In this document: positions 1 to 64,000 of the stretch, piece after piece
How the letters are laid out: every line of letters starts with the position of its first letter
Numbering within the stretch: position 1 is the first letter of the stretch
Assembly: GCA_902761605.1 (NCBI GenBank)
Contig: CACWLC010000018.1
Span: 1 to 64,000, forward strand
DNA from: an uncultured Prevotellaceae bacterium
Lineage (GTDB): Bacteria; Bacteroidota; Bacteroidia; Bacteroidales; Bacteroidaceae
Direction of reading: 5' to 3'
Length of the DNA: 64,000 nucleotides
Program-made: the position numbers and the translations under genes
The notes under the pieces: generated by a model
Seen by the model: only the letters and a program-made list of their open reading frames with translations
Told to the model about the DNA's origin: nothing
Databases searched by the model: none

Positions 1-63
1 GATTCAAATGGTCAAATCAAAAAGACAGAATAACTTTTAAAGACATAGTAACAGATTAACAGA

Positions 64-534
64 ATGAGTATAGTAGAAATGAATAAACAAATGAAACTCA
101 CCGAGCACTTCACGCTCGGTGAGATGACGAAGACGAGTTATAAGACGAAGGATGGGAATATACCGAGTCATGTGGCTATCGAGAACCTGAAGCGTCTATG
201 CGGTTGGCTGGAGATGCTTCGTGAAGAGTGGAACAAGAGGTATGGAGATGGGAATGACCCTATAATCATCAACTCTGCATATCGCTCTTGGGAGGTGAAT
301 AAGAAGACAGGAGGATCAGCGACCTCGAACCATCTCGTTGGCTGTGCTGCTGATATCAGGTGCTTAGGCAAGGAGCAAGCTCTTCGCTATGCAGTTATCC
401 TGCTGGATATCGCAGATGATTCGAAAGAAGATTTTGATGAACTAATCATCGAGGTGCGGGGCTCGACGGTATGGGTTCACTTCGCAGTACGTCCTAAAGG
501 CAATCGCAGGAAGGTTGTCTTTAACATCAAGTGA
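64..534 (+). CDS. M15-family (M15_3-like) peptidase, phage-type
   Basis: A 156-residue protein with the zinc-peptidase pattern of the M15 family (D-Ala-D-Ala carboxypeptidase/endolysin type). Visible motifs are SAYRS, then SNHLVGCAADI, which supplies His90 and Asp97, and WVHFA, which supplies His139: the expected two His and one Asp zinc ligands. There is no signal peptide, as in phage endolysins or cassette-borne cell-wall hydrolases that leave the cell by other means. The family cleaves peptide bonds in peptidoglycan stem peptides. Starts at 79 or 91 are also possible; many relatives begin at the equivalent of residue 10 (MKLTEHFTLGEM). It stands alone here, followed by a hairpin, so it may be a leftover of a mobile cassette. 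Family is well supported, exact role is inferred. Confidence 0.82.
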   Translation: MSIVEMNKQMKLTEHFTLGEMTKTSYKTKDGNIPSHVAIENLKRLCGWLEMLREEWNKRYGDGNDPIIINSAYRSWEVNKKTGGSATSNHLVGCAADIRCLGKEQALRYAVILLDIADDSKEDFDELIIEVRGSTVWVHFAVRPKGNRRKVVFNIK

Positions 535-538
535 AGAA

Positions 539-571
539 AAAGGCGCAAGGGGGCTGACCCTTTGCGCCTTT
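539..571. terminator. Hairpin after the M15 peptidase
   Basis: The arm aaaggcgcaa (539-548) pairs with ttgcgccttt (562-571), extended by GGG/CCC with one bulge. It starts 5 bases after the stop codon at 534. The tail is A-rich rather than T-rich on the + strand, so termination is likely but not certain. Confidence 0.6.
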
Positions 572-593
572 GTGAAAAAAAAGTTCTTTATAT

Positions 594-624
594 TTTGAAG
601 TTAACAAAAAAATGCCTATATTTG
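594..624 (+). promoter_or_regulatory. Bacteroidetes-type promoter for deoD
   Basis: TTTG (594-597), 19 bases, then TATATTTG (617-624) fits the Bacteroidetes TTTG/TAnnTTTG promoter exactly. It overlaps an upstream in-frame ATG at 612, which therefore cannot be the start; the ATG at 663 is. Confidence 0.8.
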
Positions 625-662
625 TACCCGCAAACCATTTTTCTAATTTAAACTTAAAGATT

Positions 663-1370
663 ATGGACAAGACTCCAACTCCCCATATCGGGGCAAAGTA
701 CGGCGAGATCGCCGAGACGGTGATTATGGCGGGTGACCCGCTGAGAGTGAAGCTGATGGCCGAGAAGTTCCTCGACGATGCAGTGTGTTTTAATCAGGTA
801 CGTGGTATGCTTGGCTTTACCGGTACATACAAAGGAAAGAGAGTCAGTGTGATGGGACACGGAATGGGTATGGCCTCTATCGGCATCTACACCTATGAGC
901 TCTACAATTTCTATGGCGTGAAGACAATCATCCGTGTGGGATCGGCTGGTTCTATCAACAACGACCTGCATATCGGCGACCTGGCAATAGCTATGGGTGC
1001 CTGCACCAACAGCAACTATGCAGCAAGTTATGAGATGCCTGGCACATTCGCTCCCATAGGCAACTTCGACCTGATACGTAAGGCGGTGGAGTCGTGCGAG
1101 AAGTTCGGATATAAGTACAAGGTAGGTAATGTGCTGTCGTCGGATGTGTTCTATGGTGAGAATCCCCATACCGACAAGTGGATCAACATGGGAGTGCTCG
1201 CTGTGGAGATGGAGATAGCTGCCCTGTATATGAACGCAGCCCGCTCTGGCAACCGTGCACTGGGTATATGCACCATCTCTGACCATATCCTTACAGGCGA
1301 GGCCACAACGGCAGAGGAGAGACAGAATAACTTTACGCACATGATGGACGTAGCATTCTCACTAATTTAA
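663..1370 (+). CDS. deoD: Purine nucleoside phosphorylase DeoD
   Basis: A 235-residue protein close in length and motif order to enterobacterial DeoD (hexameric PNP). It carries [15 protein letters not shown] (phosphate and ribose binding), [51 protein letters not shown] (base and ribose contacts) and ICTISDHI, where the Asp is the catalytic proton donor in the family. It splits purine (deoxy)nucleosides with phosphate into base and (deoxy)ribose-1-phosphate in the cytoplasm. The start at 663 is chosen because the promoter -7 box lies over the upstream ATG at 612. Only 12 bases separate it from the GH43 gene, so read-through into the xylan cluster is possible. Confidence 0.95.
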
Positions 1371-1382
1371 AATTTTGTTCTT

Positions 1383-3014
1383 ATGTCATTCTGTCTTAAA
1401 AAGAAACCTGTTATTCTGTTACTATGTCTTCTGAATACTCTGTCTCTAATCGCCGATGATTATGAGACTATGAAGACTGAGAAGATACAGAACCCCATGC
1501 TTTGGGCTGATGTGCCCGATCCGGATATCATCCGTGTGGGCGACACCTTCTATCTCGTTTCGACCACGATGCACCTGATGCCGGGAGCACCCATCATGAA
1601 GTCGAAAGACCTGAAGAACTGGGAGACTGTCGGATATATCTTCGACAAGCTTACCGACTCTCCGAAGTACGACCTACAGCAGGGAACGGTATACGGCAGA
1701 GGTCAGTGGGCCACTTCGCTGAAATATCATAATGGTAAGTTCTATGCCCTCCTGGCTCCCAACGAGGCAGGACCCATGGGCGACACCTATATCTTCTCGG
1801 CAGAGAAGGCAGAGGGCCCTTGGAAGATTGTTTCGCGTATGAGACATTTCCATGACTGTTCGCTGTTCTTCGATGACGACTCGCGCGTGTATGTAGTATA
1901 TGGTACGGGAGAGATGATGGAACTGAAGCCAGACCTCTCGGATGTCATCGAGGGAACACACAGGCAGATCTTCCAGCGTGAGGAAGACGAGAAAGGTCTG
2001 CTCGAAGGGTCGAGACTGATAAAGCACAACGGGAAATACTATCTCTTGATGATATCACATGTCTACGCCCCGGGCAAGCATCGTCGTGAGGTGTGTTACA
2101 GGGCAGACAATATCCAGGGACCCTGGGAGAAACAGGTGATTCTGGAGAGTGAGTTCGGAGGTTTCTCTTATGAGGCCCAGGGAACGATAGTAGATACTCA
2201 GGACGGCGACTGGTATGGCATTATCTTCCAGGACAGAGGTGGAGTAGGTCGTGTGCTTACTGTGATGCCCTGCCGATGGATCAACGGATGGCCTATGCTC
2301 GGCGATGAGAACGGTAAGGTGCCTGAGCAGGTTCGTGCTCTTAAGAGCGGAGAGCCGGAGGCACATATCGTGAAGGCCGATGATTTCTCTTCTCCGGAGC
2401 TCGGACTGCATTGGCAGTGGAACCATAATCCCATTGATAATGCCTGGAGTCTTACGGAGCGTCAGGGTTGTCTGCGACTGAAGACAAACCGTGTGGTACC
2501 TAATATCTATCTTGCACCCAACACGCTGACACAGAGAATGGAGGGACCTGAGTGTAGCGGAGCCATCGAGATGGATCTCTCGAAGATGAAGGACGGTGAC
2601 TGTGCGGGTCTGGCGGCATTCAACAGCGACACAGGTGCGCTTACCATCAAGAAGAAGGGCAAGAAGCTCGTGCTGGAGATGAGTGAGCAGAGTGTGAAGC
2701 TGACAGGTCAGGATAAGGTCGTTGGGGATGTTACGGAGAATGTCATCGAGAGTGTGCCCCTGAAACAACAGAAGATATGGCTGCGTGTGGATGGTGACTT
2801 CCGTCCTACGGGTGGCAGATTCGGAGGTGCAGATACGGCAACATTCTTTTACAGTCTCGATGGTGAGAACTGGACGAAGATAGGTTCTGACTACAAGATG
2901 CGTTTCGACTGGCAACGATTCTTCATGGGATCGAAGTTTGCCATTTTCTGCTATGCAACAAAGAAAAAAGGTGGTTTCGTGGATATCGAAGATTTTCGTT
3001 ATTGTAAAAAGTAA
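1383..3014 (+). CDS. GH43 beta-xylosidase/arabinofuranosidase with C-terminal beta-sandwich
   Basis: A 543-residue secreted glycoside hydrolase. An N-terminal hydrophobic signal (about 1-24) is followed by a GH43 five-bladed propeller (about 35-325) with the conserved acidic start VPDPDIIRVGDTFY, HDCSLFFDDDSRVYVVYG and LLEGSRLIKHNGKYYL, whose Glu is the likely general acid. A jelly-roll like C-terminal domain (about 335-543, ending KIGSDYKMRFDWQRFFMGSKF) is the one typical of GH43 exo-enzymes, probably subfamily 12. The expected role is release of xylose or arabinose from xylo-oligosaccharides outside the cytoplasm. It begins 12 bases after deoD and has no clear promoter of its own. Family is certain, linkage specificity is not. 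Confidence 0.9.
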   Translation: MSFCLKKKPVILLLCLLNTLSLIADDYETMKTEKIQNPMLWADVPDPDIIRVGDTFYLVSTTMHLMPGAPIMKSKDLKNWETVGYIFDKLTDSPKYDLQQGTVYGRGQWATSLKYHNGKFYALLAPNEAGPMGDTYIFSAEKAEGPWKIVSRMRHFHDCSLFFDDDSRVYVVYGTGEMMELKPDLSDVIEGTHRQIFQREEDEKGLLEGSRLIKHNGKYYLLMISHVYAPGKHRREVCYRADNIQGPWEKQVILESEFGGFSYEAQGTIVDTQDGDWYGIIFQDRGGVGRVLTVMPCRWINGWPMLGDENGKVPEQVRALKSGEPEAHIVKADDFSSPELGLHWQWNHNPIDNAWSLTERQGCLRLKTNRVVPNIYLAPNTLTQRMEGPECSGAIEMDLSKMKDGDCAGLAAFNSDTGALTIKKKGKKLVLEMSEQSVKLTGQDKVVGDVTENVIESVPLKQQKIWLRVDGDFRPTGGRFGGADTATFFYSLDGENWTKIGSDYKMRFDWQRFFMGSKFAIFCYATKKKGGFVDIEDFRYCKK

Positions 3015-3079
3015 CAAGGTATGTTACATATAATAAAGTATAGGTAACATATCGAAATGCCTTTTTTATATAAAGTACG

Positions 3080-3087
3080 TATCTTTG
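3080..3087 (+). promoter_or_regulatory. -7 box (TATCTTTG) for the GH5 gene
   Basis: TATCTTTG lies 5 bases before the ATG at 3093. It covers the region after an upstream in-frame ATG at 3057 and so excludes that start. No good TTTG is found 19-21 bases upstream, so the -33 element is weak. It probably drives the run of genes from GH5 to GH95. Confidence 0.7.
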
Positions 3088-3092
3088 CAGCC

Positions 3093-5306
3093 ATGAAAAG
3101 GTACGTACTTGTTTTTTTAGCTTTTATGACGCTCTGTGCATGGGCACAGACAAAAGAGTTGCCATCACTTCATGTAGAGGGTAGATGGCTCGTAGACAAA
3201 CATGGAAATCAGGTGGTGTTGCATGGTGTGATGGACACGCCAAGCAACTATTTCAATGGAGGCCGTTGGGAAGGTTCCAAGGCACTAGGCTGGTGGGATC
3301 ACTATAACGATACTGGTGCTAAGAACTGTCTCGCATATTTCGAGAAGATCTTTCAGGGTATGGAGCAGTCAAAATGTACTGTGTTCCGTCTTCACATGGA
3401 CCCTGCATGGACAAATGATGATAATATCACTGCTGCAGGATTCTCGAAGATTACGAAGGATGGTAAGAATATAACCATAGACCCGAATGGGCAAGAAGTA
3501 AGCGGTGAGGCCGATATCTCGCATTTCAGCAAAACACGCTATGCGAAATGGCTGCCTACAGTATATTTGGAACTGGTAAAGAAAGCCCTGAATCATGGTA
3601 TGTACGTGGTGGTTCGTCCTCCTGGCGTATGTCCAGGATCGCTGAAAGTTGGTGACTACTATAACCAGTATCTGCTGTATGTCTGGGATATCTTCTCTCA
3701 GCAGGAGTTTGTGAAGAATCATGCCGGACAGATCAGTATAGAGCTCGCCAATGAGCCTGTAAGTCTGAAGAATGCCAATAATCAGGATGACTCGAAGGCT
3801 CTTCATGATTTCTTCCAGCCTATCGTTGACAAGATCCGCAGCAACGGCTTTACAGGTGTCATCTGGGCTCCGGGAACTACATGGCAGCAGAACTATCGCA
3901 GCTATGCAGAACATCCTATCGAAGGCGAGAACATCGGTTATGCCGTTCACGACTATTGTGGCTGGTATGGATGCAGCGATGACAACCCTGATCCTGCAAA
4001 CAAGATTAGGAACTTCCATGAGTCAGTACCTGTAGTAGACTTTGCTCCTGTAATCATCACAGAGGTGGACTGGAGTCCTGAGAATCCCAATGCTCAGGGT
4101 CATTACAACGAAAGCGGTACTTGGGTAAAGCCAAACTACGGAACATGGGCCACTGGTTCAACATCCAAGTGGGGAAAGGCTTTTAAGGCTAATCTCGACT
4201 ATTTTGGCAATATCTCCATGACCCTGTCCAGTACATCCTGCCTGTTTGATATCGATGCTCTGTTGAATACGGGCTATCCCATGCCGGCATTTAATGGTTT
4301 AGAAGAGGCATGTGGAAAAGCATGTATGGACTGGTATGCAGAATATTATACTGTTAATGTCCCACATCCAGACAATGAGGAAGAGACGGGTGATGCATAT
4401 ACTGTAGAGGCGTTGACAACGGCAGAGGAGGCGTATGACCTGATGATTGGCGATCTGCAGAGATTGTCATTGAATGCTTTGTTTAAGGACGGACATAAAA
4501 AGGATGTAGCTGGTTTGGTAACATATACTGTTGGAAATCCGTCAGTAGCAAAAGTCCAGAATGGCTATATCTGTGCGCTTGCAAGTGGTGAGACAACGAT
4601 AACGGCAACTTATTCTGATAAAGGGAATGAGTGGAAGAAGACTATATCTATCAAGGTGACAGGTCTCAGCCTGAGCGATTTCACTGCCCTGAGCAGCATA
4701 GATGAGATTACAGCACAGCCATTCGCCATTGTCCGTAAAGATAACCAGAATATATTCTACGGCTCTGATGCACAGAATCTTGGATTCAGTGATGTCTTAG
4801 GAGTAATAAATAATAAGGCAATCAATGGTTATATGTTTAAGGCTATACCAATTTCAGGACGCAATGGTTGCTATCTTCTGAAACTGATTCTGCTCAACGG
4901 CAATGATTATATTATGTGGAATAATGAGCCTGGCTATCTTAACTCCCAACCAATTGCAGGAGGATGGTGTAGCTTTATCCTTGGTTTGAACAACCAGTAT
5001 GGGCAGGATGTCAAGGATGGCGCAGTTTGGGAAATAAAATATGAAGCTAACAAGGGCTTCACGCTGAGGAATATGGCTACTGGTAAGTATCTAAACGATG
5101 CTGCTCCTGCAAAATACGATACACCTGCATATATGGATTTCCTAAAAGCTGGTGCTTCTACAGACATCAGCAATATCAGGACAAAGGTTGCCGATGATGC
5201 CGTATATAATCTGCATGGTGTGAAGGTAGGAACAGCAGACAAGATGGATGCTCTGCCACGAGGTATTTATATCATCGGAGGCACAAAGGTGGTGAAGTCA
5301 TTCTAA
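3093..5306 (+). CDS. Multidomain GH5 glycanase with Big-like domain and C-terminal sorting-like tail
   Basis: A 737-residue secreted enzyme. Signal peptide about 1-18 (ends CAWAQ). The GH5 TIM barrel (about 20-390) has the acid/base in LANEPV (Glu221) and the nucleophile in IITEVDW (Glu324). After the barrel come a bacterial Ig-like segment (about 450-522, VTYTVGNPSVAKV), an unassigned domain (about 530-682, possibly lectin-like) and a final block VYNLHGVKV...LPRGIYIIGGTKVVKSF. That last block is the short beta-strand tail common at the end of secreted Prevotella proteins and resembles a T9SS-type C-terminal sorting signal. Substrate could be cellulose, xylan or mannan; the xylan neighbours suggest a hemicellulose. 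The start follows from the -7 box at 3080. Confidence 0.87.
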   Translation: MKRYVLVFLAFMTLCAWAQTKELPSLHVEGRWLVDKHGNQVVLHGVMDTPSNYFNGGRWEGSKALGWWDHYNDTGAKNCLAYFEKIFQGMEQSKCTVFRLHMDPAWTNDDNITAAGFSKITKDGKNITIDPNGQEVSGEADISHFSKTRYAKWLPTVYLELVKKALNHGMYVVVRPPGVCPGSLKVGDYYNQYLLYVWDIFSQQEFVKNHAGQISIELANEPVSLKNANNQDDSKALHDFFQPIVDKIRSNGFTGVIWAPGTTWQQNYRSYAEHPIEGENIGYAVHDYCGWYGCSDDNPDPANKIRNFHESVPVVDFAPVIITEVDWSPENPNAQGHYNESGTWVKPNYGTWATGSTSKWGKAFKANLDYFGNISMTLSSTSCLFDIDALLNTGYPMPAFNGLEEACGKACMDWYAEYYTVNVPHPDNEEETGDAYTVEALTTAEEAYDLMIGDLQRLSLNALFKDGHKKDVAGLVTYTVGNPSVAKVQNGYICALASGETTITATYSDKGNEWKKTISIKVTGLSLSDFTALSSIDEITAQPFAIVRKDNQNIFYGSDAQNLGFSDVLGVINNKAINGYMFKAIPISGRNGCYLLKLILLNGNDYIMWNNEPGYLNSQPIAGGWCSFILGLNNQYGQDVKDGAVWEIKYEANKGFTLRNMATGKYLNDAAPAKYDTPAYMDFLKAGASTDISNIRTKVADDAVYNLHGVKVGTADKMDALPRGIYIIGGTKVVKSF

Positions 5307-5319
5307 ATTTTTCAACTAA

Positions 5320-7362
<2,043 letters not shown>

Positions 7363-7371
7363 AACCAAATC

Positions 7372-9552
7372 ATGAAGAAGATATTATTAGGACTGATGTT
7401 GCTCGCCGGTAGCACATCGATGTTTGCACAGTGGGGACGCCCCGTAGACTATTCTGCAGGACCAGGATTGAAGGATGCCTACAAGGATTACTTCACTGTT
7501 GGTGTGGCTGTGAATCAGATGAATGTGTCTGATGCTGACCAGATAGCTATTATCAAGAAGCAATTCAATAGCGTAACAGCAGAGAATGACTGGAAACCAG
7601 GTGAGATTCATCCAAAGGAGGGTGAATGGAACTTTGAGAAGGCAGATAAGATTGCAAATTTCTGTCGCGAGAACGGTATCAAGATGCGTGGTCACTGTCT
7701 TTGCTGGCACTCACAGTTTGCTGACTGGATGTTTACCGATAAGAAAGGCAAGCCAGTAAAGAAGGAAGTGTTCTACCAGCGTCTGCGTGAGCATATCCAC
7801 ACAGTAGTAAACCGCTATAAGGATGTGGTTTATGCTTGGGATGTGGTTAACGAGGCAATGGCAGATGATGGTCGTCCGTTCGAATTTGTCGATGGCAAGA
7901 TGGTTCCTGCCAGCCCATATCGTCAGAGCCGTCATTTCAAGCTCTGCGGTGATGAGTTTATCGCAAAGGCATTCGAGTTTGCACGTGAGGCTGATCCTAC
8001 AGGTGTTCTTATCTACAACGATTACAGCTGTGTAGATGAGGGTAAGCGCGAGCGTATATATAATATGGTGAAGAAGATGAAGGATGCAGGTGTACCCATC
8101 GACGGTATCGGTATGCAGGGACACTATAACATCTATTTCCCTGATGAGGCACAGCTTGAGAAGGCTATAAGCCGTTTCAGCGAGATTGTCAATATCATCC
8201 ATATCACAGAGCTCGATCTCCGTACAAATACAGAGAGCGGTGGTCAGCTTAGATTCTCTCGTGGTGAGGCAAAGCCACAGGCTCCATATATCCAGACACT
8301 GCAGGAGGACCAGTATGCACGTCTCTTCAAGATCTTCCGTAAGCATAAGGATGTAATCAAGAATGTTACTTTCTGGAACCTCAGCGATAAGGACTCATGG
8401 CTTGGTACAAACAACCACCCACTGCCTTTCGATGAGAACTTCAAGGCAAAGCGCTCTTTGCAGATTATCCGCGACTTCAACACAAAGCTCGACAACTATG
8501 TTCCAAAGGAGGATTTCGTTTCCAACCCAATGAATCAGCCTGGTCAGGAATATCCAATGGTGAACTCTGAGGGATATGCACGTTTCCGCGTTGTTGCTCC
8601 TGATGCAAAGTCTGTTATCGTAAGTCTCGGACTTGGTGGTCGTGGAGGTACCGTACTGCGCAAGGACAAGGACGGTGTATGGACAGGTACTACAGATGGT
8701 CCTATGGATCCTGGTTTCCACTACTATCACCTTACTATCGATGGTGGTGTGTTTAATGATCCTGGCACTCATAACTACTTTGGCTCTTGCCGTTGGGAGA
8801 GTGGTATTGAGATCCCTGCTCCTGATCAGGACTTCTATGCAGAGCGTACTGATATTCCTCATGGAAACATGCAGAAGGTACTTTTCTACTCTCCAAGTCT
8901 GGGTAAGATGCAGGAGGCTACTGTATATCTGCCCTATGGCTATGGTAAGGTGGTTAAGGGCAAGCTGGAGCGCTATCCTGTTCTGTATCTGCAGCACGGA
9001 TGGGGTGAGAACGAGACCAGCTGGCCTGTTCAGGGTAAGGCAGGTCTCATTATGGACAACCTCATTGCAGATGGTAAGATCAAGCCATTCATTATCGTTA
9101 TGGCATATGGCCTGACAAATGATTTCAAGTTTGGCACTATCGGTAAGTTTACTGCAGAGGAGTTTGAAAAGGTGCTCATCGATGAGCTCATTCCTTATAT
9201 CGACAAGAACTTCCTCACCAAGACTGATAAGTGGAATCGCGCTATGGCAGGTCTGTCTATGGGTGGTATGACAACGAAGCTCATCACCCTCCGTCGTCCT
9301 GAGGTGTTCGGATACTGGGGACTGCTCAGTGGTGGTACCTACATGCCTGAGGAGATCAAGGATCCAAAGTGTGTGAAGTATATCTTCGAGGGTTGTGGTG
9401 ACAAGGAGAATCCTGATGGTATCAATAAGAGCGTAGAGGCTCTTAAGGCAGCAGGTTTCAACGCTGAGGGTCTTGTTTCTGAGGGTACTGCTCACGAGTT
9501 CCTTACATGGCGTCGTTGTCTGAAGGTTATGGCTCAGAAGCTTTTCAAATAA
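7372..9552 (+). CDS. GH10 endo-xylanase / CE1 feruloyl esterase fusion (Xyn10D-Fae1A-like)
   Basis: A 726-residue secreted fusion. Signal peptide about 1-19 (ends SMFAQ). The GH10 barrel (about 28-375) carries TAENDWKP, HCLCWHSQ, WDVVNEA (acid/base Glu161) and ITELDLR (nucleophile Glu280). An E-set domain (about 390-490) leads into a CE1 esterase (about 500-726) with LQHGWGENETSW, MAGLSMGG (Ser629) and AHEFLTWRR (His708). It cuts the xylan backbone and removes ferulate esters, matching the bifunctional Xyn10D-Fae1A of P. ruminicola 23. It sits between two esterase genes with spacings of 9 and 6 bases, so co-transcription is very likely. Confidence 0.96.
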   Translation: MKKILLGLMLLAGSTSMFAQWGRPVDYSAGPGLKDAYKDYFTVGVAVNQMNVSDADQIAIIKKQFNSVTAENDWKPGEIHPKEGEWNFEKADKIANFCRENGIKMRGHCLCWHSQFADWMFTDKKGKPVKKEVFYQRLREHIHTVVNRYKDVVYAWDVVNEAMADDGRPFEFVDGKMVPASPYRQSRHFKLCGDEFIAKAFEFAREADPTGVLIYNDYSCVDEGKRERIYNMVKKMKDAGVPIDGIGMQGHYNIYFPDEAQLEKAISRFSEIVNIIHITELDLRTNTESGGQLRFSRGEAKPQAPYIQTLQEDQYARLFKIFRKHKDVIKNVTFWNLSDKDSWLGTNNHPLPFDENFKAKRSLQIIRDFNTKLDNYVPKEDFVSNPMNQPGQEYPMVNSEGYARFRVVAPDAKSVIVSLGLGGRGGTVLRKDKDGVWTGTTDGPMDPGFHYYHLTIDGGVFNDPGTHNYFGSCRWESGIEIPAPDQDFYAERTDIPHGNMQKVLFYSPSLGKMQEATVYLPYGYGKVVKGKLERYPVLYLQHGWGENETSWPVQGKAGLIMDNLIADGKIKPFIIVMAYGLTNDFKFGTIGKFTAEEFEKVLIDELIPYIDKNFLTKTDKWNRAMAGLSMGGMTTKLITLRRPEVFGYWGLLSGGTYMPEEIKDPKCVKYIFEGCGDKENPDGINKSVEALKAAGFNAEGLVSEGTAHEFLTWRRCLKVMAQKLFK

Positions 9553-9558
9553 AAAGTC

Positions 9559-10755
9559 ATGAAGTCAGTAATGATAACAATACTGTGCGCTTTTGCCTTA
9601 GTGGCAGGCGCACAGTCTTTGTCTAAGAGAGTGCCTCAGGTATATTCCGTAGAGAATACTGGTGCAAAGTTCGAGGCTCCAGAGATGCCTGCCTTCAACG
9701 ATCTGAAAGAATGCAGGGAACTGCCGGATCCTCTCGAGTGGAGCAACGGCAAGGGTAAGGTAAAGACATTCGCTGAGTGGTCTCACCGTCGTAGTGAGAT
9801 AGCTCATGAGATTCAGCATTACGGCATTGGCACGAAGCCTGCTGTTCCAGATGGTGGAGTGATGGCCCGTATGGTGGGAGATACTCTCTTCGTGTATGTG
9901 ACGGTGAATGGTCGTACGCTGAGGCTGAAATCTACTATCACCTATCCGAAGACGGGCAAGGCTCCTTATCCTCTGATGATAGGTACCAGTATGCTGGCTC
10001 TGCCAAGACAAATCTTTGCGGATCGTCCCATTGCTATCATGAACTTCCACGAGAAACAGATAAACGACTACGGACAATGGGGACCTCATCACGACAGGGG
10101 AGAACATTGTTTCGACCGTCTCTATCCTGAGCTGAAGGATAATGGTGCCTATAGTGAGTGGGCATGGGGGCTCAGCCGTATCCTCGATGGTCTGCAACAG
10201 CTTGGCCCTGAGATTACAAAGATTGACATGAGCCATATAGGAGTATCGGGCTGTAGCTATGCGGGTAAGATGGCTCTCTATTGTGGCGCCTTCGATGAGC
10301 GCGTGGCTCTTACCATAGCTCAGGAACCAGGTGGCGGAGGTGCTGCGGCATGGCGTGCCTCTCGTGAATCTACTAAGGCCGGGAAGAACCTGGAGGATAT
10401 TGATAAAACCGACTATCACTGGTTTCTTGAGAGCCAGAAAGAGAATTTTCGTGGCGACAGCGTTTATCGTCTGCCCTATGACCAGCATGAACTCTGTGCT
10501 ATGGTATGTCCCAGGGCTTTGTTGCTGTTGGGAAATCCTGACTATGAGTGGCTTGCCGATGGTTCTATGCTCGTGTCGGCAAAGGCAGCGAAAAAGGTAT
10601 GGGAGAAGTTTGGTATCGCAGAACGTTTCGGCTATTCAATACAGGGAGGTCATGGGCACTGTCAGTTGCCTGAGAGCCAGTTCCCAGAGGTCCAGGCTTT
10701 CATAGATAAGTTCCTGCTGGGAAAGGATACAGAAACAAAGAATATAGAAAAATAG
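9559..10755 (+). CDS. CE15-like glucuronoyl esterase with a Tyr in the oxyanion motif
   Basis: A 398-residue exported alpha/beta hydrolase. Signal about 1-18 (ends VAGAQ). The nucleophile motif is GCSYAGK (Ser233), followed by AQEPGGGGAAAWRAS, which holds the candidate acid Glu256, and GGHGHC with the catalytic His365. This motif order and the ADRPIAIMNF block fit CE15, enzymes that cut the ester between 4-O-methylglucuronic acid on xylan and lignin alcohols. The usual CE15 signature is GCSRxGK, where the Arg helps form the oxyanion hole; here that position is Tyr234. It could be a divergent CE15 clade or a related acetyl esterase such as the AxeA1 reported near these genes in P. ruminicola. 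Six bases separate it from the GH10-CE1 gene. Confidence 0.78.
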   Translation: MKSVMITILCAFALVAGAQSLSKRVPQVYSVENTGAKFEAPEMPAFNDLKECRELPDPLEWSNGKGKVKTFAEWSHRRSEIAHEIQHYGIGTKPAVPDGGVMARMVGDTLFVYVTVNGRTLRLKSTITYPKTGKAPYPLMIGTSMLALPRQIFADRPIAIMNFHEKQINDYGQWGPHHDRGEHCFDRLYPELKDNGAYSEWAWGLSRILDGLQQLGPEITKIDMSHIGVSGCSYAGKMALYCGAFDERVALTIAQEPGGGGAAAWRASRESTKAGKNLEDIDKTDYHWFLESQKENFRGDSVYRLPYDQHELCAMVCPRALLLLGNPDYEWLADGSMLVSAKAAKKVWEKFGIAERFGYSIQGGHGHCQLPESQFPEVQAFIDKFLLGKDTETKNIEK

Positions 10756-10780
10756 GATTTAAACTAACATTAAAAAAGAA

Positions 10781-13282
10781 ATGAAACGACTACTATTATT
10801 TATCGCCTGCGTGACAGCACTTTCTGTCAACGCCCAACAGCACAAGTTATGGTACAATAAGCCTGCATCTCACTGGCTCGAGGCACTGCCTATAGGAAAC
10901 TCGCATCTTGGTGCGATGATATATGGCGGTACTGATACCGAAGAGATACAGCTTAATGAAGAAACCTTCTGGAGCGGCTCTCCTCATGACAATAACAGTG
11001 CTGCGGCAAGGGATTCTCTTCAGGCTGTACGTGACTCTATCTTTGCGGGAAAGGAAGAGGCTGCCCATGCTATCATCGACAAGAATTTCTTCAAGGGACC
11101 TCATGGAATGAAGTATCTGCCGTTGGGCAGCGTAAAACTGAAACTGGGACATGTTGATGTGAGCAACTATAAGAGGGAACTCTCTCTGAACAATGCCCTC
11201 AACACCACCTCTTATATCTATAAAGGTGTTAGATACGAGCGAACAGTCTTTGCATCACAGGCAGATAATGTCATCATCGTTCGTATCAAGGCAAGTAAGA
11301 AAGGTGCCCTGACATTCGATGTTAATTTCGATTCGCAGTTGACATCACAGGTGTTCAATGTGCAGGATCGTGAGAACAGGGCTGTAAATGAATTGGCGGC
11401 TGTTGTCGATGGAGTAGACCATGAAGGAATCAAGGCCGGACTGAAAGCCGAATGCCGCATTAAGGTAGAGTCGGATGGCAAACTCCAGCGTGGCGTTCAT
11501 TCGCTGGGTGTCTCTAAGGCCACTACGGCTACCCTTTATATTACAGCTGCCACAAACTTTGTGAACTATAATGATATTAGCGGCAATCCTGTTAAGAAAA
11601 ATAATGTGACGTTAGATGCCTTGCAGGGAAAAACCTATAAGCAGCTCCTAAATAATCATCTCAAGAAATACCAGGAGCAGTATAACCGCGTTAGCCTTGT
11701 ATTTCCTATGGATCCTAGAAATTCTAGGATATCCTATGATGCTCTCCCTACAGATCAGCGCCTCGCAAGTTTCGATGGCTTAGATCTCGATATGGTATCG
11801 CTGATGATGCAGTATGGAAGATATCTTCTTATCTCTTCATCTCAGCCTGGAGGACAGCCGGCAAACCTTCAAGGAGTGTGGAACGACAAGATAAATGCCC
11901 CTTGGGACTCGAAATACACCATCAACATCAATGCCGAGATGAACTACTGGCCTGCACTCGTTGGTAATCTTGCGGAGACTCAGCAACCATTCTTCTCTAT
12001 GGTTCGTGACCTAAGTGTTACTGGTGCAAAGACGGCTCAGGAGATGTATGGCTGTAGGGGTTGGGTGGCACATCACAACACAGACCTCTGGCGTATTGCA
12101 GGACCTGTGGATGGCACTACCTGGGGAATGTTCCCCACAGGAGGAGCATGGCTCACGACTCATATCTGGCAACACTATCTCTATACTGGCGACAAGCAGT
12201 TCCTTGAGGAATACTATCCTATCATGAAGGGTGCAGCCGACTTCCTGCTCGATTATATGCAGGAATATCCTGCTGATGGATATATCAAACAGGCAGCGGG
12301 ATGGCTGGTAACAGTACCTACCGTTTCTCCTGAACATGGACCTATGGGCAAGCGTACAACAGTCACTGCTGGTTCTACGATGGATAATCAGATCGTCTTC
12401 GATGTCCTCTCAGCCACAGCCTCAGCCGCCCGCGTCCTCGGCCTTCCTCCCGATTCTTCAATTCTTCAATCCTTCAATTCTTCAATTCTAAAGCTTCCTC
12501 CTATGCAGATAGGCCGCTATGGTCAGCTTCAAGAGTGGATGCAGGATGGAGATAATCCTAAGGATGAACATCGACATATCTCTCATCTCTATGGTCTATA
12601 CCCTTCAAATCAGATATCGCCATATTCTCACCCAGAGTTATTCACCGCTGCAGCCAACACGCTGAATCAGCGAGGTGATATGGCTACGGGATGGAGTCTG
12701 GGATGGAAGACAAACTTCTGGGCACGTATGCTCGATGGTAATCATGCTTTCCAGATCATTAAGAATATGCTTAAGATACTGCCTGACGATAGCAAGGCAC
12801 GTGAGTATCCTGAGGGTCGTACTTATCCTAACCTTTTCGATGCACATCCACCTTTCCAGATTGATGGTAATTTTGGTGTGTCTGCTGGTATCTGCGAGAT
12901 GCTTCTTCAGAGTCATGACGGAGCAGTTCACCTCCTCCCTGCTCTTCCAGATGCATGGAAAAATGGTGAGGTGAAGGGGCTGCGGGCTCGTGGAGGTTTT
13001 ATCGTGGATATAAAATGGGATAATGGAAAATTGTCGAAGGCGAACATAAAATCCACAATTGGAGGTACGTTACGAATCCGTTCGTATGTCCCCCTGAAGG
13101 GTAAAGGTTTGAAACCAGCAAGTGGTCCATGTCCTAACAATCTGTTTGCTCCTGCATCGATTAAGGAACCGCTAAAATCTTCGGAACTTGCTAATTTTGA
13201 ACTACTTCCGATACGGAAAGTTTACGAATATGATATTGAAACTGTTTCAGGAAACTATTACATTTGTAACTTCTCGGAATAA
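10781..13282 (+). CDS. GH95 alpha-L-fucosidase / alpha-L-galactosidase
   Basis: An 833-residue secreted GH95 enzyme. Signal about 1-18 (ends SVNAQ). Family landmarks run through the whole length: [108 protein letters not shown] and [13 protein letters not shown]95 inverts alpha-L-fucosides or alpha-L-galactosides; in a glucuronoarabinoxylan cluster the L-galactose caps of grass xylan side chains are the likely target. Two in-frame low-complexity segments look inserted: DPRNSRIS (bases 11711-11733, CTAGG-type repeat) and [14 protein letters not shown] (bases 12453-12489, tandem TTCAA repeats). Confidence 0.93.
11711..11733. repeat. CTAGG-type palindromic repeat inside GH95
   Basis: ATCCTAGAAATTCTAGGAT (11712-11730) is a perfect palindrome with 9-base arms around a central A. 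It reads through as PRNSRIS. Related copies lie at 27344-27430 and 55546-55577. Confidence 0.7.
12453..12489. repeat. Tandem ATTCTTCAA-type repeat inside GH95
   Basis: Four near-copies of ATTCTTCAA/CCTTCAA run in tandem inside the coding frame and encode a Ser/Ile-rich stretch between the barrel blocks. It looks like intergenic-type repeat DNA tolerated in a surface loop. Confidence 0.65.
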
Positions 13283-13340
13283 TGAAACATATGGCAAAGT
13301 AAATGTAACGTAAGATAAATAGGTTTTTTAAAAAACACCT

Positions 13341-13348
13341 TATCTTTG
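13341..13348 (+). promoter_or_regulatory. -7 box (TATCTTTG) for the GH3 gene
   Basis: TATCTTTG at 13341-13348 with no convincing TTTG upstream. It leaves a leader of about 140 bases before the ATG at 13493, long enough to hold translational control, though no known riboswitch fold was recognised in it. Confidence 0.65.
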
Positions 13349-13492
13349 CACCAGAAATCGAAAGTTAATAGAATTGTTTTAGTTATATTAGTATTAGTAG
13401 TTAGTAGTTTTTTCCACTTCGGGGCAACCGAAAAGCGTTTCGATTGTCCCGTTGTTGTTTTTAAGAAGAGTGTATTAAAAACCAAAATACAG

Positions 13493-16084
13493 ATGAAACA
13501 TTACTTATTATCAACTTTAATAGTGTCTGGTGCCGTCCTTACAGCGACGGCCCAGACACCTTCGTTTAAGAACCCGTCATTAACAGCCAAAGAACGTGCA
13601 ATAGACCTCTGTAGTCGTCTTACTCTCGAAGAGAAGGCTCAGTTGATGCTTGATGAGAGTCCTGCGATTCCTCGTCTTGGTATTAAAAAATTCTTCTGGT
13701 GGAGTGAGGCTCTACATGGAGCGGCAAATATGGGAAATGTAACTAATTTCCCTGAGCCTGTGGCAATGGCTTCTTCTTTTAATCCCGCGTTATTATATAA
13801 GGTGTTCGATGTGGCAAGTACTGAGTTCCGTGCCCAGTACAATCACCGTCTCTATGACCTCGGGGGCGAGGATATGAAGATGCGCAGTCTCTCAGTCTGG
13901 ACTCCAAACGTGAATATCTTCCGCGATCCGCGATGGGGTAGAGGACAAGAGACTTATGGCGAGGATCCCTATCTGACATCGGTTATGGGCGATGCCGTTG
14001 TTCGTGGTCTTCAGGGACCTGAGGATTCTAAATATCGTAAACTCTGGGCGTGTGCCAAGCATTATGCCGTACATAGCGGTCCTGAGTACACGCGTCACAG
14101 CGCAAATCTTACCAATGTGCCTGTACGTGATTTCTGGGAGACATATATGCCAGCCTTCAAATACCTTGTAACAAAGAGTAATGTACGTGAGGTGATGTGT
14201 GCATATCAGCGCCTTGACGATGATCCATGCTGTGGCTCTAATCGTCTTCTGCAACAGATACTCCGTGATGAGTGGGGATTCAAATATCTTGTGGTAAGCG
14301 ACTGCGGAGCTGTAAGTGATTTCTATACTTCTCATAAGAGCTCATCTTCTCCTATCACAGCTTCTGCAAAGGCTACCATCGCAGGTACTGATGTAGAGTG
14401 CGGTTACGGATATGCATATCGCAGTATCCCAGAGGCAGTACGTCGTGGACTTATCTCTGAGGAAGAGGTGGATAAGCATGTCATCCGTCTGCTCGAAGGA
14501 CGTTTCGATCTCGGAGAGATGGATGACCCGTCACTTGTTGAATGGTCAAAGATCCCTTATTCCGCAATGTCAACTAAGGCATCTGCACAGATAGCCCTTG
14601 AGATGGCCCGTCAGTCACTGGTGCTCTTGCAGAACAATAATGATATCCTGCCTCTGAAACGTAATGCAGAGAAGATTGCCGTTATCGGACCTAATGCCAA
14701 CAACGAGCCGATGATGTGGGGAAACTATAACGGCACCCCCAATAATACTGTTACTATCCTCAGCGGCATCCGTGCAAAACAGAAGAATATCGTATATATT
14801 CCTGGCTGCGATCTCACAAATGATAAGGTGATGGAGTGTCATATCGCCTCCGACTGTGTTGCTCCTGGTGGCAAGAAGGGCATCAAGGGTACTTTCTGGA
14901 CAAATACAAAGATGGAGGGCAAACCCTTTACCACAGAGTATTATACCAAGCCGGTGAACGTCACCACCTCAGGCATGCATGTCTTCGCGGCAAACCTCCC
15001 CATCGAGGATTTCTCTGCCAAGTACGAGACAACCTTCACTGCCAAAGAGGCTGGTGAGTATGTGGTGAATGTAGAGAGCACAGGTCATTTCGAACTTTAT
15101 ATCGACGGTGAGAAGAAGTTTACACATCATATCTGGCGCGCAACACCAACACGTACCGTCTTGAATGCTGAGAAAGGGCAGCAGTTCCGGATAGAGGTAC
15201 GTTTCCAGACGGTAAAGACCTGGGGAGCATCGATGAAGATTGACGTGGCTCGTGAGCTGCCTATCGACTATCAGGAGACTATCGCAAAGCTTAAAGGTAT
15301 CAACAAGGTGATCTTCTGCGGAGGAATCTCTCCTGCTCTCGAAGGCGAGGAGATGCCTGTTAACATCGAGGGTTTCAAGGGCGGCGACCGCACAAACATC
15401 GAACTGCCGAAGGTTCAGCGTGAGTTCCTGAAGGCTCTGAAGGATGCCGGCAAGCAGGTAATCTTCGTAAATTGCTCTGGCTCTGCTATCGCTTTGTTGC
15501 CTGAGAAGGAAACCTGTGATGCCATCCTTCAGGCGTGGTATGCAGGACAGGAGGGCGGTACTGCTATCGCCGATGTGCTCTTCGGTGACTACAACCCCTC
15601 GGGAAAGCTCCCTGTGACATTCTATAAGAGTACATCACAGCTTCCTGACTATGAGGACTACTCTATGAAGGGTCGCACCTACCGTTATTTCACTGATGCG
15701 CTCTATCCCTTTGGCTTCGGCCTTTCATATACCGGCTTCGAGATTGGAGAGGCTGCTGCATCGGGCACTCCGGGAGCGGCTGGATACACACTCTCTATCC
15801 CAGTGAAGAACGTTGGTAAGCGCAACGGTACGGAGATAGTACAGCTCTATATCCGCAACCTTGCTGATGCCGAGGGACCTCTGAAGTCGTTGCGCGGCTT
15901 TGCTCGTGTCGATGTCAGGGCAGGACAGACGACAAAGGCTGATATTACTCTCTCGCAGGAGAGCTTTGAGTTCTGGGATGCTTCTACCAACACCATGAGG
16001 GTAAAGCCTGGAAAGTATGAGATACTCTACGGCACGAGCTCTCTCGACAAAGATTTGAAGAAATTTACAATAGATCTGAAATAA
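13493..16084 (+). CDS. GH3 beta-xylosidase with PA14 insertion (Xyl3A-like)
   Basis: An 863-residue exported GH3 enzyme. Signal about 1-21 (ends TATAQ). The N-terminal barrel has WWSEALHGAAN, DPRWGRGQETYGEDP, CAKHYAVHSGP and VVSDCGAVSD with the nucleophile Asp270. The second alpha/beta domain is interrupted by a PA14 carbohydrate-binding domain (about 455-590), and the protein ends in a fibronectin III-like domain (about 755-863, VQLYIRNL, LRGFARV). This is the layout of Xyl3A from P. ruminicola, which releases xylose from xylo-oligosaccharides. The start at 13493 is preferred over an in-frame extension to 13346 because that stretch overlaps the promoter leader and lacks a signal peptide at its beginning. 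Confidence 0.94.
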   Translation: MKHYLLSTLIVSGAVLTATAQTPSFKNPSLTAKERAIDLCSRLTLEEKAQLMLDESPAIPRLGIKKFFWWSEALHGAANMGNVTNFPEPVAMASSFNPALLYKVFDVASTEFRAQYNHRLYDLGGEDMKMRSLSVWTPNVNIFRDPRWGRGQETYGEDPYLTSVMGDAVVRGLQGPEDSKYRKLWACAKHYAVHSGPEYTRHSANLTNVPVRDFWETYMPAFKYLVTKSNVREVMCAYQRLDDDPCCGSNRLLQQILRDEWGFKYLVVSDCGAVSDFYTSHKSSSSPITASAKATIAGTDVECGYGYAYRSIPEAVRRGLISEEEVDKHVIRLLEGRFDLGEMDDPSLVEWSKIPYSAMSTKASAQIALEMARQSLVLLQNNNDILPLKRNAEKIAVIGPNANNEPMMWGNYNGTPNNTVTILSGIRAKQKNIVYIPGCDLTNDKVMECHIASDCVAPGGKKGIKGTFWTNTKMEGKPFTTEYYTKPVNVTTSGMHVFAANLPIEDFSAKYETTFTAKEAGEYVVNVESTGHFELYIDGEKKFTHHIWRATPTRTVLNAEKGQQFRIEVRFQTVKTWGASMKIDVARELPIDYQETIAKLKGINKVIFCGGISPALEGEEMPVNIEGFKGGDRTNIELPKVQREFLKALKDAGKQVIFVNCSGSAIALLPEKETCDAILQAWYAGQEGGTAIADVLFGDYNPSGKLPVTFYKSTSQLPDYEDYSMKGRTYRYFTDALYPFGFGLSYTGFEIGEAAASGTPGAAGYTLSIPVKNVGKRNGTEIVQLYIRNLADAEGPLKSLRGFARVDVRAGQTTKADITLSQESFEFWDASTNTMRVKPGKYEILYGTSSLDKDLKKFTIDLK

Positions 16085-16087
16085 GAA

Positions 16088-16112
16088 AAATCCCCCAAGC
16101 TCTGGGGGATTT
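16088..16112. terminator. Bidirectional terminator between convergent genes
   Basis: AAATCCCCC (16088-16096) pairs with GGGGGATTT (16104-16112) around a 7-base loop, followed by T-rich DNA on the + strand and flanked by A-rich DNA on the other side. It serves the GH3 gene and the minus-strand gene ending at 16114. Confidence 0.9.
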
Positions 16113-16113
16113 C

Positions 16114-17247
16114 TTATTTTATTTCTTTTTTATAACATCTGTGTCTGCGATGGTTTCTGGACTCTAAGTACTGCCATTGTGATAGCACACCCATATTCGA
16201 CTCCATCTGTGGTCCTGTCTCTGCCCAGGTGAAGCCATAGCGCTGGAACTGACGTATCAGATCGTCGAAGATAAGAGCATTGGCTCCCTTGGGGCGATAG
16301 TCTGGCAATACGCCTATCAGCAGAAGGTCTACCGTGTCGGTCTTATGCCATTTCAGTGTCTTCAGCAGATGCCACCATCCGAAAGGCAGCATCCGGCCGT
16401 CGCGCGTCTTCTGCAAGGCTCTGGAGAAAGAGGGAAACGTGATGCCGAAGCCCACCATGTTGTTGCCGTCCATGATAGCCGTCACAAGGTTAAGGTCGGC
16501 TATCTTGATATAGTCGTTTACGAGTTTGTCTATCTGTTTCTGCGACAACTCTGAGAATCCATAGAGATCCTTATACGTGGCATTCAGAAGATGGAACACC
16601 TGACGCCCGAAGCCCTCATCTACAAGTTCCTTGCGCGTGAACTTATGCACCCTCAGACCGTAGCGTTTCTTCACCATATCTGTCAGCTTACAGAACTTAT
16701 CGGGCACCACTTCTGGTACCCTTACCTTCATCTCAAGATAGTCGTTGTCTTTTGCGAAGCCCTCTATGCGCTCCATGTGCTGGGGATAATAGGGGTAGTT
16801 GTAGTTGATATACATAGTGGCCAGCTCCTCAAAACCATCTACGAGCATACCCTCACGATCTGTATCTATGAATCCCATGGGCCCCACAATCTCAGTCATG
16901 CCTTTCTCCTGTCCCCAGTCTTCTACTGCTTTCAATAATGCTGTAGACACTTCGATATCATCGATGAAGTCAAACCATCCGAAACGTACCTGGCGCCTGT
17001 CCCATCTCTCGTTGGCTCGATTGTTGATGATGCCGGCCACACGCCCCACCACCTTACCATCCTTAAAAGCAAGGAAATACTTGGCATCGCAACATTCGAA
17101 CGAGGGGTTCTTGTCGCGACTCAGTGTAGCCACTTCATCAAAATATAGAAAGGGAACAGCATATTGGCTGCCGCGATATAAGTCGTAGTAGAACTGAAGA
17201 AATTGCTTCAGGTCATTGTCTGATTTAACTTCTCTGATCTCAATCAT
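16114..17247 (-). CDS. GNAT-fold acetyltransferase-like protein
   Basis: A 377-residue cytoplasmic protein with the look of a double GNAT fold. The first half has FLAFKDGKVVGRVAGIIN and the second VTAIMDGNNMVGFGITFP followed by LLIGVLPDYRPKGANALIF, the position where GNAT enzymes bind acyl-CoA. No signal peptide or membrane segment. Substrate unknown. The start at 17247 follows from the -7 box at 17253-17260 on the minus strand, which excludes the upstream in-frame ATG at 17304. Confidence 0.72.
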   Translation of the reverse strand: MIEIREVKSDNDLKQFLQFYYDLYRGSQYAVPFLYFDEVATLSRDKNPSFECCDAKYFLAFKDGKVVGRVAGIINNRANERWDRRQVRFGWFDFIDDIEVSTALLKAVEDWGQEKGMTEIVGPMGFIDTDREGMLVDGFEELATMYINYNYPYYPQHMERIEGFAKDNDYLEMKVRVPEVVPDKFCKLTDMVKKRYGLRVHKFTRKELVDEGFGRQVFHLLNATYKDLYGFSELSQKQIDKLVNDYIKIADLNLVTAIMDGNNMVGFGITFPSFSRALQKTRDGRMLPFGWWHLLKTLKWHKTDTVDLLLIGVLPDYRPKGANALIFDDLIRQFQRYGFTWAETGPQMESNMGVLSQWQYLESRNHRRHRCYKKEIK

Positions 17248-17252
17248 CGGTG

Positions 17253-17260
17253 CAAAATTA
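17253..17260 (-). promoter_or_regulatory. -7 box (TAATTTTG) for the GNAT-like gene
   Basis: Reads TAATTTTG on the minus strand, 5 bases before the ATG at 17247. The neighbouring + strand promoter at 17321 shows this is a divergent control region. Confidence 0.65.
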
Positions 17261-17320
17261 CAAAAAAAGATGATAATCCATATCTTTTCCGAAGAAAAAA
17301 ACACCTAACTACCTTAAAAA

Positions 17321-17352
17321 TTTGGCTATATCGTTTTATTTGCTTACTTTTG
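17321..17352 (+). promoter_or_regulatory. Promoter for the acyl-CoA synthetase operon
   Basis: TTTG (17321-17324), 20 bases, TACTTTTG (17345-17352): a full Bacteroidetes promoter. It lies over the in-frame ATG at 17322, so translation starts downstream, at 17373. Confidence 0.82.
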
Positions 17353-17372
17353 CAGCGCGAAAACAAATACAG

Positions 17373-19187
17373 ATGCGTATGCAGACAAACAGTCATTTAT
17401 CTCGTTTGATACACGACCAGGCAAAGAAGTATGGTGACCGCGAAGTGCTCATCTATAAGGATTTCGGGGGCAAGGAGTGGAAGTCGATGTCGTGGAACCA
17501 GTTCTCGGAAAAGGTAAAGCAGGTGTCGAATGCGATGCTCAACCTCGGCATAAAGGTACAGGAGAACGTGGGAGTATTCTCTCAGAACTCCGTACAGTAT
17601 CTGATGTGCGACTTCGGAGCGTGGGGCATCCGTGCCGTAACGATACCTTTCTATGCCACCAGCAGCGAGCAGCAGATACAGTTCATGGTGAGCGATGCGA
17701 AGGTAAGATTTCTCTTCGTGGGAGAACAGGACCAGTATGACAAGGCCCGTCGTGTAGTGTCTATGTGTCAGACACTTGAGCGTATCATTGTATTCGATAA
17801 GGACGTACGTATCTCATCGCACGATCCCAATGCGATGTATTTCGATGATTTCCTGAAGCTCGGTGAGAATTTCCCGCGTCAGGCAGAGGTGGATACACTC
17901 CAGTCGCAGGCATCGATGGACGATATCGCGAACATATTATATACTTCCGGTACCACAGGCGACTCAAAGGGCGTTATCCTCACATGCGGACAGTATCACG
18001 CTGCATTCGAGGCCAACAACAAGTGTGTGCCTGTAGGCGAGAATGATCGTGTGCTTAACTTTCTGCCCTTCACCCATATCTTTGAGAAAGGTTGGAAGAT
18101 ACTCTGTCTCACCGAGGGAGCACGACTTATCGTAAACACCTATCCTCAGGAAGTGCAGCAGTCAATGAAGGAGACTCATCCTACATGTATGTCGTCTGTT
18201 CCCCGTTTCTGGGAGAAGGTGTATATGGGAGTCCTCGAACAGATAGAGAGTGCAAATTCCGCCAAGCGTGCGCTGTTTAATCATGCCCTGAAGGTTGGTA
18301 AGAAACATAATATCGACTATATCTCCAAAGGTAAGCGACCTCCTTTGGCACTGCATCTGGAGTATGAGATGATCAATAAGACTATCTTCTCTCTTGTGCG
18401 TAAGGAACTGGGACTCGAGAATGCCCATTTCTTCCCAACGGCAGGTGCTACTGTAAATCCTAAGGTAGAGGAGTTTGTGCATGCCATAGGAATAAACATG
18501 ATTGTGGGCTATGGTCTTACGGAGAGTCTGGCCACTGTTAGCTGTAACCACCTTGGCGAGCCTTATACCGTTGGTGGTGTGGGTATCCCCATCGAGGGTA
18601 TAGAGATAAAGATCAGTGATGAGGGCGAGGTACTTCTCAAGGGGCCAACCATCACCAAAGGTTATTATAATCGTGCTGACCTCACTGAGGCGGCATTTAC
18701 AGAGGATGGTTTCTTTAAGACAGGTGATTCAGGCTATCTGAAGGGTGGCGAGCTCTTCCTTAAGGAGCGTATCAAGGATCTCTATAAGACTTCCAACGGA
18801 AAGTATATCGCACCTCAGATGATTGAGTCGAAGCTTCTTGTGGATAAGTATATAGACCAGATATGCATCATCGCAGACCAGCGTAAGTTCGTGTCGGCGC
18901 TCATCATACCGGTTTATCCTCTCCTTGAGGAGTATGCCCGTGAGCACCATATCGAGTTTAAGGACAGAGACGAACTCTGTGCCAACCAACAGATCAACGA
19001 TATGATGAAGGAGCGTATCGACACCCTCCAGCAGCAGCTTGCACATTACGAGCAGATAAAGCGTTTCACGCTGTTGCCTCACCATTTCTCTATGGAGCGC
19101 GGCGAACTCACCAACACACTGAAGATCAAGCGTCGTGTGCTGAATGTGAACTACGCTAAGGAAATTGATAAGATGTACGAGGAATAA
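17373..19187 (+). CDS. Long-chain fatty acid CoA ligase (AMP-binding)
   Basis: A 604-residue ANL-superfamily enzyme that activates fatty acids with ATP and CoA in the cytoplasm. Motifs: ILYTSGTTGDSKGVILT (P-loop-like AMP-binding signature, about 185-201), FLPFTHIFE, GYGLTESLATVSC (A5), TGDSGYL (A7) and LKERIKDLYKTSNGKYIAPQ with the flexible hinge and catalytic Lys. The length and TLKIKRRVL ending fit the long-chain type (FadD15/AMP-forming). It abuts prfB directly, stop codon next to start codon, so the two are translated from one message. Confidence 0.92.
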   Translation: MRMQTNSHLSRLIHDQAKKYGDREVLIYKDFGGKEWKSMSWNQFSEKVKQVSNAMLNLGIKVQENVGVFSQNSVQYLMCDFGAWGIRAVTIPFYATSSEQQIQFMVSDAKVRFLFVGEQDQYDKARRVVSMCQTLERIIVFDKDVRISSHDPNAMYFDDFLKLGENFPRQAEVDTLQSQASMDDIANILYTSGTTGDSKGVILTCGQYHAAFEANNKCVPVGENDRVLNFLPFTHIFEKGWKILCLTEGARLIVNTYPQEVQQSMKETHPTCMSSVPRFWEKVYMGVLEQIESANSAKRALFNHALKVGKKHNIDYISKGKRPPLALHLEYEMINKTIFSLVRKELGLENAHFFPTAGATVNPKVEEFVHAIGINMIVGYGLTESLATVSCNHLGEPYTVGGVGIPIEGIEIKISDEGEVLLKGPTITKGYYNRADLTEAAFTEDGFFKTGDSGYLKGGELFLKERIKDLYKTSNGKYIAPQMIESKLLVDKYIDQICIIADQRKFVSALIIPVYPLLEEYAREHHIEFKDRDELCANQQINDMMKERIDTLQQQLAHYEQIKRFTLLPHHFSMERGELTNTLKIKRRVLNVNYAKEIDKMYEE

Positions 19188-20309
19188 ATGATAACAAACG
19201 ACCAGTTAAAAGATGTTTTGGAGAGGGCTGATGCGTTGCATCGCTATCTCGAGATAGATAAGAAAAAGATGGAGTACGAAGAGGAAGACCTTCGTACTCA
19301 GGCTCCTGACTTCTGGGAAGACCGTCAGCGCGCCGAAGAGCAGATGAAGAAAGTGAAAGGCATCAAGAAATGGCTCGACGATTATAAGGAGGTTCGTACC
19401 CTTGCCGACGAGTTGCAGTTGGCCTTTGACTTCTTCAAGGATGAGATGGTGACGGAAGAAGAGGTTGATGATACATATCAGAAAGCCATCAAGGCTATTG
19501 AAGACCTCGAGTTGAAGAATATGCTCCGTCAGAAGGAAGACCCAATGGAAGCTGTGCTTAAGATCAACAGCGGTGCTGGTGGTACAGAGGCACAGGACTG
19601 GGCTTCGATGCTTATGCGTATGTATATGCGCTGGGCTGAGGCTCATGGATACAAGGTTACTATCTCTAACCTCCTCGATGGTGATGAGGCTGGTATTAAG
19701 AGCGTTACGATGCAGATTGAGGGTGGTGAGTTTGCTTATGGCTACCTTAAGTCTGAGAATGGTGTGCATCGTCTGGTGCGTGTGTCTCCTTTCAATGCCC
19801 AGGGTAAGCGTATGACATCGTTTGCCTCTGTGTTCGTCTCTCCGCTTGTCGATGATACCATTGAGGTATATGTAGACCCAGCGAAACTCTCGTGGGACAC
19901 CTTCCGTAGCTCTGGAGCAGGAGGACAGAACGTCAACAAGGTGGAGTCGGGTGTACGTCTGCGCTACTGGTATACCGACCCTGACACAGGCGAGGAAGAG
20001 GAGATCCTCATTGAGAATACCGAGACTCGTGACCAGCCTAAGAACAAGGAACGTGCAATGACCCTTCTGAAATCACAACTCTACGACCGCGCCATGAAGA
20101 AACGTCTTGAAGCTCAGGCAAAGATCGAGGCTGGCAAGAAGAAGATAGAGTGGGGTAGTCAGATACGTTCTTATGTCTTCGATGATCGTCGTGTGAAAGA
20201 TCATCGCACCAACTATCAGACCACAGATGTCGATGCCGTTATGAACGGAAAGATCGATGACTTCATTAAGGCATATCTTATGGAGTTCCCTGTCAATGAT
20301 GAAGAATAA
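19188..20309 (+). CDS. prfB: Peptide chain release factor 2
   Basis: A 373-residue RF2. It has the SPF stop-codon recognition tripeptide in VRVSPFNAQGKR and the GGQ catalytic motif (245-247) in SGAGGQNVNKVESG, and ends with the FDDRRVKDHRTNYQTTDVDAV block typical of RF2. It reads UGA and UAA and hydrolyses the peptidyl-tRNA. In many bacteria prfB needs a +1 frameshift at CUU-UGA-C near codon 25. Here the matching place (19242-19259) reads CGC TAT CTC GAG ATA GAT, in frame, with no UGA and no AGGGGG stimulator, so that autoregulation is absent. It starts immediately after the stop of the acyl-CoA ligase gene. Confidence 0.97.
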   Translation: MITNDQLKDVLERADALHRYLEIDKKKMEYEEEDLRTQAPDFWEDRQRAEEQMKKVKGIKKWLDDYKEVRTLADELQLAFDFFKDEMVTEEEVDDTYQKAIKAIEDLELKNMLRQKEDPMEAVLKINSGAGGTEAQDWASMLMRMYMRWAEAHGYKVTISNLLDGDEAGIKSVTMQIEGGEFAYGYLKSENGVHRLVRVSPFNAQGKRMTSFASVFVSPLVDDTIEVYVDPAKLSWDTFRSSGAGGQNVNKVESGVRLRYWYTDPDTGEEEEILIENTETRDQPKNKERAMTLLKSQLYDRAMKKRLEAQAKIEAGKKKIEWGSQIRSYVFDDRRVKDHRTNYQTTDVDAVMNGKIDDFIKAYLMEFPVNDEE

Positions 20310-20340
20310 GTAATATCAACAAAATAAAAGACTAAAAATT

Positions 20341-20499
20341 ATGGCACAGATTGCAAGAGCATCAAAAAGCACCCAGAAGAAGGTCGCTTATGAGAAAAAG
20401 GTAGAAGACAAAGGAAAGAAAGTGGTTAACTGGATCTTCGGTGTACTGGTCCTGTTAGCCATCGCATTCGTTGCTTATTCAGTGTTTATCGTTAGCTGA
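20341..20499 (+). CDS. 52-residue single-span membrane protein
   Basis: A short gene: MAQIARASKSTQKKVAYEK begins a basic N-terminus, then one hydrophobic helix (about 32-50, WIFGVLVLLAIAFVAYSVF) and the end IVS. The stop TGA overlaps the ATG of the CYTH gene at 20499, and it begins 31 bases after prfB, so it sits inside a tight run of genes. The basic segment followed by one helix suggests an N-in inner-membrane protein. Function unknown; the coupling to the next gene and clean codon use support that it is real. Confidence 0.72.
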   Translation: MAQIARASKSTQKKVAYEKKVEDKGKKVVNWIFGVLVLLAIAFVAYSVFIVS

Positions 20500-20987
20500 T
20501 GGCTCACGGTTCTGAATTAGAGATAGAACGCAAGTTCCTGGTTGTCGGCGACAGCTATAAGCAAGAGGCTTACGATAGCAGCCGCATCCGTCAAGGTTAT
20601 ATCTGCAGTAGTCGCGGACGTACTGTCAGGGTACGCATCCGTGACTCCCGCGGATATCTGACCATCAAGGGCCCTTCAGCGAATGGAGGCCTTGCCAGAT
20701 ATGAGTTTGAGAAGGAGATAACACTCTCAGAGGCAGAGAATCTTATGAAACTCTGTGAGCCAGGTATGATCGACAAGACCCGTTACCTTGTTAAGAGCGG
20801 AAAACACATATTCGAGGTGGATGAGTTTTATGGTGAGAATGAGGGTCTCGTGATGGCTGAGGTAGAGCTCGCCTACGAAGACGAACCCTACGAGAAACCA
20901 TCGTTCATAGGTAAGGAGGTAACAGGTGATCGCCGTTACTATAACTCGCAACTCAAGGAGCACCCTTATACTACTTGGGAGAAATAG
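20499..20987 (+). CDS. CYTH-domain triphosphatase-like protein
   Basis: A 162-residue CYTH (CyaB/thiamine triphosphatase) tunnel-fold protein. The signature ExExK is E8-I-E10-R-K12 in LEIERKFLV; later charged strands VRVRIRDSRGYLTIKGP, RYEFEKEI, DKTRYLV and FEVDEFYGENEGLVMAEVEL supply the Arg, Lys and Glu lining the tunnel. Bacterial members of this length usually hydrolyse inorganic triphosphate or similar compounds using a divalent metal. Its ATG overlaps the stop of the 52-residue gene. It converges on the VanZ gene two bases away. Confidence 0.88.
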   Translation: MAHGSELEIERKFLVVGDSYKQEAYDSSRIRQGYICSSRGRTVRVRIRDSRGYLTIKGPSANGGLARYEFEKEITLSEAENLMKLCEPGMIDKTRYLVKSGKHIFEVDEFYGENEGLVMAEVELAYEDEPYEKPSFIGKEVTGDRRYYNSQLKEHPYTTWEK

Positions 20988-20989
20988 GT

Positions 20990-21382
20990 TTATTTCTTCC
21001 TTATTGCTGTAGCTGCAAATCCGATTATACCTATAAGTGTACATCCTGTGGCATTTGCCGCAAAATCCAGCCAGTCGCCATTACGGTGACCAAAGGTACA
21101 GTATGCCTGTAACAGTTCCAGCACTCCGCCCATGATTACTGGGGCCAGCCAGGCCCATAAGAGCAGTTTCTTATAGTCATATTGCTTGTGCTTGAAGAAA
21201 TATTCAAGCCAAATAACCATACATGTGCCTCCATACATCACGATATGCACCCACTTGTCGATAAACTCCACATCATCGAGAGGTGTCTCTGGGAAAAACG
21301 GCACCAGTGAGAGTGTCCATACCAGTGCGATACATATCATCGAGAACGGATAATTCCTTATGAAATTGCGCAAAATACTCAT
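20990..21382 (-). CDS. VanZ-family membrane protein
   Basis: A 130-residue protein with four hydrophobic helices. DKWVHIVMYGG and HRNGDWLDFAANATGCTLIGIIGF are the two VanZ-like signature regions (an HxxxY/G helix and a DWxDxxANxxG turn). VanZ-like proteins are small inner-membrane proteins, one of which affects teicoplanin resistance; the role of the Bacteroidetes members is unknown. It has its own -7 box at 21403-21410 and faces the CYTH gene tail to tail. Confidence 0.8.
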   Translation of the reverse strand: MSILRNFIRNYPFSMICIALVWTLSLVPFFPETPLDDVEFIDKWVHIVMYGGTCMVIWLEYFFKHKQYDYKKLLLWAWLAPVIMGGVLELLQAYCTFGHRNGDWLDFAANATGCTLIGIIGFAATAIRKK

Positions 21383-21402
21383 GCTTATCTCTATTTTTGC
21401 TG

Positions 21403-21410
21403 CAAAATTA
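21403..21410 (-). promoter_or_regulatory. -7 box (TAATTTTG) for the VanZ-like gene
   Basis: Minus-strand TAATTTTG, about 20 bases before the ATG at 21382. Confidence 0.6.
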
Positions 21411-21499
21411 TAAAAAAATCTTTGTTATCGATTCTCAATTCTCAATTATTTTGTATTTGATACAATTTAAGCCACACTATAGATACTGCTACCATCAAA

Positions 21500-21527
21500 A
21501 AGAGACCCAGATAGCTCTGAGTCTCTT
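21500..21527 (-). terminator. Hairpin after the amidase remnant
   Basis: AAGAGAC (21500-21506) pairs with GTCTCTT (21521-21527), extended by CAGA/TCTG inside. It lies 18 bases beyond the stop codon of the decayed amidase on the minus strand; the minus-strand sequence after it is only weakly T-rich. Confidence 0.6.
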
Positions 21528-21545
21528 CCTTCTTGGGGGATTATA

Positions 21546-21950
21546 TTACTCCGGCTGCAGATCAGCATACTCATGCACTACATCCTTGATGCACGGACAA
21601 TCCTTCAGCGGGTTGAGGTCATCATGACCTATTATTATCGCACGCGGATAGCGCTGGTGCAATTCTTCAAGTAAACGTCTCATGGATGCCTTCTGAGCCT
21701 CGGTGCGGGTATCGTCGGGTTGACCTCTGATATTGAGCCCTACCTCGTAGCAGATGCCTATCGGCGCACCCGCATATACTACCATCAGGACAGGAGCGCG
21801 GTGAGCATCATCGGTTCAGAAAACGTGCAGGAGCTCATCAGTTATGACATGCCGGAAACATGGCTCCGCTTCCCGATGCATATGGGCGATAGCGTCTGCG
21901 GATACTTCAACGGCACCTGTTGACTCGAACACCAGGAGCAGGTAGTTGCC
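21546..21950 (-). pseudogene. Decayed N-acetylmuramoyl-L-alanine amidase
   Basis: The minus-strand frame still shows the C-terminal half of a small phage-type amidase: IGICYEVGL, PDDTRTEAQKASMRRLL, AIIIGHDDLNP and the zinc cysteine in CPC. Directly upstream in the same frame lies VSADAIAHMHREAE, which fits the usual amidase segment before the GYH strand, but it ends in an in-frame TGA (just before base 21815). The first zinc His, normally in an IHCSAT-like strand, appears as LLLVFEST. So the catalytic core is lost and the frame is interrupted. An ATG at 21785 opens a 79-codon frame, but a functional amidase is not expected. Confidence 0.72.
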
Positions 21951-22031
21951 ATCATTCTCAGCTAAAAGAGGCAGAAATTGTCCATCAGTTAAAAAACAAT
22001 GCAATTTCTTGCTGATATCAGCAAAAAGTTG

Positions 22032-22039
22032 TAATTTTG
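22032..22039 (+). promoter_or_regulatory. -7 box (TAATTTTG) for the sodium symporter pair
   Basis: TAATTTTG with CTTG 20 bases upstream (22008-22011). Transcription would start near 22046, only a few bases before the ATG at 22050, which makes the ATG at 22065 an attractive alternative start. Confidence 0.65.
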
Positions 22040-22049
22040 CAGGCAAAAT

Positions 22050-23435
22050 ATGAGACAACAGCAAATGGCTAAACTGGAAAGAGCGAGTTTTGGAAGTAAA
22101 CTGGGTATCATCCTGGCCACAGCAGGTTCTGCAGTGGGACTGGGTAATGTTTGGAGATTTCCTTACATGACAGGTCAGAACGGAGGTGCAGTGTTTATCA
22201 TGATATACATCGGTTGTGTGCTCCTCCTTGGCATACCGTGCATGATCAGCGAGTTTATCATCGGGCGCCATGCTCAGGCGAACACTGCGAGGGCTTTCAG
22301 AAAGATTGGTGGACGTAATCCCCTGTCGTTTATAGGATATATGAGTGTACTCACTGGATTCCTTATCACAGGGTATTACGCTGTGGTGTCTGGATGGTGC
22401 CTGCAGTATATTGGAACTTCACTAATAGGCGGCATCCAAGGCGGTACACCTGATCTCTATGCAAATTACTTCACATCATTTATGCAAGATCCCGTGAAAC
22501 CGGTCTTTTGGACATTCGTTGTACTGGGAATAACCTTCCTTGTTGTGGTTCATGGCGTGCGTGATGGTATCGAGAAAGCCTCGAAACTGATGATGCCGAT
22601 ACTCTTTATCCTGCTTCTGGTGATTGTGGTGGCATCGTGTATGTTGCCTAACGCTTATAAGGGTATTGAGTTCCTCTTCAAGCCTGATTTTACAATGATC
22701 AACGGTGATGTGTTCCTCTCGGCCCTTGGACAGGCATTCTATTCGATGAGCATCGCTATGGGGTGTATCTGCACCTATGCCAGCTATTTTTCAAAGCAGA
22801 CGAACCTCACCACTTCTGCTGTACAGATAGGTCTTATCGATACCTTTATTGCAGTGTTGGCAGGACTGATGATCTTCCCTGCGGCATTCTCCGTAGGCGT
22901 GCAACCGGATAGTGGTCCATCACTGATATTCATCACCTTGCCTAATGTGTTCCAGCAGGCTTTCGGTTCTGTTCCTGTGCTCTGTTACGTCATCTCCCTG
23001 ACATTCTTCACACTCTTGTCGATGGCTGCTCTGACATCCCTGATATCTCTCCACGAGGTGAGCACGGCCTTCTTCCAGGAGGAGTTTCATATTACTCGTC
23101 GCAAGGCTGCTGTTATTGTCACTGCTACTTGTTTCCTCATGGGTGCTATATGCTCGTTGTCACTGGGTCCTTCAGGTTCAGTGTTCCATGTTTTCGAGAA
23201 ACCGCTGTTTGACGTCTTCGACTTCGTAACAGGGCAGATATTCCTTCCAGTGGTGGGATTCCTGACATGTATACTTATTGGCTGGTTTGTGCCTCATAAA
23301 CTTGTGCGCGATGAGTTTACTAACAACGGTACACTACGTGTGGTACATTTCTTCCATGTATATATCTTCCTTATTAAGTATATCTGCCCTCTGTGTATCC
23401 TTTGGATCTTCCTCCATCAGCTTGGGCTGATTTAA
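22050..23435 (+). CDS. Neurotransmitter:sodium symporter family transporter (copy 1)
   Basis: A 461-residue (456 if started at 22065) inner-membrane transporter of the NSS/SNF family, which couples sodium to uptake of amino acids or similar solutes. The first helix carries the sodium-site signature GSAVGLGNVWRFPYMTGQNGG, and helix 6-8 landmarks SALGQAFYSMSIAMG and AGLMIFPAAFSVG are present. About eleven to twelve hydrophobic helices fit. The paralogue downstream aligns from MSERGNFGSK, which supports MAKLERASFGSK (22065) as the true start here. Stop codon and the next ATG touch, so the pair is co-transcribed. Confidence 0.92.
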   Translation: MRQQQMAKLERASFGSKLGIILATAGSAVGLGNVWRFPYMTGQNGGAVFIMIYIGCVLLLGIPCMISEFIIGRHAQANTARAFRKIGGRNPLSFIGYMSVLTGFLITGYYAVVSGWCLQYIGTSLIGGIQGGTPDLYANYFTSFMQDPVKPVFWTFVVLGITFLVVVHGVRDGIEKASKLMMPILFILLLVIVVASCMLPNAYKGIEFLFKPDFTMINGDVFLSALGQAFYSMSIAMGCICTYASYFSKQTNLTTSAVQIGLIDTFIAVLAGLMIFPAAFSVGVQPDSGPSLIFITLPNVFQQAFGSVPVLCYVISLTFFTLLSMAALTSLISLHEVSTAFFQEEFHITRRKAAVIVTATCFLMGAICSLSLGPSGSVFHVFEKPLFDVFDFVTGQIFLPVVGFLTCILIGWFVPHKLVRDEFTNNGTLRVVHFFHVYIFLIKYICPLCILWIFLHQLGLI

Positions 23436-24797
23436 ATGATTATGAGCGAGCGCGGTAATTTCGGAAGCAAACTGGGTATAATCCTGGCAACAGCGGGTTC
23501 TGCTGTTGGCTTGGGTAATGTGTGGCGGTTCCCATATATGGCAGGTCAGAATGGTGGTGCTGCCTTTATCATCATCTATCTGGGATGTATCCTCCTGTTA
23601 GGAATTCCTGGTATGGTGAGTGAGTTTATCGTGGGACGCCATTCTCAGTCAAATGCTGCTCGCGCATATGCCTCATTATCTAAGAGCAAGAGCTGGGGAC
23701 TGATAGGTATCCTCGGCATCATCACCTCTACCATAATCCTCGGATTTTATGCGGTAGTGGCAGGATGGTGTCTTTTTTATCTGGGAGCTTCGACTGTCGG
23801 GCAACTTAAAGGTGACCCTGCCTTTGTGCAGAGTTATTTCCAAACTTTTTCCGGCGACCCCATAAAACCCGCTGTCCTTGGTGTCGCTTTTGTCCTCATC
23901 ACTCATTTCATAATTGTCCGTGGTGTGCGCAATGGTATTGAGAAAGCTTCAAAACTGTTGATGCCGCTGCTCTTTATACTATTGTTGGTGATAGTGGTGG
24001 CTTCGTGTTCGTTGCCAGGAGCATCGAAAGGTATAGAATTCCTGCTGAAGCCTGATTTCTCGAAAGTCGGTCCTAATGTGTTTCTTGAGGCCTTGGGACA
24101 GGCATTCTTCTCGCTGAGTCTTGGAACGGCATGTCTCTGCACATACGCCAGCTATTTTTCGCGTCAGACGCGTCTGCATTATTCTGCCACTCAGATAGCT
24201 GTTATCGACTTCTTCATTGCCCTGCTCGCAGGACTGATGATCTTCCCTGCCGCCTTCTCCGTGGGTGTACAGCCTGACAGTGGTCCCTCGCTGATATTCA
24301 TCACCTTGCCGAGTGTGTTCCAGCAGGCTTTCAGTTTCTCGCCAATGTTGGGATATGTCATTTCAATAATGTTCTACGCCCTCTTGGTGTTTGCAGCTCT
24401 CACGTCGACGATTTCCATGCATGAGATAGGCACAGCTTTCTTCCATGAGGAACTGAAGATCCGACGATCCTATGCTGCGTGGATCATTACAATGGTATGC
24501 TGCGTGTTGTGCATCTTTTGTTCGTTGTCGGTTGGAAATGCGGAGATCGGTTTCTTCGGTATGTCGCTGATGAATCTCTGCGATTTCATCACAGCCCAAC
24601 TGATGCTTCCTGCAGGGGCTCTGCTCACAAGTATCCTTGTGGGATGGGTGGCTTCTAAATCTCTCGTCCGTGAGGAGTTTACCAATTTTGAGACTGCTCG
24701 AGGTAAATCGCTCTTCGGATACTATATCTTCTGCGTACGGTATGTCGTGCCAGTGTGCATTCTGCTGATACTGCTCCATCAGTTCGGACTGATATGA
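23436..24797 (+). CDS. Neurotransmitter:sodium symporter family transporter (copy 2)
   Basis: A 453-residue NSS transporter, a tandem paralogue of the gene before it. The sodium-site helix GSAVGLGNVWRFPYMAGQNGG, EALGQAFFSLSLGTA and AGLMIFPAAFSVGVQPDSGPS are near-identical to copy 1, while the loops (for example 120-140) differ, as expected if substrate range has diverged. Possible starts are 23436 and 23442. The last codons overlap the start of the next gene (ATGA at 24794), indicating translational coupling. Substrate cannot be read from the sequence; tryptophan, tyrosine and branched-chain amino acids are known for relatives. Confidence 0.92.
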   Translation: MIMSERGNFGSKLGIILATAGSAVGLGNVWRFPYMAGQNGGAAFIIIYLGCILLLGIPGMVSEFIVGRHSQSNAARAYASLSKSKSWGLIGILGIITSTIILGFYAVVAGWCLFYLGASTVGQLKGDPAFVQSYFQTFSGDPIKPAVLGVAFVLITHFIIVRGVRNGIEKASKLLMPLLFILLLVIVVASCSLPGASKGIEFLLKPDFSKVGPNVFLEALGQAFFSLSLGTACLCTYASYFSRQTRLHYSATQIAVIDFFIALLAGLMIFPAAFSVGVQPDSGPSLIFITLPSVFQQAFSFSPMLGYVISIMFYALLVFAALTSTISMHEIGTAFFHEELKIRRSYAAWIITMVCCVLCIFCSLSVGNAEIGFFGMSLMNLCDFITAQLMLPAGALLTSILVGWVASKSLVREEFTNFETARGKSLFGYYIFCVRYVVPVCILLILLHQFGLI

Positions 24798-25486
24798 TTT
24801 ACTATAGGAAGTCTGACAGAAAGATATTCCTGGCGCTGCTGGGAGTGATAGCAATAGCTCTGATAGTGATATTCTTTACTGGTGGCAGTAATGATACTAA
24901 CGAATTGCTCCCTGCCGATACCCTTTCGCAAAAGAAACAGCATCGTGACTCTTTTCATCGCAAGTCCTATCCCCAACGGACAGTATATGTCCGTACCAAG
25001 GTGATTTATCGCGACACTTCTTATCGTCGTGGCAAGGCTCTTCCTGATGCTGATCACGATTCTATTGTGACTCATTATCAGCAGAAGATAAAGCCAGGTG
25101 AACATATAGACCTTAACACTGCCGATACCACGATGCTGAAGATGGTGCCTGGCATCGGCAGCTATTTTGCCCGTAAGGTGGTGCAGTACGGTGAACGCTT
25201 AGGAGGTTATGTAAGCGTTGATCAGCTCGATGAAATCGAGGGTTTTCCTCTCGATTCAAAGGAATATCTTGTTATAGAGAACCCTTCCCCACGTAAGCTG
25301 GATGTCAATCGTCTATCGCTGAACGAACTAAAGAAACACCCATACATTAACTTCTATCAGGCCCGCGAGATAACCAACTATCGTCGGCTTCACGGTCCAC
25401 TGAAGTCACTCTCCGACCTTCGTCTCTCCAAAGACTTCCCTCCAGAGGCCATCGCCCGTCTCGAGCCTTATGTGGAGTTTGAATAG
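24794..25486 (+). CDS. Membrane-anchored helix-hairpin-helix (ComEA-like) protein
   Basis: A 230-residue protein with one N-terminal membrane helix (about 10-29), a basic linker, then repeated helix-hairpin-helix motifs. The ComEA-type motif is IDLNTADTTMLKMVPGIGSYFARKVVQYGERLGGYVSVDQL split over two helices; a second degenerate copy is LDVNRLSLNELKKHPYINFYQAREI. Such proteins bind double-stranded DNA, in some bacteria during DNA uptake. The start at 24794 overlaps the stop of the symporter gene by four bases; an in-frame extension to 24755 lies wholly inside that gene. A strong terminator follows at 25506. Confidence 0.85.
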   Translation: MIYYRKSDRKIFLALLGVIAIALIVIFFTGGSNDTNELLPADTLSQKKQHRDSFHRKSYPQRTVYVRTKVIYRDTSYRRGKALPDADHDSIVTHYQQKIKPGEHIDLNTADTTMLKMVPGIGSYFARKVVQYGERLGGYVSVDQLDEIEGFPLDSKEYLVIENPSPRKLDVNRLSLNELKKHPYINFYQAREITNYRRLHGPLKSLSDLRLSKDFPPEAIARLEPYVEFE

Positions 25487-25505
25487 CTGTTGCGCAAATA
25501 AATGG

Positions 25506-25534
25506 CTGAAAGTTTGGTGCTTTCAGTTTTTTTT
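25506..25534 (+). terminator. Intrinsic terminator overlapping the tatA promoter
   Basis: CTGAAAG (25506-25512), loop TTTGGTG, CTTTCAG (25520-25526), then eight T. The loop contains the TTTG (25513-25516) that serves as the -33 element of the following promoter. Confidence 0.88.
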
Positions 25535-25544
25535 CATACTTTTG
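25513..25544 (+). promoter_or_regulatory. Promoter for tatA
   Basis: TTTG (25513-25516), 20 bases, TACTTTTG (25537-25544). The promoter is embedded in the preceding terminator hairpin and T-run. Confidence 0.8.
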
Positions 25545-25570
25545 CCGATGAAAACTAAAGACTTTTGAAT

Positions 25571-25756
25571 ATGTTTGGACTTGGAATGCAAGAGATACTC
25601 GTTATTGCGCTGATAATCCTGCTGCTCTTCGGCGGCAAGAAGATTCCTGAATTGATGAAAGGCCTTGGTAAAGGCGTGAAGAGTTTCAAGGAAGGAATGA
25701 ATGAGGTGACTGATATTACAAAGGACGAGGAAAAGAAAGAGGATGCAGGGAAGTGA
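25571..25756 (+). CDS. tatA: Sec-independent translocase subunit TatA
   Basis: A 61-residue TatA/E protein: short periplasmic start MFGLGMQE, one membrane helix ([13 protein letters not shown], about 9-21), the [23 protein letters not shown] hinge and amphipathic helix, and a charged tail. It polymerises to let folded twin-arginine proteins cross the inner membrane. The ATG at 25571 is preferred to a TTG at 25565. The gene overlaps tatC by 14 bases. No separate tatB is present in the window; TatAC-only systems are common in this phylum. Confidence 0.93.
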
Positions 25757-26489
25757 CTCTGAGACGATGACCTTCTGGGATCATCTCGACGAACTGCGCT
25801 CTGTCATCATCCGTATCCTTGTGATAACGGCGGTGGCGGCAGTGGTGGCCTTCGTGATGAAGGACGAGATGTTCGCCATAGTCCTCGCCCCTCGCAGCAG
25901 CGACTTCATCACCTATCGACTCATGGGTGTGGAGCCGTTCTCGATACATCTGATGAATACGGGCTTGACGGAGCAGTTCATGATGCACCTGAAGACCGCG
26001 ATGTATTTCGGAGTACTGGTGGCATCGCCGTTTATCATCTGGCAACTCTTCCGTTTCGTGTCGCCTGCGCTCTATGAGGGTGAAAGGAAATATGCTACGG
26101 CATTATGCCTCAGCGGATACCTGATGTTTATGCTGGGAACATTATTGGATTACTTCCTTATCTTCCCGCTGACGGTTAAGTTTCTTGGTACTTATCAGGT
26201 GAGCCCCGATGTGGCGAATATGCTGACGCTGCAGTCGTATATGGACACGCTGATGATGATGAGTCTCGTGATGGGAATAGTGTTCGAACTGCCTGTGGTG
26301 AGTTGGCTCTTAGGACGGATGGGGCTTGTCAACCGCAGTATGATGCGCTCTATGCGCCGCCATGCGATAGTGGCGATACTAATCATAGCGGCGATAATCA
26401 CTCCTACGACAGATGCCTTTACGCTGTTTATAGTGGCATTGCCGATATGGCTGTTGTATGAGATGAGCATAGTTATTGTGAAAAGGTGA
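25743..26489 (+). CDS. tatC: Sec-independent translocase subunit TatC
   Basis: A 248-residue, six-helix TatC, the receptor for twin-arginine signals. The conserved N-terminal block [14 protein letters not shown] holds the signal-binding Glu, [11 protein letters not shown] lies in the middle and [29 protein letters not shown] holds the family's Glu-Pro region; the end [20 protein letters not shown] is typical. An ATG at 25767 is an alternative start. It overlaps tatA, and two genes downstream lies a protein with a clear twin-arginine lipoprotein signal, so the locus couples transporter and substrate. Confidence 0.95.
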
Positions 26490-26542
26490 AAAGATAAAAA
26501 GGTAAAAAAGTAAAAAGGTAATAACTAAACAAATACTGACTT

Positions 26543-28057
26543 ATGTTACGTAAAATCAGGACAATTGTTGCGGCTGTGGTGTTCGTTTTGATCACCCTGC
26601 TGTTTCTGGACTTCACAGGAACGTTGCATCATTGGCTTGGCTGGCTTGCGAAGATCCAGTTCCTGCCTGCCGTGATGGCTCTCAATGTGGTGGTTATCGT
26701 CGTGCTTGTCGCACTGACACTTATCTTCGGACGTATCTACTGTTCTGTGATATGTCCTCTTGGTATTCTTCAGGACCTGCTGGCACGTCTGCGCAAAAAG
26801 AAGAATAAGTATAGCTACTCCGGTGAGGTGCGCTGGCTGCGTTATCCTATGCTCCTGGTGTTTATCATCGCTGGGGTTGTGGGAATAGGCTCTCTCTTCC
26901 AACTCTTGGCGCCTTATAGCGCCTTCGGACGTATTGCCACGATGATTCTCCAGCCGATATGGATGATGGGTAATAATGTTCTGGGAACGATCGCCGAACG
27001 TGCTGACAGCTATGCCTTCTATACCGTCGATGTATGGATGAAGTCACTGCCTGTGCTTATCATCGCATCAGCCACACTGGTGGTGCTTTTTATCCTCGCC
27101 TGGCGCGGAGGACGAACATACTGTAACACCATCTGTCCTGTGGGTACAATACTCTCATTCTTAGCGCGATTCTCTTTCCTGAAGATCCGCTTCGACGAGA
27201 AGAAATGTAAGAACTGCTCCCTTTGTTCTAATAACTGCAAGGCGGCATGCATAGATTACAAGACGCATACTGTCGATTACTCTCGCTGCGTAGTATGCGG
27301 CAATTGCATCGACAGCTGTAAATTCGGAGCCCTGAAATATGTAGGATCTCTAGGAAATCCTAGGGAATCTAGCAATTCTAGGATATCTAGCGATCCAAAT
27401 AAATCTGGCGTTTCTGGCGATTCTATCGATACATCCAAGCGCTCTTTCCTCTTGGCATCTGCCCTGCTTGCTGGTGGCGCGATGGCTCAGAAAAAGGAAA
27501 AGCTTATGGATGGTGGTCTTGCCGAGCTTGAGGATAAGGTTGCTCCAAACCGTCAGACTCCGCTCACGCCTCCGGGCTCTCTCTCTTTCGATCACTTCGC
27601 CCAGCATTGTACGGGCTGTCAGCTTTGTGTCTCTGAATGTCCCAACGATGTCCTTCGACCTTCTTCCGATCTTATGCACCTGATGTTGCCTGAGATGTCG
27701 TATGAGCGAGGCTACTGTCGTCCGGAGTGTACTCGTTGTTCTGAGGTGTGCCCTGCTGGTGCTTTCCATCATGTGGATAAGCCTGAGAAGTCTTCTATCC
27801 AGATAGGTCATGCTGTATGGATTAAGAAGAATTGTGTTGTTCTTACCGATCAGGTGGAGTGCGGCAACTGTGCCCGTCACTGTCCTTCTGGTGCTATCGA
27901 GATGGTGCCTATGGATGAGAATGATGAGGAGTCACCAATGATTCCTGCCATCAACGAGGCAGCCTGCATCGGATGTGGTGCCTGTGAGTATGTATGTCCG
28001 TCGCGGCCGTTCTCGGCGATATATGTTGAGGGGCACGAGGTACATAAGAAACTTTGA
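26543..28057 (+). CDS. NapH/NapG-like fused membrane polyferredoxin
   Basis: A 504-residue iron-sulfur protein. The first part has four membrane helices (about 6-25, 41-63, 100-122, 168-190) with CSVICPLGILQD and CNTICPVGTILS pairs as in NapH-type quinol-oxidising proteins, then two ferredoxin motifs, CKNCSLCSNNC (from Cys222) and CVVCGNCIDSC (from Cys250). A repeat-encoded linker (268-296) leads to SKRSFLLASALLAGGAMA, which resembles a NapG Tat signal with KR instead of RR, and then a NapG-like domain with four cysteine clusters (from Cys356 to Cys475 onward). This looks like NapH and NapG joined in one chain, possibly passing electrons from quinol across the membrane. Partner enzyme unknown; the next gene is the best candidate. 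Confidence 0.8.
   Translation: MLRKIRTIVAAVVFVLITLLFLDFTGTLHHWLGWLAKIQFLPAVMALNVVVIVVLVALTLIFGRIYCSVICPLGILQDLLARLRKKKNKYSYSGEVRWLRYPMLLVFIIAGVVGIGSLFQLLAPYSAFGRIATMILQPIWMMGNNVLGTIAERADSYAFYTVDVWMKSLPVLIIASATLVVLFILAWRGGRTYCNTICPVGTILSFLARFSFLKIRFDEKKCKNCSLCSNNCKAACIDYKTHTVDYSRCVVCGNCIDSCKFGALKYVGSLGNPRESSNSRISSDPNKSGVSGDSIDTSKRSFLLASALLAGGAMAQKKEKLMDGGLAELEDKVAPNRQTPLTPPGSLSFDHFAQHCTGCQLCVSECPNDVLRPSSDLMHLMLPEMSYERGYCRPECTRCSEVCPAGAFHHVDKPEKSSIQIGHAVWIKKNCVVLTDQVECGNCARHCPSGAIEMVPMDENDEESPMIPAINEAACIGCGACEYVCPSRPFSAIYVEGHEVHKKL
27344..27430. repeat. CTAGG-type repeat array inside the polyferredoxin gene
   Basis: Runs such as TCTAGGAAATCCTAGGGAAT and CAATTCTAGGATATCTAG follow one another, then TCTGGCGTTTCTGGCGATTC. 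The reading frame gives GNPRESSNSRISSDP, a Ser/Asn-rich linker. The same NSRIS/ESRIS phase occurs at 11711-11733 and 55546-55577. Confidence 0.72.
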
Positions 28058-28083
28058 ACATTGAACATTGAACTTTGAGCTTT

Positions 28084-29505
28084 ATGATTACAAAGAAAGA
28101 TAAGAATATATCGAGACGTGGGTTCCTGAAGATGCTGGGAGCGGGGAGTGTAGGTGCTGCCATTTCGCTGGTGGGGTGTAAGGAAGCCAACAAGGCGGAG
28201 AACAAAGCCGCTGAGGAATACAAGAATCAGGTAGAGCCGCCAAAGGGCAAGATGACATATCGTGTGAATCCCAAGACTAAGGAGAAAGTGTCGCTGTTGG
28301 GATATGGCATGATGCGCCTGCCGTCGAAGGTGGATAATGGCGATGAGTTTGATCAGGAGATGATCAACAAACAGGTGGATTATGCTATCGAACATGGCCT
28401 GAACTATTTCGATACGTCGCCTGTCTATTGTCAGGGAAAGTCGGAGGGTTGTACTGGTATCGCCTTGAGCCGTCATAAGCGCGAGGAGTATTTCGTGGCT
28501 ACGAAACTCTCAAACTTTAACCGAGATTACTGGAAACGGGAGAAAGCCTTGGAGATGTACCATAACTCGATGAAGGAACTCCAGGTAGATTATATCGACT
28601 ATTATCTGTTGCATGCCATTGGTGGAGGCATGGATGAGTTTCATGGACGATATGTCGACAATGGCATCATGGATTTCCTTCTTAAAGAGCGCGAGGCAGG
28701 ACGTATCCGTAATCTTGGATTCTCGTTCCACGGACAGAAGAGTGTCTTCGATGAGGTGCTCGCCATGCATGATAAGTATCACTGGGACTTCGTGCAGATA
28801 GAGCTCAACTATCTTGACTGGGACTATGCCGACGAGATAAGCAAGCGTAATGTCGATGCCAGCTATCTTTATGCAGAACTTGCGAAGAAGGGTATACCCG
28901 CTGTTATCATGGAGCCTCTGTTGGGTGGTCGCTTGGCAAATCTGCCTCAGTATCTTGCCGCCGAGCTTAAGAGCCATGACCCAGAGCGTAGCGTTGCCTC
29001 ATGGGCTTTCCGTTATGCTGGTACTCCAGAGGGTGTGCTTACAGTACTATCTGGAATGACGTATATGGAACATCTTAAGGATAATCTACTCAGTTATTGT
29101 CCTCTCGTTCCGCTATCTGACAAGGAGATGCGATATCTTGATGATGTGGTGGCACAGAAGATTGTCGGGCTTGAGAATATCCCATGCAACGATTGTAAGT
29201 ATTGCATGCCTTGTCCTTACGGTGTCGATATCCCTGCCATCTTCGTACATTATAATAAATGTAAGAACGAGGGATCGTTGCCGATGGGTGTGGGCGATAG
29301 TGAGTATCGCGAGCATCGCCGTCAATATCTTATCTCTCTGGATCGAGTGGTGCCTCGTGATCGCCAGCCGGACCACTGCATCCAGTGTGGCCAGTGCGAG
29401 CCTCACTGCCCGCAGAACATCCGTATTCCTCGTGAGTTGAGAAAGATCGACGAGATGATCGAGAATCTCAAGCGCAATCCATTCATAATGGATAAGGAAA
29501 TGTAA
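28084..29505 (+). CDS. Tat-exported aldo/keto reductase with C-terminal 4Fe-4S ferredoxin domain
   Basis: A 473-residue protein with a twin-arginine lipoprotein signal: SRRGFLKMLGAGSVG with Arg11-Arg12 and a lipobox ending at Cys32. The aldo/keto reductase barrel (about 60-370) has the catalytic set Asp and Tyr in YFDTSPVYCQGKSE, Lys in ATKLS and His in YLLHAIGG. The C-terminus carries two cysteine clusters, CNDCKYCMPCPYGVDIP and CIQCGQCEPHCPQNIRIP. It would act as a folded, cofactor-bearing lipoprotein outside the inner membrane. The ATG at 28084 is used; a TTG at 28075 lies within a TTGAACA repeat. It follows the polyferredoxin gene by 26 bases, so electron exchange between the two is a reasonable inference. 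Confidence 0.88.
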   Translation: MITKKDKNISRRGFLKMLGAGSVGAAISLVGCKEANKAENKAAEEYKNQVEPPKGKMTYRVNPKTKEKVSLLGYGMMRLPSKVDNGDEFDQEMINKQVDYAIEHGLNYFDTSPVYCQGKSEGCTGIALSRHKREEYFVATKLSNFNRDYWKREKALEMYHNSMKELQVDYIDYYLLHAIGGGMDEFHGRYVDNGIMDFLLKEREAGRIRNLGFSFHGQKSVFDEVLAMHDKYHWDFVQIELNYLDWDYADEISKRNVDASYLYAELAKKGIPAVIMEPLLGGRLANLPQYLAAELKSHDPERSVASWAFRYAGTPEGVLTVLSGMTYMEHLKDNLLSYCPLVPLSDKEMRYLDDVVAQKIVGLENIPCNDCKYCMPCPYGVDIPAIFVHYNKCKNEGSLPMGVGDSEYREHRRQYLISLDRVVPRDRQPDHCIQCGQCEPHCPQNIRIPRELRKIDEMIENLKRNPFIMDKEM

Positions 29506-29533
29506 ATAAACCAAGCCGATTTCTTTCAAGATT

Positions 29534-30157
29534 TTACACCAATTTCTTTTCTAATGCCAGTCTTACGAGGCCGACGGTGTTCTTCACGTTGAATTTCGCC
29601 AGCAGACGCTTACGGTACCAGTTCACCGTCTCTGTGCTCAGGTGCAGTTGGGCGGCGATCTCAGGATTAGTCATTCCATCGCAGATGAGGCGCAGGATGT
29701 TCTTCTCCACATCCGTCAGCACCACGCTGTTTATTTTGCCTTTCTGGAGAATGGCTTCCACATGCGGCGACACATACTGCTGTTTCTGCCATACGCTGAC
29801 GATAGCCTCAATCAACTCTTCTACGGGAGAGCTCTTCAGCACGTAGCCGTGGGCACCGCACTCCATCATGCGTTGAATCATGGAGTACTCATCGTGAATG
29901 GTGACAGCGACGACGCGGACTATCGGATATTCGCTGACAACCAGCCGGCAGAAGGCTACCCCGTCTCCATCTGGCATCGAAAGGTCGAGCAGGAGCACGT
30001 CGGGACGCCGGTCTTGTAGGGCTTGCTTGCAGGCTTCCAGAGTGTTGAAGCTACGGCTGACGTGGGCCTTGCCGCTGTTGTTGATTAGTTCCGTGAGTCC
30101 CTCGCAAACCATCTGGTGGTCGTCAACGATATACACGTCTATCAGATAATTCTTCAT
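29534..30157 (-). CDS. NarL/LuxR-family response regulator
   Basis: A 207-residue two-domain regulator. The receiver (about 5-122) has the acidic pair VDDHQMV, the phospho-acceptor Asp58 in LLLDLSMPDGDG, Thr in VVAVTIHDE and Lys in YVLKSSP. The LuxR-type helix-turn-helix (about 143-205) reads LTDVEKNILRLICDGMTNPEIAAQLHLSTETVNWYRKRLLAKF. Its start overlaps the stop of the sensor kinase gene by four bases. The likely binding sites are the paired CCACCC-N4-GGGTGG palindromes upstream of the kinase (32071-32126). Confidence 0.93.
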   Translation of the reverse strand: MKNYLIDVYIVDDHQMVCEGLTELINNSGKAHVSRSFNTLEACKQALQDRRPDVLLLDLSMPDGDGVAFCRLVVSEYPIVRVVAVTIHDEYSMIQRMMECGAHGYVLKSSPVEELIEAIVSVWQKQQYVSPHVEAILQKGKINSVVLTDVEKNILRLICDGMTNPEIAAQLHLSTETVNWYRKRLLAKFNVKNTVGLVRLALEKKLV

Positions 30158-32034
30158 AGTGGTAATATGATGTTTATGTCTGTTCCCTTGCTCTCGGCTG
30201 ACACGATGTCGATCCTGCCATTGTATGACTCGATGCGCTCACGGATATTCTGCAGACCCATGCCCTCGCCCGAAACGGTTCCCCTCTGTATCCCCCTTCC
30301 GTTGTCGCTGACGGTGAGTGTCACTTCGTGTTCGTCCTGCATCAGCTGAATACTGATGCTGCTGGCCTGGGCATGCTTTAGGGCATTGTTTACCAGTTCG
30401 TAGGCACAGCGATAGAGCACAAGTTCAACGTCTTTTTCGAGATGGATGTCTCCAACGGCTTGGAATATCGCCCCAGGCACGGATACAGCGAAGTCGTTAA
30501 GAGCAGAAGCCAGTCCGTTCTTCAGCAGTTCCTCGGGCATCAGGTGATGGGCCGTGCGGCGCAGTTCGATAATTATATCGTCGAGCAGATCACGGGGAGA
30601 ACCGTCTCCTTGATTCACTAGCTTCATCCGTAGCAGCGACAGCATCCCTCCGAGTCCGTCGTGCAGGTCACGTGCCAGTATTCTTCGCTCCTTAGTCTCT
30701 GCCTCCAGTGCCACCTTAGCAGCCAACAGTGCTCTCTTTCGTTTGTGCATCACCACCATTAGTACGAATCCAGCCACAAGGGCAGTGATGGCGATGATGG
30801 CGGCAGCTAGGAGCCATAGGTAGAGTGAGCGTTGCTTGTCTAGTGTTACAATCTGCGCCTCCTTCTGGGCTGTCTCGTAGAGCACCTCCATCTGCGAGAG
30901 TCCGCTCTGGTAGTTCCTCGTGGAGAGCCTCTCCTGTAGCGTGCGTACCTTTTTTATAAATATGGATGCCTGCTCTTTGTTGCCCAGCTGCATGTATATC
31001 TGTGCCAGGAGCTCGTAGCAGCCGATATCACCGTAGGTTGCCTCGTCGTCGTTTTCGTGTATTGACTTCAGGGCATATTCGAGGGCCTGCTGCCATCGGT
31101 GCTCTTCTATCGCTACCATAGTGGCGGCTGCATAGATGTCGCACTGGGTCTCCATCATCATCTCGCCGTTCACCAGCGAGAGGGCTTCCGTCGCGTATGC
31201 CTTTGCCTTAGCCAAGTCAGTGTGGACGTCCATCAGGTGGAGCTTTGTCATTGAGGCAAGCACTTCAGGGTAGTCGCTCGTTTCCTCTTTGCGATGTGAG
31301 TGATAGTAGTCGTAGGCAGGGAGGATGGTCTGACGGGCCTTTTCATAGTCACCTTCTTCGATGTATATCTTCACCAGACCTTTTCTGGGCAGTGCAGCCA
31401 TCAGTGAGTCGCCTGATGCTTCGCCTGTCTTGATGGCTTTCAGATACTCTGCCTCAGCCTTCTTGTTGTTGCCCATCGAGAGCCACAGTTCAGCCACGTT
31501 GTGATGCAGGATGGTCTGCGACTCCAGCCAGCCGTGCTTCTCGAAGATGGGTAGTGCCTTCTGGTAGTACTCGATGGCCAGCAGCGCCTTGTCCTGGATG
31601 TTGTAGAGATTGCCGATGGCACCGTAGAGCTGCGAAAGGTTATCATCGATGTCGCTCTCGGTGTAGCGCTTGTCGTTTTTCATCGAGTCGGTGACGGCGA
31701 GCGCCCAGAGGAAGTAGCGTTCTGCCTCTTGGTATTTCTCTTGTCCGTAACTCTGCAGCCCTAGATTGTAGAGGGCACTCTCACGCACGTTTTTGGCATC
31801 CATCTTGTAAGTCAGGGCGAGCATCTCGCGGCAGTAGCGTTCGTGCTTCTCGCCGTCCTTGCCTATATAGCCGCGTATCAGGATGCTGTAACAGCTCAAG
31901 CGCTCCTTGTCGCTGAGGTGCTTGTTGCTTAGCAATACTTGTTCAGCCGAGTCCACTTTGGCATTGCGGTGATCGATATAGCCATGAGCTGTCATACAGG
32001 CAACCAGACACGCAAAAAAGATAATTGTTCTCAT
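30154..32034 (-). CDS. TPR-containing sensor histidine kinase (NarL-partner type)
   Basis: A 626-residue membrane sensor. Signal sequence about 1-18, a periplasmic array of tetratricopeptide repeats (about 40-370, for example YQEAERYFLWALAV, ALLAIEYYQKALPIF, AEAEYLKAIKTGEA), one membrane helix (about 395-417), a HisKA_3 dimerisation segment with the phospho-accepting His458 in RDLHDGLGGMLS, and an ATP-binding domain with ELVNNALKHA and DNGRGI/GMGLQNIRERI. It should phosphorylate the regulator encoded next to it. The TPR sensor domain suggests that it reads a protein or peptide signal in the periplasm. Confidence 0.92.
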   Translation of the reverse strand: MRTIIFFACLVACMTAHGYIDHRNAKVDSAEQVLLSNKHLSDKERLSCYSILIRGYIGKDGEKHERYCREMLALTYKMDAKNVRESALYNLGLQSYGQEKYQEAERYFLWALAVTDSMKNDKRYTESDIDDNLSQLYGAIGNLYNIQDKALLAIEYYQKALPIFEKHGWLESQTILHHNVAELWLSMGNNKKAEAEYLKAIKTGEASGDSLMAALPRKGLVKIYIEEGDYEKARQTILPAYDYYHSHRKEETSDYPEVLASMTKLHLMDVHTDLAKAKAYATEALSLVNGEMMMETQCDIYAAATMVAIEEHRWQQALEYALKSIHENDDEATYGDIGCYELLAQIYMQLGNKEQASIFIKKVRTLQERLSTRNYQSGLSQMEVLYETAQKEAQIVTLDKQRSLYLWLLAAAIIAITALVAGFVLMVVMHKRKRALLAAKVALEAETKERRILARDLHDGLGGMLSLLRMKLVNQGDGSPRDLLDDIIIELRRTAHHLMPEELLKNGLASALNDFAVSVPGAIFQAVGDIHLEKDVELVLYRCAYELVNNALKHAQASSISIQLMQDEHEVTLTVSDNGRGIQRGTVSGEGMGLQNIRERIESYNGRIDIVSAESKGTDINIILPL

Positions 32035-32042
32035 TCTGCCTA

Positions 32043-32050
32043 CAAATTTA
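32043..32050 (-). promoter_or_regulatory. -7 box (TAAATTTG) for the two-component operon
   Basis: Minus-strand TAAATTTG lies 8 bases before the ATG at 32034. The left palindrome (32071-32086) falls in its -33 region. Confidence 0.55.
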
Positions 32051-32070
32051 CCTTTTTTTTTCCATTTTCA

Positions 32071-32126
32071 CCACCCAAATGGGTGGAAAATCTATACTCT
32101 TATGCAAAATCCACCCTTTTGGGTGG
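32071..32126. promoter_or_regulatory. Twin palindromic operator sites
   Basis: CCACCCAAATGGGTGG (32071-32086) and CCACCCTTTTGGGTGG (32111-32126) are two copies of CCACCC-N4-GGGTGG, exactly 40 bases apart, about four helical turns. They lie between the divergent promoters of the two-component genes and of the OmpA-like operon. A dimeric regulator, most simply the LuxR-type protein encoded here, is the likely ligand. Confidence 0.72.
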
Positions 32127-32148
32127 CTGTATCATAGGGAAAAACGAC

Positions 32149-32156
32149 TATCTTTG
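32149..32156 (+). promoter_or_regulatory. -7 box (TATCTTTG) for the OmpA-like operon
   Basis: TATCTTTG at 32149-32156 without a TTTG at the proper distance; the right palindrome ends 22 bases upstream, at the place an activator would contact RNA polymerase. Confidence 0.68.
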
Positions 32157-32193
32157 CGGATATATGTGTTTAATTAATCAAAAACCAATAAAT

Positions 32194-33480
32194 ATGAAAA
32201 GACTATTATTAATTCTGATGGTGATGTTCGCTTTTGCAGTGAATGCTGATGCACAGGGATTCTTGAAGAGACTGAAAGAGCGTGCTATCAATGCTGCTGA
32301 GAACGCCGTAGAACGTAAGGTGGAACGTAAGGTCGACAAGGAGACCGACAAGGCGATGGACGACGTGCTCGACGGAAAGAAGTCAAAGTCCAGCAAGAAG
32401 AGCAAGAAGTCGAAGAACGACGATGCTGACGCCGAGGACGATACGCCCGATGCTGTGGCTCAGAATCAGAAGAGCGACTTCGTTCGTGGTAGCGTGATTC
32501 TCTTCGAGGATGATTTTGCCAACGAGCAGCTGGGTGAGTTCCCTTCGAAGTGGGATATCAGCGACGGTAGTATCGAGGTCGCCTCTGTCAATGGCAAGAA
32601 GTATGCGCATAGCAATGCTCCGTCCAGCGTTTTCTCACCATTGATGGAAAACATGCAGTCTTATCTGCCTGATGTCTTCACCCTTGAGTGGGATGTCTTC
32701 TATTGCAAGCCGGGCGATATTGACCAGGCAGCGCAGCAGATTACTTTCTATTCTGGGAAGGATGAAGTCGGCTATATTTATTTGATGTTTCGCCCGGGTT
32801 CTCCTGATAGCTACGGTAACTATCGTCTTAAGAAGGGCGGAGGTTCTGGCGATGAGGTAGCTGGTCAGATTGAGTGGGATCATATCCAGAAATATGTCAA
32901 GCTAGGCCAGTGGAATCACTTTGCCATTTCGTTTAATAAGCGTGCTTTTAAGTACTATATCAACGGCAACCGTGTCATTAATCTTCCGAATGTGAAGGCT
33001 CCCAGTCGTTTTGAATACTACATTCACTACGGCGAATATCCCTATCGCGGCGTAGGCCATGTGGTCATTGCCAAAGGTGCTAAGGATCTTTATGAGAGAA
33101 ATACTACAGACATGTCTGCCGTTGAGAAGGCTATTGCCGAGACGGGTAAGTTCGTGACTAACAATATCCTTTTCAAGACAGGCAAGGCTGATCTGCTGCC
33201 GGAGTCTATGGCTGAGATTCAGAAAGTTGCCGACTATATGAAGAAGAATCCGACGGCTCGCTTTGAGGTGCAGGGTCATACTGACAATCAGGGTTCTGAC
33301 AAGATCAATGATCCTCTCTCTCAACAACGTGCTGAGGCTGTCGTGAAGGCTCTCGAAAGTCTGGGCTGCGATCCGTTTAATATGCGTGCCGTAGGTAAGG
33401 GCTCTCACGAACCTATTGCTGACAATAAGACCGAGAATGGTCGCGCCAAGAATCGCCGAGTAGAGTTTATTAAGAAATAA
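32194..33480 (+). CDS. OmpA-family protein with N-terminal coiled coil and LamG-like domain
   Basis: A 428-residue exported protein. Signal about 1-20 (ends NADAQ), a highly charged helical segment (about 21-85, AENAVERKVERKVDKET, then SKKSKKSKND), a concanavalin/LamG-like beta-sandwich (about 95-300, LEWDVFYCKPGDI, WNHFAISFNKRAFKYYING) and an OmpA C-terminal peptidoglycan-binding domain (about 315-428) with FKTGKADLLPES, VQGHTDNQG, LSQQRAEAVV and AKNRRVEF. It is expected at the outer membrane or in the periplasm, tied to peptidoglycan. The start at 32194 is fixed by the -7 box at 32149; an in-frame extension to 31939 runs through the operator region and is rejected. Confidence 0.88.
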   Translation: MKRLLLILMVMFAFAVNADAQGFLKRLKERAINAAENAVERKVERKVDKETDKAMDDVLDGKKSKSSKKSKKSKNDDADAEDDTPDAVAQNQKSDFVRGSVILFEDDFANEQLGEFPSKWDISDGSIEVASVNGKKYAHSNAPSSVFSPLMENMQSYLPDVFTLEWDVFYCKPGDIDQAAQQITFYSGKDEVGYIYLMFRPGSPDSYGNYRLKKGGGSGDEVAGQIEWDHIQKYVKLGQWNHFAISFNKRAFKYYINGNRVINLPNVKAPSRFEYYIHYGEYPYRGVGHVVIAKGAKDLYERNTTDMSAVEKAIAETGKFVTNNILFKTGKADLLPESMAEIQKVADYMKKNPTARFEVQGHTDNQGSDKINDPLSQQRAEAVVKALESLGCDPFNMRAVGKGSHEPIADNKTENGRAKNRRVEFIKK

Positions 33481-33507
33481 TAAAGTCAGTAACTTATTCA
33501 TAAAGAG

Positions 33508-35121
33508 ATGAAGAAAGTTTTATTCTTGTTAGCTGTAGTTTTAATGTCCGATGCTACAGATGCCAATGCACAGGGATTCCTGAAGAAGCTGAAGCAGAAG
33601 GCCCAGGCCGCTGTCAGCAGCATCAAAGGTACAGATAATGAAGATAGTGAAGAGCAGCAGGATGCCGACAGCGACGAACCTGCCGATCCCTCAAACCTTA
33701 CTGTGGCACAGGGCAGCGACATCGTGCCCAAGCGCAAGACATCAACCATCACGTGGGACGGCACCATCACTCCAAGTACGGCATCCACAGCAGCTGCCCT
33801 GATGAAGGAGCTGCCTGCTCTGCCATCAGCAGAGAAGATGGCACGCAGCTCGATGGAGGAGCGTGATGCCTATACACAGAAGATAGCCGCTGTCACCCTG
33901 CGTGCCGAGCAGTTGCAGAAAGGTACTGACGAGTGCTCCGACGCAGAGATGGAAGCCCAGCGACAGAAATGGGAGAACAAGATACAGGATATGTTCGGTC
34001 TGACGAAAGAAGAGTTTGCCATCCTTAACGACGAGAATGCCAGCGAAGCCAAGAAGGAGCCTATCCGTCAGAAGATGCTGTCGAAGATAATGGGTACTGA
34101 CGGTGCCGACATGGCTGAGATGAAACGCTTCGAGCAGATGAGCGAGAAGGAGCAGGAGGCATACATCAAGGCTCATCCTGACTTTATGCAGAGGATGATG
34201 AAGATAGGTCAGAACGCAGGCAGCTTCGCTAAGAAAGCCAATCTGATGAATGCCGCTCTCAACGATTATACGGCTAAGTTGGGGATGCTCGCAATGGACT
34301 ATTCGAAAACGATAGAACGTGAGGAGAACCATAGTTATGAAGGCATTGCCAGAAAATATAACACCAAACTTCAGAAACTGTATGCGCAAATATGCGATAT
34401 TGACGATGCCTCACAGATTGACAAGCTCTATGCAGAGGCCGATGAGTTGCTCTATGAATATCGTCTGGAGGCAGCCAAAGAATATCGTGAATCGTTACGG
34501 CGCCAAATTGCCGAAGTAAAGAAGTTCGCTTCCGAGTATGCTCGTCTTTCTCAGGAGGTTATCGACAGTGGTGATCTGCCTGAGTGTGCTGTTGGACGTA
34601 TGGACTTGAATGCTGTCATCATGGTTGGCAATCTGCTTGACGAGGCTTATAAGGAACTTCCGGAACTGGAAGCTCAGCCTGTATGCATGGAGACCATTTA
34701 CTCATTGCCTCAGGACTGGAGCTTTGGCTTGTGGGAGTGTCGTGGATTCATTGGGGCTGTAGATGGTTTCAAGGCTGGCGCCAACTGGCCGCTGCTTGCC
34801 GAAAAAGCTTTAGGCGATGAGAGAGAGTATGGAGTAGTAGAAAATGGCAAGTTCCGAAAGATCAGTGAATACGAACTGAAGAGCATAAACAAACAGGCCG
34901 ACTTGCGTCAGAAGAATACTGACAAAACACGACAAAAACCACCTTACGGAACCTACAAGAGCCGTAGTGGTCAGCGTATGGTAGAATACAGTAAAACAGG
35001 TGAGCTGATTGTCAACGGTATGACTTCATTTGCTCCTATCGCCTTCACAGCCAAAAGCAATTTGTTGGAGTGGATTATCCTGAGTGATAGAAATATCGTG
35101 AAGTGCACTTATAAGCTATAA
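33508..35121 (+). CDS. Secreted helical protein of unknown function
   Basis: A 537-residue protein with a signal peptide (about 1-22, ends ANAQ) whose mature start, GFLKKLKQKAQAA, closely resembles that of the OmpA-like protein before it (GFLKRLKERAINAA). Most of the chain (about 100-400) is predicted helical and charged, for example KMARSSMEERDAYTQKI and YRLEAAKEYRESLRRQI, with no recognisable catalytic motif. The C-terminal 60 residues switch to a beta-rich, repeat-like form (GTYKSRSGQRMVEYSKTG). It lies 27 bases downstream of the OmpA-like gene and overlaps the next by one base, so all three form one operon. No family assigned. Confidence 0.75.
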   Translation: MKKVLFLLAVVLMSDATDANAQGFLKKLKQKAQAAVSSIKGTDNEDSEEQQDADSDEPADPSNLTVAQGSDIVPKRKTSTITWDGTITPSTASTAAALMKELPALPSAEKMARSSMEERDAYTQKIAAVTLRAEQLQKGTDECSDAEMEAQRQKWENKIQDMFGLTKEEFAILNDENASEAKKEPIRQKMLSKIMGTDGADMAEMKRFEQMSEKEQEAYIKAHPDFMQRMMKIGQNAGSFAKKANLMNAALNDYTAKLGMLAMDYSKTIEREENHSYEGIARKYNTKLQKLYAQICDIDDASQIDKLYAEADELLYEYRLEAAKEYRESLRRQIAEVKKFASEYARLSQEVIDSGDLPECAVGRMDLNAVIMVGNLLDEAYKELPELEAQPVCMETIYSLPQDWSFGLWECRGFIGAVDGFKAGANWPLLAEKALGDEREYGVVENGKFRKISEYELKSINKQADLRQKNTDKTRQKPPYGTYKSRSGQRMVEYSKTGELIVNGMTSFAPIAFTAKSNLLEWIILSDRNIVKCTYKL

Positions 35122-35897
35122 TGCCAAACGTAAAATACATTTATATGCTGTGGCTATTGCTCGTGATGGGCAACGCCACAGCTTTTTCTGTCAATTACCC
35201 TAAGGTTTTTGGTAGTGACTGGACAGATGCAGAACGATATGTCATTGAGCATCACGAGGCATGGAAAAAGGAATTCGATGTATTTGGGGTCGATGCACGT
35301 TTGGCTGAAGCTGTCGTGTTTCCTGAGCTTATACGTTATTCTTTCTGGAAGGATGAGATAGAGAAAGTGGCAGTCAATGGGCTATATGTCAAAAAAGGCA
35401 GGGATGGTGCTGATTTCTCTGTCGGAAGGTTCCAAATGAAACCTTCGTTTGCAGAAAAAGTGGAACGGACCTGGAACTCTTCGCCTCTTGCACAAGAATA
35501 TGGGTTTTCGTTTAATATTGCAGACAACGCTGAAGCTCGTCGCAGTCGTGTATTACGTCTAGGTACAGAGGAGGGACAGTGCCGATACCTTGCCATCTTC
35601 ATCCGTCTTCAAGAGCTGCGTCTTCCACAACTGGCAAAAGTGTCTAGGAAACAAAAGGTGCGCCTTCTTGCCACAGCATATAATCGTTCGTTCTCTGCCT
35701 CATGGCTGTCTTTATGCCAGATTCAGTATGAACGCCATTTCCATACCGATGTTATCAAGACCCGAAGCACACAATTGTACTGCTATGCTGACATCGCTGA
35801 GAGTTTTTTTTTAAAATGCTCTAACCCTAACACGAATCTCGCGGAAGCCCTGTGTTTATCATACTTTCGCGAATTGTATACCCTAACAGAACCCTAA
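35121..35897 (+). CDS. Lysozyme/transglycosylase-like exported protein
   Basis: A 258-residue exported protein (signal about 1-22, ends ATAFS). VDARLAEAVVFPELIRYS followed by SVGRFQMKPSF resembles the Glu...SxGxxQ/M pattern of lytic transglycosylases, with Glu76 or its neighbour as a possible catalytic residue; LLATAYNRSF looks like the AxxYNxG segment. Role in peptidoglycan remodelling is inferred and fits the OmpA-like partner. The last 26 codons after ESFF follow a run of nine T (35814-35822) and read into CCCTAACA repeats; with eight T the frame would stop at once after ESFF. The start overlaps the stop of the preceding gene. Confidence 0.62.
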   Translation: MPNVKYIYMLWLLLVMGNATAFSVNYPKVFGSDWTDAERYVIEHHEAWKKEFDVFGVDARLAEAVVFPELIRYSFWKDEIEKVAVNGLYVKKGRDGADFSVGRFQMKPSFAEKVERTWNSSPLAQEYGFSFNIADNAEARRSRVLRLGTEEGQCRYLAIFIRLQELRLPQLAKVSRKQKVRLLATAYNRSFSASWLSLCQIQYERHFHTDVIKTRSTQLYCYADIAESFFLKCSNPNTNLAEALCLSYFRELYTLTEP

Positions 35898-36210
35898 CAT
35901 ATCCCTCACCCAACCCTAACATTTTTAATTCTGTCGTTGTTTTTCAAAATAAGGTTACTATCTGGCTTTTGCTAATAGCCTATGAAAAACTTGTTGCTTG
36001 CCTATGTCGCAAATTTTCCCTCGCTGGGAATAAAAACGGGGTCTTGACGGCGTGTGAATATTGTTCAATAATTTCAAAATACAGTAAAGGTCTGCGTACT
36101 GAATAGGTGAGAGATGATGTTAGGGTTATGTTAGGGATATGTTAGGGTTTCTGCCTTACCCTAACACGTCTAACAATCTTATTTCTAAATACTTGCCTTT
36201 TAAATGTTAG
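35820..36210. repeat. Gene-free region with inverted clusters of CCCTAACA repeats
   Basis: From the end of the transglycosylase-like gene to the minus-strand esterase (35898-36348) no supported gene is seen. The left side carries several CCCTAACA units (35822-35928), the right side TGTTAGGG units in the opposite orientation (36117-36146 and near 36204), plus one CCCTAACA at 36158. Between them are about 190 bases of ordinary-looking sequence. The two clusters could pair as the ends of a small mobile or hairpin-forming element. Confidence 0.7.
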
Positions 36211-36251
36211 GGAATGGCTCTTTTTTGTCAATAAGAGCATAGTGTTGAGAA

Positions 36252-36300
36252 GTAATCTCGTCGGGCACGAGCTGTAATCTCATCAAGGATGAGCCGTAAC
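36252..36300. repeat. 22-bp tandem units with small hairpins
   Basis: GTAATCTC recurs at 36252 and 36274 and as GTAACCTC at 36296, a strict 22-base period. Each of the first two units contains a 5-bp hairpin: CTCGT/ACGAG (36257-36271) and CTCAT/ATGAG (36279-36293). Confidence 0.6.
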
Positions 36301-36329
36301 CTCCTTAATGGTTTGCTTACGGCTCTCTT

Positions 36330-37563
<1,234 letters not shown>

Positions 37564-37590
37564 CTATATAATTTTAGCTATTCATTGGTG

Positions 37591-37622
37591 CAAATATAAA
37601 CATTTTATTTTAATTAGCCAAA
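37591..37622 (-). promoter_or_regulatory. Promoter for the CE1 esterase
   Basis: On the minus strand, TTTG (37622-37619), 20 bases, TATATTTG (37598-37591): a complete Bacteroidetes promoter 30 bases before the ATG. Confidence 0.8.
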
Positions 37623-37673
37623 GAAATGAACATAAATGTGAAATTACCGCTACCAGTTGTGCCTGTAGCATCA

Positions 37674-37707
37674 AAATAAATCCCTGCCAGGCGACAGGGA
37701 TTTATTT
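37674..37707 (-). terminator. Terminator after the minus-strand GH43 gene
   Basis: AAATAAATCCCTG (37674-37686) pairs perfectly with CAGGGATTTATTT (37695-37707) around an 8-base loop, directly after the GH43 stop codon at 37710. Confidence 0.9.
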
Positions 37708-37709
37708 GT

Positions 37710-39161
37710 TTAGTGTTTCTTGAAGTTCCACTTGGAGTTGTCGGAGTTGAAATCAAACTCTGCGAGGGTAGGAGTGGAGTCGCCTGCAGAATAGATACAG
37801 TATTTTGTATTAAACTCCTTTTGACCAGGAATAGCGAAGGGCATGATACGGTAAGTACCGTCTGTAAGCTGCTCTATCCACCAAAGCTGAGAATCCTCAC
37901 CCTGAAATTCCTTTGTGGTAAGTTCGAGATTTGCTGTAGCTGTAAGGGCACGGTTGGTGCCTTCAATCTTTATCTCATAGAGAGGACCTGTAAGACGTCC
38001 GCCAGCCTCAGGACGAGGAATGATGGTCCAGTGCTGCCAAGGACGGAACATATAGTCGCTGCAACGAACAGCAATCTCTCCCTCCGGCCATGTGCCGATA
38101 ACCTCTTCCAGTTTCTGGTTAGGGATGGGTTTTACAGGCTGCTTCATCTGCTCGCGGTTAAACCAACCCTGACGTTCCTGTTGCATACGAACAAAGTCTA
38201 CACTCAGCTCAAGAGAGTATCCTCGTCGCTCTGACTCTATCCAGAAATCACCACCTTTGAACAATTCGCCAGCTACAGGCCAGCCGTTTTTCCACAACAG
38301 AGGTCGGATGCCAAGAGTAGAACGTCCGCTAAGATCGAAATCGGCCTCGAAGTGACAAGACATCACCTCTACGCCATCCTCGATGACGGTTCGTCCGAAA
38401 TGTCCAGGACCGGTCTTGCGGTCACCAGCGGCAATAACCATCTTTCCACCTCCGTGAAACATATCACGGCCAACATTGTCTATATATGGTCCCTCTACAC
38501 TGCGAGAACGACCTACTACAATATTATATGTAGAGTTGACACCATCGCAGCAGGTACCGTGTGTGCCCAGCAGATAATACCAGCCATCGCGATACAGAAG
38601 GTCTGTAGCCTCACAGTCGATTGCGATATCCTTCTCTTTGTTACCCTTTACACGGAATCCTGTCTTTGGATCGAGCTCTATAAGACGGATGGTGCCGAAA
38701 TAAGTACCGTAGCTTGCCCACAGACGACCAGTTGTGGGATCTAAGAGCAGTCCCGGGTCGATGGCATCCTGATCTTCCATACCGTCAGAGGCGCATACCT
38801 CTACAGCCTCACTCCATTTGAAATCAGGCGACTTGGGGTCGAGGGTCTTGTTCCACATGGTGAGTATACGTCCTGCATGACCACCACCGAGTCCACCGCC
38901 TGTAGCACCATAGATACAAAGGTAACGGTCGCCTATCTTCATAACGTCAGGAGCAGCTCCGCCACCAGGACGCTCTGCACCACTGTTCCAAGTCCAGCCG
39001 TCTTCAGAGATAAGACCTCCGCCACCTGTTCCAAAGGTATAGTATTTGCCATCGCACTCAGCAATTGTCGAGGGGTCGTGGATATATGGTGCGCCGATTT
39101 GCGCCCTTATGGGGCTAAATAAAAAATATAAAATAAAAAATAAAAAATATCTTGCTTTCAT
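37710..39161 (-). CDS. GH43 arabinanase-like glycoside hydrolase
   Basis: A 483-residue secreted GH43 protein. Signal about 1-18. Propeller landmarks are YIHDPSTIAECDGKYYTFGT (base Asp), MEDQDAIDPGLLLDPTTGRLW (pKa-modulating Asp) and CEATDLLYRDGWYYLLG (acid Glu), a spacing typical of endo-arabinanase-like GH43. The C-terminal 130 residues form a separate beta domain (about 350-483, HWTIIPRPEAGG, QLWWIEQLTDGTYRIM) resembling a ricin-type lectin fold. Probable substrate is arabinan or arabinoxylan side chains. The ATG at 39161 is used; a TTG at 39170 is the alternative. It follows the GH43 pseudogene by 12 bases on the same strand. Confidence 0.87.
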   Translation of the reverse strand: MKARYFLFFILYFLFSPIRAQIGAPYIHDPSTIAECDGKYYTFGTGGGGLISEDGWTWNSGAERPGGGAAPDVMKIGDRYLCIYGATGGGLGGGHAGRILTMWNKTLDPKSPDFKWSEAVEVCASDGMEDQDAIDPGLLLDPTTGRLWASYGTYFGTIRLIELDPKTGFRVKGNKEKDIAIDCEATDLLYRDGWYYLLGTHGTCCDGVNSTYNIVVGRSRSVEGPYIDNVGRDMFHGGGKMVIAAGDRKTGPGHFGRTVIEDGVEVMSCHFEADFDLSGRSTLGIRPLLWKNGWPVAGELFKGGDFWIESERRGYSLELSVDFVRMQQERQGWFNREQMKQPVKPIPNQKLEEVIGTWPEGEIAVRCSDYMFRPWQHWTIIPRPEAGGRLTGPLYEIKIEGTNRALTATANLELTTKEFQGEDSQLWWIEQLTDGTYRIMPFAIPGQKEFNTKYCIYSAGDSTPTLAEFDFNSDNSKWNFKKH

Positions 39162-39173
39162 AATCTTCAATGC

Positions 39174-41063
39174 TTATTTGTTAGTGCTTATTGTATAGCT
39201 TTTCACAGGGTTGCCTTTCTCATCGATGAAACGGGCACAGAGGTCGCTCAAACCGGGGCCGTTGATGACAGCACAGCGCAGGATATTGCGACCTTTCTTC
39301 AGAGTGAGACGTGGAGACATACCATCGTCCTCTACCATACGCCTGTCGCCTTCGAGCAACAACACCTCTTCACCATTGATCCACCATTTTGAGGCTCCGT
39401 TTGATCCAGCTGCAAGTCGTACGTCAGAAATCTCTTCAGGACAATCTATGTAGGTCACGATCCAGAACAGTGATCCGTAGGTCTGCTGGCCCCATTTCTC
39501 TGCGAAACGGAAGAGTTTTATGTTGTAGTTCTCGCTGTCTATAGCATGCCAGGCAAGTGTCTGTTTGCCAGCTTTGACCTTCTGTCCATCCTTAGGCAGG
39601 ATGGTCATCTGATCCTTGAAGTATGTCTTTGCGAGATTCTCTTCCAACCAGGTGTTAGTGAAGATAATGTTTGAACGGATGTCGTACTTTATGGGTTCAA
39701 GCAGCAGCCATCGACGGATGAAACCAGCTTCGTCAGGCTGTGCAGACTGTGCTGTCGCAGGCGAGAAGTACTTCGGACGATTCTTGAACTGAACATTGTC
39801 TACGCTGATGCCAGCATCGCCTTCAACGGTGATAACCAGATCTGTAACACCTTTTGGAGTATAATCCAGAGGAGCAGTCAGAGAGAGCCACTGGTTACTG
39901 AAGTCACGACGGAACATTGCCGGCATGCCTGCAGGCGCCTCTGGCTTAACTGTCAGATCAACCTTGGCGATAATCTTTCCGTTAGCAGCTTTCTCGCGGA
40001 TAAAGAACTTTGTGTTTTCAGATGCTTTCGCTTTAACAATCACATATCCGTCGGTAATACAACTGAAATCGATATCATTATATCTCATCCAACTGCCCTT
40101 AACTGGGAGTGTGGCCTCAAAGCTTCGGAAGGTATTGATGGTATCGATGAGTTGTGTGGTGACATCGCTGCTGGATGCACTGAAACGGTCAATCTCGATC
40201 TTTTCTGTAGCTTTGTTGATACCTACGCCTCGCATTGTTGGTTTCACTTCTTTGATAGTACCATCGGCATTGAAGTATAACTTCTCTATGCATACAGAAC
40301 GACGCTTGTCATCGCGTGGTGAGAAGTCGTTGTGATGATAGAACAGGTACCACTGTCCTTTGTAATTGATGATACTGTGATGATTCGTCCAACACCCATT
40401 CTCATGCTCAGCCATGATAATACCCTTGTATTCGTATGGTCCCATAGGATTCTTGCTCATGGCATATTTTCCCTTACATAAGGATAAGTAAGGTAATAGT
40501 TGCCGTTGTACTCGAAAGCGAACGGCCCTTCAGCCTGACGATTCGGAAGTCCCTTGAGACAATTTACACCATACATCTCAAACTCGCGCTCACCCCATTT
40601 TACCTTTTCCTTTGGGGTGTCATCGGCTAATTCCTTCATATTGTCCTTGAGCTTTGCGCAACGACCATTACCCCAGAAGATATATGCATTACCGTCGGAA
40701 GCCAGAAGAACGCATGGATCGATACCGTTGATGCCTTTTATAGGCTCTGACTCACAAACGAAAGGTCCTTCAGGACTGTCGGCGATGGCTACTCCTACGC
40801 CAAATCCCATTCCTCCTTTAGGAGCAGAGGGGAAATAGAAATAGTACTTCCCGTTTCTCTCAACACAGTCGGGTGCCCACATCGAATACCCAGTCCTGAC
40901 GCTGTCCCTCAGGGGGCACAATGTCATGCGACGGGTAGACGTACACCTTATTATTAAATACGCGTGCGGTAGGGTCAGCGCTGAACTGATCCCTGATAAT
41001 CGGGTTCTGTGCCGACATCATCATCGGCATTCCCAGTAATAACAATAATAGCTTTCTCTTCAT
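39174..41063 (-). pseudogene. GH43 enzyme broken by two deletions
   Basis: Three consecutive frames together make one GH43 protein. Frame 1 (41063 to about 40888) gives a signal peptide and RDQFSADPTARVFNNKVYVY, the first blade with its Asp. Frame 2 (to about 40463) resumes at GYSMWAPDCVERNGKYYFYF and contains GIDPCVLL and RQAEGPFAFE. Frame 3 (from 40460) resumes at MSKNPMGPYEYKGIIM and runs through a CBM6-like and a C-terminal beta domain to 39174. At junction 1 about 40 residues normally found between QRQDW and YSMWAPDC are missing; at junction 2 a few residues between YPYVREN and AMSKN are missing. Neither loss keeps frame. It still has its -7 box (41087-41094). Sequencing error cannot be excluded but does not explain missing residues. 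Confidence 0.8.
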
Positions 41064-41086
41064 CGTCAGTTAGAAATTAGATGATG

Positions 41087-41094
41087 CAAAGTTA
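41087..41094 (-). promoter_or_regulatory. -7 box (TAACTTTG) for the GH43 pseudogene unit
   Basis: Minus-strand TAACTTTG, 23 bases before the ATG at 41063; it may still drive the intact GH43 gene downstream. Confidence 0.6.
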
Positions 41095-41201
41095 ACCATA
41101 AATATGATATACTCCAAACTAATTAAGTGTAGTTATACAATTATGATACACCACATATAGTTTGTGATACATATAATAAAACCCAAGTCGTGGTTTTTCC
41201 G

Positions 41202-41209
41202 TAACTTTG
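41202..41209 (+). promoter_or_regulatory. -7 box (TAACTTTG) for the GH43-GH3-esterase run
   Basis: TAACTTTG 28 bases before the ATG at 41238. The 107 bases between this box and the divergent one at 41087 hold three TGATACA/TGATACT-like words near 41140-41175 that could be regulator sites. Confidence 0.62.
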
Positions 41210-41237
41210 CACCCGTAATAATTTTAAACTCCCCAAA

Positions 41238-42722
41238 ATGAAAAGATTAAAAAAATACCTGGCTTCAACCATAATCCTCAGTGGTTCCATTCTTACTATT
41301 TCTGCACAGGCGGAAAATGGTGAGTCAATAGCAGAACGTTTGCGTCAGGATTCACTTTTGCTGCAGGCGGCAGTCAGTGGAGAGGCAGAGATCAACCTCC
41401 CTCTTTTCCAGACGAAATATACTGCTGACCCGTCACCGATTGTCGTGGGTGATACTCTGTTTCTTTTTACTTCGCATGATGCATCGCCAGAAGATATTCC
41501 CGATGAGAATGAGAAGAGCTCTGCAGGATTCTTTATGTACGACTGGCTCCTGTGGTCAACCACCGACATGGTTAACTGGACGGAGCACGGTGCTGTGGCA
41601 TCGCTGAAGGATATCCCCTGGCGGAGCAGGGAGAATGGAGCCTGGGCTATACAGACTGTTGAGCGTGACGGGAAATACTATCTCTATGCACCACTTCATG
41701 GACATGGCATCGCTGTGCTGAAGGCGGATTCTCCCTATGGACCTTTCAAGGACCCTATAGGAAAACCGCTGGTATGGGATCAGAGCAACTGGTATGACAT
41801 TGATCCTTCTGTTTATACCGATGATGACGGACAGGCATATATGTATTGGGGTAATCCACACACCTTCTATGCCCGCCTGAATGACGATATGATATCGCTG
41901 AAGGACAGTGTTGTGAAACTCCCACATATAGAGAATTACCAGGAAGGTCCTTGGTTCTATAAGCGTAACGGACACTATTATCTTGGCTATGCCACTACCT
42001 GTTGTCCTGAGGCTCTGGGGTATGCCATGAGTGATTCTCCCACAGGCCCTTGGGAGAGCAAGGGATATATCATGCGTCCCACACAGCGTGACAGGGGCAA
42101 CCATCCTGGCATCATAGATTACAAGGGCCATTCTTATATCTTCGGACAGAACTATGACCTGATGCATATAGAAACATTCGTACACCACGAACGTCGCAGT
42201 GTATCAGCTGTTGAGATAACATATAATCCTGACGGAACGATACAGGAAGTGCCTTACTGGCTGGATCAGAAACCTCTGAAACAGCTTTCGTGGCTTAATC
42301 CGTATCAGCGTGTAGAGGCAGAGACGATGGCATGGGGCTTTGGCCTTAAGTCGGCAAAGATGGGTATAGAGAATACTGGTGTCGTGGCCGACATGCCGGA
42401 GTCGACAGGAAAAAAGAATATGTATGTCTTCGATATCGATGATGGAGAACTGATACGTCTGCGAGGCGTAGACTTTGGTAATGGTGCAAAGAACTTTAAT
42501 ATCATTGCATCGGCAAAGGGAAAGATTACTGTTACTTTGCGTCTCGATAGTCAGAAGGGCCCTGTAATGGGAAAGGTAAACATCACTCCTACAGGATCAT
42601 CGGAAGATTATCGTGTTTTCAGCACTAAGGTGAAGAAGATAGCTGGCGTACATGACCTCTATCTGTGTTTCGGCAATACCACAGGTGATGTTCGTCTTGA
42701 CTGGTGGCAATTTAAAAAATAA
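41238..42722 (+). CDS. GH43 glycoside hydrolase with C-terminal CBM6-like domain
   Basis: A 494-residue secreted protein. Signal about 1-23 (ends TISAQ). The GH43 propeller (about 55-350) has KYTADPSPIVVGDTLFLFTSHD, YDIDPSVYTDDDGQAYMYWG and YQEGPWFYKRNGHYYLGY, giving the two Asp and the Glu of the active site. HPGIIDYKGHSYIFGQ closes the propeller. The end (about 365-494) is a CBM6-like sandwich: VEAETMAWGFGLKS and VTLRLDSQKGPVMGKVNI through DLYLCFGNTTGDVRLDWWQF. This pairing is common in arabinoxylan arabinofuranohydrolases and xylosidases. Fifteen bases separate it from the GH3 gene. Confidence 0.92.
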   Translation: MKRLKKYLASTIILSGSILTISAQAENGESIAERLRQDSLLLQAAVSGEAEINLPLFQTKYTADPSPIVVGDTLFLFTSHDASPEDIPDENEKSSAGFFMYDWLLWSTTDMVNWTEHGAVASLKDIPWRSRENGAWAIQTVERDGKYYLYAPLHGHGIAVLKADSPYGPFKDPIGKPLVWDQSNWYDIDPSVYTDDDGQAYMYWGNPHTFYARLNDDMISLKDSVVKLPHIENYQEGPWFYKRNGHYYLGYATTCCPEALGYAMSDSPTGPWESKGYIMRPTQRDRGNHPGIIDYKGHSYIFGQNYDLMHIETFVHHERRSVSAVEITYNPDGTIQEVPYWLDQKPLKQLSWLNPYQRVEAETMAWGFGLKSAKMGIENTGVVADMPESTGKKNMYVFDIDDGELIRLRGVDFGNGAKNFNIIASAKGKITVTLRLDSQKGPVMGKVNITPTGSSEDYRVFSTKVKKIAGVHDLYLCFGNTTGDVRLDWWQFKK

Positions 42723-42737
42723 AAATAGGGCGTAATT

Positions 42738-45071
42738 ATGAAGATTTCAATATTTATTCTGATGTGTACAACGATGATTATGGCTGGTTGCTCTGCTCCT
42801 GATATGGAGCAACAGATAGATGAGCTGTATGGTAAGATGTCGCAGGAAGAGCGCATCGCACAGTTGAGGAGCATGTATATGGATGACCTCTTCAATGAGG
42901 AGGGACAGTTGGATACTTCAAAGTGTCGTGAACTGATTCCTAATGGTATCGGACATTTCTCACAGTTTGCCATGCAGAAACCCCGTGATCCTAACGAGTT
43001 GAGAGATCGTGTGAAGGCAGTACAAGACTGGCTGATGAATAATACTCCTAACGGCATTCCTGCCCTCTGTCATGAGGAGGTGCTCTCTGGTGTCAACACC
43101 AAGGGCTCTACCATCTATCCCCAACAGATTGGACAGGCTTGTTCGTTTAATCCTGAGTTGGCTGAGCTGAAAACCCTACAGACTTCCACTGCCATGCGTA
43201 AGATGGGTGGTGTGTTGTCGCTTTCTCCGATGGTTGATGTATGCCGTATCCCAAGTTTCAATCGTCTTGAGGAGTCGTATGGTGAGGATGGCTATCTGTC
43301 GGCAGTAATGGGTGTCGCTTTTGTGAATGGCCTACAGCAAGGTGATTTGAAGAAGGGTGTTGGTGCTTGTTCGAAGCACTATCTTGGCTATGGCGGAGGT
43401 GGTGATGCCGATGAGAAGGAGATGATGGAGGAGATACTCCTGCCTCATGAGGCAATGATTCGTCTTGCTGGCAGCAAGGCTGTTATGCCGGGATATCATG
43501 AGGTACACGGCACAAAATGTGTGTGCAACAGTGAGATCCTTGAGGATATCCTTCGTGGTTATGTGGGATTTGACGGAATGATAGTAAGTGACTATACTGC
43601 CATCGACCAGATTCCAAATATAGAGGATGCTTTGCATAAGGCTGCTGCGGCTATTAATGGTGGTAATGATGTTGACTTCCCATTCGGAGCCAACTATCAG
43701 TATCTTCAGCAGGCCATCGATGAAGGACTTGTAAAGCCTGAGACTCTGGAAAGGGCTGTTAAGAATGTGCTTCGTTATAAGTTCCGTGCTGGTCTCTTTG
43801 ATAAGAATCCATATCTGTATAGCTCTGAGGAGATAAAGCTCGACACCCCTGATGAGCGCAAGACGGCTTATGATATCGCCACACAGTCGGTAGTGCTCCT
43901 TGAGAATAATGGCATCCTGCCTCTTAAGAACGCTAAGAATATACTTCTCACAGGACCTAATGCAAATACCATGTGGGCAATGTTGGGCGACTATTCTTTC
44001 CCTGCAATGTCTTATTTCTGGAAAAAGGTGGAGAGTGATCTCGATTATCCGCACACCATCACACTGCTTGAAGGTATGAAGGCAAGCACTCCTGCTGGTG
44101 TAAATCTGATGTATGAGCGTGGATGCGACTGGACTGAAGAGATTGAGACGAAGTTCTCTGAGCTTGGCGACGAACGGGCCTGGGAGTACGAGATACTGCA
44201 TCGTAAGGTGAATTCCGGCGAGAAGGCAGATAAGGTTGAGGCTCTCAGACTCGCTAAGAATGCTGATGTCATCGTGGCTGCTGTTGGTGAGAATGTGATG
44301 CTTTGTGGAGAGAACCGTGATCGTCAGGGACTCCGACTCCCAGGCAAACAGGAAGAGTATGTAAAAGAGCTTCTTAGCACTGGCAAACCAGTGATATTAG
44401 TAGTCTTTGGAGGTCGTGCCCAGGTAATCTCTGGTATCGCAGAGAAGTGTGCCGCTGTTATCCAGGCGTGGTATCCGGGCGAGGAGGGTGGTAATGCTGT
44501 CGCAGATATCCTTTATGGTAAGGTGTCGCCATCGGCAAAACTCTCTGTAAGCTATCCTAATACTGAGGTGTATGAGCCTTTGTGTTATAACAATTCTGAT
44601 TCTAAGGATCCTCGTGTTCAGTGGCCTTTCGGCTATGGCCTGAGCTATACATCATTCGAATATCGGAATCTGAAGGCTGATGAAGCGGTTGCTACTGACG
44701 CAAAGGCTATAAACCTCTCATTCGAGGTAAAGAATACTGGAAAGGTGGCTGCTGATGAGATTGCACAGGTTTATATCTCTCCAAAGCATGAAGGACAGAA
44801 TATCCGTCCAATCCAGCTTCATGGATTCGCACGTGTATCCCTCCAACCAGGCGAGACAAAGACTGTTAACGTAAAACTCTATACAGAGCAGTTTGGATTC
44901 TATTCCAACAAAGGTAAGCGCCTTTGGAACATCCTGCCAGGCATATTTACAATCGGAATCGGTGCTTCATCACAGGATATCAGGCTGCAACAGGATATAA
45001 CCCTTACGGGTGAGACTGTAACAAAGCCCTTAAGAGAATTCTATTTCTCGGAGAGTTCTGTAAAAAAATAG
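42738..45071 (+). CDS. GH3 glycosidase lipoprotein
   Basis: A 777-residue GH3 enzyme with a lipoprotein signal (MIMAGCS, Cys18), so it is anchored in a membrane, probably facing the periplasm or the cell surface. The barrel has CHEEVLSGVN, RLEESYGEDGYL, CSKHYLGYGGGGD and GMIVSDYTAID with the nucleophile Asp285. The second domain has VVLLENNGILPL and WYPGEEGGNAVADILYG, and the C-terminus is fibronectin III-like (AQVYISPKH, LHGFARV). No PA14 insertion, unlike the GH3 at 13493. It may be a beta-glucosidase or beta-xylosidase; the neighbouring GH43 genes favour xylosidase. Confidence 0.92.
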   Translation: MKISIFILMCTTMIMAGCSAPDMEQQIDELYGKMSQEERIAQLRSMYMDDLFNEEGQLDTSKCRELIPNGIGHFSQFAMQKPRDPNELRDRVKAVQDWLMNNTPNGIPALCHEEVLSGVNTKGSTIYPQQIGQACSFNPELAELKTLQTSTAMRKMGGVLSLSPMVDVCRIPSFNRLEESYGEDGYLSAVMGVAFVNGLQQGDLKKGVGACSKHYLGYGGGGDADEKEMMEEILLPHEAMIRLAGSKAVMPGYHEVHGTKCVCNSEILEDILRGYVGFDGMIVSDYTAIDQIPNIEDALHKAAAAINGGNDVDFPFGANYQYLQQAIDEGLVKPETLERAVKNVLRYKFRAGLFDKNPYLYSSEEIKLDTPDERKTAYDIATQSVVLLENNGILPLKNAKNILLTGPNANTMWAMLGDYSFPAMSYFWKKVESDLDYPHTITLLEGMKASTPAGVNLMYERGCDWTEEIETKFSELGDERAWEYEILHRKVNSGEKADKVEALRLAKNADVIVAAVGENVMLCGENRDRQGLRLPGKQEEYVKELLSTGKPVILVVFGGRAQVISGIAEKCAAVIQAWYPGEEGGNAVADILYGKVSPSAKLSVSYPNTEVYEPLCYNNSDSKDPRVQWPFGYGLSYTSFEYRNLKADEAVATDAKAINLSFEVKNTGKVAADEIAQVYISPKHEGQNIRPIQLHGFARVSLQPGETKTVNVKLYTEQFGFYSNKGKRLWNILPGIFTIGIGASSQDIRLQQDITLTGETVTKPLREFYFSESSVKK

Positions 45072-45100
45072 CGTAATTCAACCATAATTAATTTCTATCT

Positions 45101-46618
45101 ATGATTAAAAAACTATTCTTACTCTTGCCGTTAACGGCAATGCTTATTGGTTGCACCTCTAATCAAGAGGGTGCTGAGTGTCCAGTCCTCACTGTTGAGG
45201 GTGGTCAGATTCAGGGTGTCGTAGCAGAATCCCCAGGCGTTTTTGCTTATAAGGGAATCCCTTATGCCGCTGCTCCTATTGGTGATCTCCGTTGGAAAGA
45301 ACCACAACCCGTTGAGAAGTGGGAAGGTGTGAGAGACTGCTCAAAATTTGGTCATCCTGGATACCAGGCAGTACACTATCCCGGTGGCTATGCCACAGAG
45401 TGGGGCTATGGAGATGAGGCTCCATATAGTGAGGACTGTCTCTATCTGAATGTCTACACCAAGGCTCCTGGTCAAGTGGATAAGAAACTTCCTGTTGCTC
45501 TGTGGATTCATGGTGGAGGCTATCGTGAAGGCTGGGGCACGGAGCCTGAGTTTGATGGTAAGGAGTGGGCAAAGAAGGATGTCGTACTCGTGACAATCAA
45601 CTATCGTTTGGGTATCTTCGGTTTCATGCCTTATGCCGAGCTTTCTGCAGAGAGTCCTCACGGAGTATCTGGCAACTATGGCATCCTCGACCAGATACAG
45701 TCGTTGAAATGGATTAAGGAGAACATTGCTCAGTTTGGTGGTGATCCTGATAATGTTACTATCTTCGGACAGAGTGCCGGAGCAGGTAGTGTACGTACCA
45801 TCTGTGAATCTCCTCTGGCACGTGGATTGTTCCATAAGGCTATTATTATGAGTGGCGGTGGCTTGAATATACCTCCTAAGGATGGTGAGGCGGTAAAACC
45901 TGCTACACCTATGGTTAAGTTCTTTACCTACAATCCTACACTTAAAGAGGCTGAGGCAGAGACAAAGAAGGTGATGGACTGGGCTGGTCTTACTAATCTT
46001 GAAATGCTTCGTAAGGCTCCTACTGAGATTCTCTATACTGTGGCTACTATTTATAATATGGTAAACAAGAGCGATGTGTATGTTATGGAACGTCCTATTA
46101 TTGATGGTTATGTGTCGCTGAAGAGTTTTGATGAGGCTGCTCGCGAGGGTTCAATTGCTGATGTTCCTTATATGATTGGTTACACTCTTAACGATATGGG
46201 TTCGATGGCTCCTGGAATAGCAGAGTTCTGTAAGGTTCGTGAGAGTCAGGGTGCAAAGGCCTGGGCTTATGAGTTTGCACGTCCTCTGCCTGATGATGGC
46301 TCACATCCTGAAGTGACTCAGCGTCTGAAAGGAGCTTTCCATTCCAGCGACCTGTGGTATGTCTTCAAGAGTCTGGAGCATTGCTGGCGTCCTTGGACTC
46401 AGGGCGACTGGGATCTCTCTGAGAAGATGATCACTGCCTGGACTAATTTTGCAAAGTTCAGTGATCCGAATGGCGAAGGTGAAGGACTTGGTTGGAAACC
46501 ATGTACGGAAAAAGAAACTGACTTCATGCTCTTTAAACTTGACGAAAAAGATGCAGAAGCATCTGAAATGGGTCAGCCAATTATCCCTGAGCCGATTCAA
46601 CTGCCTGATAGGCGGTAA
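45101..46618 (+). CDS. Type-B carboxylesterase lipoprotein
   Basis: A 505-residue alpha/beta hydrolase of the carboxylesterase type-B family. A lipoprotein signal ends MLIGCTS (Cys18). Family landmarks are FAYKGIPYAAAPIGDLRWKEP, SEDCLYLNVYT, WIHGGGY (oxyanion hole) and the nucleophile elbow FGQSAGAGS (Ser225). Its gene follows the GH3 gene by 29 bases, so it likely deacylates the same polysaccharide. Whether it acts on acetyl or aromatic esters cannot be told from the sequence. Confidence 0.88.
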   Translation: MIKKLFLLLPLTAMLIGCTSNQEGAECPVLTVEGGQIQGVVAESPGVFAYKGIPYAAAPIGDLRWKEPQPVEKWEGVRDCSKFGHPGYQAVHYPGGYATEWGYGDEAPYSEDCLYLNVYTKAPGQVDKKLPVALWIHGGGYREGWGTEPEFDGKEWAKKDVVLVTINYRLGIFGFMPYAELSAESPHGVSGNYGILDQIQSLKWIKENIAQFGGDPDNVTIFGQSAGAGSVRTICESPLARGLFHKAIIMSGGGLNIPPKDGEAVKPATPMVKFFTYNPTLKEAEAETKKVMDWAGLTNLEMLRKAPTEILYTVATIYNMVNKSDVYVMERPIIDGYVSLKSFDEAAREGSIADVPYMIGYTLNDMGSMAPGIAEFCKVRESQGAKAWAYEFARPLPDDGSHPEVTQRLKGAFHSSDLWYVFKSLEHCWRPWTQGDWDLSEKMITAWTNFAKFSDPNGEGEGLGWKPCTEKETDFMLFKLDEKDAEASEMGQPIIPEPIQLPDRR

Positions 46619-46637
46619 ACGAAATTTTTGTTAAATA

Positions 46638-46701
46638 TAACGCAGAGTTTGCGGTATGTAACATTTTTGGCAATGTTACATTTCTTGCAAACTCTGCGTT
46701 A
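46638..46701. terminator. Nested double palindrome between esterase and susC
   Basis: Outer arms TAACGCAGAGTTTGC (46638-46652) and GCAAACTCTGCGTTA (46687-46701) are perfect 15-mers; inner arms TGTAACATT (46657-46665) and AATGTTACA (46672-46680) are perfect 9-mers. One hairpin stacked on another, without a following T-run. It may end the upstream message; a regulatory role is also possible because the susC -7 box starts 33 bases later. Confidence 0.72.
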
Positions 46702-46733
46702 CTTATAATAAAGTATTGATACTAAAAATGCAA

Positions 46734-46741
46734 TATCTTTG
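46734..46741 (+). promoter_or_regulatory. -7 box (TATCTTTG) for susC/susD
   Basis: TATCTTTG at 46734-46741 with no well-placed TTTG. A leader of about 100 bases precedes the ATG at 46845. Confidence 0.68.
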
Positions 46742-46844
46742 CAACGAATTTGAAAAATAATGAGACGTGTTCCTTCGTGATCACATTCCATATACCTAAC
46801 AGAATTTATATTTATTGTCAATTATCTAACTAAATTAAAAAAGT

Positions 46845-49800
46845 ATGTTAAATTTCAAATCACTGCAAAAGCCGTTAATGGCACTGTTCTTGCTCTGTTT
46901 GTTCCCAATGGGAGCACTGGCTCAGAGTCTCGTCAAGGGAACAGTCAAAGATGCTTCTGGCGATCCGATTATTGGTGCTAGTGTGACAATTCAAGGTGTC
47001 AAGTCGGGTGTTATTACAGATTTTGATGGTAACTTCAGTATTCAGGCTAAGAGCGATGCAACATTGGTTATCTCTTACATTGGTTATGTTACTGAAACGG
47101 TAAAACTGAATGGCCGTACCGCCATCTCCGTTACTCTTAAAGAGGATGCTCAGACACTGAATGACGTCGTAGTTATCGGTTATGGTATTCAGAAGAAGAG
47201 CGACCTTACTGGTGCTGTTGCTTCAGTTAAGGCAGAAGACCTCAAGAACCGCTCTACAACTGATGCCGCAGCTGCCATTCAGGGTAAAGCTGCTGGTGTA
47301 CAAGTTTTGAATGGTTCTGGTAAACCTGGACAGGGTGCTAATATCCGTGTACGTGGTTACTCTTCTAACTCAAGCAACATCGGACCTCTGTTGATCGTCG
47401 ACGGTCTGCAGGTTTCAAGCATCCAGTACCTCGATCCTTCTATGATTGAGTCTATGGAAGTTCTGAAGGACGCCGCTTCTGCAGCTATCTACGGTGCTGA
47501 GGCTGGTAATGGTGTTATCCTTATTACAACAAAGACAGGTAAGAAGGGAACAGGTACTATTACATATGATGCTAAGTTTACTAATCAGTCACTCGGGCGC
47601 GTTGGCAAGCTTCTTAATGCGGCAGAGTTCCAGGACTGGATGGGAATGCAGATTGGACATGATGTAGTAAAGAAAGATATGGCTGATGCTACAAAAACGT
47701 ATGGTTGGAATCCCAATACCGATACTGATTGGATGGACGCTTTCTTTGAGAACTCATGGGCTCAGCAGCATACTATCACTTTCCAGGGTGCCAACGATCG
47801 TGGTTCTTACTTCCTGAGCGGTAGTTATGTTAATCAGGACGGTATCGTTAAGGGCAGTAAGGATACGTATGAGCGCCTGACTGCTCAGATTAATGCAGAC
47901 TACAAGATTAAGGATTGGTTGCAGGTAGGTACTAATACATCTATTGAGAAGTGGTCTACTAGTGGAATTTCTGAGAATGGTTATGGTTCTTCATTCGAAA
48001 TGCTGCTCCTTATAGATCCTATGACTCCACTATACTGGACTTCTCCAAACCAGATGCTCGGATCATATCGTGATTACTATGATGCAATCCAAGCAGGTAA
48101 CTCTAGATATACTCTCTTTGGTGACGAGAACGGTTATTATGCAACCTCATATTTTAATGATCGTCTTGCAGGAGGTAACCCATTCTCTCAGCGTGATCGT
48201 GCAGAGGGAAAGAACGATGGTGTAAATGTAAACGGTACAATTTTCTTGAATGTTACTCCTATCAAGTATGTGACATTCACCTCTCGTCTTGGTTATCGTC
48301 TCTCATTCAGCAACAGCTCTAACTGGGAGTATCCATATTACCTGAACGCACAGACAAAGGGTGATAACTACAGAATCGAAGGTTCAAGCAGTAACTCTAC
48401 CTGGTATCAGTGGGAGAACTTCATCAACTATAATCAGGATTTTGGCAAGCACAATGTAGGTGCCATGGTCGGTATGTCGTTCCGCCAGTATGACTCTAAT
48501 GGGGTCAGCGCCAATGCTTCAGGTCCAGATATCCTCAAGGCATATGAGCCTAACTATATTTACCTTAATTGTGTAAATGGTAATGATGACACCACAAAGA
48601 ATATCGGCGGTATGCCTAATACAACACGTGCCCTCTCTTACTTCGGTCGTGTTCTTTACAACTATGACAACCGTTATAGCTTGCAGGCTAACTTCCGTGC
48701 AGACGCTTTCTCTTCTGAGAAGCTCTCTAAAGATAAACGTTGGGGTAAATTCTTCTCTGCATCTGCCGGATGGACATTCTCTAACGAGAAGTTCTTCAAG
48801 GATGCAATTGATCCTAGCATTTGGTCATTTGGTAAGATTCGTGCATCTTGGGGTACCAATGGTAACGTAAACGTGCTGAAAGACTATTCTTATCAGGCTG
48901 GTATCTCTCTGAATGGTCAGATTTACAACTATGGTCCAACAAGTGTTGTAGCCTACGGTTCAATGCCAAATGGTATTGCCAATCCCGACCTGACTTGGGA
49001 GAAGTCTGAGCAAATCGACCTTGGTCTTGACCTTCGTTTCCTGAACGATCGACTCTCTGTTGGTATCGACTGGTATAAGAAGACCACAAAGGACCTGCTT
49101 GTTCCTGCTCCTGTAATGCCAGAGTCAGGCTACTCTACAATGACTATTAATGCTGGTAAAATACAGAACAGCGGTCTTGAGTTCGAGGTTAGTTGGAAAG
49201 ACCATATCGGTGACTTCAAGTATAGTGTATCCGGAAACCTGGCTACGCTGAAGAATAAGGCCACTTATCTTGATCCTTCTATCGAGCGCATAGCTGGTGC
49301 AACTGTTGAGGGCGCAAGTCCAGAGGCTGTACGCTGCTACTTCGAGGAAGGTGAGCCAGTTTGGTACATGCGTGGTTACAAGTATGCAGGCCGTGCAAGT
49401 GATGGCACAGCTCTCTATTATGCAAAGGACGGTTCAACAACTAACGACCCACAGGCAGAAGATATGACCAATATCGGTTCTGGTCTTCCTGATGTCACTT
49501 TCGGTCTTACATTGAATGCTGAATATAAGGGATTCGACCTCACAGTATTCGGTGCTGGACAGGCTGGCAACGATGTTTACTACGGTCTCTATCGTGCAAG
49601 ATACCATAATGTTGCAAAGGGTGTTTATGACGACTTCAAATCTGGCAGTCTTCCAGAACTTAAGAGTGTAGCTGGTAGTGGTCAGTTCTGGCGTTCTTCT
49701 GCAATGGTTTACAATGGTTCATTCTTCAAAATTAAGCAGATTCAGCTTGGCTATACATTGCCAAAGAACATTACGAAGAAAGTATATATGGAGAACGTAC

Positions 49801-49955
49801 GTGCGTACATATCTCTTGACGACTTCTTTACATTCACCTCGTATCCTGGCCTAGATCCAGAAACTACAACTCAGGAGTACAATTGCCCAGGTCTTGACAA
49901 GGGTGTTTATCCTACTATGAAGAAGTTGGTTCTTGGTTTAAGTGTTACATTCTAA
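46845..49955 (+). CDS. SusC/RagA-type TonB-linked outer membrane transporter
   Basis: A 1036-residue outer membrane protein. Signal about 1-26 (ends GALAQ), a carboxypeptidase-like domain (about 28-105, VKGTVKDASGDPIIGASVTIQG), a TonB-box-like segment (NDVVVIGYG), a plug domain (about 115-235, IQGKAAGVQVLNGSG, IRVRGYSS, LLIVDGLQV, MEVLKDAASAAIYGAEAGNGVILITTK, the last read as two blocks) and a 22-strand barrel ending in LVLGLSVTF with the terminal Phe. It imports oligosaccharides that its SusD partner captures at the surface. susD follows 26 bases downstream. Confidence 0.97.
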   Translation: MLNFKSLQKPLMALFLLCLFPMGALAQSLVKGTVKDASGDPIIGASVTIQGVKSGVITDFDGNFSIQAKSDATLVISYIGYVTETVKLNGRTAISVTLKEDAQTLNDVVVIGYGIQKKSDLTGAVASVKAEDLKNRSTTDAAAAIQGKAAGVQVLNGSGKPGQGANIRVRGYSSNSSNIGPLLIVDGLQVSSIQYLDPSMIESMEVLKDAASAAIYGAEAGNGVILITTKTGKKGTGTITYDAKFTNQSLGRVGKLLNAAEFQDWMGMQIGHDVVKKDMADATKTYGWNPNTDTDWMDAFFENSWAQQHTITFQGANDRGSYFLSGSYVNQDGIVKGSKDTYERLTAQINADYKIKDWLQVGTNTSIEKWSTSGISENGYGSSFEMLLLIDPMTPLYWTSPNQMLGSYRDYYDAIQAGNSRYTLFGDENGYYATSYFNDRLAGGNPFSQRDRAEGKNDGVNVNGTIFLNVTPIKYVTFTSRLGYRLSFSNSSNWEYPYYLNAQTKGDNYRIEGSSSNSTWYQWENFINYNQDFGKHNVGAMVGMSFRQYDSNGVSANASGPDILKAYEPNYIYLNCVNGNDDTTKNIGGMPNTTRALSYFGRVLYNYDNRYSLQANFRADAFSSEKLSKDKRWGKFFSASAGWTFSNEKFFKDAIDPSIWSFGKIRASWGTNGNVNVLKDYSYQAGISLNGQIYNYGPTSVVAYGSMPNGIANPDLTWEKSEQIDLGLDLRFLNDRLSVGIDWYKKTTKDLLVPAPVMPESGYSTMTINAGKIQNSGLEFEVSWKDHIGDFKYSVSGNLATLKNKATYLDPSIERIAGATVEGASPEAVRCYFEEGEPVWYMRGYKYAGRASDGTALYYAKDGSTTNDPQAEDMTNIGSGLPDVTFGLTLNAEYKGFDLTVFGAGQAGNDVYYGLYRARYHNVAKGVYDDFKSGSLPELKSVAGSGQFWRSSAMVYNGSFFKIKQIQLGYTLPKNITKKVYMENVRAYISLDDFFTFTSYPGLDPETTTQEYNCPGLDKGVYPTMKKLVLGLSVTF

Positions 49956-49981
49956 TCCAAAAATATTAATTGAACAGAAAT

Positions 49982-51721
49982 ATGAAAAAGATATTATTTT
50001 TCGCAGCTATGCTTTCTGCAGGTATGATGCTTACATCATGCGAAGATAAGCTGGATGTTGAGCAGAAGGCAACTAGCAGCACAGGTAACTTCTATAAGAC
50101 GGATGCTGATGCTCAGTCTGCTCTTACAGCAATGTATGCAACATATAGCAATGAGATCAGCGGTAATGAAGGTATTTGGAATGCATATATTATGGGTCTG
50201 AACTATTCCGCTGACGATGTGTTCGCAGCTGGTGGTGATATGAATGACCATGCTGATTTCCGTATCCTTAACGAGATGCGTTATGATGCAAGTTCTGCTC
50301 CAATAAGTACGCTTTACAACCATATTTACAAGGCTATCTACTCTGCAAACCTTGTAATCAATTATTTCGGTGAGAGTGCTGATACTCAAATGAAAAAACA
50401 AGCTGTAGCAGAGGCAAAGGTTATGCGTGCATGGGCTCACATGCTGGCTGCACAGGTTTATTACCAGCCACCATTGATTGATCATCTTGTAACTAATGAT
50501 AAGCCGACAAATGCAGAGTCACAGAAAGCAATCTTCGATTTCTGTATAAAGGATTGTGAGGATGCTATACCTGACCTGCCCGAGCGTAAGGGCCAGAGCG
50601 ACAAGGAAGGTTCTTGGCGTGTAACTAAGGGCTTTGCTCAGTTTGTTGGTGGTAAGTGTGCACTCTTTGAAGGTGACAACGCTAAGGCTGTAAGCCTGTT
50701 GAAGCCGCTCGTTGAGTCTGCTAACTATGCACTTGTTCCTGGTGAGCGTTTCCGCGACCTGTTCCATGTTGAGGGTGACGGTTGTGAGGAGAAGATATTT
50801 GAGTTCAACTATATTACAAATACAGCTGCCTCAGGTGGTACAGCTCCTTGGTCTCCAAGTAATAATCGTGGTCGTTGGATGGTTGCTAACGTTCTTAACT
50901 GGCGTGGTGATGATATTGTCGGAGGTGGTAAGAATCCTCAGATATGTGCAACTGGCGGTTGGGGCGGTGGCTCTATCAATCAGGACTTTGCTCATAAAAT
51001 GCTTGAGAATGATGGAGATAGCTACCGTCGTAAGGCAACATTCCTTACTTCCGACGAGTTCTTCTATGACGCATCTCTTATGCCATGGAAAAATGACGTA
51101 GAGGCAGGCGGCACGCTGTCAACACGTGCTGAAAAGGAATTTGATGCGAACCGTGGTATCAACAAGTCTGCAGGTTCATTCTCTCGTAGTGATGTCATGG
51201 AGGTGAAGATGATGTGTCATCCTAATGATGTAGACCTTGCTGTCGGTGACAACTGTAATAACACCAACCTGTGTATTGCCCGTCTCGGTGAGGCTTACCT
51301 GCTCTACGCAGAGGCAGCTCTTGCATCTGGCAACAACGCAGAAGCTCTTAAATATGTAAACAAGATCCAGGAGCGTGCAGGCTCAAAGACCATCTCTTCT
51401 TCAGTAAGTCTCCAGACTATTCAGGACGAGAAGCAGTATGAGCTTTGGTTCGAGGGCTGCCGTTGGTTCGATATCGTTCGCTGGGGTATTGCTAAGCAGT
51501 GCTACGATAAGGTTCTTGACAATATTCCTCTGCAGTGGGATGAGTACTGGCAGTCTGGCGGAACAAAGGCTCACAAGCTTGTTTACACAATTCACCACCC
51601 ATTCAAGGATGCTGGTATTACACTTTCGTTCAAGGAGGGTAAAAACGAGTACTGGCCAATCCCACAGACTGTAATCGAGGTTAACGACCAGATGCATCAG
51701 GTGCGTGGCTGGGCTAACTAA
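49982..51721 (+). CDS. SusD/RagB-type surface glycan-binding lipoprotein
   Basis: A 579-residue lipoprotein. The signal ends MLTSCED (Cys20). SusD-type helical scaffold segments are present: YKTDADAQSALTAMYATY, NHIYKAIYSANLVINYFG (TPR-like), AVAEAKVMRAWAHMLAAQVY, LGEAYLLYAEAALASGNNAEAL and WFEGCRWFDIVRWG. It lids the SusC barrel and binds the glycan. The ATG at 49982 is used; a TTG at 49970 opens the frame slightly earlier. It is the last gene of the + strand unit. No glycan-specific regulator lies beside it in this window. Confidence 0.96.
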   Translation: MKKILFFAAMLSAGMMLTSCEDKLDVEQKATSSTGNFYKTDADAQSALTAMYATYSNEISGNEGIWNAYIMGLNYSADDVFAAGGDMNDHADFRILNEMRYDASSAPISTLYNHIYKAIYSANLVINYFGESADTQMKKQAVAEAKVMRAWAHMLAAQVYYQPPLIDHLVTNDKPTNAESQKAIFDFCIKDCEDAIPDLPERKGQSDKEGSWRVTKGFAQFVGGKCALFEGDNAKAVSLLKPLVESANYALVPGERFRDLFHVEGDGCEEKIFEFNYITNTAASGGTAPWSPSNNRGRWMVANVLNWRGDDIVGGGKNPQICATGGWGGGSINQDFAHKMLENDGDSYRRKATFLTSDEFFYDASLMPWKNDVEAGGTLSTRAEKEFDANRGINKSAGSFSRSDVMEVKMMCHPNDVDLAVGDNCNNTNLCIARLGEAYLLYAEAALASGNNAEALKYVNKIQERAGSKTISSSVSLQTIQDEKQYELWFEGCRWFDIVRWGIAKQCYDKVLDNIPLQWDEYWQSGGTKAHKLVYTIHHPFKDAGITLSFKEGKNEYWPIPQTVIEVNDQMHQVRGWAN

Positions 51722-51777
51722 AAAGGAACTTTTAATACAACTAGTATTTTAAGTATACATTGTTTTGGTATTTTTTT

Positions 51778-51807
51778 GAGGTGCCACGTCGTGAGACGCG
51801 GCACCTC
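51778..51807 (+). terminator. Terminator after susD
   Basis: GAGGTGCCACGTC (51778-51790) pairs with GACGCGGCACCTC (51795-51807) around GTGA with one mismatch. 57 bases after the susD stop codon. Confidence 0.82.
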
Positions 51808-51841
51808 TGTAAATTTAGCCTAATACTATAATACCTCTACC

Positions 51842-51890
51842 CTAACACTAAAGGTGCTCTAGTATAATACTAAAGCACCTTTAGTGTTAG
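51842..51890. terminator. 49-base near-perfect palindrome between convergent genes
   Basis: CTAACACTAAAGGTGCT (51842-51858) pairs with AGCACCTTTAGTGTTAG (51874-51890) and the loop itself contains TAGTAT/ATACTA. The stop codon of the minus-strand transporter (51887-51889) lies inside the right arm. Likely a bidirectional terminator. Confidence 0.82.
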
Positions 51891-52804
51891 ACTAGGAAAA
51901 ACAAACTGACACCAAGGACTGAGATTACAGCTCCAAGGACAACACGCCATGTTATCCTCTGATGAAACAGCCAATATGAGGGTAGGATAATAATGATGGG
52001 TGTCAATGCCATCAGTGTAGAAGCAATACCTGCATTTGTATACTGTACAGCCATCAGCGAGAACCCTACCCCTACAAAAGGGCCGAAAATAGTTGTGAAC
52101 GTAGCAACTGTCATGCCTTTATGGTCGTGCAGGGCCTCGCGCAAAGGTTGGAATCCTTCGCGGAAATAGAGCAGAAGACTGAATCCGAATATTCCAGCAA
52201 TGCAACGCAGAAAGTTGGCACTGAAGGGAATGAGCCAGTCGGGCATTGTTCCTGTTTCGTAGTGATCCATACCAATCTTGCTCAGCACCAAGCCGATTCC
52301 TTGGCAGAGAGCAGCACCGACGGCAAAGAGTACACCGTTGAGCGGCAGTTTCAACGAAACTTTGTGATGCTCGCCACGACCTAATACGGAAATGCCGATA
52401 CCAATAAGCGTGATGAACATTGCAACGATACTCATGGGTGCCATCTGCTGCCCCAAGGTAATCCATGCCATCAACGCTGCTGCAAGTGGAGCCAGCGTCA
52501 TAAACAGCTGGCCATAACGTGAACCGATAATGATATAGCACTGGAAGAGACAGAAATCGCCAATAACATAACCGACCAACCCTGAAAGCAACATCCATCC
52601 GCATGCTTCCATGGAACCGACAGGTGGAAGAGGCGAGTCTGTCAGAACCCAGAAGAATATGATGGAAAAGAGAAGAGCAAATGCCATACGAAGTACGTTC
52701 AGCGTCAGGTTGCCGAGTCGTTTGCTGCCAAATTCGCTAAGTAGCGCAGTGGCCGTCCATGAAAAAGCCACGCCAATGGATATCAGTTCTCCTAAATATG
52801 TCAT
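51887..52804 (-). CDS. EamA/DMT-family membrane transporter
   Basis: A 305-residue inner-membrane protein with ten hydrophobic helices in two EamA repeats (about 5-140 and 155-300). The family exports or imports metabolites; substrates range from amino acids to nucleotide sugars. Conserved repeat ends ALMAWITLGQQMAPMSIVAMFITLIGIG and ILPSYWLFHQRITWRVVLGAVISVLGVS show the Glu/Gln-containing helix pair. Nothing in the flanks indicates the substrate. It converges on susD and shares the palindromic terminator. Confidence 0.87.
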   Translation of the reverse strand: MTYLGELISIGVAFSWTATALLSEFGSKRLGNLTLNVLRMAFALLFSIIFFWVLTDSPLPPVGSMEACGWMLLSGLVGYVIGDFCLFQCYIIIGSRYGQLFMTLAPLAAALMAWITLGQQMAPMSIVAMFITLIGIGISVLGRGEHHKVSLKLPLNGVLFAVGAALCQGIGLVLSKIGMDHYETGTMPDWLIPFSANFLRCIAGIFGFSLLLYFREGFQPLREALHDHKGMTVATFTTIFGPFVGVGFSLMAVQYTNAGIASTLMALTPIIIILPSYWLFHQRITWRVVLGAVISVLGVSLFFLV

Positions 52805-52857
52805 TAATTTTACCTATAGTTCATAAACAATCATTAATCTATGATTTTGTGAAAAAT

Positions 52858-52888
52858 AAGGAAGTGGTTGATATTCAATCACTTCCTT
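52858..52888 (-). terminator. Terminator after tRNA-Pro
   Basis: AAGGAAGTG (52858-52866) pairs with CACTTCCTT (52880-52888), with GTTGA/TCAAT extending it. On the minus strand the sequence after it is ATTTTT. Confidence 0.8.
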
Positions 52889-52909
52889 TGCATACGACCC
52901 TTGATCCTG

Positions 52910-52982
52910 TCGGGATGAGGCGACTCGAACGCCCGACCCCTACGTCCCGAACGTAGTGCGCTACCAACTGCGCTACATCCCG
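52910..52982 (-). tRNA. tRNA-Pro (anticodon CGG)
   Basis: The minus strand folds as a cloverleaf: acceptor CGGGATG/CATCCCG with discriminator A, D arm GCGC/GCGC around AGTTGGTA, anticodon arm CTACG/CGTAG with loop TTCGGGA (anticodon CGG, reading CCG), and T arm GGGCG/CGCCT with loop TTCGAGT. No encoded CCA. It has its own -7 box (53022-53029). A 9-base leader and trailer outside the mature tRNA are complementary (see findings). Confidence 0.96.
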
Positions 52983-53021
52983 AATCTACCATTTTAGGAC
53001 GGTAGGGGTCGTATTTGGCTG

Positions 53022-53029
53022 CAAAGGTA
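53022..53029 (-). promoter_or_regulatory. -7 box (TACCTTTG) for tRNA-Pro
   Basis: Minus-strand TACCTTTG, 39 bases before the 5' end of the mature tRNA. Confidence 0.65.
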
Positions 53030-53081
53030 CTGCAAATTTTTCAAATACGTGCAGAAAAAAGGGAAAAACTTACGTTTATCC

Positions 53082-53112
53082 AAAAAGTTAGCGGGGTGTT
53101 ACCCCCGCCAAC
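53082..53112 (-). terminator. Terminator of the murF-lipoprotein unit
   Basis: GTT-GCGGGG (53087-53096) pairs with CCCCGC-AAC (53103-53112), and the minus-strand sequence continues as TTTTT. It follows the stop codon at 53117 directly. Confidence 0.85.
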
Positions 53113-53116
53113 AGTA

Positions 53117-55186
53117 TTATTTTTTGTACTTGCGATAGTAATTACGGAACTGGTCAAACTCGTCGCACTTCCTTATGAAATCCTCCTGAGGATTGTCGTT
53201 GGTAAGGTCAAAGAGTGACTGGAACGCACGATACTGTGGAGACGTAGGATTATACTTGTTAATGTATTCTTGCTTATCTGTGTCCCACTCGTCATAGCGC
53301 CATAGTTTCTTGTTGGGCTGGCCATAAGATGTCATTCCATATAGCTCACGATAACCCATGGCGAAGAGAGCCTTGCGCTTCAGTGCCGGATCGGATGTCA
53401 TTGCAGCCTTCTGTAGCATCTCCAGAGCCTTATCATCTAAGTTAACCTCGTTTACACGGAAATTGTCATAGCAGCTCTTTGAGTAGCGAAGCAGCCACCA
53501 GCAGTCGCCATGTATGCTGGCCTGGGCGTAACGAACGGCGAGGTTATAATAACGCTGGTCGAGGGCCTTACCCTTCAACAGGTTCAAAGAGCCTTCCATC
53601 ATCTGCATTTCTTTACAGAAGTCGAGTTTCTTATGCTTCCACCACTTATACTCTTTCTCGTATATATCACTTTCATCGAGCCACTGACGCTTGATCCAAG
53701 GCTCTACCTCGTAGCTGCGAAGCACAGAGTAGTAACGGTATCCAGGGCCATGATGTTCGTTGTAGAAAGATACAGGTATGTCCTTAAGCCATTGGATGGC
53801 CTTGTCCCACTGACAGAGACGCATATACTTCGTGCCGATGAGGTCTGCTAATACAGTGTCGTTCTTGTAGATGTGCGACTTCAGGAACTTGTCGAGCTTG
53901 TTCTTTGCGGGGGTATTGGTGTAGAAGAGATATTTCTCCAGCTTGTCCACGCGTAAAGTATCTTTGTCGAAACCGCTGCATGCACTATTACATGCCTCAG
54001 CGATGGCAACATGACGCTCTGCGCTGTTGGCGTAGTGCTTCAGAAGCACCCTGTTTGTAAGGCGGTTCTCTGCATTACTGAAGAAATAATCCTCATCGCC
54101 TTTCTTCTTAAGCCATTCGAGCTCATCAGCCAGATAGTCGTCGAATGCCTCACCTTGTTTTGCCTGAGAAGCTGTGATATAAAGCATAATCACTCGGGCA
54201 TTATCCTTCATTCGGTCTGTGCCCTCGAGCTTGATGGCATCGAAGATATCCTTTGTGGCATCCTTGGTGTTGCCTGAAAGGAACTCAAGCCATGCCTTTG
54301 CCATCTTCCACATGATAGGACAATCGGTCTTGCCCTCGCGAACCACCATCTCACAGAACTGCTGCATCTGCCACGACTCCTGTTTGTTGATGTCGCGGAT
54401 GAACTGTTTTCCTATGGAACCGCCTCCGCCATCGTTGGCAGCATCGGCTGCTTCCTGGGCATTGTTTACAAAGTCTGTCATAAGCCAGGGGAGAACCTTA
54501 GAGGTGGGATTCTGTTTGTAATGCTGGCTGATAGCTAGGTATGAGCGTTTCTTGTAGAACATCGTCATCAGACTCTCATCGTCGTCCATCTCTGCAAACA
54601 GTTCAGCAGCCTCTGCTGCGCGGTTGGTCTTGTAGAGAGCACCGGCATAGATGTTCTTCATCATATCCTTATATACAGTCTCAATGAAGTTGGTGGCTGT
54701 CTGCTCCCAGAATGTGATATTGTCCTGATGGCGCCCAAGCATCATGTTACAACGCATATAAAGCAGGGCATGCTGTGAGCGCAGCTTGGTCTTGATCTTA
54801 CTGAAAGCGTATGTTCGAACGGCCTGAAGGTTGCGCTTCTGACCATCGATATCCTCTTTCGTGGGGTAGTTCCACTCATATTGCTTGCGCTGTTCGATGT
54901 CTACGCAATCGAGATACTTCTGCAGATTCTCGATATAGCTGACCATCAGTGCGTCGCCTTTCTGACGTGCTGCCTTAGTGACTTCTTCTGGGTTGAACCA
55001 GAAATACTCTTCTGTAGAGCCAAGATAGGCTTTCCAGTTGTCTTTGCAGATATTATCCACGCGACTCCTGAAGTTGTGGCTCTTGTATGGGCTGAACAGG
55101 TAGTAGTTGTCAGTACCATACCAACCACAAGCGAGCATCGGCAGTGTCATTGCCGACAACAGACTAATGATGATAAATCTCTTCAT
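53117..55186 (-). CDS. Large helical-repeat lipoprotein of unknown function
   Basis: A 689-residue protein. MKRFIIISLLSAMTLPMLACG is a lipoprotein signal with Cys20 as anchor. The rest is almost wholly helical with TPR/solenoid character, for example MMKNIYAGALYKTNRAAEAAELFAEM, ALDQRYYNLAVRYAQASIHG and LKRKALFAMGYRE, and aromatic-rich ends (WWKHKKLDFCKEM, WRYDEWDTDKQEY). No catalytic motif recognised. It overlaps the preceding 304-residue lipoprotein gene by 23 bases, so the two are translationally linked and both follow murF. A role at the cell envelope, perhaps as scaffold, is an inference from that context. Confidence 0.72.
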   Translation of the reverse strand: MKRFIIISLLSAMTLPMLACGWYGTDNYYLFSPYKSHNFRSRVDNICKDNWKAYLGSTEEYFWFNPEEVTKAARQKGDALMVSYIENLQKYLDCVDIEQRKQYEWNYPTKEDIDGQKRNLQAVRTYAFSKIKTKLRSQHALLYMRCNMMLGRHQDNITFWEQTATNFIETVYKDMMKNIYAGALYKTNRAAEAAELFAEMDDDESLMTMFYKKRSYLAISQHYKQNPTSKVLPWLMTDFVNNAQEAADAANDGGGGSIGKQFIRDINKQESWQMQQFCEMVVREGKTDCPIMWKMAKAWLEFLSGNTKDATKDIFDAIKLEGTDRMKDNARVIMLYITASQAKQGEAFDDYLADELEWLKKKGDEDYFFSNAENRLTNRVLLKHYANSAERHVAIAEACNSACSGFDKDTLRVDKLEKYLFYTNTPAKNKLDKFLKSHIYKNDTVLADLIGTKYMRLCQWDKAIQWLKDIPVSFYNEHHGPGYRYYSVLRSYEVEPWIKRQWLDESDIYEKEYKWWKHKKLDFCKEMQMMEGSLNLLKGKALDQRYYNLAVRYAQASIHGDCWWLLRYSKSCYDNFRVNEVNLDDKALEMLQKAAMTSDPALKRKALFAMGYRELYGMTSYGQPNKKLWRYDEWDTDKQEYINKYNPTSPQYRAFQSLFDLTNDNPQEDFIRKCDEFDQFRNYYRKYKK

Positions 55187-56078
55187 AGGTTTCGGGTTTA
55201 TAACGGTTTATATTATCTTCATCCAGGTGATATGTGATGATAGAACGGCTGAGGTCGTTGCGCTCTTCCTCCATAGCCTTCTTTACCTTCAGAATCTCTT
55301 CTGCTTCAACGAAATGCTCCACTCTTACCCCCTGAATATCCCTTACCCATATAAACACAGGATAGGCGGAAGCGAGTGGAAGGGGATATTTATTGAGGCG
55401 CTTAAGATAGGGATACACGTCGCGATAATCGAGGATGGGGTTGCGCTCCTGCCACTTTCGCGGATCACCAGTATTATATATCATCAGGGCTCCGTAATCC
55501 ACTGGCGGAGCTTCCATCGAGAGCTGATGAAGGCGGATGGTCGTCGAAATCCTAGATTCCCCAGAATCTCCAGGATGTCCTTCCTTCCAATATTTACCGA
55601 CCTCCTCGAGGAATCGATAGTATCTCTTTCTGCTCTTTGATGTATAATCACAGTCTATCTGTATCTCCTGCACATTTTTGATATCGTTGGTCTCGTTCAT
55701 CTGACGGATACGCTTTACGAGTTTCTCTGCAAGACCTTTAGGCTCCTTGTGCATGCAGTCTTCCGTGATATATATGGTAGGGATAATCTCAATGCTGTCG
55801 GGCAGTGCGTCTGAGAAAGTGATGGTGGCATTGGGTCTGGGTTCGGTGCCGTCGTCGCTCATCACAACATCAAAGTATCGGCAATACACCTTTTTTATAT
55901 TATATTGCGCAAGAAAGGCTCTCTCTGCAGAGTCGAGTCTAAGGTCTGTGCGCCAGTAATATACAGCATTGCCAATCTCCAAAGGCTCTCTTTTCCTGGA
56001 TGCCTCCTCCTGACATGCTGTAGCCATCAACAGGCCCACCAACATACACAGCCCTATGACAAATCCCTCACCTCTCAC
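55164..56078 (-). CDS. Lipoprotein with a possible TIM-barrel fold
   Basis: A 304-residue protein read from GTG at 56078; the signal GLCMLVGLLMATACQ ends in a lipobox Cys22. An ATG at 56045 is possible but leaves a signal without a basic start. Alternating strand-helix segments (VYYWRTDLRLDSAERAFL, IEIIPTIYITEDC, VQEIQIDCDYTSKSRKRYY, YGALMIYNTGDP, LASAYPVFIWVRD) suggest a TIM barrel of a glycosidase-like type such as DUF3142; the acidic IDCDYT position could be functional. It starts three bases after murF stops. A CTAGG-type repeat (55546-55577) encodes DSGESRIS inside it. Confidence 0.6.
   Translation of the reverse strand: MRGEGFVIGLCMLVGLLMATACQEEASRKREPLEIGNAVYYWRTDLRLDSAERAFLAQYNIKKVYCRYFDVVMSDDGTEPRPNATITFSDALPDSIEIIPTIYITEDCMHKEPKGLAEKLVKRIRQMNETNDIKNVQEIQIDCDYTSKSRKRYYRFLEEVGKYWKEGHPGDSGESRISTTIRLHQLSMEAPPVDYGALMIYNTGDPRKWQERNPILDYRDVYPYLKRLNKYPLPLASAYPVFIWVRDIQGVRVEHFVEAEEILKVKKAMEEERNDLSRSIITYHLDEDNINRYKPETYEEIYHH
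55546..55577. repeat. CTAGG-type repeat inside the 304-residue lipoprotein gene
   Basis: On the coding (minus) strand it reads GATTCTGGGGAATCTAGGAT, translated DSGESRI. Third copy of the family at 11711 and 27344, in the same translation phase. Confidence 0.65.
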
Positions 56079-56081
56079 CTC

Positions 56082-57446
56082 TTATAATATCTCTGGCAAT
56101 TGGAACAGCTTATTACTATTACTGCCCTTGATGAGTATGTAATATCCCTCTGGACAATTGTCTTTTATTGCGGCCTTTACCTCTTCCACATCGTGGAACT
56201 TCCTGAACGGACATTCGATATCCTTGAAGTTGTCACCCACGAGCCATACCTCATCATAGCCGGCATTCTCCAGATAGCTTACCATCTTACGATGTTCATT
56301 ATCGCTGTCTGCACCCAGTTCGCCCATCTGTCCGAGGATGGCCATCTTCCTGTCTGCCTGTATCATACTGAAGTTCTCGAGTGCGGCCTGCATGGAAGTG
56401 GGATTGGCGTTATAGGCATCAACGATGAGGTGGTTCTTATCAGTTACTGTCATCTGACTGCGATTGTTGGAAGGGGTATATTCCTCCAGCGCGGCACATA
56501 TCTTCTTACGGTCCACTCCGAAATTGATACCCACGGAGATGGCTGCAAGGAGGTTGTCGATGTTATATGCTCCAATGAGCTTTGTCTGTACCTTATGCCA
56601 CTTTGTGCTGCGGCCTTCCTCTTCGAGGGTCATCAGGGGCTCTCGCCAACGGAACTTCAGAAAAGGATTACACTCTATCACCTCACCGCTGATGCAGGCA
56701 TACTGGTTCTCCGGGTCGGTGGAGTAGGGGGTAAGCCATACCTCCTCGTCATCACCTATCTGGTTCATCAGGTGCTCGTTGTCGGCGTTGATGAAGATAA
56801 GCCCGTCTTCTCTGGTGCGGAGGAAGTCGTACAGCTCGCACTTGGTCTTGATGACTCCCTCAAAACTACCGAATCCCTGAAGATGCGCCCTTCCCACATT
56901 AGTGATAAGACCACATGTGGGCTCGGCTGTCTCTACGAGGGTCTTGATGTCGCCAGGATGCGATGCTCCCATCTCGATGACAGCTATCTCGTGCTCTTTC
57001 GTGAGACGGAACAGCGTCTTGGGCACTCCCACGTCATTATTGAAATTACCCTGAGTGTAGAGCACATTATATTTCTGTGACAGCACTGCTGCGACGAGTT
57101 CCTTAGTGGTGGTCTTGCCGTTGGTGCCGGTGATGCCGATCACGGGGATGTCGAATTGGCGACGATGCTCGCGGGCCAGGTCCTTGAAGGTCTGAAGGCA
57201 GTCGTCGACGAGAATGAGTTTTGAGGAATCATAACTGTCCACAGTCAACTTTCCACTCTCCATTATCTCCGGCTCGTCGATAATAGCATACGCGCATCCC
57301 TTCTCCAGTGCCTGAATAGCAAACTTGTTTCCATCAAACGATTCGCCTTTCAGAGCGAGGAAGATACTACCCTTAGGACAATCACGGCTATCGGTGGTGA
57401 TGCAGGGGTGCTGCTGGTAAAGTTTATAAAGTTCCTTTATATCCAT
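56082..57446 (-). CDS. murF: UDP-N-acetylmuramoyl-tripeptide--D-alanyl-D-alanine ligase
   Basis: A 454-residue Mur ligase that adds D-Ala-D-Ala to the peptidoglycan precursor in the cytoplasm. Domains: N-terminal uridine-binding (about 1-85, ITTDSRDCPKGSIFLALKG), ATPase centre with the P-loop GITGTNGKTTTKEL and VIEMGASHPGDI, NVGRAHLQGFGS, AYNIDNLLAAISVG, and the C-terminal Rossmann-like domain (VDAYNANPTSMQAALENF, AILGQMGELG, LIKGSNSNKL). The start at 57446 follows from the -7 box at 57467-57474 and excludes the in-frame ATG at 57497. It heads a three-gene unit with two lipoprotein genes, not the usual dcw cluster. Confidence 0.95.
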   Translation of the reverse strand: MDIKELYKLYQQHPCITTDSRDCPKGSIFLALKGESFDGNKFAIQALEKGCAYAIIDEPEIMESGKLTVDSYDSSKLILVDDCLQTFKDLAREHRRQFDIPVIGITGTNGKTTTKELVAAVLSQKYNVLYTQGNFNNDVGVPKTLFRLTKEHEIAVIEMGASHPGDIKTLVETAEPTCGLITNVGRAHLQGFGSFEGVIKTKCELYDFLRTREDGLIFINADNEHLMNQIGDDEEVWLTPYSTDPENQYACISGEVIECNPFLKFRWREPLMTLEEEGRSTKWHKVQTKLIGAYNIDNLLAAISVGINFGVDRKKICAALEEYTPSNNRSQMTVTDKNHLIVDAYNANPTSMQAALENFSMIQADRKMAILGQMGELGADSDNEHRKMVSYLENAGYDEVWLVGDNFKDIECPFRKFHDVEEVKAAIKDNCPEGYYILIKGSNSNKLFQLPEIL

Positions 57447-57466
57447 ATAGTTGCTAATTTTGGGTG

Positions 57467-57474
57467 CAAAGATA
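57467..57474 (-). promoter_or_regulatory. -7 box (TATCTTTG) for murF
   Basis: Minus-strand TATCTTTG, 20 bases before the ATG at 57446; divergent from the folP promoter at 57580. Confidence 0.68.
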
Positions 57475-57579
57475 GTGTAAATTGAGCGAAATACCAAATT
57501 TAAAGTGGTTAAAGGAGTTAAAGGGAGTTAAACAATATCACTTTTCATCTTTCGCGTTCTACTTTTCACTTCTTTTTCG

Positions 57580-57587
57580 TAACTTTG
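57580..57587 (+). promoter_or_regulatory. -7 box (TAACTTTG) for folP-cdaA
   Basis: TAACTTTG 8 bases before the ATG at 57596. It places the start there instead of the longer in-frame reading from 57482. Confidence 0.68.
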
Positions 57588-57595
57588 CGGTCGGA

Positions 57596-58393
57596 ATGAA
57601 CTATACGCTCAATTTACACGGGCGGTTGATGGATCTTACAGAACCGCAAGTGATGGGTATCCTCAATGTGACACCCGATTCCTTCTTTGCAGGCAGTAGA
57701 AGCCAGACAGAGAAGGAAATAGTTGTGCGCTGTAATCAGATAGTGAGCGAGGGGGCATCGATAATAGATATAGGTGCCTGTAGCACCCGCCCGGGTTCTG
57801 TGCCTGTGTCTGAAGCCGAGGAGATGGAGCGTCTGAGGATGGCTCTGGATATCGTTCGACGTGAGTTGCCCTATAGTGTCATCTCTGTGGATACTTTCCG
57901 TCCTGACGTGGCTCGAATGGTAGTAGAGGAGTTTGGGGCAGACCTCATCAACGATGTAGGTGAAGACAAGTCGATGTTCCGTATGGTGGCCCGTCTTGGA
58001 GTGCCCTACATACTGATGTCAAGCAAGGCAACGACAAGGGAGATATTGTTAGACTTCGCATCCGCTGTTCAGCAACTGCGTGACTATGGTGCAAAGGATA
58101 TCATCCTCGATCCGGGTTTCGGATTCGGAAAGACTCTTGAACAGAACTATGAGATCATGAACGAACTGGAGAAACTGCAGGTGATGGATCTTCCTGTTCT
58201 TGTGGGCATATCCCGTAAGTCGATGATTTATAATAAGCTCGGCTTCACGGCCAACGAGGCTCTCAACGGCACCACTGCCCTCAACACCATTGCCCTGATG
58301 AAGGGTGCGTCCATCCTTAGGGTGCACGATGTTCGCGAGGCCGTGGAGTGCGTGAAAATTGTCAAATCGTTAAATAGTCAAATAGTCAAATAA
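57596..58393 (+). CDS. folP: Dihydropteroate synthase
   Basis: A 265-residue FolP that joins 6-hydroxymethyl-7,8-dihydropterin pyrophosphate to p-aminobenzoate in folate synthesis. Motifs: MGILNVTPDSFFAGS (first signature, pterin/diphosphate loop), IIDIGACSTRPGSVPVSEAEE (second signature), SVDTF, INDVGEDK, LDPGFGFGKTLEQN, VGISRKSMI and LRVHDVREAVE. The usual Gly-Gly-x-Ser-x-Arg pattern reads GACSTRPG here. The last codons (IVKSLNSQIVK) are encoded by tandem TAGTCAAA-like repeats, so the C-terminal tail was probably rebuilt by repeat DNA. cdaA starts two bases later, a common pairing in this phylum. Confidence 0.95.
   Translation: MNYTLNLHGRLMDLTEPQVMGILNVTPDSFFAGSRSQTEKEIVVRCNQIVSEGASIIDIGACSTRPGSVPVSEAEEMERLRMALDIVRRELPYSVISVDTFRPDVARMVVEEFGADLINDVGEDKSMFRMVARLGVPYILMSSKATTREILLDFASAVQQLRDYGAKDIILDPGFGFGKTLEQNYEIMNELEKLQVMDLPVLVGISRKSMIYNKLGFTANEALNGTTALNTIALMKGASILRVHDVREAVECVKIVKSLNSQIVK
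58357..58393. repeat. Tandem GTCAAAT/TAGTCAAA repeat at the folP end
   Basis: GTCAAATCGTTAAATAGTCA and two further AATAGTCAAA copies make up the final 11 codons and the stop of folP. Confidence 0.6.
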
Positions 58394-58395
58394 TT

Positions 58396-59175
58396 ATGTT
58401 TTTCGAATTTGGCATAAAAGATCTCATTGACATCCTCCTGGTAGCGATACTGCTCTACTACATCTACAGGCTGATGCGCGACTCACGTTCAGGGAATGTG
58501 TTCAACGGGATCATGGTGTTTATCGTGATATGGCTGTTGACATCGCAGGTGCTGGAGATGCGGTTGCTGGGTTCTATCATGGACAAGTTGGTCAGCGTGG
58601 GTGTCATAGCCCTTATCGTGATGTTCCAGGATGACATCCGTAAGGTGCTATATAATCTCGGAGCCCATCAGAGGGTGAGAGCATTGATTAAGCTCTTCTC
58701 TTCATCAAAGTTGAAGGACAAGGTGAAACGTGATATTAAGGATACCATCATGCCGGTGGTAATGGCATCGATGAATATGAGTCGTGGTAAGGTGGGTGCC
58801 CTCATCGTGATTGAGCGTACTTCGTTGCTCGATGATATCGTGGCCACCGGTGATACCATCGATGCAAATATCAACCAGCGTCTGATAGAGAATATCTTCT
58901 TCAAGAACTCTCCTCTTCACGATGGTGCTATGGTGATATCCAAGAAGAGGATAAAGGCTGCAGGATGTATCCTTCCTGTGAGCCACGACCTGAGCATACC
59001 CAAGGAACTGGGTCTTCGTCACCGCGCTGCTATGGGAATCTCTCAGGAGACCGACGCTCTGGCAGTGGTTGTCAGCGAAGAGACGGGAGGCATATCCGTA
59101 GCTGTGAGGGGTGAGTTCCGGCTCCGTCTCTCGGCTGAGGAACTGGAGGGTATCTTAACAAAAGAATTAGAATAA
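58396..59175 (+). CDS. cdaA: Diadenylate cyclase CdaA/DacA
   Basis: A 259-residue membrane enzyme that makes cyclic di-AMP from ATP. Three N-terminal membrane helices (about 11-28, 37-55, 63-80), a short coiled link and the DAC domain (about 100-245) with the two signature motifs, LHDGAMVI (DGA) and GLRHRAAMGIS (RHR). In Firmicutes c-di-AMP controls potassium and cell-wall homeostasis; a similar role is assumed here. It lies two bases after folP, the arrangement seen widely in Bacteroidota. Confidence 0.95.
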   Translation: MFFEFGIKDLIDILLVAILLYYIYRLMRDSRSGNVFNGIMVFIVIWLLTSQVLEMRLLGSIMDKLVSVGVIALIVMFQDDIRKVLYNLGAHQRVRALIKLFSSSKLKDKVKRDIKDTIMPVVMASMNMSRGKVGALIVIERTSLLDDIVATGDTIDANINQRLIENIFFKNSPLHDGAMVISKKRIKAAGCILPVSHDLSIPKELGLRHRAAMGISQETDALAVVVSEETGGISVAVRGEFRLRLSAEELEGILTKELE

Positions 59176-59207
59176 TGTTTTACTAATATTTTTAATAAAA
59201 ACAAATT

Positions 59208-60218
59208 ATGGATCTATTAAGTCAAATTGTAGCGCGTGCAAAAAGTAACAAGCAGCGCATCGTGCTCCCAGAAGCAGAAGAGGAGCGTACACTCTGTGCA
59301 GCCGATAAGGCTCTTGGTGATGATATCGCAGACATCATCCTGATAGGTAACCCTGCTAAGGTTGAGGCTCTCGCTAAGGAAAAGGGACTCACCAACATTG
59401 GTAAGGCAACACTCATCGACCCTGAGAACTATGAGAAGAGCGAGGAGCTTGCTGAGAAACTGGCCGAAATCCGCAAGTCTAAAGGTATGACCATCGAGGA
59501 GGCTCGCAAACTGGTTAAGAATCCTCTGTATCTTGGATGTATGATCATCAAGACCGAGGGTGCCGATGGTCAGATCTCTGGTGCTCTATCAACAACAGGT
59601 GACACTCTGCGTCCTGCTCTGCAGATCATCAAGTGTGCTCCTGGCATCACATGTGTAAGTGGCGGTCTGCTGCTCATCTCTAAGGAGAAGCAGTATGGTG
59701 AGGATGGTGTTCTCGTTGTTGGCGACGTTGCCGTTACTCCAATGCCTGATGCTGCTCAGCTCTCTCAGATTGCTGTATGTACAGCTCAGACAGCTAAGTC
59801 GGTTGCTGGTTTCGCTGAGCCGCGTGTCGCTATGCTGAGCTTCTCAACAAAGGGTTCTGCAAAGCACGAGGTATGCGACAAGGTTATTGAGGCTACTCGT
59901 CTGGCCAAGGAGATGGCTCCTGAGCTGAAGATCGACGGTGAGCTCCAGGCTGATGCTGCTCTTGTTCCAAGTGTTGGCGCCAAGAAGGCTCCTGGTTCTG
60001 ATATCGCTGGTAAGGCTAACGTATTGGTATTCCCTAACCTCGAGGTTGGAAACATCGGTTATAAGATGGTTCAGCGCCTTGGTGATGCTATCGCCATCGG
60101 CCCAATCCTCCAGGGTATCGCCCGTCCAGTAAACGACCTCTCTCGTGGCTGCTCTGTCGATGACATCTACTACATGATTGCCATCACCTCATGCCAGGCC
60201 ATGGACGCTAAAAAGTAA
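59208..60218 (+). CDS. pta: Phosphate acetyltransferase
   Basis: A 336-residue Pta of the short type (no N-terminal regulatory domain). It converts acetyl-CoA and phosphate to acetyl phosphate. Motifs: RIVLPEAEEERTLCAADKA, LIGNPAKV, KNPLYLGCMIIKTEGADGQISGALSTT, FSTKGSAKHE, DGELQADAALVP and NVLVFPNLEVGNIGYKMVQRLG. Together with ackA it makes ATP and acetate, the main fermentation route. Between pta and ackA sits a 255-base inverted-repeat element, so the usual tight pta-ackA spacing is broken and ackA has its own promoter. Confidence 0.97.
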   Translation: MDLLSQIVARAKSNKQRIVLPEAEEERTLCAADKALGDDIADIILIGNPAKVEALAKEKGLTNIGKATLIDPENYEKSEELAEKLAEIRKSKGMTIEEARKLVKNPLYLGCMIIKTEGADGQISGALSTTGDTLRPALQIIKCAPGITCVSGGLLLISKEKQYGEDGVLVVGDVAVTPMPDAAQLSQIAVCTAQTAKSVAGFAEPRVAMLSFSTKGSAKHEVCDKVIEATRLAKEMAPELKIDGELQADAALVPSVGAKKAPGSDIAGKANVLVFPNLEVGNIGYKMVQRLGDAIAIGPILQGIARPVNDLSRGCSVDDIYYMIAITSCQAMDAKK

Positions 60219-60237
60219 TAAAAAGAAATTTAAAAGT

Positions 60238-60492
60238 AAAGAAATTGGAATAATAAGAATAATATGACGCGCCAAGAGTATGTTGACATCTATGACTTTG
60301 TGGGTGCTGCCCAGGAAGTTCACAAGGTGCTTGGAAGAGGGATGAACGAGGCTGTTTATCAGGAGGCTCTTGCGATAGAACTCAAAACTAGGGGAATGTC
60401 TTTTGAGCGCGAGAAACATCTGCAGTTGCAGGAGAACTACAAGGACTATATAGACGAAGTCTAATAATTATTCTTATTATTCTAATTTCTTT
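60238..60492. mobile_element. 255-base inverted-repeat element carrying a short GxxExxY ORF
   Basis: The left end (60238-60263) and right end (60467-60492) are inverted copies of 26 bases with one mismatch. They enclose exactly one ORF: its ATG is the next base after the left end and its stop ends two bases before the right end. There is no transposase and no clear target duplication, so it would be a non-autonomous, MITE-like element or a self-contained toxin-like or RNA cassette. Name and mobility are inferred from the structure. Confidence 0.6.
60264..60464 (+). CDS. Truncated GxxExxY-family protein
   Basis: A 66-residue protein beginning MTRQEYVDIYDFVGAAQEV with the family signature GMNEAVY (G-x-x-E-x-x-Y) and the strand FEREKHLQLQENYKDY. 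The GxxExxY family (PD-(D/E)xK nuclease-like, normally about 125 residues) continues with an acidic strand and a VIVELKA-type motif; here the chain ends at YIDEV, before that catalytic half. It fills the space between the inverted repeats of the element at 60238-60492. Either a remnant or a deliberately short form; whether it is expressed is unknown. Confidence 0.68.
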   Translation: MTRQEYVDIYDFVGAAQEVHKVLGRGMNEAVYQEALAIELKTRGMSFEREKHLQLQENYKDYIDEV

Positions 60493-60496
60493 CTTA

Positions 60497-60504
60497 TATA
60501 TTTG
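60497..60504 (+). promoter_or_regulatory. -7 box (TATATTTG) for ackA at the element edge
   Basis: TATATTTG starts 5 bases after the right inverted repeat; the -33 region therefore lies within that repeat. ATG at 60529. Confidence 0.65.
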
Positions 60505-60528
60505 GTCATTTTTTTTAATTAATTTAAT

Positions 60529-61722
60529 ATGAAGATTTTAGTTCTTAACTGTGGCAGCAGTTCTATTAAATATGCATTGTATAACATGGATGACAAGTCC
60601 GTGATGACCAGTGGTGGTGCTGAGCGCGTAGGCTTGGACGGAGCTTTTGTAAAGGTTAAGCTGGCCAATGGCGAGAAGAAGCAGATTATGCACGATATCC
60701 CTGAGCATACTGAGGGCGTGAAGTTTATCTTTTCTCTGCTCACTGACCCGGAGATCGGTGTAATCAAGAGTCTCGATGAGATTAACGCAGTAGGTCATCG
60801 TATGGTGCATGGCGGTGAGAAGTTCAATAAGTCTGTGATCCTTACTGACGAGGTCCTGAAGGCTTTCGAGGAATGCTCTGACCTTGCTCCTCTGCACAAC
60901 CCAGCCAACCTTAAGGGCGTTAACGCCGTTAAGGAGCTGATGCCTGGTCTGCCCCAGGTAGGCGTATTCGACACAGCCTTCCATCAGACCATGCCTCCAA
61001 AGGCTTATATGTATGCTATTCCTTATGAGCTTTACGAGAAGTATGGCATCCGTCGCTATGGCTTCCACGGTACATCTCACCGTTATGTCTCAGCTCGTGC
61101 TTGTGAGTTCTTAGGTATCCCTGCAGAGGGCACAAAGATGGTAACTTGTCACGTTGGTAATGGTGGGTCTATTGCTGCTGTCGTTGACGGTAAGTGTATC
61201 GACACCTCAATGGGTCTCACTCCTCTCGAGGGTCTTGTGATGGGTACTCGTGCCGGTGATATCGATGGTGGTGCAGTTACTTTCATTGAGAAGAAGCTCG
61301 GCCTTGATGCTGACGGTATGTCTAACCTGCTCAATAAGAAGAGTGGTGTTGCCGGCCTCACTGGCGGTTCTTCAGACATGCGTGACGTAGAGAACGCAGC
61401 CAAGGCTGGTGATCCAAAGGCTAAACTGGCTCAGGACATGTATTTCTATCGCATTAAGAAGTACATCGGTGCCTATGCAGCTGCTATGGGTGGTCTCGAT
61501 GTTGTGGTCTTCACTGCTGGCGTAGGCGAGAACCAGATATCTATGCGTTCTGAGGTATGTAAGGATATGGAGTTCCTCGGCATCAAGTTCGATGAGTCGA
61601 AGAACAATGTCCGTGGCGAGGAGGCTGTCATCTCTGCCGACGATTCAAAGGTAAAGGTCGTTGTCATCCCAACCGATGAGGAGCTTATGATTGCTACAGA
61701 TACAATGAACCTGCTGAAATAA
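60529..61722 (+). CDS. ackA: Acetate kinase
   Basis: A 397-residue acetate kinase (ASKHA fold): acetyl phosphate plus ADP gives acetate plus ATP. Motifs: VLNCGSSSIKYALY (phosphate 1), VGHRMVHGGEKF, PLHNPANLKGV, FDTAFHQTMPPKAYMYAIPY, RYGFHGTSHRYV, CHVGNGGSIAAV, DTSMGLTPLEGLVMGTRAGD and FTAGVGENQI. Full family length. It completes the Pta-AckA pathway with the gene at 59208 despite the element between them. A clear terminator follows. Confidence 0.97.
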   Translation: MKILVLNCGSSSIKYALYNMDDKSVMTSGGAERVGLDGAFVKVKLANGEKKQIMHDIPEHTEGVKFIFSLLTDPEIGVIKSLDEINAVGHRMVHGGEKFNKSVILTDEVLKAFEECSDLAPLHNPANLKGVNAVKELMPGLPQVGVFDTAFHQTMPPKAYMYAIPYELYEKYGIRRYGFHGTSHRYVSARACEFLGIPAEGTKMVTCHVGNGGSIAAVVDGKCIDTSMGLTPLEGLVMGTRAGDIDGGAVTFIEKKLGLDADGMSNLLNKKSGVAGLTGGSSDMRDVENAAKAGDPKAKLAQDMYFYRIKKYIGAYAAAMGGLDVVVFTAGVGENQISMRSEVCKDMEFLGIKFDESKNNVRGEEAVISADDSKVKVVVIPTDEELMIATDTMNLLK

Positions 61723-61745
61723 AAATATTATTCCGCAATACTTAT

Positions 61746-61776
61746 AGGGTGTACCGGATTCAATCAGGTACACCCT
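61746..61776 (+). terminator. Terminator after ackA
   Basis: AGGGTGTACC (61746-61755) pairs perfectly with GGTACACCCT (61767-61776) around an 11-base loop, followed by TTTAATAG. Confidence 0.85.
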
Positions 61777-61862
61777 TTAATAGACACAAACTTTGTACTC
61801 AGAAAAAGATAAAGAAATTGCTTAAAGAGTCGCATCGGTGTCACTAATTTTTATTAGCGATT

Positions 61863-63914
61863 ATGAGAATGAAAAGGATTTTTAATTGGTTGCTAGCCAC
61901 CACACTGACTATCTGTGCTTCGATAGTGTTTACGTCGTGTACCAATAGTATTGATAATCCGACTCCAGACCCAGAGCCTACGCCAACGGAGGATCTGGCT
62001 GACTATACCGTGTTCGTCTACGGTCACTCTGGCGGACGTATGGATTTTATCATTGAAAGAGTATATAAGGGAATAATGCCGTTGCTTACCGACAAGAAGA
62101 AAGTACGCGTGCTTTTTTTCTACAAGTATGGCAATTCCAAGAATAGTGAATTTATCTCAGAATATGCTAATGAGGACGAGGTGTTGCGCTTCGAACTGAC
62201 GGCAGATACCGACTTAAGCAAGCTGAGGACTGAGGCCTGCTACGAGGAGAAGTCGAGGTTCCAGTTATACAACTCGCAGAATCTGACGGAACAGCTTAAT
62301 TGGGTGGCAAAAACGGCTCCTGCCAAGCAATACATTGTGATGCTCTGGGGCCATGGTGCCGGTTTCAATGCAAAGGACGACTATTACAAAATGCCTACTA
62401 CCACTCGTGCCGTGCTCTATGACGAGGGCTTTGATGGTCAGGGTATGAACATGTATGAGTTTAAGCAGGCATTGGAGGAATCGGCCATCAAGCACCCACT
62501 GATGATCTTTTTCCATAACTGCCTGATGGGTAATCTGGAATCGCTTACCACATTGCGTAATCTGACCGACTACTTTGTCGCTTCCCAGCACCTGCTTGCC
62601 AGCGACGGATATATTGCCATAGAGTTCATGAAATCTCTGCTACAGACCACTGATATTGAGGCAGCCACCAAGCGCCTGTTCAACAATCTTGATCCCTGGA
62701 GAGAACGATATGGTTCATTCAACGGTGACCTCTCATTTATCAAGTCCCAGGGCATAGAGAAAATCAATGAACAGATGGATCGTCTCTGCTATCGTCTCTG
62801 CGACATCTATGCCACCCAGCGTGTAGCTATAGACAAGGCAACATGCAGTGTCTATAAGCCTAAGAAAGAGAAAGACCTCTACGACGCTGCCGACTATGCC
62901 GCCTGTCTGGCCCGTGAGACTAACGACGAGCAGCTGAAAGCCATAAGTAACGACCTGAACGCTGCCTTTGCTGAAGCTTTACTCGCACGTGCTTCTGTCA
63001 ACAATAGAAAAGACCGCCTCGACAACTACTCTCTCTCAGTGACCATCGTAGATAAGAATACTTTTGCCGGTGAGTTAAAAGATGACGTTGACAACTGGAC
63101 CTTCACATTCGAGGAGTCGTATAAAGCAACAGCCTTCCATGACAACACGGGCTGGGGCCACTGGTTAAATACCAACGAGCAGAAACCCACAGGCAATCCC
63201 TTCGGTTTCTCAAATTCTTATGATGACGATATAGAGCCAGGATTTCCATCTTCTGATATGAAGTATCTCCAGGAATGGAGTGCTGGCACAACAGTGTCGC
63301 CACAGGCTGTTGAAGCATTTGGTGGATTGGACAAATGCTTTGCTGCTGAGCCTATTCCTGATGGCGTGTGGGAGCGTATGCAGGGCAAGACATATAAGGA
63401 GAACCCATACATAGGCCGGGATGACTTGCGCCATGTCAGGGCACTTCACCACGACTATGACGGGCAGATACATATAGGCGAGATGATCTGCAACAAGCTG
63501 ATAGCTGACCGCGTGGTCAAGATCTTGCGCCAGCTCTACGATGAGAGTTATCCTATCCAGATGATGCTGCTCCCTGATGTCTTCAATGCCAATGATGAGG
63601 AGCAGATGTGTGCCAACAATTCGTCGTGTTTCTGTTACCGTGTCATCGCTGGTTCCACCAAGCTCTCGAAGCATGCACGCGGACTGGCAGTAGACATCAA
63701 CACACTATACAATCCCTACTACAAGGATCTTGAGGACGGTACGCGCATCGTGCAACCCTCAATCGCCAGCGCATACTGTGACCGTACTCAGTCATTCCAA
63801 TACAAGATCGACCACGATGACCTCTGCTTCAAACTCTTCACTGCTGCAGGTTTCGAGTGGGGCGGTGACTGGACAACGTGTAAGGACTACCAGCATTTCG
63901 AACTCATCGAATAA
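61863..63914 (+). CDS. Lipoprotein fusing a clostripain-type (C11) and an M15 peptidase
   Basis: A 683-residue lipoprotein; the signal ends IVFTSCTN with Cys26 (ATG at 61869 is an alternative start). After a Pro/Thr-rich spacer the first half (about 45-430) is a C11 clostripain-like cysteine peptidase with the dyad His164 in LWGHGAGF and Cys220 in HNCLMGNLE. The second half (about 495-683) is an M15_4-like metallopeptidase, with IPDGVWERMQGKTYKEN, LRHVRALHHDYDGQIHIGEM, and the zinc ligands His604 and Asp611 in SKHARGLAVDIN and His678 in DYQHFEL. C11 enzymes cut after basic residues, M15 enzymes act on peptidoglycan peptides. The pairing suggests self-processing or dual attack at the envelope. 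Confidence 0.87.
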   Translation: MRMKRIFNWLLATTLTICASIVFTSCTNSIDNPTPDPEPTPTEDLADYTVFVYGHSGGRMDFIIERVYKGIMPLLTDKKKVRVLFFYKYGNSKNSEFISEYANEDEVLRFELTADTDLSKLRTEACYEEKSRFQLYNSQNLTEQLNWVAKTAPAKQYIVMLWGHGAGFNAKDDYYKMPTTTRAVLYDEGFDGQGMNMYEFKQALEESAIKHPLMIFFHNCLMGNLESLTTLRNLTDYFVASQHLLASDGYIAIEFMKSLLQTTDIEAATKRLFNNLDPWRERYGSFNGDLSFIKSQGIEKINEQMDRLCYRLCDIYATQRVAIDKATCSVYKPKKEKDLYDAADYAACLARETNDEQLKAISNDLNAAFAEALLARASVNNRKDRLDNYSLSVTIVDKNTFAGELKDDVDNWTFTFEESYKATAFHDNTGWGHWLNTNEQKPTGNPFGFSNSYDDDIEPGFPSSDMKYLQEWSAGTTVSPQAVEAFGGLDKCFAAEPIPDGVWERMQGKTYKENPYIGRDDLRHVRALHHDYDGQIHIGEMICNKLIADRVVKILRQLYDESYPIQMMLLPDVFNANDEEQMCANNSSCFCYRVIAGSTKLSKHARGLAVDINTLYNPYYKDLEDGTRIVQPSIASAYCDRTQSFQYKIDHDDLCFKLFTAAGFEWGGDWTTCKDYQHFELIE

Positions 63915-63919
63915 GCATA

Positions 63920-64000
63920 TTACTTGTTAGCATACCAGCTGACAATCTGGTCGCCTATGCTGGGGGCATAGAAGGCCGAGAAGTCAGAATACGCCACATC
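63920..64000 (-). CDS. C-terminal end of an unknown minus-strand protein (partial)
   Basis: The minus strand from the window edge reads 26 codons, DVAYSDFSAFYAPSIGDQIV followed by SWYANK, then a stop at 63920-63922, five bases after the + strand stop. The open frame, sensible composition and tail-to-tail position suggest the end of a real gene that continues beyond the window. The family cannot be named from this piece. Confidence 0.5.
   Translation of the reverse strand, partial: DVAYSDFSAFYAPSIGDQIVSWYANK

What the first reader, a model, noticed from the sequence alone, without database searches (positions are those of the whole stretch)
60238..60492. A 255-base inverted-repeat element wrapped exactly around a 66-codon GxxExxY ORF between pta and ackA
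Seen: 26-base ends (60238-60263 and 60467-60492) are inverted copies with one mismatch; the ORF's ATG begins directly after the left end and its TAA ends two bases before the right end. Known: the GxxExxY family is nuclease-like, about 125 residues, and multi-copy in some genomes. Inference: a non-autonomous mobile unit, or a nuclease-fold micro-cassette, has lodged in a core acetate operon and now supplies the -33 region of the ackA promoter. Ends that fit the ORF this precisely are unusual.
Basis: partly seen in the sequence, partly recalled or inferred. Interest (0 to 1): 0.8.

Follow-up and report, generated by a model that had tools for sequence, protein, structure and literature searches.

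The report
Deleted copy of tiny nuclease element
The short gene between pta and ackA is a broken copy of a very small repeat-bounded DNA element built around a nuclease-like gene, and related elements with their own matching scattered repeats turn up in many bacteria, which suggests an undescribed kind of minimal mobile DNA.

Summary
In detail: 26-nt arms (25/26) enclose a 66-codon ORF. The ORF is an in-frame internal deletion of a GxxExxY gene (PF13366/TIGR04256, PD-(D/E)XK); full-length copies (143-146 aa) sit in the same pta-ackA gap in at least five congeneric species, and the window copy lacks the catalytic half.

Beyond the window: 91 of 120 full-length GxxExxY genes lie between inverted arms, against 5 of 103 neighbouring genes; in a multi-phylum set 51 of 78 against 22 of 310. 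Arms repeat a short word about every 9 nt. Four end types searched in whole genomes recur away from a gene, often as inverted doublets: 15 arms in this genome, 14 in G027, 9 and 12 in G018 and G032, 84 in Bacteroides fragilis; reversed patterns gave 0 in those genomes. At one Bacteroides site the arm-to-arm unit is present in 8 of 13 genomes (gene degraded in one) and reduced or absent in 5.

It works like REPIN/RAYT with an unrelated enzyme and non-palindromic ends. Binding, cutting and movement are inferred.

The parts
60238..60263 (+). left arm AAAGAAATTGGAATAATAAGAATAAT, with two GAATAAT words 9 nt apart
60264..60464 (+). 66-codon ORF, internally deleted GxxExxY (PDDEXK_3) gene: N-terminal about 56 residues joined in frame to the last about 10 residues
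60426..60440 (+). approximate deletion junction (66 codons left of the 144 of L158: 78 codons, 234 nt missing)
   Evidence: comparison with L158, L203, L129, L125; exact base not determined
60467..60492 (-). right arm, inverted copy of the left arm
59208..60218 (+). pta, left neighbour (context only)
60529..61722 (+). ackA, right neighbour (context only)

Best explanation
The window holds a dead, non-autonomous member of a family of minimal inverted-repeat elements. An intact member is one GxxExxY gene (roughly 115-150 codons, PD-(D/E)XK fold) between two inverted arms; each arm is a short row (two to four, by eye) of related words about 9 nt apart. Most likely mechanism (inferred): the GxxExxY protein recognises its own word array, cuts at or near the arms, and repair or re-insertion copies arm-to-arm DNA to new intergenic sites or over existing ones. 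Units that keep only two arms and a loop (about 65-95 nt) are moved in trans and form the dispersed doublets. Shown by comparison: arms around the gene, dispersed cognate arms and doublets, presence or absence of the arm-to-arm unit at a fixed site, concerted change of words in both arms, co-variation of words with protein. Inferred: binding, cutting, movement. In this genome the only gene copy found has lost its catalytic half by an in-frame deletion, leaving both arms and 13 further arm copies.
For: Full-length relatives in the same gap (G065, G023, G006, G090, G125) and the in-frame internal deletion. Intact genes of the same subfamily at other sites in G023 (L125) and G032 (L122) carry the window's own 23-nt arm pattern with 0-1 mismatch. 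Arms around 91 of 120 GxxExxY genes vs 5 of 103 neighbours, 3 of 77 random windows, 181 of 4000 mismatched flanks; 51 of 78 vs 22 of 310 in the multi-phylum set. A 5-mer repeats 7-13 nt on in 67 of 83 left arms vs 19 of 72 stretches outside. Dispersed arms: 15 in G000 (2 in the window); 14 in G027 (2 at its gene) and none in the 59 other genomes searched; 9 in G018 (2 at its gene) and 12 in G032 (6 at its gene), whose genes carry CGGACT ends; 84 in B. fragilis (2 at its gene), 50 of them in 25 facing doublets, 14 at exactly 61 nt. Loops are shared between doublets at different sites (by eye). One Bacteroides site: unit in 8 of 13, one decayed arm in 2, empty in 3; the element protein tree disagrees with the tree of the flanking genes. 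Arm similarity tracks protein identity at sites without flank homology, r 0.32 vs largest of 300 permutations 0.10. D69, E78 invariant in 20 of 20, K80 in at least 90%. AlphaFold pLDDT 95.5; the only PDB matches at E up to 0.001 are three chains of SSO0001 (TM 0.46-0.48; a Cas4-type PD-(D/E)XK nuclease by recall).
Against: 29 of 120 and 27 of 78 GxxExxY genes have no arm pair at the threshold. Copies of the GAATAAT arm are abundant in G025 (8), G028 (16) and G034 (16), where none of the GxxExxY genes found has exactly these ends; G011 has 3 CGGACT arms with one mismatch and no GxxExxY hit. Many genes sit at orthologous sites in several species, so movement of the gene is rare. Outer flanks also correlate with protein identity, more weakly but above their own permutations (r 0.17, largest 0.14), so part of the arm signal may be shared composition or descent. 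No target-site duplication was seen. No cleavage or movement was measured. Whether another enzyme moves the doublets was not excluded genome-wide.
Confidence: 0.72

Rival explanations
1. The arms and doublets are ordinary REPINs of a RAYT (Y1 HUH) transposase, or MITEs of some IS, and GxxExxY genes were only captured between two such repeats.
For: Dispersed doublets look like REPINs; a repeat of the AGGGGACAGG type (RAYT-type by recall) does occur in the pta-ackA gap of G032 (L175). Some genomes have many arms without a cognate intact gene.
Against: Four arms tested have no internal fold, unlike REPs, and I see no GTAG tag. Capture would have to recur in many lineages with end types that track the protein. 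Not excluded: no genome was searched for RAYT or IS genes.
Confidence: 0.13
2. The arms are kept as an RNA hairpin (as in 23S rRNA intervening sequences): the transcript folds, is processed, and protects the operon mRNA.
For: The window transcript folds better than all 200 shuffles (z -6.1); S23/IVP genes occur in the same gap in two relatives.
Against: Arm mismatches show no excess of those that keep G-U pairs on the sense strand: 114 against 118 opposite transitions. Direct word repeats inside each arm are not needed for a hairpin.
Confidence: 0.07
3. The element is a stable domesticated gene with arms acting as its own operator, not mobile now.
For: Orthologous positions across species; ends lie close to start and stop codons.
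Against: A downstream arm, dispersed doublets that share loops, and flank-tree conflict at one site.
Confidence: 0.06
4. Chance or a purely local hairpin.
For: AT-rich intergenic DNA.
Against: None in shuffles; 15 copies vs 0 reversed in the genome.
Confidence: 0.01

Closest known systems
REPIN / RAYT (TnpA_REP) systems
   Same: Short inverted doublets with a loop dispersed in the genome; the same ends next to a gene; several distinct end types, each with its gene; gene often inherited in place (PMC3116915 passages; here).
   Different: Enzyme is a PD-(D/E)XK protein, not a Y1 HUH transposase. Each arm is a row of direct words, not a GTAG-tagged palindrome. The gene itself lies inside an arm-to-arm unit that is present or absent at a site.
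23S rRNA intervening sequences with S23/IVP ORF (PF05635)
   Same: A small ORF inside terminal inverted repeats (428 nt in Coxiella, PMC4990558 passages); IVP genes occur in the same pta-ackA gap in two relatives.
   Different: Different protein; here in gaps between protein genes, not in rRNA; no sign of an RNA-level constraint on the arms.
MITEs and their parent insertion sequences
   Same: Internal deletion derivatives that keep both ends; dispersed short copies.
   Different: Enclosed protein is not a DDE or HUH transposase; no target-site duplication seen; end words differ from gene to gene.
PD-(D/E)XK homing endonucleases (for example I-Ssp6803I, recalled)
   Same: A single small nuclease of this superfamily spreading its own gene is the idea proposed here.
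   Different: Not inside an intron; bounded by inverted word arrays.

Membership tests
GxxExxY / PDDEXK_3 (TIGR04256, PF13366) | Profile match above curated cut-off | tested here: met
   Window ORF 48.7 bits vs 35 and 48.4 vs 22, N-terminal half only; relatives L125 and L158 match 5-110 and 5-109 of 117
GxxExxY / PDDEXK_3 (TIGR04256, PF13366) | Catalytic D...ExK core | tested here: not met
   Present in full-length relatives, deleted from the window ORF
REPIN/RAYT | Inverted doublets dispersed in the genome | tested here: met
   25 doublets in B. fragilis; also G000, G018, G027, G034
REPIN/RAYT | Each repeat is a palindrome preceded by a conserved tetranucleotide, mostly GTAG (passages of PMC8266576) | tested here: not met
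   No internal fold in the four arms tested; no GTAG tag by eye. Many arms begin ACCAC or ACCGC, but the GAATAAT and CGGACT types do not
REPIN/RAYT | Associated Y1 HUH tyrosine transposase | tested here: not met
   The enclosed protein is PDDEXK_3; absence of RAYTs elsewhere in these genomes was not tested
IS / MITE | Target-site duplication on insertion | tested here: inconclusive
   Empty Bacteroides gaps could not be aligned to the base
IS / MITE | Terminal inverted repeats shared by intact and deleted copies | tested here: met
   L125 and L122, intact genes of the same subfamily, carry the window's arm pattern with 0-1 mismatch; a frameshifted G033 copy keeps long arms
23S rRNA IVS | Location in rRNA and S23 protein | tested here: not met
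   pta-ackA gap, different protein
Any mobile element | Demonstrated movement | not testable with these tools
   Comparative evidence only

The most novel reading that the evidence does not exclude
GxxExxY elements are an undescribed class of mobile DNA: about 450-600 bp, among the smallest gene-bearing elements, spread by a single PD-(D/E)XK nuclease that reads a word array at each end, with a trailing population of non-autonomous doublets. They would account for many of the ACCACAGAGACACAGAG- and ACCACAGATTACACAGATT-like intergenic repeats of Bacteroidota, Verrucomicrobia, Planctomycetes and others, and the protein and its word change together, giving a natural series of nuclease specificities.
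Probability: 0.5. Interest if true: 0.92.

Novelty: categorically new. Interest (0 to 1): 0.85.

Why it matters
GxxExxY proteins occur in many genera and several phyla and I know of no assigned role. Tying them to matching inverted ends and to dispersed doublets gives them a testable function and gives a class of unexplained intergenic repeats an owner. If a lone PD-(D/E)XK nuclease can spread such units, it is an independent invention of a REPIN-like system, with a different enzyme and a different end grammar. The joint change of protein and end words offers a natural experiment on how DNA-cutting specificity evolves. The window copy shows how an element dies: the catalytic core goes, the ends stay.

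Tried and rejected
Considered and rejected: chance hairpin; RNA-level hairpin constraint (no G-U bias); nuclease cassette still active in the window (catalytic core deleted); -33 promoter supply (no support; the scan covers sigma-70 type only, 3 sites against a mean of 1.6 in shuffles); Rfam RNA over 59900-60900 (none at gathering score); anti-phage defence gene (PADLOC: weak Cas4, Cas4b and PDC-M36A hits); phage family (PHROGs: one weak hit of unknown function for one of three proteins); solved relative by sequence (one chance-level hit).

Led nowhere: exact target-site duplication (gaps not alignable); an empty site for the window element itself (congeneric gaps vary); B. fragilis against G158 over 19.5 kb gave no empty site, but one in-place change of doublet type, one inverted doublet and one diverged doublet among the sites compared. 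The first flank test did not orient minus-strand loci; redid it (63 of 79), one search is the final one. The tree is the quick one; the careful search did not finish.

Literature, all in the PMC open library. I saw nothing on GxxExxY with repeats; subscription papers and preprints were not searched. Seen: passages of PMC8934634, PMC12085832, PMC4990558, PMC8266576; abstract, outline and passages of PMC3116915; the others only in search listings.

Full report
Check. The arms, ORF and coordinates are as described. The arm pattern occurs nowhere else in the window and not in 100 shuffles. In the whole assembly (2.73 Mb, about 85% complete) it occurs 15 times with up to one mismatch, against 0 for the reversed pattern; a shorter 16-nt pattern gave 13 against 3. 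Three pairs outside the window face each other at short distance (C6, C16, C51); C6 and C16 share the loop as well, in opposite orientation.

What the ORF is. It matches the first half of TIGR04256 and PF13366 and is the only member found in its genome. In five species of the same genus a full-length gene lies just upstream of ackA: G065, G023, G006, G090, G125. This comes from comparing the coordinates (ackA found in 109 of 120 genomes; whose list was cut, so five is a lower bound). The proteins have 143-146 aa, begin with variants of MTRQEY and end with variants of ENYKxYI. The window ORF has the same beginning (about 56 residues) and the same end (ENYKDYIDEV), with 78 codons fewer than L158, in frame. 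Lost are D69, E78, Q92 and Y96 (invariant in 20 of 20 relatives) and K80 (at least 90%; numbering of L125). In L158 the arms lie 1 nt from ATG and 1 nt from the stop, so the neat fit is inherited. The tree puts the window ORF with L158 and L203; gap genes fall in three places of one subfamily that also lives at other sites (quick tree, few columns). Two of those other-site genes, L125 in G023 and L122 in G032, carry the window's own arm pattern.

Arms are a family trait. From fetched loci I took 124 GxxExxY genes covering at least 80 profile positions, 122 unique, 120 with at least 150 nt on both sides. The best inverted match between 250-nt flanks scored 26 or more in 91 of 120; neighbouring ORFs 5 of 103, random windows 3 of 77, flanks of different genes paired 181 of 4000. 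These genes are not independent, since many share a site. A separate set of 80 loci (the best 80 of 573 found in a capped scan; 54 labelled MAG), of which 77 loci with 78 genes were usable, gave 51 of 78 against 22 of 310 neighbours. Those with arms include Bacteroidota, Ignavibacteria, Verrucomicrobia, Planctomycetes, Lentisphaerae, Anaerolineae, Spirochaetes and a contig binned as archaeal. Among elements scoring 30 or more, a 5-mer recurs 7-13 nt on inside the left arm in 67 of 83 and 31 of 40 (outside: 19 of 72 and 10 of 37; shuffled arms 28% and 19%), mostly at 9 nt, or 9-10 in the second set.

Arms are dispersed. CGGAAA type: 14 copies, all in G027 (2 at its gene), none in 59 other genomes; the reversed control gave 2 in G055. 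CGGACT type: 9 in G018 (2 at its gene) and 12 in G032 (6 at its gene), and 7 with one mismatch in G007, G011 and G033. GAATAAT type: 15 in G000, but also 16 in G028, 16 in G034, 9 in G032, 8 in G025 and 1-2 in five others, of 60 genomes. In G028, G034 and G025 none of the GxxExxY genes found has exactly these ends, which counts against a strict pairing. Bacteroides fragilis Q1F2: 84 copies within three mismatches, 0 reversed; 25 facing doublets, 14 with spacing 61, and 34 unpaired arms, two of which bound the GxxExxY gene in a 445-nt unit with perfect 33-nt arms. Doublets at different sites share loops (by eye).

Units come and go. At the B. fragilis gene's site I compared 13 genomes: B. fragilis and 12 taken from the best matches. 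The flanking genes are conserved in all. Eight carry an arm-to-arm unit with the gene, 454-505 nt between the conserved flanks; the gene is degraded in G162; G153 and G203 are near-copies, as are B. fragilis and G158. Five have 54-83 nt instead. Of these, two keep one decayed arm (G175, 0 of 400 shuffles as good; G191, 2 of 400) and three show none above shuffles (65, 239 and 138 of 400). Word type follows the protein clade (AGATT in four, AGAGG in four), but the tree of the flanking genes mixes them (FastTree). This suggests replacement or re-insertion at the same place. In G158 against B. fragilis one doublet site holds a different word type between the same flanks.

Arms change in concert. 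At four orthologous sites in the window's genus 20 of 21 elements have matching left and right arms, while the words differ between species at three of the sites (at the fourth they are alike). Over 83 elements, arm similarity rises with protein identity for pairs without flank homology (r 0.32; largest of 300 permutations 0.10); outer flanks do so less (r 0.17; largest 0.14). Arm mismatches show no bias to G-U compatible changes (114 vs 118), which argues for recognition as DNA.

Mechanism. The fold model (pLDDT 95.5) has SSO0001 as its only PDB match at E up to 0.001 (TM 0.46-0.48; Cas4 by recall), with lambda-type exonucleases weaker and mixed with unrelated folds. I infer that the protein binds the word array, cuts, and that repair or re-insertion copies arm-to-arm DNA, including doublets in trans. 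Binding, cutting and movement are not shown.

Comparison. REPIN/RAYT is the nearest working model (PMC3116915 passages), but its enzyme and its tagged palindromic repeat are not met. I rate the system categorically new in enzyme and ends, while its population behaviour is REPIN-like; a reader who weighs behaviour more would call it a new variant of that kind. The window copy itself is a dead derivative.

Noticed in passing
L163 1143-1427 and L178 1009-1407 (pta-ackA gap of G080 and G028): Four-helix-bundle S23/IVP genes (PF05635) sit in the same gap, by eye also inside inverted arms; the L163 copy is short (94 aa). Possibly a second small-gene-in-arms family using the same place.
   Followed up: partly
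30 pta-ackA gaps, L151-L180: Of the 30 best loci the gap holds GxxExxY in 3 (the window included), IVP in 2, various palindromic repeats in 7 and short spacers (22-76 nt) in 18: a place of frequent small insertions in a core operon.
   Followed up: partly
L205/L190 (G110 C68): Two identical GxxExxY copies in tandem, 495 nt apart.
   Followed up: no
L148 (G028 C9 31000-39500): A 1251-aa ORF has GAATAAT-type arms on both sides in mirror orientation (four + before it, four - after it), as if a cargo gene lay between arm arrays.
   Followed up: no
L145 (G032 C87 68000-70000): Three near-identical stretches 161-162 nt apart that combine a GAATAAT arm with a CCTGTCC repeat.
   Followed up: no
L142 (G033 C208): A GxxExxY gene split by a frame change keeps long arms (score 77): the gene decays before its ends.
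   Followed up: partly
L343 9261-9330 vs L357 10593-10662: One doublet is inverted, with some flank, between B. fragilis and the 99%-similar genome G158.
   Followed up: no
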